Positions 1 to 32,776 of a stretch of 32,776 nt of DNA are shown piece after piece (the first letter of the stretch is position 1; every line of letters starts with the position of its first letter). The translations under genes were made by a program, and so were the position numbers. The notes beneath the pieces are model-generated. The model was not told where the DNA came from. It did no database searches and worked only from the letters and a program-made list of their open reading frames with translations. Source of the DNA: Alphaproteobacteria bacterium (GTDB taxonomy: Bacteria > Pseudomonadota > Alphaproteobacteria > Geminicoccales > Geminicoccaceae); the NCBI GenBank assembly GCA_027045875.1, contig JALUAG010000105.1, positions 1 through 32,776 on the forward strand. Reading direction: 5' to 3'.

Positions 1-54
1 CTCCCCCCCGATCGGCGCTTGCAGGCGGTGCCGATTTCGGTTAGCTAGAGGGGT

Positions 55-70
55 GTAACCGAACGGTTAC
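55..70. promoter_or_regulatory. Perfect inverted repeat, possible operator
   Basis: GTAACCG, a 2-nt AA spacer and CGGTTAC form a perfect 7-bp inverted repeat. The symmetry suits a dimeric DNA-binding protein. No regulator is encoded next to it within the window, so its role is open. Confidence 0.3.
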
Positions 71-138
71 CTTGCTCGAGAGCCGGAAGTTTCGTCGGGG
101 GAGGCGCGGCGCGGAGTTTCCTCCGGGTCGCGCAGACG

Positions 139-190
139 ACGGGTGGTGTTCGCGGATCGTGGTGGTGCCGCGGGCGCCACCCGTTTTTTT
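139..190 (+). terminator. Two-tier hairpin with T run
   Basis: ACGGGTGG (139-146) pairs with CCACCCGT (177-184), with an inner CGCGG/CCGCG stem (151-155 with 168-172). Seven Ts (184-190) follow directly. This is the layout of a Rho-independent terminator on the + strand. It could end an upstream transcript from outside the window or act as an attenuator for the peptidase gene 150 nt further on. Confidence 0.55.
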
Positions 191-244
191 GCGCCCGCGC
201 GCAGGTGGGCGGCGTCCGGGCAACCGGCCTCCATCTATTGCACG

Positions 245-274
245 TTGTATGATTCCACAAATTTGTGATATTTT
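245..274 (+). promoter_or_regulatory. Candidate promoter with embedded palindrome
   Basis: A weak -35-like TTGTAT (245-250) and a -10-like TATTTT (269-274) are 18 nt apart in the only AT-rich stretch before the peptidase gene. The perfect 12-bp palindrome CACAAATTTGTG (256-267) fills most of the spacer, where a bound repressor would block polymerase. The promoter boxes are poor matches; the palindrome is certain. Confidence 0.35.
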
Positions 275-343
275 TAGTTTCAATTTCGGCGAATGCCGGC
301 TTTCCTCACCGGTACGGGCAACCGCATTCGGGAGATCCTGTCG

Positions 344-1891
344 ATGCCTGCGAAGAAGATCGAGGTCGTCGCCACGGTGTCGCCGCGCTCCGTCGGGCCG
401 GCGTCGCTGTTCGCCACCGATACGCCCATCACCTGCGAGAGCTGTCATCTCTACAGGTCGAAGCCGGAGGACGTGGAGGCCGCCAAGCGCGCGCTGCGGG
501 AAGCCGGCTTCACCGTGTTCGATGCCGCCAGCAGCGACATCGTGATCTCCATCGGCGGGCCGGCCAAGCTTTTCGCCGAGTTCTTCGGCGCCCGGCTCCG
601 GAAGCAGAAGGCCAAGCTGATGGAGGACCAGGAGATGGAGTTCCTCGCCACCGGCGAGGAACCGGAGGAGGCGCTGCTGGCGGCGCCGGAATCCCTGCGC
701 CCCCTGATCGAGGGGGCGGTGGTGGCCCGCCCGCCCGAGCTCTTCGCGGCCTCACCGCTGCCGCCCCTGCCGCAACCGGTGCCCGCCGCCTACCGCTATC
801 TGATGCTGCCCGACGAGGTGGCGGTGGTGCTGCGGGCGGCCCGCGTCCATCGCCTCGGCGTCACCGGCCGCAACGTGGTGGTGGCCATGATCGACACCGG
901 CCACTACCGGCATCCCTGGTTCACCTGGCACGGCTACCGGGTGCTGCCGGTGCTGCTGGGCCCGGGCGCCAGCGACCCCAGCCGGGACACCAACGGTCAC
1001 GGTACCGGCGAATCGGCCAACGTCTTCGCCACCGCGCCCGACGTGCGGCTGCGGCCGGTCAAGATGGCGGCCGACACGGTGGGCGCCATCAACACCGCCC
1101 TCAACTCCACCCCGAAGCCGCAGGTGCTGACCAACAGCTGGGGCTACAACGTGGACCGCGGCGGCGCCAGCCTGCCGGTCTGGCTGCGGCCCCTCGAGGC
1201 CACCATCGCCAATGCCGTCGCCTCCGGCGTCGTCGTCTGCTTCTCCGCCGGCAACGGCCACTACGCCTTCCCCGCCTCCCATCCCGACGTCATCGCGGTG
1301 GGCGGGGTGCACGTGAACTGGCCGGATCTCGAGCTCGAGGCCTCCTCCTATGCCTCGAGCTTCGACAGCTCCTTCTACCCCGGCCGCCACGTCCCCGACG
1401 TCTGCGGTCTCACCGGCAAGCGGGTGGTGATCGGCGGCAGCGGCAAGGCGCCGAGCCTCATGCTGCCGGTCCAGGAGGGATCGGCGCTCGACGGGATTTC
1501 CCCCTCGACCGGGGCCGACGACGACGGCTGGGGGCTGTTCAGCGGCACCTCCGCCGCCTGCCCGCAGGTGGCCGGCATCTGCGCCCTGCTGCTCGAGAAG
1601 GACGGCTCGCTGACCCCCGCCAAGGTCAAGGAGAAGCTGATGAAGGCGGCGCGCGACGTGAAGACCGGGCAGAGCCGCATGGGCGATCCGGCCGGGCCGG
1701 GTCCCGACGCCGCCACCGGCGCTGGCCTCGCGGACGCGAAATGGTCCTATCTCATCGCCATGGGCGACGTCACCGCGGCCTTCCTCGCGGCACCGCGCGA
1801 CCGTCAGCTGGAGATGATCTCGAGCGGCCAGATGCCGGAGATGCCGGCCGAGTTCATCGAGGACGTGATCGAGACCCTGCGTTCGCGTTAG
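344..1891 (+). CDS. S8 family serine peptidase (subtilase) with N-terminal propeptide-like domain
   Basis: This is a 515-residue subtilisin-family endopeptidase. The catalytic triad is visible: Asp184 in 'MIDTG', His219 in 'NGHGTG', Ser403 in 'GTSAA', with oxyanion Asn304 in 'SAGNG'. Residues 1-135 precede the catalytic domain and contain a propeptide-like segment with 'KLFAEFFGA' (75-83) and 'PPELF' (130-134). A Pro-rich linker (about 138-147) follows. No signal peptide is seen, so the site of action is unclear. The ATG at 344 is preferred over 293 because GGAG lies 9 nt upstream. The next gene, 29 nt downstream, encodes a second copy of the N-terminal domain. That suggests co-expression of the peptidase with a trans-acting propeptide or inhibitor. 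Family assignment is firm; substrate unknown. Confidence 0.93.
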   Translation: MPAKKIEVVATVSPRSVGPASLFATDTPITCESCHLYRSKPEDVEAAKRALREAGFTVFDAASSDIVISIGGPAKLFAEFFGARLRKQKAKLMEDQEMEFLATGEEPEEALLAAPESLRPLIEGAVVARPPELFAASPLPPLPQPVPAAYRYLMLPDEVAVVLRAARVHRLGVTGRNVVVAMIDTGHYRHPWFTWHGYRVLPVLLGPGASDPSRDTNGHGTGESANVFATAPDVRLRPVKMAADTVGAINTALNSTPKPQVLTNSWGYNVDRGGASLPVWLRPLEATIANAVASGVVVCFSAGNGHYAFPASHPDVIAVGGVHVNWPDLELEASSYASSFDSSFYPGRHVPDVCGLTGKRVVIGGSGKAPSLMLPVQEGSALDGISPSTGADDDGWGLFSGTSAACPQVAGICALLLEKDGSLTPAKVKEKLMKAARDVKTGQSRMGDPAGPGPDAATGAGLADAKWSYLIAMGDVTAAFLAAPRDRQLEMISSGQMPEMPAEFIEDVIETLRSR

Positions 1892-1920
1892 ACTGTCGGT
1901 CGGAGCGGTCGGCGGCGCGC

Positions 1921-2361
1921 ATGCCGCGGGCCCTCGCGGTTCTCCTTCTGGGGGCGGCCCTCCTGGCCGCCCCGCTCGTTTGGGGACGGACGCCCATGAC
2001 CGAAACCACCTCGCGGATCCACGCCCAGTTCGTGCTCAAGGACGCGGCCGGCCGCTCGCTGCTCGACGCCGGCGGCCCGCTGACGGCGGACACCGTGGCC
2101 GCCTACCGGGTCCCGCCCGAGCGTCTCGCCGAGGCGCGCCGGCGTCTCGAGGCGCTCGGCCTGCGGGTGGAGGCCGCCGGCGGCGGCGTGCTGTCGGCGA
2201 GCGGCGAGAGGAAGCTCTTCGCGAAGCTCTTCGGCGCGGTGCCGGAACCCCCGGCCGGCGGCGAGGCGCTGCGGCTCGAGGTACCCGCAGCCCTCGACGA
2301 CATCGTGGCCGCGGTACTGCTGCCACCGCCGCCGGAGCTCTTCACCGAGCCCACGCCCTGA
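1921..2361 (+). CDS. Standalone propeptide-like protein, candidate inhibitor/chaperone of the adjacent peptidase
   Basis: The 146-residue product resembles the peptidase's N-terminal domain. A 'P-[IL]-T' is followed by 'YR..PE' and 'A...LE..G..V', then 'KLFAKLFGA' (98-106) against the peptidase's 'KLFAEFFGA', and both end in 'PPELF'. There is no protease domain. Released subtilase propeptides are known to inhibit and help fold their enzymes, so a trans-acting inhibitor or chaperone is inferred. With the ATG at 1921 the first 22 residues look like a signal peptide or membrane anchor. An ATG at 1996 has the better ribosome site (GGGGA 9 nt upstream) and would give a 121-residue cytoplasmic form. 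The start therefore decides the compartment and cannot be settled here. Confidence 0.75.
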   Translation: MPRALAVLLLGAALLAAPLVWGRTPMTETTSRIHAQFVLKDAAGRSLLDAGGPLTADTVAAYRVPPERLAEARRRLEALGLRVEAAGGGVLSASGERKLFAKLFGAVPEPPAGGEALRLEVPAALDDIVAAVLLPPPPELFTEPTP

Positions 2362-2511
2362 CCACCCGCGCCGCCACCCCGCGGCACGGTTCGCCCCGAC
2401 CCGCCGGGCCGTTCCGCCGCCGCGGCGGGGCTGCCGTCCGTCACCCCGGAGGGTTGCACCCACGGCCTCGCCGCAGGGGGCCGGCATCTTTCACGGCCGC
2501 CCGTCTCCGGC

Positions 2512-2796
2512 TCAGACGGTGGCGCGGGCGGCGAGCTCGGCCTCCACCTCGGTCAGGATGCGGTCGATCTCCTCGTCGGTCACGCTCGCCAGCAGATCGG
2601 ACACGGCCGGGTCGAGCCCGCTCTCGGGCGGCGGCTGGACGGGGTTCGCGCGGAAGAGCCCGCGCACGAGCCGCACCGCCTGCGGCGGATCGGGCTCGGC
2701 GAGGAAGGTCAGCACCAGGAGGCGGGAGAGGATCGCCCGCTGGGCGCTGAGATGGGCGAGGAGCACGAGCTCGGTCTGTCGCATGACCTCCGGCAT
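2512..2796 (-). CDS. Small hypothetical protein
   Basis: A 94-residue, mostly helical and acidic protein with no signal peptide or membrane helix. The N-terminal half is Leu-rich ('LVLLAHLSAQRAILSRLLVLTFL') and the C-terminal end is rich in Asp/Glu ('DEEIDRILTEVEAEL'). I do not recognise the family. Codon use is like the neighbours. An ATG at 2784 is possible but GGAGG would then lie only 2 nt from it. It runs convergent with the peptidase pair, and a 7-bp hairpin (2811-2830) lies just upstream. Confidence 0.6.
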   Translation of the reverse strand: MPEVMRQTELVLLAHLSAQRAILSRLLVLTFLAEPDPPQAVRLVRGLFRANPVQPPPESGLDPAVSDLLASVTDEEIDRILTEVEAELAARATV

Positions 2797-2810
2797 CCCT
2801 GCGCGGTGGT

Positions 2811-2830
2811 CCCTCCCACGGGCGGGAGGG
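2811..2830 (-). promoter_or_regulatory. Hairpin upstream of the small hypothetical gene
   Basis: CCCTCCC and GGGAGGG form a perfect 7-bp stem with a 6-nt loop, 15-34 nt before the start codon at 2796. On the transcribed strand the stem includes a purine-rich GGGAGGG that could act as, or mask, a ribosome site. No T run follows. Confidence 0.3.
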
Positions 2831-2910
2831 CGTCGGACCGAGCCTAGCGGCCCGTGGTGAACGAAGGGTTAACGCGACCGAGCCGGGGGCGCCTCGCGCG
2901 CCGCTCCGGC

Positions 2911-5001
2911 TCACCCGCCGGCGGGCCGCCAGGGCAGCAGTTCCGTAAGCTCGCGGCGGAACGGCACCACATCCGGATCGACGCTCTCGCCCAGCTCCTC
3001 GGCGAAGCGTCTTCCCGCATAGACGGCATGGGCGATGGTGGCCGGCGCGAGCGCATCGCCGATGGCGGTCACCGCCTCGATGCCCCGATCGGCCCATTCC
3101 TCCCGCCGCACCTCGAGATCGCGCAGGAGCCCGTCCTCCGGCAGGCGGGCCGTGACCATGACGACCGCCGCCGCCTCGCGCACCGTGACGCGGCCGGTGT
3201 GGACGCAGCGGAGATCCACCTCCCCCGCGCGCACCGTCTCCACCGCCCGTCCCGTCACGAGCTCCACCCCGAGCTCCAGGAGCCGCGCCTGGATCGCGCG
3301 CTGCTCCAGGGTGTTGCGGGTCCAGGCGGAGACCTCGTTGGCGGGGGTCACGAGCGCCACCTCGAAGCCCTCGCGCCGCAGGAGCTCGGCCAGCACCCCG
3401 CCCATGTAGAAGTGATCGTCGTCGTAGAGCAGCACCGGCCCCGCCCCGGGCCGGGCACCGGCCATCAGATCGTCGGGGGTGAGAACGGAGGCCTCCGGGT
3501 CGACGGGGATCGGCAGGGTATGGAAACGCGCGACCCCGTCCCGCCGCCAGCGGGATCCGGTGGCGATCACCACCCGGGCGGCGCCGAATTCCAGCACATC
3601 ATCGGCGCCGAGCCGGCTCTCGCGGAAGATCTCGACATCGGTCATCTCCGCGAGCCTTCCCTCCCGCCAGTCGCGCACCCGGATCCAGGCGGCGAGACCG
3701 GGCAGGCGCGATTCGCGAAGGACCCTTCCGCCGAGCTCGCGCCCCGCCTCGGCGAGGGTCACGGCATGGCCGCGACGACCGAGCCAGAGGGCGCATTCGA
3801 GCCCCGCCGGGCCGGCGCCCACCACCAGCACCCGCTCGCGCTCCCGCGCCGGGCGGATGCGCTCGGGGTGCCAGCCCTTGCGCCATTCCTCGCCCATCGC
3901 GGCGTTCTGGGTGCAGCGGATGGGCGACATGGTGAAATCGCCCGAGACGCAGATGTTGCAGCCGATGCATTCGCGGATCTCCTCGATCCGCCCCTCCTCG
4001 ATCTTCCTCGGCAGGAAGGGATCGGCGATGGAGGGCCGGGCGGCGCCGATGAAATCGACGATGCCCTCGCGCACCAGCCGCACCATGGCATCGGGCGAGG
4101 TGTAGCGCCCGACCCCGACCACGGGTTTCGTGGTGAGCTGGCGCAGCCCCCGGATGTACTCTTCCTGCGCCCCTTCCGGGGTGAAGCGGGAGGTGCGCGA
4201 GTCCATGTCCCAGCCGGCGAGGCAGAAATCCCAGAGATCGGGAAGATCGGCCAGCATCTCGACGACGGCGAAGACCTCCTCGCGAGCGAGGCTGCCCTCG
4301 CCCGTGAACTGCCCGGCGCTGAGGCGGACGGCGATCGCCGCCGCATCCCCCGCCTCCTCCTTGCTGTCCAGGATCACCTCGCGCAGGAGCCGCGCCCGGT
4401 TCTCGAGCGAGCCGCCGTATTCGTCCGTGCGGTGGTTGTAGCGGCGGGAGAGGAAATGCTCGAGGATGCCCAGATCGTGGCCGGCGTAGACGTAGACGAG
4501 ATCGAAGCCGGCCTCGATGGCGCGGCGCACGGCCCTTCGGTGCCAGCGACGGAGATCGGCGATGTCCTGCTTGTCCATCGCCCGCGCCTGCACGGGATCG
4601 GCGGTGAAGGTGATGATGGGCAGATGGGAGGGGCCGCGGGGCACCTCGCGGGTGTAGTGGTTCGGGGCGTTCAGGCCGTTGTAGCAGAGCTCGATGCCGG
4701 CGAGCGCGCCGTGGGCGTGGACCGCCTCGGCGATGCGGGCAAGGGCCGGCAGGTCGCGGTCGTCCCAGAGCCTGAGCTCGATGAAGGGGGTGATGTCGGA
4801 TGTAGGGTGGAATTCCACCTCCTCGGTGCAGACCACCGCCCAGCCCCCTTCCGCCTTGACCGCCCGCATGGCGGCGAGTGCGGTGGGATCGCGGTAGCCC
4901 ATGCCGTTGCAGTGGGGCACCTGAAAGAAGCGGTTTCTGGCCACCACCGGGCCGATCCGCACCGGCTCGAACAGCACATTGAAACGTGGATCGCGCCCCA
5001 T
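2911..5001 (-). CDS. Trimethylamine dehydrogenase-like iron-sulfur flavoprotein (amine demethylase/dehydrogenase)
   Basis: This 696-residue protein has the full layout of the TMADH / dimethylamine / histamine dehydrogenase family: an N-terminal flavin TIM barrel, a 4Fe-4S site and a C-terminal nucleotide-binding half. Cys31 in 'VPHC' matches the cysteine that covalently binds FMN. 'CIGCNIC' (345-351) plus Cys363 match the cluster ligands. Tyr172 and His175 ('YVYAGH') and Trp264 match active-site residues; 'GAGPAG' (395-400) is the dinucleotide fold. Two aromatic residues of the TMADH amine pocket appear replaced by Glu60 and Asp355, so the substrate is probably not trimethylamine. N-methylproline demethylases are also in this family. 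The ATG at 5001 follows GGGGAGG; a GTG at 5022 is less likely. It is probably the last gene of the importer-hydrolase unit to its right, now separated by inserts. Confidence 0.85.
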   Translation of the reverse strand: MGRDPRFNVLFEPVRIGPVVARNRFFQVPHCNGMGYRDPTALAAMRAVKAEGGWAVVCTEEVEFHPTSDITPFIELRLWDDRDLPALARIAEAVHAHGALAGIELCYNGLNAPNHYTREVPRGPSHLPIITFTADPVQARAMDKQDIADLRRWHRRAVRRAIEAGFDLVYVYAGHDLGILEHFLSRRYNHRTDEYGGSLENRARLLREVILDSKEEAGDAAAIAVRLSAGQFTGEGSLAREEVFAVVEMLADLPDLWDFCLAGWDMDSRTSRFTPEGAQEEYIRGLRQLTTKPVVGVGRYTSPDAMVRLVREGIVDFIGAARPSIADPFLPRKIEEGRIEEIRECIGCNICVSGDFTMSPIRCTQNAAMGEEWRKGWHPERIRPARERERVLVVGAGPAGLECALWLGRRGHAVTLAEAGRELGGRVLRESRLPGLAAWIRVRDWREGRLAEMTDVEIFRESRLGADDVLEFGAARVVIATGSRWRRDGVARFHTLPIPVDPEASVLTPDDLMAGARPGAGPVLLYDDDHFYMGGVLAELLRREGFEVALVTPANEVSAWTRNTLEQRAIQARLLELGVELVTGRAVETVRAGEVDLRCVHTGRVTVREAAAVVMVTARLPEDGLLRDLEVRREEWADRGIEAVTAIGDALAPATIAHAVYAGRRFAEELGESVDPDVVPFRRELTELLPWRPAGG

Positions 5002-5087
5002 CGCACTCCCCCTCCCCGACACGGCGGTGGCCCCTCTCTACCGCCGCATCCGCGCCCTTGTCACGGCGCTCTACCGGCAGGGGGTTG
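4940..5087. repeat. Direct repeat, copy 1 (5' end and leader of the flavoprotein gene)
   Basis: This copy covers the first ~20 codons of the flavoprotein gene, its ribosome site and its leader. It recurs at 6219-6382. The first 76 nt differ at three positions. After a diverged centre (16 nt longer in copy 2) the two match again at 'CCGCATCCGCGCCCTTGTCACGGC'-type sequence, ending near a G run. Read on the - strand, the right end translates to a tail F-Q-P-P-A-G-R-A-P-stop, resembling the VapC tail F-E-P-P-A-R-G-V-P-stop at the other copy. Confidence 0.85.
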
Positions 5088-5301
5088 GAAAGGCGGCGCA
5101 TGCCCGTCGTCCTTGCGGTCCGGTTACGATGTCCGATCAAGATCCCGGCCGGGGATCTACCGAGCGGCACTGTTGATCCGAACGACTCTCCTCGCTAGCC
5201 TCGCCCCGTCCGGGCGGCCGGCGGGCCGGCTTCCCTTGGGCGCGTGACGGGTCGCCGCCCGCGAAAGGAGAACAGCGAGAACAGGCAGGGAGGATGCTTC
5301 G
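5002..5301. other. Intergenic region between flavoprotein gene and AT-rich insert
   Basis: About 300 nt without a convincing gene. The left part is repeat copy 1 including a VapC-like 3' remnant. The rest is GC-rich with nested GCCGGC palindromes (about 5216-5231). The transition to AT-rich sequence comes at the start of the membrane-protein gene, whose ribosome site (GGGAGGA, 5288-5294) lies at the right edge. Confidence 0.5.
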
Positions 5302-6036
5302 ATGGCAAACGACAGGCTCGATCTGGCGTTCAACGACAATGTCGAAGGCATCCGGCATTTGAAAAACCAAATGTATGTTATCTCAGCAGCCGTATACGCT
5401 GGATTGTGGACACTTCTTTGGTCAAATCAACTTATTTACGCTAACGGGAGAATTGTATCGGAAAAGCTAGCTCTTTTCACGATTTTGTCAGAAGGGTTAT
5501 TAATATTACACGCTTTGGCACTTCGATCGATGGCAACAGGGATCGTAAAGTTTCGTGTTCGGCTTGCGTGGCTCTATCGTTATTTCGATATAAATAAATG
5601 TATTCCCAACAACTATTGGCGTGGAATTGACATGTTAAGACAAACCGACCGACATTGGAATAACCAGAGAACGACATCATTAACTTCGCAAGAAATTTCA
5701 TCTCTTGTCAAGAAAGGTGACTCTTTGATGTTTCCTAGAGTTTTTTATACGTCTTCATTGATAATTTTTATTTCCTTCTTTCTCTATTTATATCTCTCAA
5801 CGCAGTCTATAGATTTCACAGACATCAAAAACTCTATACAAGATGATACAACTGGCTGGCTTTATAGATTCGTTATTTTGTTACTCTGGTACTCGCTTAT
5901 GATGTTAACAGTTGCCCTAATTTCGATATCCGCAGAATGTGTATATTCCTGTATCATTTTTCAAGAATTCGGCCTGAAACACCACCTTATAGAAACAGCA
6001 CGCGAAGAGGCGAGGTCAATAGGATTATGCTCATAA
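5302..6036 (+). CDS. AT-rich, four-helix membrane protein of unknown function
   Basis: The 244-residue product has four likely membrane helices at about 24-46, 55-75, 147-167 and 188-214. A loop of ~70 residues, rich in Arg, Asn, Asp and Lys, lies between the second and third. There is no signal peptide and no family I recognise. The gene is strikingly AT-rich, with many A/T-ending codons, unlike everything around it, and stands alone on the + strand. GGAGG lies 8 nt before the ATG. Imperfect direct repeats of the flavoprotein gene's 5' end bracket it. This points to acquisition by transfer. Small helix-hairpin membrane proteins in such cargo are sometimes defence effectors, but nothing in the sequence proves that. 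Confidence 0.8.
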   Translation: MANDRLDLAFNDNVEGIRHLKNQMYVISAAVYAGLWTLLWSNQLIYANGRIVSEKLALFTILSEGLLILHALALRSMATGIVKFRVRLAWLYRYFDINKCIPNNYWRGIDMLRQTDRHWNNQRTTSLTSQEISSLVKKGDSLMFPRVFYTSSLIIFISFFLYLYLSTQSIDFTDIKNSIQDDTTGWLYRFVILLLWYSLMMLTVALISISAECVYSCIIFQEFGLKHHLIETAREEARSIGLCS

Positions 6037-6355
6037 CACGTATGATTTGTGCCAATCATTGCTTGATCTAGCGTATCAGATTGCCTTACGGTCGTTTCGT
6101 CTATGTCCGTCGTGCAGGATCCGAGCGTAGCGGAGGAGATCTAGATGCGCCAGCAGCTCGATCATCAGCGGGATTCCGCGGAGGCATCCCTGCCGGTAGA
6201 GCCGGGCATCTCGAACTCGCCACCACCGGGCCGATCCGCACCGGCTCGAACAGCACATCGAAACGTGGATCGCGGCGCATCGCACTCCCCCTCGCGGGCG
6301 GCGGGACGGATCCCCGCCGCCGCGGCCCATCTCTAGCGCCGCATCCGCGCCCTTG
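6037..6355. other. Intergenic region with flavoprotein-gene remnant
   Basis: The first ~180 nt fall from AT-rich back to GC-rich and hold no recognisable gene or clear terminator. The remainder is repeat copy 2, including a 5' fragment of a flavoprotein gene. VapC ends at the right edge, inside the repeat. Confidence 0.5.
6219..6280 (-). pseudogene. 5' remnant of a second flavoprotein gene (repeat copy 2)
   Basis: Reading from an ATG at 6280, the fragment gives M-R-R-D-P-R-F-D-V-L-F-E-P-V-R-I-G-P-V-V, against M-G-R-D-P-R-F-N-V-L-F-E-P-V-R-I-G-P-V-V in the intact gene. The purine-rich ribosome site is also kept. Similarity stops at 6219. The wider repeat runs on rightwards to about 6382, through the leader and into the last codons of vapC. 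It is the displaced or duplicated end left by insertion of the AT-rich membrane-protein gene. Confidence 0.85.
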
Positions 6356-6769
6356 TCACGGCACACCGCGCGCCGGGGGTTCGAACACGGGGGCAGCGTC
6401 CGTGATCTTCCGGGCTCGACGAACGAGGGTGCGATCGAAGGTGGCGAAGCTCCCGCCCTCGGGCGTAGCGGCGAGATGGAGCGCATCGGCGAAATCGAGG
6501 CCGGTCGCGGCCGCCTCGAGAGCAAAGAGCACGCGCCTCTCCTGTTCGACGGTGACGTCGGGGAGGCCCAGGAGACTACGGAAGGCGTCGGCGATCTGGC
6601 CGGCCGGCACCCGGTAGACCGCCTCCAGCACCCACCAGCATTCGATAAGTACCGTGATCGGCACGAAAATCCGCGAGGTCGCGAACAGGAACCGGGCGCG
6701 TTCGGTCTGATCGGGATCGTCCGCCACCAGCAGGCGGACGAGGAGGTTGGTGTCCACCGCGACCGTCAC
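6356..6769 (-). CDS. VapC-type PIN-domain ribonuclease toxin
   Basis: A 137-residue PIN-domain protein with the acidic metal-binding set visible: Asp6 ('VDTN'), Glu43 ('LIEC'), Asp95 ('FADALHL') and Asp112 ('ATFD'). PIN toxins of this class cut tRNA or rRNA until bound by their antitoxin. The GTG start overlaps the antitoxin stop (GTGA), typical of translational coupling. The last codons and stop lie within repeat copy 2. Length is normal for VapC. The family is firm; the RNA target is unknown. Confidence 0.88.
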   Translation of the reverse strand: MTVAVDTNLLVRLLVADDPDQTERARFLFATSRIFVPITVLIECWWVLEAVYRVPAGQIADAFRSLLGLPDVTVEQERRVLFALEAAATGLDFADALHLAATPEGGSFATFDRTLVRRARKITDAAPVFEPPARGVP

Positions 6770-7029
6770 GGCTTCCGCCAGGCGCGTCGGAACCGCTCAC
6801 GCAGCGCCCGATCCATCCGTTCCGGGCGCACCGGCTCCCCGCCGAAACGCCGCAGACAGCCCACCACATCTTCGAGCCGCACGTCGTGCGGGCGCCGCCG
6901 CACCGGCCGCAACAGGAGGACGTCGTCCTCTTCGACGAGCTCGAATTCGGTGCCCGGTCCGAAACCGTGCCGGCGTCGCACGACGCTCGGGATCACGAGC
7001 TGGCCCCTGCTCGAGAGGCGCACGCGCAT
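6766..7029 (-). CDS. AbrB/SpoVT-type antitoxin (VapB)
   Basis: An 87-residue antitoxin. The N-terminal 'MRVRLSSRGQLVIPSVVRRR' is the classic AbrB swapped-hairpin DNA-binding fold. The Arg-rich C-terminal half would bind the PIN toxin encoded by the overlapping downstream gene. The ATG at 7029 is chosen because GGAGG sits 6 nt upstream and the AbrB motif begins there; an in-frame extension to 7071 adds unrelated residues. Two direct repeats just upstream (7042-7059) are likely autorepression sites. Confidence 0.88.
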   Translation of the reverse strand: MRVRLSSRGQLVIPSVVRRRHGFGPGTEFELVEEDDVLLLRPVRRRPHDVRLEDVVGCLRRFGGEPVRPERMDRALRERFRRAWRKP

Positions 7030-7041
7030 CTCAACCTCCGT

Positions 7042-7059
7042 GTAAGACAACGTAAGACA
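7042..7059. promoter_or_regulatory. Tandem operator-like repeats upstream of vapB
   Basis: GTAAGACA occurs twice (7042-7049 and 7052-7059), with starts exactly 10 bp apart, one helical turn. They lie 13-30 nt before the vapB start. VapBC complexes usually repress their own promoter, so these are reasonable operator half-sites. Confidence 0.5.
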
Positions 7060-7104
7060 GGGTGCGCCCATATCTTTCGCGCGTCAACCGCAGCGACGTA
7101 CACC

Positions 7105-7878
7105 TCACCCCCGCTCCCACAGCATCGCCGCGATCCGCGGGTCACCGGCGAAAGACTCGCGTCCATAGGCGACGGCGTCGGCCGGACGCTCGCGCATCGC
7201 CCGCACGCCGGAAGCCGCGAAGAACACCTTCCAGATCCGGAAACTGCGCGCGCGGGGTTTGCGCGCGGCAAAGGTCTCGCAGCGCAACACGGCGAGATTG
7301 ATGCCGCCTTCGGGATCGCGTGCCGATTCGTAGCGCAGCAGTCCCGCCTCGACCTCGCGGGCGGCCTCCGCGAGCGCGTGACAGGCCGCATAGTCGGCGG
7401 GATGCGTCCATAGCGCACGATCGCGATCGAACGGCGGTTCCATGAGGTGGAGTGCCCGTGCCGTCGCGAAATCACAGGCGAAGGCGGTGAACTCGAGCGC
7501 CCGGTCGGGCCAGGGCACGTCGGGCGCTTCGGCAAAGAACAGCAGGCGCCAGAAGACGATCTCGGCGAGCGCCGTCGCCTCGCGCTCGGCCGCGTAGAAC
7601 ACGCCGCGTGGATCGCCCGCCCGACGGAAGCGGGAGGCGTGCGGACTCGGGCGGTAGCGGAAGGGCGTGGAGAGCAGCCAATGCAGATGCCGGCACGGTT
7701 CCGGTACCGGCGGCTCGGTCTCCTCGATCAGCCGCTCGAGGAGCTCCTGCTCTTCGAGGGTGTCGACCAGGGGTAAGGTCGCGACGCGATGCTGGGCCTC
7801 CACGAGCCGCCAGCCCACGCCTCGCCAGGGACGCAGTTCAGAGGACAGCGCGTCGGCTGTCCAGATAGGCGAGGACAT
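7105..7878 (-). CDS. RES-domain toxin
   Basis: A 257-residue RES-family protein. The RES core is visible at about 65-215, with 'SRFRRAGDPRGVFYAAERE' leading into 'TALAE' (Tyr95, Glu105) and a downstream 'NLAVLRCETFA'. RES toxins such as MbcT and ParT degrade NAD+ or ADP-ribosylate targets; which reaction applies here cannot be told. The start overlaps the upstream Xre-type antitoxin gene by 41 nt, the usual gene order for these pairs. Residues 1-60 are an N-terminal extension. Confidence 0.85.
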   Translation of the reverse strand: MSSPIWTADALSSELRPWRGVGWRLVEAQHRVATLPLVDTLEEQELLERLIEETEPPVPEPCRHLHWLLSTPFRYRPSPHASRFRRAGDPRGVFYAAEREATALAEIVFWRLLFFAEAPDVPWPDRALEFTAFACDFATARALHLMEPPFDRDRALWTHPADYAACHALAEAAREVEAGLLRYESARDPEGGINLAVLRCETFAARKPRARSFRIWKVFFAASGVRAMRERPADAVAYGRESFAGDPRIAAMLWERG

Positions 7879-8221
7879 CGACGAGACCGGCGACGGTGAA
7901 GAGCCGTTCGAGCGGGATTCCGTCCAGGGCGGTATTGGGCGCGCGCAGCCAGCCGCGCATCACGGCGAGATCGCCACCGGCGACGGCATCGAGCGAGCGG
8001 TAGAGCCGGATCAGCAGCACCGCCAGCTCGAAGGCCTTCTCCCGCCGCCGCAGGCGGAAGGTTCCGCGCCGGAGGCGCGAGGCGCTGGCTTCGGAGAGGC
8101 CGAGGATCCGGGCGAGCTCGCGGTTACCGAGACCCAGCCGTTCCGCCGCCCGTGTCACCGCCTTGGCGACGACCCGCTCCTCCTCGACGGTCCGGTGATC
8201 GGTTGCTGGTGCCAAGCCCAT
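7838..8221 (-). CDS. Xre/MbcA/ParS-type antitoxin
   Basis: A 127-residue antitoxin. A helix-turn-helix covers about 20-60 ('NRELARILGLSEASASRLRRG'). The C-terminal region, with 'AFELAVLLIRLYRSLDAVAGG' and 'WLRAPNTALDGIPLERLF', is the MbcA/ParS/Xre toxin-binding domain. It pairs with the overlapping RES toxin. AAAGGA lies 7 nt before the ATG. A promoter with a palindrome in its spacer sits upstream, consistent with autoregulation. Confidence 0.88.
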   Translation of the reverse strand: MGLAPATDHRTVEEERVVAKAVTRAAERLGLGNRELARILGLSEASASRLRRGTFRLRRREKAFELAVLLIRLYRSLDAVAGGDLAVMRGWLRAPNTALDGIPLERLFTVAGLVDVLAYLDSRRAVL

Positions 8222-8247
8222 GCAGGCATCCTTTCCAGTGCAAACAA

Positions 8248-8276
8248 ATCATGGGAAAATTGCTGCAGCAGGTCAA
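8248..8276 (-). promoter_or_regulatory. Promoter of the Xre/RES pair with embedded palindrome
   Basis: On the - strand TTGACC (-35, 8276-8271) and CATGAT (-10, 8253-8248) are 17 nt apart, about 27 nt before the antitoxin start. The spacer contains the 10-bp palindrome TGCTGCAGCA (8261-8270), a plausible binding site for the Xre-type antitoxin. Confidence 0.5.
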
Positions 8277-8346
8277 CCGGCCGGTTCGCAAAGTGGCCGT
8301 GTCGCCGTTTGCGCGCGAATCCCACAGCAGAAAGGGCGATCCCGAC

Positions 8347-8634
8347 TCAGTCGGTGGCGAGCCCGCGTTCCAGGAGCTCCCGCATGAAGCGCTGATAGGG
8401 CATGTGGCGGCGGGCCGCCTCCGCCTTGATGGCGGCGAGCAGCCCTTCCGGCAGACGCATCGTCACCCGGGCGGTCTTGCGCGCGAATTCGAACCGCACC
8501 GGGCGGAAGGACGAAAGATCGTAGCGGGTGAGATCCGCTTCCTCGACGAAGCGCGCCGCCTCCTCCTCGCTCTCGAACCGCGGCAGTGGCCGCAGCGCCT
8601 CGCGGGACCAGTTTCTGGTGTTATCGCCGCTCAT
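8347..8634 (-). CDS. BrnA-type antitoxin
   Basis: A 95-residue protein with a C-terminal ribbon-helix-helix ('VTMRLPEGLLAAIKAEAARR', then 'PYQRFMRELLERGL'). The N-terminal part carries 'RFESEEEAARFVEEADLTRYD', which resembles BrnA-type antitoxins. It starts inside the toxin gene (14-nt overlap), so the order is toxin first, as in brnTA operons. The in-frame extension up to 8739 is a shadow of the toxin gene. Confidence 0.85.
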   Translation of the reverse strand: MSGDNTRNWSREALRPLPRFESEEEAARFVEEADLTRYDLSSFRPVRFEFARKTARVTMRLPEGLLAAIKAEAARRHMPYQRFMRELLERGLATD

Positions 8635-8920
8635 AATGCCGCACCTCCTTCTCGTGCATGTAGCGGGCGCTGATCGGGCGGATCCGGGTCCCTTCTTCGC
8701 GGATCCGCAGGGTGAAGGCCACGAACACCCAGCGCCCACGTACGGTCGTGCCGATGGCGAGAAAGCGGGTTTCCACCGAACTGTGCCGGATATCCGGATG
8801 CACGTCCGGTCCGCGGTGGAACACCTCTTCGATCTCTTCCCGCGTCAGCCCGTGCCTGCCACATTTGGGCCAGTTGCCCTCGTCCCAGTCGAAACCGACT
8901 ACCGATATTCGTATGTACAT
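8621..8920 (-). CDS. BrnT-type ribonuclease toxin
   Basis: A 99-residue toxin of the BrnT (DUF497) family, which folds like RelE-type ribonucleases. The typical opening 'FDWDEGN....CGRHGLTREEIEEVF' (10-34) is present, with the family's 'KHG' as 'RHG' (His23). The 'VETRFLAIGTTVRGRWVFVAFTLR' strand region and the Arg-rich tail also fit. It overlaps the BrnA gene. The start is close to a remnant of the nitrilase gene (8959-9035) and no good ribosome site is seen, so the insertion nearby may have replaced its promoter. Confidence 0.85.
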   Translation of the reverse strand: MYIRISVVGFDWDEGNWPKCGRHGLTREEIEEVFHRGPDVHPDIRHSSVETRFLAIGTTVRGRWVFVAFTLRIREEGTRIRPISARYMHEKEVRHYERR

Positions 8921-8958
8921 TTGTCATGCCACGAGATCAAGCCCGGACCCCTGCGTCT

Positions 8959-9035
8959 CTCACCCCCTCAAATCCCGCATCTGCGTACACCGCATTTCTT
9001 CCGGGATCTGGCGGATGGCGTCGAGGTCGGTGATC
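8959..9035 (-). pseudogene. 3' remnant of the nitrilase-family gene (direct repeat copy A)
   Basis: These 77 nt match 10572-10648 with six differences. On the - strand the fragment still reads I-T-D-L-D-A-I-R-Q-I-P-E-E-M-R-C-T-Q-M-R-D-L-R-G-stop. Three changed codons are synonymous and two alter residues (Ser to Cys, Leu to Met). It is thus a slightly different allele of the gene end rather than random decay. Similarity ends sharply at 9035. Confidence 0.9.
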
Positions 9036-9128
9036 GCTGCTGGGAGGCTTACCGCCCGAACTCATCGCAGCAACTGCGATAGCCAGCATTGAACGGCGCT
9101 TCTCCTTTAGTGCGTGTGTCCCACTTGC

Positions 9129-10367
9129 TTACAGCCTAATATGGAACGGCTCAGCCGGCAGCTCTCGTAGCGGGTGCACCCAGACAGCACCAAAAAATGT
9201 GTCATCGGGAAACACGCTTCCCCCGATCCAGCCACCGCGAAATTCGTACTCCATGGCGCCCATTTCTCGTGGGCGCAACTCGCTGAGGAGGTCTGGCGAT
9301 CGTTTTTGAATAGCCGTTCGTACGACGTCGAACGTGTCTTTGAACATCCCGATAACCGGAATGACGCACCACCAGCGCCGGCGTCGCATAACGAATCCTA
9401 CCGCCCTGAAGCCCCTCTCGAAGTCTGGATGAATGTATCGAAAAATAAGGTCCCTCCCTTTTAAATTTACCAAGTACAATGAATGATCTTCCTCTTCCGC
9501 ATGCCTTCCGAGCAGGCGCTCAGCAGGACCAAAAAGCTGCATCGCGCGAAGCCATGAGGCGTAGTTCGCTCCCCGTACAGCGTACGCGGGAGGTTCCACT
9601 GCCTCGTCTCCCTTCTCCCCTCCGTGAGGTGGTTTCCCAGATCCACCTGACGATGGCAGGCCGTGAGGCGGATAGTCCACCTCAAGAAGCACCGTCCCTT
9701 CGTGAGTTTTATCCTTTATCTCGCGGATCCAGCTACCGATCGCGCACCCTTCGCACTTCCGCCCCTTTATCCTCTGAATTCCACAACGAACTTGCTGAAG
9801 CGCCTCGCGGAGTGGTCGTTTAAAATTCGGTTTTCCTCCCGGCTTGACGAACGCTCCTTTTGCTTCTGCTATCACCCAAGTATTATTACCGGTATCGAAT
9901 ACGAAATCCGGCGATCTACTCGGGCCGGTCCTAGGGGAAGTACCCCCAGAAACGTCGCATTGCACCACCTTGTCGAACCGACCGACGTATCCGCCACCGT
10001 AGCGCTCCGTAAGACGCAAGATCGCCAATCCCTGCCCCGTTCGCCCACTATAGCTCGTCTGCGTAAAATCAGCGTACGCATGTGATTTTCCTTGCCTCAA
10101 GCGCAGCTCACAACTACAAGGAAAAAACATCGTAGTGTATATCATTGTCATTGCTAATTCTTCCATTCTACGTAAGAATGAATATTTCTTGCGCGGAGTC
10201 CAATCTGCATAGTCTGCCTTGATAACTGAATGGGCTAGATTTGAAATCGAAAATTTCGTTAAGTGAGAGGCTTCTGGCAACGGCCTTATTTTGGTATTGC
10301 GGTTAATGACATCATGAGCATCTATGCTATGAGTATTAACGTGCTTGCGCCGGCATGGATATAACAT
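9129..10367 (-). CDS. PD-(D/E)XK nuclease-like protein of unknown role
   Basis: The 412-residue product carries a good PD-(D/E)XK nuclease core: 'PDFVFD' (Asp154) followed 14 residues later by 'EAK' (Glu168, Lys170). This motif is used by restriction enzymes and many defence nucleases. The rest is unrecognised. A basic, Trp/Arg-rich stretch ('VMRRRRWWCVIPV') and a C-terminal 'GGWIGGSVFPDDTFFGAVW' are notable. The ATG at 10367 follows GGAG at 7 nt spacing; a TTG at 10418 could extend it by 17 residues. Base composition is more AT-rich than the neighbours. The gene stands alone, without methylase or integrase, between two direct repeats of the nitrilase gene's 3' end. Function in defence is inferred only. 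Confidence 0.72.
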   Translation of the reverse strand: MLYPCRRKHVNTHSIDAHDVINRNTKIRPLPEASHLTKFSISNLAHSVIKADYADWTPRKKYSFLRRMEELAMTMIYTTMFFPCSCELRLRQGKSHAYADFTQTSYSGRTGQGLAILRLTERYGGGYVGRFDKVVQCDVSGGTSPRTGPSRSPDFVFDTGNNTWVIAEAKGAFVKPGGKPNFKRPLREALQQVRCGIQRIKGRKCEGCAIGSWIREIKDKTHEGTVLLEVDYPPHGLPSSGGSGKPPHGGEKGDEAVEPPAYAVRGANYASWLRAMQLFGPAERLLGRHAEEEDHSLYLVNLKGRDLIFRYIHPDFERGFRAVGFVMRRRRWWCVIPVIGMFKDTFDVVRTAIQKRSPDLLSELRPREMGAMEYEFRGGWIGGSVFPDDTFFGAVWVHPLRELPAEPFHIRL

Positions 10368-10418
10368 CACCCTTCTCCATCTATATGGGGAACAGAGATG
10401 TCGGTTGTCTTCTCTCAA

Positions 10419-10571
10419 AGAAACTTACAAAGGTCTAGCGCAGGGAGCTAGTCCACCGCGGATGGTCGCTGAGAATTGGCGACGGCACGAACCCGTTGAT
10501 CGCCTCGTCCCTTGACGGCAACTCATCCACCGCATCCCCGCTGCGATCCTCGCTCGATGCCCTCCGCGCCG
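10419..10571. other. Spacer between the nuclease-like gene and the nitrilase gene
   Basis: The composition changes here from AT-rich (towards 10420) to GC-rich (from about 10500), marking the right edge of the inserted segment. No gene or clear promoter was recognised. Confidence 0.4.
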
Positions 10572-10648
10572 CTCACCCCCGCAAATCCCGCAACTGCGTG
10601 CTCCGCATCTCCTCCGGGATCTGGCGGATGGCGTCGAGGTCGGTGATC
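10572..10648. repeat. Direct repeat, copy B (3' end of the intact nitrilase gene)
   Basis: This is the functional partner of 8959-9035. It covers the last 24 codons and stop of the nitrilase-family gene. With copy A it brackets the PD-(D/E)XK gene. Confidence 0.9.
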
Positions 10649-11340
10649 AGCAGCGCCTCGCCGCGCAGGCCCGCCGCGGCCGCCGGCTCGCCGTCGGGAC
10701 CGGCGATCACCGAGAGCCCGGTATAGGCGAGATCGCCTTCCTCGCCGCAATAGTTGCAGTAGGCGACCGTCACATCGTTCTCGGCCGCCCGCGCCGGCAC
10801 CAGGATGCGGGAGACGTGGCGGTAGGGCTCCATGTTGGCGGTGGGCACCAGCACCACATCCACCGCACGCCGCGCGAGCGCCCGCACATGCTCCGGAAAC
10901 TCCACGTCATAGCAGACCAGGAGGCCGAAGCGGTGGCCGGCATGGTCGAAATGGACATGCTCCTCCCCCGGGGCGAAGAGGGCGTTCTCGGTGGGTCCGA
11001 AGAGCTGGAGCTTGCGGAACCGGGCGAGGGTGCCTCCGTCGGGGCCGATCGCGAGCACCGCATTGTACAGTCTCTCCCCCTCCCGCTCCGCGAAGCCGGT
11101 GACGATCGCCATCCCGGTCTCGCGGGCGATGGCGCGGACCCGGGCGAGAGACGGCCCGTCCGCGGGCTCGGCCAGATCCCGCAGCCGCTCCTTCTGGTTG
11201 TAGCCGGGGAGGAAGAGCTCCGGGAACAGCACCATGCCGGCGCCGAAGGCGGCGGCGGCGCGGGCGGCGCGGGCGATCACCCCCAGCGCCAGCTCGACAT
11301 CGCCCGCCGGCGAGGGGGTCTGACAGAGGGCCAGCTTCAC
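10573..11340 (-). CDS. Nitrilase-superfamily carbon-nitrogen hydrolase
   Basis: The 255-residue protein has the nitrilase catalytic triad: Glu41 ('FPELFLPGY'), Lys110 ('RFRKLQLFGP') and Cys143 ('LLVCYDVEFPE'). Family members hydrolyse amides, nitriles or carbamoyl groups; the short form without extra domains and its place after a polyamine-type importer suggest an amidase acting on the imported compound or a breakdown product. The GTG at 11340 is chosen because GGGAG lies 8 nt upstream; a GTG at 11349 would overlap that site. It follows the binding-protein gene after a 10-bp hairpin. Before the inserts arrived, the flavoprotein gene probably came next. Confidence 0.88.
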   Translation of the reverse strand: MKLALCQTPSPAGDVELALGVIARAARAAAAFGAGMVLFPELFLPGYNQKERLRDLAEPADGPSLARVRAIARETGMAIVTGFAEREGERLYNAVLAIGPDGGTLARFRKLQLFGPTENALFAPGEEHVHFDHAGHRFGLLVCYDVEFPEHVRALARRAVDVVLVPTANMEPYRHVSRILVPARAAENDVTVAYCNYCGEEGDLAYTGLSVIAGPDGEPAAAAGLRGEALLITDLDAIRQIPEEMRSTQLRDLRG

Positions 11341-11360
11341 GGGGGGCACTCCCGCTGCGC

Positions 11361-11384
11361 GCCCGGCCGCCGATGCGGCCGGGC
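11361..11384 (-). promoter_or_regulatory. Perfect 10-bp hairpin between binding-protein and hydrolase genes
   Basis: GCCCGGCCGC and GCGGCCGGGC pair perfectly around a 4-nt loop. No T run follows on the transcribed strand. In importer operons such hairpins after the binding-protein gene commonly protect its mRNA and raise its level relative to downstream genes; partial termination is the alternative. Confidence 0.55.
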
Positions 11385-11391
11385 GATACGG

Positions 11392-12435
11392 TCACTTCAG
11401 GAGGTTGGTCCAGATGCGGTCGTAGAACCGCACCACCTCGGGCGGGCAGGGCGGCACGAACTCGGGCTTGGGCGCGTCCGCCGGCGGGTTGAGCTCGGGC
11501 GCCTCGGCGAGAATGGGATCGAGCCAGGGCTCGACTCCCTTGATGCCCGAGGCGTAGCGGGCGAAGTTGCTGAGCGCGGCCGCGTTCTCGGGCTCCATCA
11601 TGAAGTCCATGAACAGGAGCGCGTTGTCGTAGTTGGGCGCGTCCTTCAGCACCACGATATTGTCCATCCAGCCGGTGAAGCCCTCGCGCGGATAGGCGTA
11701 CTTGAGGCTCGGCTTCTCGAGCCGGGCGCGGAGCCCGTAGCCGTTCCAGATCATGCCGGCGGCGGCGTCGCCGGACACCAGCACCTCCTTGGCGCCGTCG
11801 GAATTGAACCCCAGCCAGTGCTTCTTGGCCCCCAGCAGCATCTCGTTGAGGGCCTTGAGCTGCTCCGGATTGTCGTTGCAGCGGGGAAAGCCCAGGTACC
11901 TGAGCCCGGCGTTGAGGACGTCGTTGACGTCCTTGAGCATGTTGATGCGCCCCGAGAGCTCGGCCGGGGGATCGAACAGGATGGCCAGGGTGTCGATGTC
12001 GCCGTCGTAGACGTTGGTGTCCACCATGAAGGAGGTGGTGCCCCACTGGTAGGGGATCGAGTAGTGGCGGCCGGGATCCCAGTAGACGTCCACCCAGGCG
12101 GGATCGACGTTGACGAAGTTCGGGAGCTTGTTGGGCTCGCTCTTCTCCAGCAGCCCCTCGTCGATCAGGATCTTGACCATGTAGTCGCCGGGCACGGCGA
12201 TGTCGTAGCCGGTCACCCCGGCCTTGAGACGGGCCAGCAGGGTCTCGTTGGAATCGTAGGTGTCGAGGGTCACCTCGACCTCGTATTCCTTCGCGAACTT
12301 GTCGATCAGCTCCTGCGGCAGATAGTCGAACCAGTTGTAGATGGCGAGCCTGCCCGCCGCCTGCGCCTCGCCGCCCAGGGCGAACAGGAGCGACAGGCCG
12401 GTGGCCGCGAGGGCCGTGCGCGATACCCGGATCAT
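11392..12435 (-). CDS. Polyamine-type ABC transporter substrate-binding protein (PotD/PotF-like)
   Basis: The 347-residue periplasmic protein has a signal peptide (about 1-26, ending 'GEAQA') and the typical start of PotD/PotF-type proteins, 'LAIYNWFDYLPQELIDKF'. 'DTYDSNETLLARLKAG', 'YDIAVPGDYMV' and 'IPYQWGTT' are further family blocks. It would bind a polyamine or similar cationic amine and hand it to the membrane subunits. GGGAGG lies about 5 nt before the ATG at 12435. The gene follows the second permease gene by 16 nt. Ligand identity cannot be read from the sequence. Confidence 0.9.
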   Translation of the reverse strand: MIRVSRTALAATGLSLLFALGGEAQAAGRLAIYNWFDYLPQELIDKFAKEYEVEVTLDTYDSNETLLARLKAGVTGYDIAVPGDYMVKILIDEGLLEKSEPNKLPNFVNVDPAWVDVYWDPGRHYSIPYQWGTTSFMVDTNVYDGDIDTLAILFDPPAELSGRINMLKDVNDVLNAGLRYLGFPRCNDNPEQLKALNEMLLGAKKHWLGFNSDGAKEVLVSGDAAAGMIWNGYGLRARLEKPSLKYAYPREGFTGWMDNIVVLKDAPNYDNALLFMDFMMEPENAAALSNFARYASGIKGVEPWLDPILAEAPELNPPADAPKPEFVPPCPPEVVRFYDRIWTNLLK

Positions 12436-12451
12436 GGGTGCCTCCCCTTCC

Positions 12452-13267
12452 TCACGGATGGTCCCCGCCCCCGCCGCGGCCACGGCGGCCGATCAGCCAG
12501 GAGGCGGTCACGAACAGTATCGAGACGCCGAGCATCATTGTCGAGACGGCGTTGATCTCGGGGGTGAAGCCGGTGCGCACCATGCCGTAGATCGCGAGCG
12601 GCAGGGTGGTGGCGCCGGGTCCCGCGACGAAGCTCGTGATGATGAAATCGTCGAGGGAGATGATGAAGGCCAGCATGAAGCCGGCGAGGATGCCGGGGGC
12701 CAGGAGCGGCAGCAGCACGTGGCGGAAGGTCTGCCAGCCGGTGGCGTAGAGATCCCGCGCCGCCTCCTCGAAATGGGGCTCGATGCCCTCGAGCCGGGCC
12801 GAGATCGGCAGATAGGCGAAGGGGATGCAGAACACGATATGGGCCAGCACCACCGTGCCGAGGCCGAGACGGAAGCCGATCGCGAGGAAGAACACCAGGG
12901 TGGCGACGGCGCTGATGATCTCGGGCACCATGAGCGGCAGGTTGATGAGGGCGAAGGCGGCGTCGCGGCCGCGCAGCCCCCGCCCGCGCACGAGGGCGAT
13001 CGCCGCCGCGGTGGCCAAGACGGTGGCGGTGGCGGCGGCGGCGAGGGCCACCACCAGCGAGTTGACGGCCGCCGCCTGGATCACCGGGTTGGTCAGCGCC
13101 TTCGCGTACCAGGCGAGGCTGAAGCCGCCCCAGACGGTGATCGAACGGATGGCGTTGAAGGAATAGATCGCCACCACCACCATCGGCGCGTAGAGGACGA
13201 GCAGGCAGAGCAGGGTCACGAGCCCGAAGCCCGGATAGTGGTAGAGGCGCAGCGGCCGTCCTTTCAT
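12452..13267 (-). CDS. Polyamine-type ABC transporter permease (PotC-like)
   Basis: A 271-residue permease with about six membrane helices and the ABC permease coupling signature '[26 protein letters not shown]' near residues 165-190. It forms the channel with the PotB-like permease encoded 3.1 kb away. The ATG at 13267 lacks any ribosome site; instead a 12-bp palindrome (13270-13281) and the end of an NYN gene lie just upstream. An unused GAGGAGG is found after the PotB-like stop codon. The accessory block therefore seems to have separated this gene from its own ribosome site. Confidence 0.9.
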
Positions 13268-13269
13268 TA

Positions 13270-13281
13270 CGCAGTACTGCG
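13270..13281. promoter_or_regulatory. 12-bp palindrome at the potC boundary
   Basis: CGCAGTACTGCG is a perfect palindrome 2 nt before the potC-like start codon, where a ribosome site would be expected. It may be a hairpin, an operator or a scar of the insertion. Confidence 0.35.
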
Positions 13282-13301
13282 GAAGCTCGTGCGGATGGTC
13301 A

Positions 13302-14096
13302 TCATTGCGCTCGTCCGGCGCCCGATCCGGTACCGTTTCTCGAACGCGGTTGCGGACAGACACTGCGCAGGCCGTCCACGTGCTCGCGCAGTTCGGAACG
13401 GATCGTGGCCCACATCGGATCGAGAACGACATCGATCCCCTCGCGGCGAGCCATTTTTGCAGCGGGAACGAAATCCGAATCGCCGGCCACGAGGACGATC
13501 TGGTTTACTTGGCGCTTGAACGCGAGCGATGCGATGTCGAGTCCGAGGCGCATGTCCACGCCCTTCTGGCGCAGTTTGGGTTCGAAGTCGTCGTCGGTGA
13601 TGCTGTGGAGTGTCCGTTCGCGTCGGCTCAGCGCACGGACAACGGATGGTCGCAATCGCCAAGTGACCAGCGAATCGGGGAGTTCGCCGAGACGAAGTGC
13701 CACCTTCCTTTTCTGGCGAAGCGCCTCGTGGAACGCGTCGCGCCAGCGGGCGACTGCGCTGCGCCCTAGGTCGACCGGTTTCCGGGCGAGCGGGGTGTGC
13801 CCCTTCCAGCGCGCCGGCGGCGCGTCGTAGACGAAGATCCGGTACAACCGCGCCGTACGTCGACCATCGCCGTCCCGCAAATGATCCAGCGCTAGACCGT
13901 GAAGCCGGTCTGCAGCCGCATCAGACGTCAGCTGACCCCAGATGCGGCGCGCACGCTTGAGAAAGAATGCCGCATCGACAAGGACGGCCGTGGTTGTCAG
14001 GGAAAGGTGGCGCAGAAAGAGCTCGCCCCAGGGATCAGCATCTCCCGGATATTCGAGGGAGTGCGTACTGCCTGGGGCGGATGGCGAGTTCAACAT
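13302..14096 (-). CDS. NYN-domain (PIN-like) putative ribonuclease
   Basis: A 264-residue NYN-family protein. The acidic active-site pattern is spread as usual: Asp41 ('VLVDAAFF'), Asp181 in '[15 protein letters not shown]' (also Asp187), and Asp206/Asp208 in '[20 protein letters not shown]'. NYN proteins are metal-dependent RNases or structured phosphohydrolase-like domains; some act in defence or RNA decay. The ATG at 14096 has GAGGAGG about 9 nt upstream. It is the last gene of the accessory block, 138 nt after the PIN gene and 34 nt before the PotC-like gene. Confidence 0.85.
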
Positions 14097-14128
14097 AGGA
14101 CTCTACCTCCTCTTTGTCAACAAGCCCT

Positions 14129-14176
14129 TGACGTCAGGCGATTTCCTGCAGGTGTCGTCGCCGACGACTGTCTGCA
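14129..14176 (-). promoter_or_regulatory. Palindrome and hairpin between PIN and NYN genes
   Basis: TGACGTCA (14129-14136) is a perfect 8-bp palindrome. Next to it GTCGTCG (14154-14160) and CGACGAC (14162-14168) form a tight inverted repeat, extended by outer TGCAG/CTGCA arms (14147-14151 and 14172-14176). No T run follows, so a simple terminator is unlikely. The pair may control how much NYN protein is made relative to PIN. Confidence 0.35.
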
Positions 14177-14234
14177 CGCCCACATCACGAGACGGGAATC
14201 GAAGACGCCCCCTCCCTCGCCGGACCGGTGACGA

Positions 14235-14699
14235 TCACGAAAGCACGGTATCGCGAACCTCATCCGCCTCCTTCTGACTCATCGCCCCCTGCGCAACCGC
14301 CCGGTCGACGACGGTCATGGTATCGACGAGCCGGTCGTTACCGATGTATTTTTCGACCAATCGCACGAAAGCGCGACCACGGTCATCGGAAGCGAGCACC
14401 CCGCCGCGATGCGTGCAGATCGCGAGACAGGCAGCTTCGCCCTTGCCCATGCGGGATCTCAGCCCAGCATACAGTTCCACCTCCGCAACATCGGAAATCG
14501 CCTCTTTCCGCAGCCACCCATACGCAACTGCTTCTTCGAGAGCAGACGCTTGGTCGGGATAGGTAATCTCGTCAACAACATGATCCGGCACCACAAATTC
14601 GTAACCCATAATAGACCCTAATACGGACATTCGACCTGATTTCGCAATGTTAATGATGACAGAAGCATCTACAACGATGACAACATAACTGTCTTTCAT
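14235..14699 (-). CDS. PIN-domain protein, putative ribonuclease toxin
   Basis: The 154-residue PIN-fold protein has Asp11 ('VVDASVI'), Glu44 ('VVDEITYP'), Glu88 ('GKGEAACLA') and Asp105/Asp106 ('LASDDRG'), the expected metal-site positions. 'GKGEA' near the middle is typical of the PIN subfamily found next to XRE/ImmA-type proteins. It starts 23 nt after the XRE/ImmA gene, which is the likely antitoxin or activator. It is more AT-rich than the backbone. Confidence 0.85.
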   Translation of the reverse strand: MKDSYVVIVVDASVIINIAKSGRMSVLGSIMGYEFVVPDHVVDEITYPDQASALEEAVAYGWLRKEAISDVAEVELYAGLRSRMGKGEAACLAICTHRGGVLASDDRGRAFVRLVEKYIGNDRLVDTMTVVDRAVAQGAMSQKEADEVRDTVLS

Positions 14700-14722
14700 G
14701 AAATTTTATCGTACAGATAGAT

Positions 14723-15988
14723 TTATTTTCTAAATATACGGTCATTTTTACTTAAATACAGCACAACAGCATCCATATTTTCTTTCGAGACACCAACAAG
14801 TTCTACCAGATCTCGAAGTTTCCCATACGTAATTTCTTCTCGTCGAAAAGCTTCGAAAGCCAATGCGAGAAAGCGGCTGCGGAATTCCGTTCGCGCCTTT
14901 TCCGGTTCGGGCTCCTCGAAGCCGAGAAGCGTCTGGATATCCCGTCCAATGCCCGAAACCTCCTGGGCGCGGAGCTGCTCGAATTCCGTTACCCTCACCA
15001 GTCGCAGGGACTTGAGCCGAAACAAAGCGGCGAGCCGGCTCACGCCAAAATGGTGAGCCAGAAGCACCACATCGTGCATTCGGACTGAGCGGCTACCGGG
15101 ACGCGGTCGGACCTCCACGCGCTGCAAGCCCTCTTCGTCATACAGTTCGACCTCCATCCGACCACCCCGCGCCTTTCCCAGTCGATGCAAGAACATCCGG
15201 ACGCCTTCCTCGGGCATCAGAAAGGCGGCGGCGAAGGCGTTGGCTCGGACTTCGACGAGTTCGTCACGTGCCGCGGCACGGCTGACCGTACCACCGAGGT
15301 GGCGATCGACGAGCGCGTGACAGTATTCGTGGGCGTAAGAGAACCGTCGGCGCCAACGACTATGTTGTGGCTCGCGATTGTTCACGGCGATGAAGATGCC
15401 GATGCCTCGGTCCACGAGCGTCAGCCCTGAAATATCATCCGGGAGTGCGAGCTGAGCCGTTCGGATTCCGAGGTTTTCGAGCAGCGTCGCGAGACTCGGA
15501 ATGGGTGCACTGCCGAGTTCTAGGCGTCGACGTTCTTTGATCGCCATTTCTTCGCCTTGACGCACCGCCTCGCCCTTCGTGCGCGGCCGCCCGTACGCGT
15601 AGGACGGAAGCCCTTCGAAATCGCGCTCGAGACCGAGCAGCTCTTCGAGATTTGTGAGCTCCTGCGCGACAACCGTTGTTTTTCGCAAGGCTTCCGCGGC
15701 CGAATCCTCGCTCAGGAGATCGGAATGCCTGCGAAAAAGCGCAGTCAGGGCATCCCGCTCCGAGAAATCGGGCGCGAGAAAGTCCCGAATCTCGCGCCCA
15801 TAAAGGTGGGCCAAGCGGTCAAGTTCGAGACTAGATACCTTGCGCTGCCCGCCCTCCATCTGTGCAACTGCGGGACGCGAGATTCCGAGACGGCGCGCCA
15901 CTTCCTCCTGCTTTAGTCCGCATGCCTCGCGCGCAAGGCGTAGGCGCCGCGCGAGCTCCTCCATCGTGATCGTCACGGTGCCCCCCAC
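14723..15988 (-). CDS. XRE helix-turn-helix protein fused to ImmA/IrrE-type metallopeptidase domain
   Basis: A 421-residue regulator-protease. Residues 10-70 form an XRE DNA-binding domain ('LKQEEVARRLGISRPAVAQME'). The ImmA/IrrE zinc-protease motif is His220-Glu-Tyr-Cys-His224, with the third-ligand region 'RANAFAAAFLMPEE'. Related proteins sense damage or infection and cleave repressors, or act as antitoxins to a downstream toxin. The PIN gene follows at 23 nt. A GTG at 15988 is taken as start, 12 nt after the SNase-like gene; a GTG at 15976 with GGGGGG upstream and an ATG at 15964 are alternatives. The gene is clearly in the same operon as its neighbours. Confidence 0.88.
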   Translation of the reverse strand: MGGTVTITMEELARRLRLAREACGLKQEEVARRLGISRPAVAQMEGGQRKVSSLELDRLAHLYGREIRDFLAPDFSERDALTALFRRHSDLLSEDSAAEALRKTTVVAQELTNLEELLGLERDFEGLPSYAYGRPRTKGEAVRQGEEMAIKERRRLELGSAPIPSLATLLENLGIRTAQLALPDDISGLTLVDRGIGIFIAVNNREPQHSRWRRRFSYAHEYCHALVDRHLGGTVSRAAARDELVEVRANAFAAAFLMPEEGVRMFLHRLGKARGGRMEVELYDEEGLQRVEVRPRPGSRSVRMHDVVLLAHHFGVSRLAALFRLKSLRLVRVTEFEQLRAQEVSGIGRDIQTLLGFEEPEPEKARTEFRSRFLALAFEAFRREEITYGKLRDLVELVGVSKENMDAVVLYLSKNDRIFRK

Positions 15989-16000
15989 GGGCCGAAGCCC

Positions 16001-16270
16001 TCATTTTTTATATTGTTTCATCATCTTGTTGACCGATTCGCGTCCCACCCGGACATCGGCGACCGAGCGACCGTGTTTGTCGCGAGCCTTGGTATCAATC
16101 ACGACTTCCTGACCCAGGATCGCGCGTTCGAGTGCTCGCTTTGCCTCGCCGTATCCCGGTTCACGCTTTTCGGGCGTATCCACACCCGCCAGACGCACGG
16201 GATGCTTGCGACTGGCGGTCTCGAAAGTATCGCCGTCGATCACTCGTGTAACGCGTTCCTTACGGGGCAT
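16001..16270 (-). CDS. Short SNase-like (thermonuclease family) protein
   Basis: The 89-residue protein has the staphylococcal-nuclease active site: Asp12/Asp14 ('VIDGDTF'), Arg26 and Asp31 ('VRLAGVDTPE'), Glu34, and Arg68 ('DKHGR'). It has no signal peptide, so it would act in the cytoplasm. The usual C-terminal helices after 'ESVNKMM' are missing; it ends in a Lys-rich tail, so it may be truncated or a minimal form. GGAG lies 8 nt before the ATG. It is the first gene of the accessory operon, just behind a strong promoter. Confidence 0.82.
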   Translation of the reverse strand: MPRKERVTRVIDGDTFETASRKHPVRLAGVDTPEKREPGYGEAKRALERAILGQEVVIDTKARDKHGRSVADVRVGRESVNKMMKQYKK

Positions 16271-16304
16271 GCTCGAAGCTCCGCGTGGCTGTCAACCGAA
16301 CCAA

Positions 16305-16333
16305 ATGTTATTTTTTCGAACGTCATATGTCAA
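16305..16333 (-). promoter_or_regulatory. Strong promoter of the accessory nuclease block
   Basis: On the - strand TTGACA (16333-16328, a perfect -35) and TAACAT (16310-16305, -10) are 17 nt apart in an AT-rich patch. Transcription would start near 16298, about 28 nt before the SNase-like start codon. Confidence 0.7.
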
Positions 16334-16395
16334 GTTCCGGCACGGCGCTGCACCTCATCCCGAATGGAAAGCACAACCCACCGGCGGGCGACGTC

Positions 16396-16407
16396 TGTCC
16401 AGCCTCC
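16396..16407 (-). promoter_or_regulatory. Orphan ribosome site after the potB-like stop codon
   Basis: GAGGAGG follows directly on the PotB-like TGA, but no start codon of a gene lies at the right distance; the sequence continues into the accessory block. The PotC-like gene 3.1 kb away has a start codon without a ribosome site. This looks like the original potC site left behind. Confidence 0.55.
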
Positions 16408-17310
16408 TCATCCTCGCGCCTCGCCGAGCCTGCGCTGCTGGCGGGCGAACAGGAGCAGCGCCAGCAGGACGATGGTGAGCAGGATGATGGCGGCGGCCGA
16501 GCCGAAGGGCCAGTTGCGCGAGCTCTGGAACTGCAGGGCGATCAGGTTGCCGATCATGAGGTTGCGCCCGCCGCCCAGGAGATCGGGGGCGATGAAGGCG
16601 CCGATGCTGGGGATGAAGACGAGGAGACAGCCGGCGACGATGCCCGGCCGCACCACCGGCAGGATCACCTTGCGGAGGATCGTCCAGCGATCGGCATAGA
16701 GATCGTAGGCGGCATCCACCAGACGGAAGTCGAAGCGCTCGATGGCCGCGTAGAGGGGCAGCACCATGAATGGCAGGTAGCTGTAGAAGAGGCCGAGGCC
16801 GATGGCGAAATCGGTGTAGGCGATGCGGAGCGGCCGATCGACCACGCCGAGCGCCAGCAGTGCGGCGTTGATCGGCCCCTCGTCGCGGATCAGGAACAGC
16901 ATCGAGACGGTGCGGATCAGGAGATTGACCCAGTAGGGCACGGTCACCAGCAGGAGCCAGGCCTGGCGCCGCGCCGGCGGCCGGGTGGCGATGAAATAGG
17001 CGGTGGGCAGGCCGACGACGAGGCAGCTCACCGTGGCCACCGCCGCCTGCAGGAAGGAGCGGGCGTAGATCTGGAGGTATGCGGGGTTGAAGGTCAGGCT
17101 GTCGTCGAAGAGATCCCGCTCGAACAGGAACTGCAGGTAGGCGTCGGTGGAGAACCGCCAGACCACGCCGCCGTAGGTGCCGGGGGTGAGGAAGGAGTAG
17201 ACGAGGACGAAGCCGAGCGGCACCACCAGGAAGAGGAGGATGGTGAGGAGGGCCGGCAGCAGCAGGAGCCGCTGCAGCCCCGGCGGCAGGAGGGTCCCGC
17301 CCGTGCTCAT
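16408..17310 (-). CDS. Polyamine-type ABC transporter permease (PotB-like)
   Basis: A 300-residue permease with about six membrane helices. The coupling signature '[26 protein letters not shown]' is near residues 205-230, and 'YWVNLLIRT' is a PotB-family block. The ATG overlaps the ATPase stop codon (ATGA), so translation is coupled. The partner permease gene, normally next, has been pushed away by the accessory block. Confidence 0.9.
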
Positions 17311-18413
17311 CCCTCCTCCGGCAGCAGCCGCGCGGCCGCCGGATCGAAGGCGATCCCGACGGGCGCCCCGGGGCCGGCCGGCGGCACCCCGTCGCCGGCG
17401 TTGCGCAGCCGCACCTCGACCACCGGTCCCCCCTCGAGGCGCACCCGGCAGTCGGTATCCGATCCCACGTAGACCAGCCGCTCGATCCGGCCGCAAAGGG
17501 CCGCCCCCGCCTCCCCGGGCGCCGTCAGCCGCAGCCGTTCGGGGCGGATGGCCAGGATGGCGCGGGTGCCGGCGGCGAGCTCCCGGGACGCCGGGGCCAC
17601 GAGCCGGGCGCCGAAGCCGGTGCGGCAGAGGGCGGTTCCGCCCTCGATGCGCTCGATGGTCACGGGAAGGAAATTCCCCTGGCCGATGAACTCGGCGACG
17701 AAGCGGTTCCTCGGCCGGTCGTAGATCTCCTGCGGACTGCCCACCTGCTGGACCCGACCCTCGGACATGACGGCGATGCGGTCGCTCATGGTGAGCGCCT
17801 CCTCCTGGTCGTGGGTGACGAAGAGGAAGGTGATGCCGTTCTCCTCCTGGAGCTGCTTGAGCTCCACCCGCATCTCCCGGCGCAGCTTGAGATCGAGGGC
17901 CGAGAGGGGTTCGTCGAGCAAGAGCACCCGGGGATGGGGCGCGAGCGCCCGCGCGAGCGCCACCCGCTGCTGCTGCCCGCCCGAGAGCTGCGCCGGACGC
18001 CGTCCCGCGAGGGGGCCCAGCTTGACGAGCTCGAGCATGCGCCGCACCGTGGCCTCGATCTCCGCCCGCGGCCGGCCCAGCCGTTCGAGACCGAAGGCCA
18101 CGTTCTCCGCCACCGTCATGTGGGGGAAGAGGGCGTAGTGCTGGAACACGGTGTTGACCGGACGGCGGTTCGGCGGCAGCCCGCCGATGTCCTCGCCGAA
18201 CAGCAGGATGCGTCCGGCATCCGCCTGCTCGAAGCCGGCAATCAGGCGCAGAAGCGTGGTCTTGCCGCAGCCCGAGGGACCGAGGAGGGTGAAGAAGGCG
18301 TTGTCGGCGATCTCGAGCGTCACGCCCGCCAGCGCCTCGACCGCCTGGTCGCCGTCGCCGAAACGCTTGCGGACCCCTTCGATGCCGATGGCGCACCGCC
18401 GCCGGGGCTGCAC
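17307..18413 (-). CDS. Polyamine-type ABC transporter ATPase (PotA-like)
   Basis: The 368-residue ATPase has Walker A 'GPSGCGKT' (45-52), signature 'LSGGQQQR' (143-150) and Walker B 'VLLLDEP' (163-169). A C-terminal regulatory TOBE-type region (about 250-365, '[10 protein letters not shown]') is the PotA/MalK arrangement. It is the first gene of the importer operon. The start is GTG, preceded by GGGGAGGAGGG. The other start of the gap (18644) is a chemoreceptor read in the opposite direction. Confidence 0.92.
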
Positions 18414-18643
18414 CGCTCCCTCCTCCCCGTTCCCCCGGCAGTCAAGCAGATCGCGTCCGCCGCCTCAACCGCGCCCGGTAGTCCCCGCATGCTGCGGCCG
18501 CCGAAGGCCCTCGCGCGCGTTTTTTTCGTATGGCGGTGAATAAACGACGGCCATCGCCGTATCCGGGCGAATATTTTAGGCTTTTCTTAAGTTCCGACCT
18601 CTACCGCTGGCGCCGACCGCAACATCCGGCGGAGAGTACGCGC
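18414..18643. other. Divergent control region of importer and chemoreceptor
   Basis: About 230 nt between divergent genes. The section 18520-18600 is AT-rich and would suit both promoters, but no pair of boxes stands out enough to call. GGAGAG (18630-18635) is the chemoreceptor ribosome site. Confidence 0.45.
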
Positions 18644-20704
18644 ATGTCCCTGTTCAACATCCGGGGCCGCCTCGTCCTCGGTTTCGCGATCCTGGGCCTG
18701 GGCCTCCTGGCCATCGGTCTCGTCACCCGCCAGCAGCTCACCCGCCTGTCCGCCGTTGCCGAACGGACCGCGTCGCTGCGCGTGCCCACCGCCGATGCGA
18801 GCCGCGCCCTGGCCACCGACATCAACGCCTCCCTCGCCGCGCTGCGGGGCTGGCTGCTGACCGGGGATCCCCTCTTCAGGAGCCGGCGGGCGGCGGCCTG
18901 GCAGAACATCGAGCGGCAGCTCGCGACCCTGGAGCGTCTCGCGGAGGCGTGGGAGAACCCGGCCGATCGCGAGGCGTTCGCCGCCCTCGTCCCGGTCGTC
19001 GCCGAGTTCCGTGAGGCCCAGGCGCGGGTGGAGGCGATCGCCCACACGGCCGAAGCGGAGCCGGCGCGCGAACTGTTCGACGGGGAGGCGGCACCCCATG
19101 CGGCGGCCATCACGGAGGCGATCACCCGCATGATCGACCTCGAGAAGACCCTGCCCGCCACCGTCGAGCGCAAGGAGCTGCTCGGCACGATGGCGGACGT
19201 GCGGGGCAGCTTCGGGCTCGCCCTCGCCGACATCCGGGCCTTTCTCCTCACCGGCGATGCCGCCTACCGGGCGGGCTTCGAGGCCAACTGGCGGAAGAAC
19301 GAGGCCCGTTTCGCCGAGCTCTCCCGCAGCGTCCACCTGCTCACTCCCGAACAGCGCGAGTCCTACGTCCGGCTGGCGGAGGCGCGCGAGGCCTTCGCCC
19401 CGCTGCCCGGCCGCATGTTCGAGATCCGCGCCTCCGAGCGCTGGAACATGGCCGGCTTCCTGCTGCGCAGCCAGGCGATGCCGGCCGCCGACCGGATCCT
19501 CGATCTCCTGCTCGGCGACGAGGGCGGGGACGGCGTGCGGGAAGGGGACGGCGGTCTCGTCGGCAGCCAGCGGCAGGAGCTGGTCGCGGAAGCCGACGAC
19601 GCGGTCGCCCGCGCCAACGCGACCCTCGCCGCTCTCGACGTCATGCTCGTCCTCGCGGTGATCGTCACGGTGGCCATCGCGGTGCTGCTCGCCCGTTCCA
19701 TCGTCGGCCCCATCACGCGGATGACGGCCGCCATGCGGAGTCTCGCCGAAGGGGATCTCGCGGTGGAGGTGCCGGGTCTCGGCCGTCGCGACGAGATCGG
19801 CGCCATGGCCAAGGCGCTCGAGGTGTTCAAGCGCAACGCCGGCGACCTCCAGCGCAAGGTGCGCTTGGGGGACCTTGCGGTGGCCTTCGGCAACCGGGTC
19901 GGCGAGGTGGTGGCGACGGTGGCCCGCTACGCCGAGGAGATGCGGCGCGCGGCCGAACAGATGACCGGCAGCGCCGCCGACTCCAGTGCCCGCAGCCGCA
20001 GCGTGGCCGAGGCCTCGAAGGAGGCGGCGGGCAACGTCCAGACGGTGGCCGCCACCGCCGAGGAGCTGGCCGCGGCGGTGGCCGAGATCGGCCAGCAGAT
20101 GGCGAACTCGGCCGAGATCGCGAAGCGCACCGCCGAGGAGGCGGAGACCACCAACGAGCGCATCGCCGGGCTCGCCGAGGCGGCGGAGGAGATCGGCCGG
20201 GTAGTGGAGCTCATCAACGACATCGCCGAACAGACCAATCTCCTCGCCCTCAACGCCACCATCGAGGCGGCGCGGGCGGGGGAGGCCGGCAAGGGCTTCT
20301 CGGTGGTGGCCGGCGAGGTGAAGAGCCTCGCCAACCAGACCGCCAAGGCGACCCAGGACATCGCCGCCCGCATCGGCGGCATGCAGGAAGCGTCGCGCAC
20401 GAGCGTCAGCGCGATCGTCACCATCAGGGAAAGCATCCTCGAAGTGAACGAGATCACCGCCGCCATCGCCGCCGCGGTGGAGGAGCAGCGGGCCGCCACC
20501 GAGGAGATCGCCCGCAGTGCCGATCAGGCGGCTTCCGGCACCCGCACGGTGGACGGCCACATCGGCCAGATCGGCGACGCCACCCGGGAGACCGGCGAAG
20601 GGGCCGAGCAGCTGCTGGCCATCGCCCGCCAGCTCGCCGAACAGTCGGACGCCCTCCATCGCGAGATGCAGGGCTTTCTCGAGGAGGCCCGGGCGGCCGC
20701 CTGA
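18644..20704 (+). CDS. Methyl-accepting chemotaxis protein (transmembrane chemoreceptor)
   Basis: A 686-residue receptor. Membrane helix 1 is at about 9-28, a large helical periplasmic sensor spans about 30-330, membrane helix 2 is at about 331-353, and HAMP ('[21 protein letters not shown]') follows. The cytoplasmic signalling hairpin runs to the end, with its tip '[21 protein letters not shown]' near 527-547. It would report a ligand to CheA/CheW, which are not in this window. The ATG at 18644 has GGAGAG at 8 nt; the longer frame from 18530 has no support. Being divergent from the importer, it may sense the same or a related compound, but that is inference. Confidence 0.92.
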
Positions 20705-20712
20705 CGGCCGCC
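20692..20712 (+). terminator. GC hairpin at the end of the chemoreceptor gene
   Basis: GGCGGCC and GGCCGCC pair around a 7-nt loop that contains the stop codon. There is no T run. It sits in the 20-nt gap between two convergent genes and may stop or slow transcription both ways. Confidence 0.35.
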
Positions 20713-20724
20713 GGTCGGGAGCCG

Positions 20725-21393
20725 CTAGAGACTGGTCAGACGGCGGGTGGTCGCGGCGGTGGCGTGCGGCCCCGCCGCCTCCGCCTGCTGCCACAGGCCG
20801 AGGACCTGGACGCGGCTCCCCGCCACGCTGCGGCGACGGTAGACCTCCGGCGGCACCGGCTGCACCTCGACCCGGATGCGCAGATGGCCACCCTCGATGA
20901 TGACCGGAATCCAGAGCTCGCGAAGGTACAGCCGTCGCCCCCCGGCTCCGACGGTCTCGCCGACGCATTCGACGAGGGCCAGCTCCCCCTGGCCGAGACC
21001 GGCTCGATAGGCCGCCTCCAGGGCCTCGTGCGCCACCCCGCCCAGCGGATGCGGCCCCTCGAGACTGCGGGCCTCGAGCTCCCCCGGGTCGCAGCCGAAG
21101 AGCTCGGCGAAACGGGCCGACACCGCCCGGATCCGCAGTTCCTGGTCGAGCAGCGCCTGGGCGCAGAGGGAGCGGGCGACCACCTCCCGCGCCAGCCGGC
21201 TGCGCAGGCCGGCGTGGCTGTCCACCAGTCGCTGGATGCGGCGGCGGGTGCGCATGTCCGGGACCTGACGACCGCTCTCCCAGCGGGACAGGGTCGGCTG
21301 ACTGACCTTCAGCAGCTCGGCTGCCTCCTTCTGGGTGAGTTCCTGATCGAGACGGAAGGATTTGATGAAGGATGCCCAGCTCACCATCGTCAT
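20725..21393 (-). CDS. XRE-family regulator with PAS-like sensor domain
   Basis: A 222-residue protein. The N-terminal HTH is clear ('LTQKEAAELLKVSQPTLSRWESGRQVPD', about 18-46). Residues about 80-185 look like a PAS fold ('ALLDQELRIRAVSARFAELFGCDPGELEARSLEG'), followed by a short tail. It would bind DNA in response to a small ligand or redox signal. It is convergent with the chemoreceptor. The ATG at 21393 has GGAG at a long 13-nt spacing; an ATG at 21387 is possible. Confidence 0.82.
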   Translation of the reverse strand: MTMVSWASFIKSFRLDQELTQKEAAELLKVSQPTLSRWESGRQVPDMRTRRRIQRLVDSHAGLRSRLAREVVARSLCAQALLDQELRIRAVSARFAELFGCDPGELEARSLEGPHPLGGVAHEALEAAYRAGLGQGELALVECVGETVGAGGRRLYLRELWIPVIIEGGHLRIRVEVQPVPPEVYRRRSVAGSRVQVLGLWQQAEAAGPHATAATTRRLTSL

Positions 21394-21740
21394 AAAGTCG
21401 CACTTGCTCCGTGCAAGCGGGCGCAGAGAGAGAGGGCACAGGTGGTGCTTGGCGCACTTCTTCGCCGTTGGACCATCTCGACTGGCCGCAGTTCTACCGC
21501 GAAGGCGCGCCTACGAGGGCGACCACGCCCGGGTGGGTCACGAGGCCCGGTCTCCTCGCGGATGGCGCCGATCGTATCGGCATGTAGTACAGCGCCTCTC
21601 CCACGACAAATCCCGCGATCGCTTCCGCAAGGCCCCCTCCCTGCAGGGCCACGCTCCACGACCCGGACCGTCGGCGGTGCTCCTCTGCCGTCCTCGGCGC
21701 GCCCATATGCCACATAGGATCAGACAAACGCCGGACGTTC

Positions 21741-21757
21741 AACAGTGGCGAACTGTT
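21741..21757. promoter_or_regulatory. Inverted repeat, operator candidate
   Basis: AACAGT and ACTGTT flank a 5-nt spacer. The site lies 15 nt from the larger inverted repeat at 21772-21789, so the two may form one regulatory element. Confidence 0.3.
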
Positions 21758-21771
21758 CCAGCGAATGCCCC

Positions 21772-21789
21772 ATGCGTATACATACGCAT
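21772..21789. promoter_or_regulatory. Perfect 8-bp inverted repeat, operator candidate
   Basis: ATGCGTAT-AC-ATACGCAT is fully symmetric with a 2-nt centre. The neighbouring XRE/PAS protein is a possible binder. A small hairpin in RNA is the alternative. Confidence 0.4.
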
Positions 21790-21838
21790 ATCGCCATTTG
21801 AATAGACAATAGACCGCCCCCATCGACACGCGACGGCC

Positions 21839-22891
21839 TCAGATTTCGGCGGCGATCGCCCGCCCCAGTTCCTCCGTCCGGGCGCTGCCGCCCATGTCCG
21901 GAGTGCGCAGCCGACCGTTCGCGAGGACCCGCGCGATGGCCGCCTCCACCGCCGCCGCCTCCCGCTCCCCCAGATGGTCGAGCATCATCGCTCCCGACCA
22001 GATCTGACCCACGGGGTTGGCGATCCCCCGGCCGGCGATGTCGGGTGCCGAGCCGTGCACGGGTTCGAACATGGAGGGGTGGCGCCGTTCGGGATCGAGG
22101 TTGGCGGAGGGCGCGATGCCGATGGTGCCGGTCACCGCCGGACCGAGATCGGAGAGGATGTCGCCGAACAGGTTCGACGCCACCACCACGTCGAAACGCT
22201 CCGGGCAGCGGACGAAATGGGCGGCCAGAATGTCGATGTGGTACTGCTCGGTGGCGACATCGGGATAGCGCTCGGCCATCGCCCGGAACCGTTCGTCCCA
22301 GAACGGCATGGTGTGGATGATGCCGTTCGATTTGGTGGCCGAGGTCAGACGGCGCCGGCGCCGGTGGGCCAGTTCGAAGGCATAGCGCAGGATGCGGTCG
22401 ACGCCGTGGCGGGTGAACACGCTCTCCTGGACCACCGTCTCCCGCTCGGTGCCGGCATAGAGGCGGCCGCCGATCTCCGAATACTCCCCCTCGCAGTTCT
22501 CGCGTACGATCATCATGTCGATCTCGCCGGGTCGCCTGCCGGCGAGCGGCGTCGGCACGCCTTCGAGCAGGCGCACCGGCCGCAGGTTCACGTACTGGTC
22601 GAAGTGCCGGCGGATGGGAATGAGCAGCCCCCACAGCGAGACATGGTCGGGCACCGTGGGCCAGCCCACGGCACCGAGGAAGATCGCATCGTGGCGGGCG
22701 ATGCGTGCGAACCCGTCCTCGGGCAGGAAGCGACCAGTCCGCAGATAGCGCGCGCAGCCCCAGTCCAGCTCGTCCCACCGCCAGCCGAAGCCGAAGCGCC
22801 GGCCGGTCGCCTCCAGCACCCGCAACCCTTCGGGTACCACCTCCCTGCCGATCCCGTCACCGGGAACGACGGCGATCCTGTAGGTCTTCAT
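21839..22891 (-). CDS. Tartrate/D-malate dehydrogenase-type beta-decarboxylating dehydrogenase
   Basis: A 350-residue member of the isocitrate/isopropylmalate dehydrogenase superfamily. 'GDGIGREVVPEGLRVL' near the N-terminus, 'VRENCEGEYSEIGG' and 'NLFGDILSDLGPAVTGTIGIAPSAN' are family blocks; the 'FEPVHGSAPDIAGRGIANP' stretch binds the cofactor. The 'CEGEYSEIGG' form and 'WGLLIPIRR' favour the tartrate/D-malate branch (TtuC/DmlA), which oxidises tartrate or D-malate with NAD+. Its length is normal and it stands alone, divergent from the soluble chemoreceptor. The exact substrate is not certain. Confidence 0.85.
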   Translation of the reverse strand: MKTYRIAVVPGDGIGREVVPEGLRVLEATGRRFGFGWRWDELDWGCARYLRTGRFLPEDGFARIARHDAIFLGAVGWPTVPDHVSLWGLLIPIRRHFDQYVNLRPVRLLEGVPTPLAGRRPGEIDMMIVRENCEGEYSEIGGRLYAGTERETVVQESVFTRHGVDRILRYAFELAHRRRRRLTSATKSNGIIHTMPFWDERFRAMAERYPDVATEQYHIDILAAHFVRCPERFDVVVASNLFGDILSDLGPAVTGTIGIAPSANLDPERRHPSMFEPVHGSAPDIAGRGIANPVGQIWSGAMMLDHLGEREAAAVEAAIARVLANGRLRTPDMGGSARTEELGRAIAAEI

Positions 22892-23041
22892 CGCGCCCCC
22901 CCGCGCCGCCGCGGTGTCGCTCCCCGCGGCGTCCGTGCTCCTCCTTTTACGCAAAATTAACGAGGCCGTGCCACAACGACGACACCGGCCCCCGGCCCGG
23001 CATCGGCGACATCCTCGGAACAGGCGATCGGAGCATTCCCC

Positions 23042-24427
23042 ATGGCAGCGTCCCTCCCGCTTCTCGGGCGTCTTCCCGCGATCGGCACCGCCCGCAACGG
23101 CGGCGGACAGTCGGCGGACCGGCAGATGGCGGAGCTGATCGACGCCCTGCTGGCGCAGGACTACAGCGAGATCCCGCCCGCTCTCGGCGGCCCCCTCGGC
23201 GCGCGTCTCGTCGAGCTCGGCATGGCCCTGCAGGCGTCGGCACGCGCCAGCGCCGATCAGATCGTCGAGACCTCGATCCGCACCAGCCAGGCGGCGGGGC
23301 ACGTGGCCACCCTGTCGGTACCCGCCAACGAGCTCAACGTCTCCGCCCAGTCGATGGCCGCCGCGGTCGAGGAGCTGGCGGCCTCCATCGCCGACATCCA
23401 CCGCTTCTCCGAACGGATCGCCAGCGAGGCCGGGGACATGCGCGAGGCGGTGGAGACCAGCGGCGAGAGTGCGCGGGAATCGATCCACCAGTTCGGCGAA
23501 CTGGCGGCGATGGTGCGCGAGGCGATGGGCGAGGTGCAGGCTCTGGGCGAGGCGAGTTCGGAGATCGGCGGCATCGTCGAGACCATCGAGGCGATCGCCT
23601 CCCGCACCCAGCTTCTGTCCCTCAACGCCACCATCGAGGCCGCCCGCGCCGGCGAGAGCGGGCGCAGCTTCGCGGTGGTGGCCAACGAGGTGCGCACCCT
23701 CGCCCAGCAGACCGCCGAGGCAACCGAGGATATCCGCGCCCGCATCGAGGCCCTCGTCACCCGGGTCTCCCAGATCACCCAGACGATGGGGCGCGGCGAG
23801 GCCATCGCCGAAGCCGGTCAGGCGGCCATCGGTCAGCTCGGCCAGCAGGTGGAGGAGGTCGGCATCAAGGCGGCCGGCGTGACGGACAACATCGGCCAGG
23901 TCTCGGAGATCCTCTCCCAGCAGACGGCGGCCGTACAGGAGATGGGCGAGGGCATCGGCAAGGTGGCGCGCATGGCGGCCCTCAATCTCGAGGCGGTGAC
24001 CGGCCTCGTCGAGGTCACCAAGGCCCTCGAGCAGAGCGCCGCCCGCGGGCTCTCCCGCATCGCCGCCACCGAGTTCCCGGGCAAGATCCTGCGCCTCGCC
24101 ATGGCCGACCACGCGCTTTGGATGCGGCGCCTTGTGGGAGTCGTGCACGGCGAGCTCAAGCTGCGCGAGGACGAGCTCGCGAACCACCACTCCTGCCGCC
24201 TCGGCAAATGGTACTACGGCGGCGATTCCGCACCCTATCGCGAGCTCGCGGCCTTCCGCGCCCTGGAGGATCCGCATCGCCGCGTGCACGAGCTGGGCAA
24301 GGAGATCGTCGCCCTCGCCAACGAGGGGAAGATGGAGGAGGCGCTCGATCGCATCGAGGCCGTGCGCGAAGCCTCCGAGGAGGTCATCAGGCTGCTGCGG
24401 GAGCTCGCCCGCGAAGCCGGAGAGTGA
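23042..24427 (+). CDS. Soluble chemoreceptor with C-terminal CZB zinc-binding domain
   Basis: The 461-residue protein has no membrane helix. The signalling hairpin has its tip at '[21 protein letters not shown]'. The C-terminal ~110 residues carry the CZB pattern: 'DHALWMRRL' near 356, '[14 protein letters not shown]' near 381 and '[10 protein letters not shown]'. The His and Cys residues there bind zinc in known CZB proteins, which sense oxidants such as HOCl, or zinc. It probably sits in the cytoplasm with a CheA/CheW array. GGAG lies 8 nt before the ATG. Confidence 0.9.
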
Positions 24428-24459
24428 GCGTTCCGCCGGTCGCGACGCCACCGGAAGTG

Positions 24460-24488
24460 GTGACATTATTCCTATATCGTGCTAGGCT
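24460..24488 (+). promoter_or_regulatory. Candidate promoter of the 'GKARAAQN' family gene
   Basis: GTGACA (24460-24465, -35) and TAGGCT (24483-24488, -10) are 17 nt apart in the only AT-rich stretch between the two genes. The start codon follows at 24522. The -35 is good and the -10 weak. Confidence 0.4.
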
Positions 24489-24521
24489 CCGGTGCGCAAC
24501 CCCAGCGCATCGGAGCCTGTC

Positions 24522-25196
24522 ATGAGCCCCACTCCCCTTTCCCTCGGCGGCCGACGCAGCGCCGCCCAGATCGAAGCATCCCGCCGCAACGGCGCCAGGT
24601 CGCGGGGCCCCGTCAGCCGAGCCGGCAAGGCGCGCGCGGCCCAGAATGCACGCCGCCACGGGCTGACGTCCCGGACCGTGGTCCTGGCCACACCGGAGGA
24701 ACGGGCGGCCCACGAGGCACTGGCGCGCTCGGTCACCGAGCGCTACCGGCCGCAGGGCGCCCTGGAGGAGCACTGGGTGGCCCGCATGATCGCCGCGCTT
24801 TGGCGTCAGACCCGGCTCGAGATCGTCGAATCCCGTCTCTTGGAGGCGTTGATCGCCGGCGAGGAGCCGGTGGGGCTGCCCAGCCTCGCCACCCTCTCGC
24901 GCTACCGCGCCCGGATCGCCCGCGATCTCGCCGAAGCCCGCCGGGAGCTCGAGAGCCTCCAGGAACAGAGGCGGGAAGCGCGGATCCGCCGGGCCGTCGC
25001 CGAGACCACCCCGGAGCGGCTGCGCCGTCTCGCCGATCGTCTGGAACGGCGATCGGCCGGCGGCGGCGGGAGCGCGACGGCCGGCGGTGCCGCGGCGGCG
25101 GACGGCTGCGGTACGAACGAACCCGAGCCGGATCGTGCTCGCTCAGCCGCGCCCCCGACCGCCGCAGGAGAACGGGATCGGACGACGCCCGCGTAG
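24522..25196 (+). CDS. Hypothetical protein with 'RRN..RS.GP.S..GKARA.QNARRHGL' N-terminal motif
   Basis: A 224-residue protein. Residues about 13-50 match a widespread short motif in which a 'QIEASRRN' helix is followed by 'GP', 'GKARAAQN' and 'RRHGL'. The function of this family is not known to me. The middle is a long Arg/Glu-rich helical region that could form coiled coil. The last 45 residues are low-complexity Gly/Ala. The ATG at 24522 has GGAG at 6 nt. Its 3' end overlaps the convergent transporter gene by 54 nt. Confidence 0.75.
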   Translation: MSPTPLSLGGRRSAAQIEASRRNGARSRGPVSRAGKARAAQNARRHGLTSRTVVLATPEERAAHEALARSVTERYRPQGALEEHWVARMIAALWRQTRLEIVESRLLEALIAGEEPVGLPSLATLSRYRARIARDLAEARRELESLQEQRREARIRRAVAETTPERLRRLADRLERRSAGGGGSATAGGAAAADGCGTNEPEPDRARSAAPPTAAGERDRTTPA

Positions 25197-26033
25197 CCGC
25201 CATGCGGCGTTGGCGGCCAGCGCCGCGAGGATCACGCCACCCCCCGCGAGGGTACCGGCCGGCGGCCGTTCGGCCAGCAGCAGCCATACCCAGAGCGGTC
25301 CGAAGACCGTCTCCAGCAGCATCAGGAGGCTGACCTCGGGCGCCGTCAGATAGCGGGGACCGAGGGTGATCAGCAGGAAGGCCACCGGGTGCACGAGGAG
25401 CACCAGGAGGGCGAGCCACGCCCACTGGATGCCGGTGAAGGCGAAGGGCTCGGCGAAGGGCAGCGCCGCCAGGGTGATCAGCAGGCCGGACAGGGCGTAG
25501 ACCGGCATCAGATCGCGCGCCCGGGCGCGGCGGATGAGGGTGAAGTTGAGGGCCATGCAGACGGCGGTGCCGAGGGCCGCGAGATCGCCCGGCAGCCGCC
25601 CCGCCCCGAGCGATCCCCAGACCGTGATCACCACCCCGAGAAGGCCGGCCATGACGGCGAGGGCGGTGGAGAGGGCCAGCATCTCGCCCATCAGCACGAA
25701 GCTCAGGAGGGCCGCGAACAGCGGCGAGGTGGCGATGATGACGAGGGTGTTGGCGACCGAGGTGCTGGTGATCGAGATCACGAAGAAGACGGTGCCGAGG
25801 GCGAACAGGGGGCCGATCACCAGCCCCGGCGGGCCCACCGCCCGGCAGGCCGCCGGCAGATGCCGGCCGTGGCGCACCGCCACCACCAGCAGCACCACGA
25901 GGGCGAAGCCGAGACCGCGCCAGAACAGGATGTTCCAGGGGGCGTCGCCGAGCAGCCGGATGAGGAGGGCGTCGGGCGAGAGGATGAGGACGCCGCCGCC
26001 GGTGATGAGATAGCCCCGCCTATGCTCGTTCAT
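25143..26033 (-). CDS. EamA/DMT-family transporter
   Basis: A 296-residue membrane protein with about ten hydrophobic helices arranged as two related halves, the EamA pattern. 'SITSTSVANTLVIIATSPLFAALLSFVLMGE' in the first half and 'SLLMLLETVFGPLWVWLLLAERP' in the second are the family blocks. Members export or import small metabolites such as amino acids; the substrate cannot be told. The ATG at 26033 fits the usual start ahead of helix 1. It is divergent from the amidase gene. Confidence 0.87.
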   Translation of the reverse strand: MNEHRRGYLITGGGVLILSPDALLIRLLGDAPWNILFWRGLGFALVVLLVVAVRHGRHLPAACRAVGPPGLVIGPLFALGTVFFVISITSTSVANTLVIIATSPLFAALLSFVLMGEMLALSTALAVMAGLLGVVITVWGSLGAGRLPGDLAALGTAVCMALNFTLIRRARARDLMPVYALSGLLITLAALPFAEPFAFTGIQWAWLALLVLLVHPVAFLLITLGPRYLTAPEVSLLMLLETVFGPLWVWLLLAERPPAGTLAGGGVILAALAANAAWRLRGRRPIPFSCGGRGRG

Positions 26034-26158
26034 GCCTCCGCCCCGCGCTGGCGGCTGTTTAGGGCCGGGCGACGGTGCCGGCAAGGCGGGGCGCCGGATC
26101 TTGCCGCCGCACCCCCGCTGTGCCATCGAGAGGCTGTCGGACTGCGGAGGGCACGGAG

Positions 26159-27586
26159 GTGCACGGGACCGAGCTGACCGAACTGCCGGCGCGCGAGCTC
26201 GTGCGCCTGCTGACCGAGGGCGAGCTCTCGCCGGCCGAGGCGATCGACGCCGCCCTCGCCCGCATCGAGGCGGTGGACTGGCAGGTCAACGCCGTCCCCA
26301 CCCTCTGTCCGGAGCGGGCGCGGGCGGCCGCCGGGCGGCTCGCGGAGCGCGACCCGCCCGAGGACCGGCGCGGCTGGCTCGCCGGCCTGCCGGTGCTGGT
26401 CAAGGATCTGACCGACGTCGCCGGCGTCCGCACGACATACGGCTCGCCGATCTTCCGCGACCATCGGCCGGAACGTTCGGACATTCTCGTGGAGCGCATC
26501 GAGGCCCGCGGCGGCATCGTCCTCGGCAAGACCAACACCCCCGAGTTCGGCGCCGGCGCCAACACCTTCAACGAGGTGTTCGGTGCCACCCGCAATCCCT
26601 GGAACACGGCCCTGACCTGCGGCGGCTCCTCGGGCGGTTCGGCGGTGGCGCTGGCCACCGGCATGGCCTGGCTGGCCACCGGTTCCGATCTCGGCGGCTC
26701 GCTGCGCACCCCCGCCGCCTACTGCGCGGTGGTGGGGCTGCGGCCGAGCCCCGGCCGGGTTCCCCACGGTCCCGGCCCCGTCCCCTTCCAGACCCTCGCC
26801 GTCGAGGGGCCGATGGCCCGCGACGTGCGGGATCTCGCCCTGTTCCTCGACTGCATGGCGGGCTTCGATGCGCGCGATCCGCTGAGCTACGAGCGGCCCG
26901 CCGTCTCCTTCACCGACGCCGTCGGCTGGCCGGCGCGGCCGGCGCGGGTCGCCTTCAGCTCCGATCTCGGCGGCATCACCCCGGTGGACCCGGAGATCGC
27001 CCGCATCTGCGCCGCCGCCGCCGGCCGCTTCGCCGAGCTCGGGGCGGAGGTGGCGGAGGATGCGCCCGATCTGGGCGAGGCGATGGCCTGTTTCACCACG
27101 CTGCGCGCCGCCCTGTTCGTGGCCGGCAAGGCCGAGCTGCTCGCGCGCCACCGCGAGCAGCTCAAGCCGGAGGTGGTGTGGAACATCGAGCACGGGCTGC
27201 GCATGACCGCGGCCGAGATCGGCGCCGCCGAACGGGCCCGGGGGCGCATCCAGGCGGCGGCCGCCGCCTTCTTCGAGCGCTACGATCTGCTCGCCTGCCC
27301 GGCCGCCATCGTACCCCCCTTCCCGGTGGAGATCCGTTACATCGAGGAGCTCGACGGCCACCGCTTCCCCTCCTACGTGGACTGGCTGGCCATCACCTAC
27401 GCGGTGACCCTCACGGGCTGCCCCGCCCTGTCGCTGCCCTGCGGCTTCACCGAGAGCGGCCTGCCGGTGGGGCTGCAGCTGGTGGCGCCGCCGCGGGGCG
27501 AGGCGGCGCTGCTGCAGGCGGCGGCGGCGCTCGAGGACCTGCTCGGGCTGTCGGCGCAGCTGCCGCTGGCGCCGCGTCCCGGATGA
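26159..27586 (+). CDS. Amidase-signature family hydrolase
   Basis: A 475-residue amidase with the Ser-cisSer-Lys triad: Lys82 ('VLVKDLTDV'), the 'CGGSSGGSA' loop (cis-Ser at 157/158) and nucleophile Ser181 ('GSDLGGSLRTP'). Length is normal. It hydrolyses an amide or related bond in the cytoplasm; no substrate is evident. The GTG at 26159 is chosen because GGAGG lies 8 nt upstream; the longer frame from 26075 has no such site. The stop overlaps the next start (ATGA). Confidence 0.88.
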   Translation: MHGTELTELPARELVRLLTEGELSPAEAIDAALARIEAVDWQVNAVPTLCPERARAAAGRLAERDPPEDRRGWLAGLPVLVKDLTDVAGVRTTYGSPIFRDHRPERSDILVERIEARGGIVLGKTNTPEFGAGANTFNEVFGATRNPWNTALTCGGSSGGSAVALATGMAWLATGSDLGGSLRTPAAYCAVVGLRPSPGRVPHGPGPVPFQTLAVEGPMARDVRDLALFLDCMAGFDARDPLSYERPAVSFTDAVGWPARPARVAFSSDLGGITPVDPEIARICAAAAGRFAELGAEVAEDAPDLGEAMACFTTLRAALFVAGKAELLARHREQLKPEVVWNIEHGLRMTAAEIGAAERARGRIQAAAAAFFERYDLLACPAAIVPPFPVEIRYIEELDGHRFPSYVDWLAITYAVTLTGCPALSLPCGFTESGLPVGLQLVAPPRGEAALLQAAAALEDLLGLSAQLPLAPRPG

Positions 27587-28476
27587 GGGAGCGCGCCGGC
27601 GTGACCACGGGCGAGCCCCCGGCCTATCTCACCACCCGCGAGCTGGCGGGGCTGCTGCGGCTCAAGGAACGGCGGGTCTACGAGCTCGTGGCCCGCGGCG
27701 AGATCCCCTGCGTGCGCGCCACCGGCAGGCTCCTGTTCCCGCGCGCCGAGGTGCTGCGCTGGCTCGAGGGCGAGCGCGCCGAGGGACCGCCGGCGGACGT
27801 GCTGGCGGGCTCCCACGATCCGCTGCTCGAATGGGCGCTGCGGGAATCGGGCAGCGGCATCGCCAGCTTCTTCGACGGCAGCCGGGACGGGCTCGAACGG
27901 CTGCGCGACCGGCGGGCGGCGGCGGCCGGCGTCCACCTGTTCGACGTCGCCGGCGGCGACTGGAACCTGCGGGCGGTGCGGGAGGCGCTGGGCGAGGCGC
28001 CGGTGGTGGTGCTGGAATGGGCCTGGCGCCAGCGGGGCCTGATCGTCGCCGCCGGCAACCCGCATGCTGTGCGCGGCATCGCCGATCTGCGCGGGCTCCG
28101 GGTGATGGGGCGCCAGCCGGGGTCCGGGGCCGGGCTGCTGTTCGCGCATCTCCTGCGCGAGGCCGGCATCGCCGCCGGCGAGCTCGAACTCCTGCCCGCG
28201 GCGGCGCGCACCGAAACGGAGCTCGCCCTCGCGGTGGCCGCCGGCGAGGCCGATGCCGGTCTCGGTCTCGCCTGCACCGCCCGGCCCCTGGGGCTCGGCT
28301 TCGTGCCGCTTCTGCGCGAGCGTTTCGATCTCGTGGTCTACCGCCGCGCCTTCTTCGAGCCGCCGCTCCAGCGCCTGTTCGGCTTCGCCCGCGGCGCCGC
28401 CTTCGCCGCCCGTGCCCGCGAGCTCGGCGGCTACGACACGGCCGGGCTCGGCCGCGTCCACCACAACGGCCCCTGA
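27583..28476 (+). CDS. Excisionase-type HTH regulator with periplasmic-binding-like ligand domain (tungstate/molybdate type)
   Basis: A 297-residue protein. The N-terminal HTH (about 15-62) reads 'LTTRELAGLLRLKERRVYELVARGEIP', the excisionase/MerR-like form. Residues about 75-290 look like a periplasmic-binding fold ('GLIVAAGNPHAVRGIADLRGLRVMGRQPGSGAG', 'GEADAGLGL'). This pairing is common beside molybdate or tungstate importers, where the protein senses the oxyanion and controls transport genes. Here tupA lies convergent, 4 nt away. The start overlaps the amidase stop, so the two genes are cotranscribed. Confidence 0.83.
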   Translation: MRERAGVTTGEPPAYLTTRELAGLLRLKERRVYELVARGEIPCVRATGRLLFPRAEVLRWLEGERAEGPPADVLAGSHDPLLEWALRESGSGIASFFDGSRDGLERLRDRRAAAAGVHLFDVAGGDWNLRAVREALGEAPVVVLEWAWRQRGLIVAAGNPHAVRGIADLRGLRVMGRQPGSGAGLLFAHLLREAGIAAGELELLPAAARTETELALAVAAGEADAGLGLACTARPLGLGFVPLLRERFDLVVYRRAFFEPPLQRLFGFARGAAFAARARELGGYDTAGLGRVHHNGP

Positions 28477-28480
28477 ACCG

Positions 28481-29290
28481 TCAGCCGCAGTCGGCGTCGG
28501 GGAAGAAGAGCTGCTGCCCGTCCACCCGGAAGGCGGCGATGGCGGCCTGGCCCTCGGGGCCCACCAGCCAGTCGCGGAAGGCCTTGGCGGCGGCGAAGTT
28601 GACCCTCGGATGGCGCGCCGGATTGACGAGGATGATCCCGTATTGATTGAAGAGCCGGGGATCGCCCTCGACCAGGAGCTGGAGGTCGCGCTTGTTGGCG
28701 AAGGCGATCCAGCTCGCCCGGTCGGTCAGGGTGTAGGCCTCCATGGCGGCCGCCATGTTGAGGGTGGCACCCATGCCCGCCCCCGCCTCCCGGTACCAGC
28801 GGCCCGCGCGCGTCGGGTCGATGCCGGCGAGGCGCCAGAGGGCGCGTTCCTTCGTGTGGGTGCCGCTGTCGTCGCCGCGGGAGACGAAGGGCGATGCCGT
28901 CGCGGCGATGCGGGCGAAGGCCGCGACCGCGTCCCGGCCACCGGCGATGCCGGCCGGGTCCCCTGCGGGGCCGACGATCACGAAATCGTTGTACATCACG
29001 TCGCAGCGCAGCACCCCGTGGCCCGCGGCGACGAAGGCGAGCTCCCGCTCCATCGCGTGCACGAGGAGCGCGTCGCCGTCGCCGTTGCGGGCGTTCTTGA
29101 GGGCCTGGCCGGTGCCCACCGCCACCACCCGCACCTCGATGCCGGTGGCGGCGGTGAACTTCGGCAGCAGATGGTCGAAGAGGCCCGAGTTGCGGGTCGA
29201 GGTGGTGGACTGCAGGATGATGAAATCCTCGGCCGCCCCGGCCGCCGGGGCGGCGAGGAGGAGCGACAGCAGCACCAGCAGACGGATCAC
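28481..29290 (-). CDS. tupA: Tungstate ABC transporter substrate-binding protein
   Basis: A 269-residue periplasmic protein. A signal peptide covers about 1-20 ('LLAAPAAGAA'). 'LQSTTSTRNSGLFDHLLP' and 'SRGDDSGTHTKE' are the two oxyanion-binding blocks of TupA proteins. It binds tungstate very tightly for delivery to TupB/TupC; the metal is needed for tungsten cofactor enzymes, none of which is in this window. The GTG start overlaps the tupC stop. This is the last gene of a tupB-tupC-tupA operon. Confidence 0.9.
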   Translation of the reverse strand: MIRLLVLLSLLLAAPAAGAAEDFIILQSTTSTRNSGLFDHLLPKFTAATGIEVRVVAVGTGQALKNARNGDGDALLVHAMERELAFVAAGHGVLRCDVMYNDFVIVGPAGDPAGIAGGRDAVAAFARIAATASPFVSRGDDSGTHTKERALWRLAGIDPTRAGRWYREAGAGMGATLNMAAAMEAYTLTDRASWIAFANKRDLQLLVEGDPRLFNQYGIILVNPARHPRVNFAAAKAFRDWLVGPEGQAAIAAFRVDGQQLFFPDADCG

Positions 29291-30015
29291 GGCGGCAGTC
29301 TCCCTTCCACATAGGCGCGGGCGGCGGCGCTGCGCGGTGCGGCGAAGAAGGCCGCCGCCGGTCCCTGTTCGACCACCCGCCCCCGCTCGAGGAAGATCAC
29401 CTCCTCGGCGAGGCGGCGGGCCTGGGCCACATCGTGGGTCACGAGCAGGATGCGGGTGCCGGCCGCCCGGCTGTCGCGCAGCAGGCTCTCGATGGCCCGG
29501 GTGGCGGCGGGATCGAGGCTGGCGGTGGGCTCGTCGAGGAGCAGGATCTCGGGCTCGAGGGCGAGCGCCCGCGCGAGCGCCACCCGCTGCTGCTCGCCGC
29601 CCGACAGCCGCCGGGCGGGGCGGCGGGCGAGCGGGCCGAGGCCGCAGCCCTCGAGGACCGCCTCCAGGCGCCGGCGGCGCGCGCGGCGCGGCAGACCGCG
29701 GGCGGCCAGGGCGAAGTCGATGTTGGCGGCCACCGAGCGGCGCAGCAGCACCGGCTTCTGGAACACCATCGCCTGGCGGCGCCAGACGGCGGCGCCGGGC
29801 GGTCGGCCGTTCCAGCGGATGCGGCCGCGGTCGGCCCGCAGCAGGCCGTGGAGGACGCGCAGGAGCACGCTCTTGCCGGCACCGTTGGCGCCCAGGACCA
29901 CGGTGAGGCCCTCGCGGCCGAGATCGAAGGACAGCCCGGCGAGGGCGGCCCGGCCGCCGAAGGCGAGCGCCAGCCCCCGCACCTCGAGGGGCAGGATGGC
30001 GGAGGGGTCAGTCAT
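29287..30015 (-). CDS. tupC: Tungstate ABC transporter ATPase
   Basis: The 242-residue ATPase has Walker A 'GANGAGKS' (42-49), signature 'LSGGEQQR' and Walker B 'ILLLDEPT'. The N-terminal strand and helical domains are normal for a single ABC subunit. It powers the importer with TupB. Its start lies inside the end of the tupB gene (8-nt overlap) and its stop in the tupA start, so all three are translated together. Confidence 0.9.
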   Translation of the reverse strand: MTDPSAILPLEVRGLALAFGGRAALAGLSFDLGREGLTVVLGANGAGKSVLLRVLHGLLRADRGRIRWNGRPPGAAVWRRQAMVFQKPVLLRRSVAANIDFALAARGLPRRARRRRLEAVLEGCGLGPLARRPARRLSGGEQQRVALARALALEPEILLLDEPTASLDPAATRAIESLLRDSRAAGTRILLVTHDVAQARRLAEEVIFLERGRVVEQGPAAAFFAAPRSAAARAYVEGRLPP

Positions 30016-30715
30016 GGGCCAGCCGGGCGGCGGTGCCGCGCAGCACCGCCACGCTGCCGGTGACCAGGAGGGCGAGGGCGAGGAGCACGAGGCCGAGGGC
30101 GAGGGCGAGGGCGATCTCGCCCTTCGAGGTCTCGAGGGCGATGGCGGTGGTCATCACCCGGGTCACCCCCTTGATGTTGCCGCCCACGATCATCACCGCC
30201 CCCACCTCGGCGATGGCGCGGCCGAAGCCGGCGAGAGCGGCGGTGGCGAGGCCGAAGCGCCCCTCCCAGAGCAGGGTCGGGATCGCCCGCCAGGGGCCGA
30301 TCCCGAGCGAGCGCAGCTGTTCGGCGTACTCCTCCTGCAGGCCGGCCAGCAGTTCGCGGGAAAGGGCGGCGACGATGGGGGTGACGAGGATCGCCTGGGC
30401 GAGGACCATCGCCTGCGGCGTGTAGAGGAGCCGCAGGGCGCCGAGCGGGCCGGCGCCGGAGAGCAGGATGTAGACGAACAGCCCCACCACCACCGGCGGC
30501 AGGCCCATCAGCGCATCGAGCAGCACCACCGCCGCCGGCCGCCCCGGAAAGGGCACGCTCGCGAGCAGCGCCCCGAGGGGCATGCCGAGGAGGCAGGCGA
30601 TGGCCACCGCCGACAGGCTGACGGCGAGCGACAGTCCGACGATGGCGACGAGTTCGGGGTCGCCGCCCAGCACGAGATCGAGGGCCAGCGCGAAGGCCGC
30701 TCCCAGATCCTCCAT
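30008..30715 (-). CDS. tupB: Tungstate ABC transporter permease
   Basis: A 235-residue permease with about five or six membrane helices and the coupling signature 'EQLRSLGIGPWRAIPTLLWEGRFGL' near residues 130-155. 'AIAEVGAVMIVGGNIKGVTRVMTTAI' is the typical TupB/WtpB-type end block. It is the first gene of the operon and follows a likely promoter in the 89-nt gap to the FAD-oxidase gene. Confidence 0.9.
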   Translation of the reverse strand: MEDLGAAFALALDLVLGGDPELVAIVGLSLAVSLSAVAIACLLGMPLGALLASVPFPGRPAAVVLLDALMGLPPVVVGLFVYILLSGAGPLGALRLLYTPQAMVLAQAILVTPIVAALSRELLAGLQEEYAEQLRSLGIGPWRAIPTLLWEGRFGLATAALAGFGRAIAEVGAVMIVGGNIKGVTRVMTTAIALETSKGEIALALALGLVLLALALLVTGSVAVLRGTAARLAHD

Positions 30716-30741
30716 GCTCCCTCCCGCCGGTTGCCTGCGGA

Positions 30742-30769
30742 TTTATCCAATTTTATGCAGTTTTCGCAA
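30742..30769 (-). promoter_or_regulatory. Candidate promoter of the tupBCA operon
   Basis: On the - strand TTGCGA (30769-30764) and GATAAA (30747-30742) are 16 nt apart in an AT-rich patch, 27 nt before the tupB start. Boxes are moderate matches. An operator for the HTH/binding-fold regulator would be expected here, but no clean symmetric site was found. Confidence 0.45.
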
Positions 30770-30804
30770 GCCGGCCGGAGAGAGAACGGGATGCGGACCG
30801 CGGC

Positions 30805-32187
30805 TCAGGGATCGATCACCTTGCCCGGGTTGAGGATGCCGCGCGGATCGAGGCTGCGCTTGAGGCGCCGCATCAGCGCGATCTCCTCGGGGCTGCGGAC
30901 ATGGCCGAGATAGGGTTTCTTGATGGTGCCGATGCCGTGCTCGGCCGACACCGTGCCCCGGAAGCGGCGCACGAGATCGTAGACCTCGGCCTCGATCTCC
31001 TGCGGTCGCACGCCCTCCGGCACGTCCGTCACCACATGGATGTTGCCGTCCGCGACATGGCCGAAGAACACCGCGCGGATGCCCGGAAAGCGGGCGGCGA
31101 GACGCGGTTCGCAGGCGCGCACGTAGTCGTCCATCACCCCGATCACCATGCCGATGTCGAAGTTGACGTGCCGCCCCAGGATCTGCGGGAACTCGGCCAC
31201 CGCGTCGCGCACCGCCCAGAGATCGCGGATGTCGGCCTCGGAGCGGGCGAGCACCGCGTCCTCGACCAGCCCCTCGGTGAACAGCCCCTCGAGGAAGCCC
31301 TCGAAGCGTGCGCCGTCGTGGGCCGGATCGTAGCCCTGCGCCTCCAGGAGCAGATACATGCCGTGGCGGCCGGCGAGGGGGGCGCGCAGATGGGCGAGCC
31401 GGCCCGTGAGCAGGTCGTAGAAGCCCGGCCACATGGCCTCGAAGGCCGAGAGCTGACCCCCGAGGCCACCGCGTGCCCGCTCGAGCAGCGCCACCACCTC
31501 GGCGAAGCCGCGCAGCCCGCAGAAGGCCACCGCCCGGCTGCGCGGCCGCGGCTGCAGGCGCAGCACCGCCCGGGTGATCACCCCGAGCACCCCTTCCGAG
31601 CCGATGAACAGCTGCTTGAGATCGAAGCCGGCGTTGTTCTTGAGGAGCCTGTTGAGGCCGCACAGCACGGTGCCGTCGGCCAGCACCGCCTCGAGCCCGA
31701 GCACCATGTCGCGGGCCATGCCGAAGCGCACCACCCGGTTGCCGCCGGCGTTGGTCGCGAGATTGCCGCCGATCTGGCAGGAACCGCGGGCGCCGAGGTC
31801 GAGGGGCAGCAGGAATCCGGCCTCCTCGGCCGCCGCCTGAGCGGTCTCGAGGACGGTGCCGGCCCGCAGCGTCATGGTGGCGGTCGCGGGGTCGATCTCC
31901 TCCACCCCGGCGAGGCGCTCCAGGGACAGCGCCACCGCCCCACCCTCGGGACGGGCCCCGCCGGCGAGGCCGGTGAGCCCGCCCTGCGGCACCACGCCCC
32001 GGCGATGATCGTTGCAGATGCGCAGACAGACGGAGACCTCGGCGGTGGTGGCGGGCCGCACGAGGGCCGCGGGCGGCACCGGCTCGAGCCCCGCCCAGTC
32101 GTTCCAGTAGCGTTCCGGAACCGCCTCGCCGGGGGTGACCACACCCTCCCCCAGCTCCTGCAGGAGTTGTGCGACGACCTGTTCCAT
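30805..32187 (-). CDS. FAD-linked D-2-hydroxyacid dehydrogenase (GlcD/D-lactate dehydrogenase type)
   Basis: The 460-residue flavoprotein has the PCMH FAD domain ('PQGGLTGLAGG', 'NLATNAGGNRVVRFGMARDMVLG') and the C-terminal cap ('FFGHVADGNIHV', 'SAEHGIGTIKKPYL', 'LDPRGILNPGKVI'). The His pair in 'GHVADGNIH' and Glu of 'AEHG' are the metal/substrate residues of this family. Members oxidise glycolate, D-lactate or D-2-hydroxyglutarate; which cannot be told. The ATG at 32187 has a G-rich ribosome site directly upstream, beside a hairpin (32194-32212). Confidence 0.88.
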   Translation of the reverse strand: MEQVVAQLLQELGEGVVTPGEAVPERYWNDWAGLEPVPPAALVRPATTAEVSVCLRICNDHRRGVVPQGGLTGLAGGARPEGGAVALSLERLAGVEEIDPATATMTLRAGTVLETAQAAAEEAGFLLPLDLGARGSCQIGGNLATNAGGNRVVRFGMARDMVLGLEAVLADGTVLCGLNRLLKNNAGFDLKQLFIGSEGVLGVITRAVLRLQPRPRSRAVAFCGLRGFAEVVALLERARGGLGGQLSAFEAMWPGFYDLLTGRLAHLRAPLAGRHGMYLLLEAQGYDPAHDGARFEGFLEGLFTEGLVEDAVLARSEADIRDLWAVRDAVAEFPQILGRHVNFDIGMVIGVMDDYVRACEPRLAARFPGIRAVFFGHVADGNIHVVTDVPEGVRPQEIEAEVYDLVRRFRGTVSAEHGIGTIKKPYLGHVRSPEEIALMRRLKRSLDPRGILNPGKVIDP

Positions 32188-32193
32188 CTTCCC

Positions 32194-32212
32194 CCCCGCC
32201 TCGCTGGCGGGG
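32194..32212 (-). promoter_or_regulatory. Hairpin next to the FAD-oxidase ribosome site
   Basis: CCCCGCC and GGCGGGG form a perfect 7-bp stem with a 5-nt loop, 7 nt before the start codon at 32187. On the transcript, part of the G-rich ribosome site lies in the stem, so it could limit translation. It may also be the 3' end structure of the hemA transcript. Confidence 0.35.
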
Positions 32213-32269
32213 AGGGTTCTCGCAATTCGGCGCCGCTTGCGCAACGCCGCGCCCGGCGGCTCCCCTCGC

Positions 32270-32776
32270 TCAGGCGGCCTTCCGGATCGCGAGACGCTGC
32301 CACACCTCGCCGAGGGCGGCCACCAGCTCGTCCATGAGCCGGTCGTCGTGCAGGGGGCTCGGGGTGATGCGCAGCCGCTCGGTGCCGCGCGGCACGGTCG
32401 GAAAGTTGATCGGCTGGATGTAGATCCCGAACTCGTCGAGCAGCAGGTCCGAGGCCCGCTTGCACTGCACCGGATCGCCCACCAGCACCGGCACGATGTG
32501 GGTCACCGACGGCATCACCGGAAGGCCCGCCTCCCGCAGCCGGCCCTTGAGCCGGGCGGCGCGCTCCTGGTGGCGTCGCCGCAGCTCGCGCCCTTCCGCG
32601 CCCTTCAGGAGGCGCACCGAGGCGAGGGCGCCGCCCACCGTGGCCGGTGTCAGCGCGGTGGTGAAGATGAACCCCGAGGCGTAGGAGCGCACCGCGTCCA
32701 CGAGGGCGCGCGAGGTGGCGATGTAGCCGCCCATGCAGCCGTAGGCCTTGGCGAGGGTACCCTGGATCACGTCCAC
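32270..32776 (-). CDS. hemA: 5-aminolevulinate synthase, C-terminal part (cut by the window edge)
   Basis: The last 168 residues of a PLP-dependent 5-aminolevulinate synthase, which joins glycine and succinyl-CoA in haem synthesis. '[15 protein letters not shown]' contains the PLP lysine, and '[21 protein letters not shown]' is the hallmark of the C-terminal domain. The gene continues past the right edge, so its start is not visible. This enzyme form is typical of alphaproteobacteria. Confidence 0.93.

What the first reader, a model, noticed from the sequence alone, without database searches (positions are those of the whole stretch)
8959..10648. Nuclease-like gene bracketed by two alleles of the nitrilase 3' end
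The displaced copy (8959-9035) still reads in frame to the stop. Of its five changed codons three are synonymous, so it evolved as part of a working gene. The simplest reading is that the insert brought a replacement gene end from another strain and displaced the resident one, as integrative elements do at gene ends. No integrase is encoded. The same architecture occurs at 4940-6382, so two separate events of one kind are likely.
Basis: partly seen in the sequence, partly recalled or inferred. Interest (0 to 1): 0.75.

Follow-up and report, generated by a model that had tools for sequence, protein, structure and literature searches.

The report
Inserted genes flanked by duplicated junctions
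Two foreign-looking single genes each sit between two copies of a neighbouring gene's end, most likely because the insertion copied about 90-170 bases of its target and so left the genes on both sides whole, a little-studied way for defence-type genes to enter a bacterial genome without an integrase.

Summary
In detail: 8948-9035 repeats the nitrilase 3' end (10561-10648) at 89% and brackets a 429-codon gene of lower GC. The same layout recurs at 4937-5090/6216-6385 around a membrane-type gene. Both congeners held carry the oxidoreductase site without the membrane-type gene; there the sequence matching the displaced copy runs on toward the toxin genes. A third case, in congener G002, is the clearest: a NYN gene splits an ABC-transporter operon, and both flanking 92-nt copies hold the same stop/start overlap (ATGA) of two permease genes, so the target junction itself was duplicated and both genes survive. 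This fits 'insertion with long target duplication', described for restriction-modification genes, here with other cargo. Ku was not found in 4 of 4 genomes and no recombinase among 20 window proteins scanned. The ORF1 insert has a perfect 15-nt inverted repeat near its ends. Against my reading: at the oxidoreductase end the gene-attached copy is the more changed one, and the ORF2 site has no empty counterpart in any genome held. The mechanism is inferred, with moderate confidence. New variant of a known kind.

The parts
4937..5090 (-). Repeat A: 5' end of the oxidoreductase gene and its upstream sequence, gene-attached copy
   Evidence: 79.4% to 6216-6385 over 170 columns, E 3.2e-38
5068..5082 (+). 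Left arm of a perfect 15-nt inverted repeat near the ends of the ORF1 insert
   Evidence: 0 of 500 shuffles in narrow windows, 6 of 500 in wide ones; the two arms are the only exact copies found in the own genome
5302..6036 (+). ORF1, 244 codons, low GC; membrane protein by hydrophobic stretches (read by eye)
   Evidence: no family above cut-off; no relative in 384 other genomes of the class sampled
6188..6202 (-). Right arm of the 15-nt inverted repeat
6216..6385 (-). Repeat A': displaced oxidoreductase 5' end, running into the vapC 3' end (stop at 6356)
   Evidence: 6216-6361 matches the single copy upstream of the oxidoreductase in G002 (88%) and G001 (86%) over 147 columns
6356..7071 (-). 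VapC-type PIN gene (6356-6769) and MazE/AbrB-type gene (6766-7071)
   Evidence: PF01850, PF04014
7105..8221 (-). RES toxin (7105-7878) and Xre/MbcA/ParS antitoxin (7838-8221)
   Evidence: PF08808, PF09722; RES also beside the oxidoreductase in G001 and G002
8347..8920 (-). CopG-type antitoxin (8347-8739) and BrnT toxin (8621-8920)
   Evidence: PF12441, PF04365
8948..9035 (-). Repeat B': displaced nitrilase 3' end
   Evidence: 89% to 10561-10648; 80% to the G002 nitrilase end over 71 nt
9129..10418 (-). ORF2, 429 codons, possible PD-(D/E)xK nuclease
   Evidence: shared P-D-F...E-x-K motif with the G311 homologue, which overlaps an HmaA-like frame by four bases
10532..10567 (.). Imperfect inverted match to nitrilase coding sequence (9011-9048 and 10624-10655)
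   Evidence: (wide windows 0 of 500 shuffles, narrow windows 18 of 500)
10561..10648 (-). Repeat B: nitrilase 3' end, gene-attached copy
   Evidence: 86% to G002 over 71 nt
10573..11349 (-). Nitrilase-family (carbon-nitrogen hydrolase) gene
   Evidence: PF00795
13302..14096 (-). NYN-domain gene; its orthologue in G002 is the third bracketed insert (L047:3154-3978)
   Evidence: PF01936

Best explanation
[quoted passage not shown] A short piece of foreign DNA with one accessory gene entered a gene junction, and roughly 90-170 bp of that junction was copied, one copy on each side. The gene on one side keeps its end in one copy, the gene on the other side in the other copy, so both stay whole; the stretch of each copy that no longer serves a gene is the 'displaced' end. 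Shown: the repeats; the site without ORF1 in both congeners; a gene junction present in both copies in the NYN case. Inferred: that the copies arose in the insertion itself, and that the route was strand switching during replication or repair (no Ku found, no recombinase found, inverted copies at two of three inserts), possibly with incoming DNA as template.
For: Site without ORF1 in 2 of 2 congeners held, with A'-like sequence leading on to vapC/RES sequence. NYN case in G002: 92-nt repeat, 87%, both copies carrying the permease stop/start overlap ATGA. A' reaches into the vapC 3' end, so that repeat too covers a junction. Shared states: A/A' 12 against 7 and 2, B/B' coding 12 against 1 and 5. 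The displaced nitrilase end carries most of the changes on its side, as expected of a freed copy. Ku absent in 4 of 4 genomes, control positive only in Bacillus subtilis of 14. No recombinase among 20 proteins. Inverted repeat at the ORF1 insert ends, two exact copies in the genome.
Against: At the oxidoreductase end the attached copy is the more changed one (7 against 2; coding 2 against 1) and lacks 16 nt that A' and both congeners have. In the coding part of A only 2 shared states were found. No empty site for ORF2: in G002 the match ends at about the nitrilase stop codon and G001 has no close nitrilase. The window itself lacks the NYN repeat although NYN is at the same place. The NYN insert has no inverted ends (494 of 500 shuffles as good). 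None of the inserts carries a restriction-modification pair. All genomes concerned are drafts.
Confidence: 0.52

Rival explanations
1. Allele import, the reader's view made precise: a donor strain already had the accessory gene beside the gene end. Its DNA recombined homologously inside the gene and joined illegitimately on the far side (homology-facilitated illegitimate recombination), so the donor end is now attached and the resident end displaced.
For: A is more changed than A' and lacks 16 nt found in A' and both congeners. Displacement by such recombination has been proposed for effector genes in Vibrio (PMC5361080, passages).
Against: The nitrilase end shows the opposite bias (5 changes in the displaced copy, 1 in the attached). 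In the NYN case each copy holds the ends of both neighbouring genes, which import of one gene end does not predict by itself. Copies are nearer to each other than to the congeners on most counts.
Confidence: 0.27
2. Single-crossover integration of a small circle, or of an integrative element that has lost its integrase, through a stretch homologous to the gene end.
For: Gives the same layout of direct repeats; the ORF1 insert has inverted repeats near its ends.
Against: No recombinase among 20 window proteins; the insert flanks have no other good copy in the genome; the three repeats are unrelated to each other and differ in length.
Confidence: 0.09
3. Assembly artefact: two strains in one sample joined into one contig.
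For: Draft genome of 110 contigs, 2.29% contamination; the copies differ by 10-20%.
Against: An independent assembly, G002, shows the same kind of bracket at a third place; the ORF1 insert has ends that match each other inversely.
Confidence: 0.08
4. Homing: the inserted nuclease gene cuts alleles that lack it and is copied in with flanking sequence.
For: ORF2 has a nuclease-like motif and the NYN gene a nuclease-type domain.
Against: ORF1 shows no nuclease family; the ORF2 homologue lies by a defence-type gene; ORF2 was found in 1 of 384 other genomes of the class sample and 0 of 397 others in the phylum sample.
Confidence: 0.04

Closest known systems
Insertion with long target duplication (Nobusato et al. 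2000, Helicobacter pylori; not held, known here from passages of PMC1643837, PMC3031569 and PMC3874152)
   Same: A gene inserted without a recognised mobile element, flanked by direct copies of the target in the order of 100 bp; a related genome has the site once
   Different: Cargo here is not a restriction-modification system; in the NYN case the copies span a stop/start junction; the copies have diverged by 10-20%; two of three inserts show inverted matches at the ends
Homology-facilitated illegitimate recombination with displacement of resident gene ends (proposed for Vibrio T6SS effectors, PMC5361080, passages)
   Same: A newcomer beside a conserved gene part, the resident part shifted downstream
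   Different: There resident immunity genes are kept; here only 76-86 coding bases are kept, and both neighbours stay whole
Small variable segments flanked by direct repeats (PMC2884548, section 10 read)
   Same: Short accessory segments between conserved genes, 10-18% of them flanked by direct repeats
   Different: 66-94% of those repeats are under 30 bp; here they are 88-170
Minimal mobile elements of Neisseria (recalled; only a listing seen)
   Same: Accessory genes exchanged between conserved neighbours without a recombinase
   Different: Exchange through whole flanking genes would not by itself leave duplicated ends (inference)

Membership tests
Insertion with long target duplication | Direct duplication of the target, in the order of 100 bp, on both sides of the insert | tested here: met
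   88, 154/170 and 92 nt
Insertion with long target duplication | Related genome with the site once and no insert | tested here: inconclusive
   Met for ORF1 in G001 and G002; no such site found for ORF2; for NYN the gene is present in both genomes
Insertion with long target duplication | Restriction-modification gene as cargo, as in the described cases | tested here: not met
   ORF1 and ORF2 have no family match above cut-off and no methyltransferase was seen among the 20 proteins scanned; hence filed as a variant
Integrase-driven element at a gene end | Recombinase gene in the insert | tested here: not met
   Each insert holds one main frame, neither matches a recombinase
Transposon with terminal inverted repeats | Inverted ends and short target duplication, with a transposase in trans or in cis | tested here: inconclusive
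   15-nt inverted repeat at ORF1 only; no further exact copy in the genome; duplication far longer than usual
End joining by Ku | Ku gene in the genome | tested here: not met
   PF02735 in 0 of 4 genomes
PD-(D/E)xK nucleases (ORF2) | Fold and catalytic residues | tested here: inconclusive
   Motif kept in two sequences; structure model unusable, mean pLDDT 32.8
Homology-facilitated illegitimate recombination | Attached end of donor origin, displaced end of resident origin | not testable with these tools
   No other genome of the species is held; two congeners only

The most novel reading that the evidence does not exclude
A process needing neither Ku nor an integrase in this genus puts single defence-type genes into tight gene junctions by copying the junction, so that neighbouring genes and operons stay whole; it has struck one neighbourhood at least three times, and the inverted matches at insert ends are its footprint of strand switching.
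Probability: 0.22. Interest if true: 0.65.

Novelty: new variant of a known kind. Interest (0 to 1): 0.45.

Why it matters
How lone defence and toxin genes move without a mobile element is poorly explained. Long target duplication was described for restriction-modification genes. The same signature with other cargo in an alphaproteobacterium, once with a coupled stop/start junction copied on both sides, would suggest a more general process that is tolerated because it keeps both neighbours whole. It also gives a simple search rule: direct repeats of 70-200 nt that span a gene junction.

Tried and rejected
Shared mobile ends: the flanks of both inserts, searched in the own genome, gave for ORF1 only the repeats themselves and for ORF2 six weak matches that all lie in the nitrilase coding part of the query; rejected. 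Families for ORF1 and ORF2: none above cut-off; sub-threshold hits for ORF1 (Fig1, E 0.005; one PHROG, E 0.24) were ignored. ORF2 in plasmids, phages and viral contigs: no match. ORF1 in plasmids and viral contigs: no match. ORF2 in the order of G311: 1 of 9 genomes, G311 itself. Solved structures: one hit at E 0.075, ignored. Structure of ORF2 from one sequence: unusable; no fold search was made. RNA families and tRNAs: none. A genome-contig scan gave the G002 contig again (JALSIM010000004.1) and two distant records. DNA of 4900-10700 in plasmids matched RES/Xre and BrnT/BrnA genes among the rows shown.

Survey for more cases: 84 pieces, 1,689,776 bases (G000 649,776, G002 620,000, G014 420,000), 26 direct repeats of 50-400 nt, against 4 inverted ones under the same limits. 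Three are the bracketed inserts. Of the other 23, those in L056, L060, L079, L102, L142 and the two chemoreceptor pairs fall in coding frames of one gene or of paralogues; L075, L100, L114, L124 and L131 were not fully resolved. The pieces came from contigs already seen, not at random, and the window and L047 were taken because of the finding, so crowding in one neighbourhood is suggestive only.

Clustering of the six nitrilase-end differences: a first limit was too strict (0.011); the right figure is 0.018, and I do not lean on it. Counts over all 170 columns of A/A' (16 shared, 8, 4) were replaced by those over columns with a counterpart in the congeners (12, 7, 2). Paper searches with no paper found.

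Full report
What is there. The window is contig 105 of a 3.53 Mb draft in 110 contigs. Along the plus strand: an oxidoreductase gene on the minus strand (frame 2911-5022; PF00724), repeat A (4937-5090), ORF1 (5302-6036, plus), repeat A' (6216-6385), a toxin-antitoxin cluster (6356-8920), repeat B' (8948-9035), ORF2 (9129-10418, minus), repeat B (10561-10648) and a nitrilase-family gene (10573-11349, minus). B/B' is 90.4% over 83 nt, E 2.8e-26; A/A' is 79.4% over 170 columns, E 3.2e-38. ORF1 has 38.9% GC and ORF2 51.9% in a window of 68.5%.

The site without ORF1. Two genomes of the same genus are held. In both, G001 (L022) and G002 (L023), the oxidoreductase start is followed by sequence matching A' (6216-6361; 86% and 88% over 147 columns), then short matches to vapC sequence (6665-6739 and 6693-6740), then RES sequence, with no ORF1. 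So A' stands where the single copy stands with respect to the toxin genes, and A where it stands with respect to the oxidoreductase. For ORF2 there is no such proof: in G002 the match ends at about the nitrilase stop codon, some 415 bases from the contig end, and G001 has no close nitrilase (best E 7.4e-19).

A third case. In G002 the orthologous ABC-transporter operon is split by a NYN gene (L047:3154-3978) flanked by a 92-nt direct repeat, 87% (3059-3150 / 4077-4168). Both copies contain the end of one permease gene and the start of the next, joined by the same ATGA stop/start overlap. That is what duplication of a target junction leaves, and it keeps both permeases whole. The window has NYN at the same place but no such repeat there; three further frames, among them an HTH/IrrE-type and an SNase-type gene, lie beside it. 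So the repeat was lost or altered in this lineage, or the two genomes have different histories at that place.

Which copy changed. Over columns with a counterpart in both congeners, A and A' share 12 states absent from both, A alone has 7 and A' alone 2 (16 gapped columns, 10 where the congeners differ, 1 all different); in the coding part alone the figures are 2, 2 and 1. In the coding part of the nitrilase end, B and B' share 12 states against G002, B alone has 1 and B' alone 5 (1 gapped). So the copies lean to each other, weakly in the oxidoreductase coding part. The nitrilase end fits decay of a displaced copy; the oxidoreductase end does not, since the attached copy is the more changed one and lacks 16 nt that A' and both congeners have. 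With one outgroup, 'shared' may also mean change in G002.

Traces of mechanism. Near the ends of the ORF1 insert lies a perfect 15-nt inverted repeat (5068-5082 / 6188-6202): 0 of 500 shuffles did as well in narrow windows and 6 of 500 in wide ones, and these are the only two exact copies in the genome, with one more at one mismatch. Beside ORF2, 10532-10567 is an imperfect inverted match to nitrilase coding sequence (0 of 500 shuffles in wide windows, 18 of 500 in narrow ones). The NYN insert shows none (494 of 500). Ku was not found in 4 of 4 genomes, and no recombinase among 20 window proteins. These facts fit strand switching better than Ku end joining or an integrase, but that step is inference.

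Cargo. ORF2 has one homologue, 33% identical, in 1 of 384 other genomes of a class sample and none in 397 others of a phylum sample, which overlaps the first. In G311 it overlaps by four bases a frame that matches the end of PADLOC's HmaA model (E 3e-143), so a role in phage defence is plausible. A PDF...WVxAExK motif is shared by the two; that it marks a PD-(D/E)xK nuclease is my inference from recalled motif knowledge. ORF1 has no relative in 384 other genomes of the class sample.

How common. In 84 pieces, 1.69 Mb, from G000, G002 and G014, 26 direct repeats met the limits, against 4 inverted; three are these inserts, and repeats in five other pieces stayed unresolved. Since the window and L047 were chosen for the finding, their closeness is suggestive only.

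Verdict. Best read as insertion with long target duplication (Nobusato et al. 2000, not held; seen through passages of PMC1643837, PMC3031569 and PMC3874152), with cargo other than restriction-modification genes. Import of a foreign gene end stays possible until strains of the same species are compared.

Noticed in passing
window 13302-16270: The ABC-transporter operon is interrupted between its two permease genes by a NYN gene, a 154-codon frame, an HTH/IrrE-type gene and an SNase-type gene; G002 has only the NYN gene there.
   Followed up: partly
window 6356-8920: Three toxin-antitoxin pairs of different families stand head to tail; at DNA level only short stretches of vapC are matched in G001 and G002.
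   Followed up: partly
L023 (G002:C6) end and L002 (G002:C4) start: The RES gene of G002 breaks off at a GGACACCCCCGGAAAC end that recurs inverted near the start of contig C4, probably an insertion sequence that ended both contigs (read, not searched).
   Followed up: no
L033 (G311:C67): The ORF2 homologue directly follows an HmaA-like helicase frame with a NOV_C domain, perhaps an extra member of that defence locus.
   Followed up: partly
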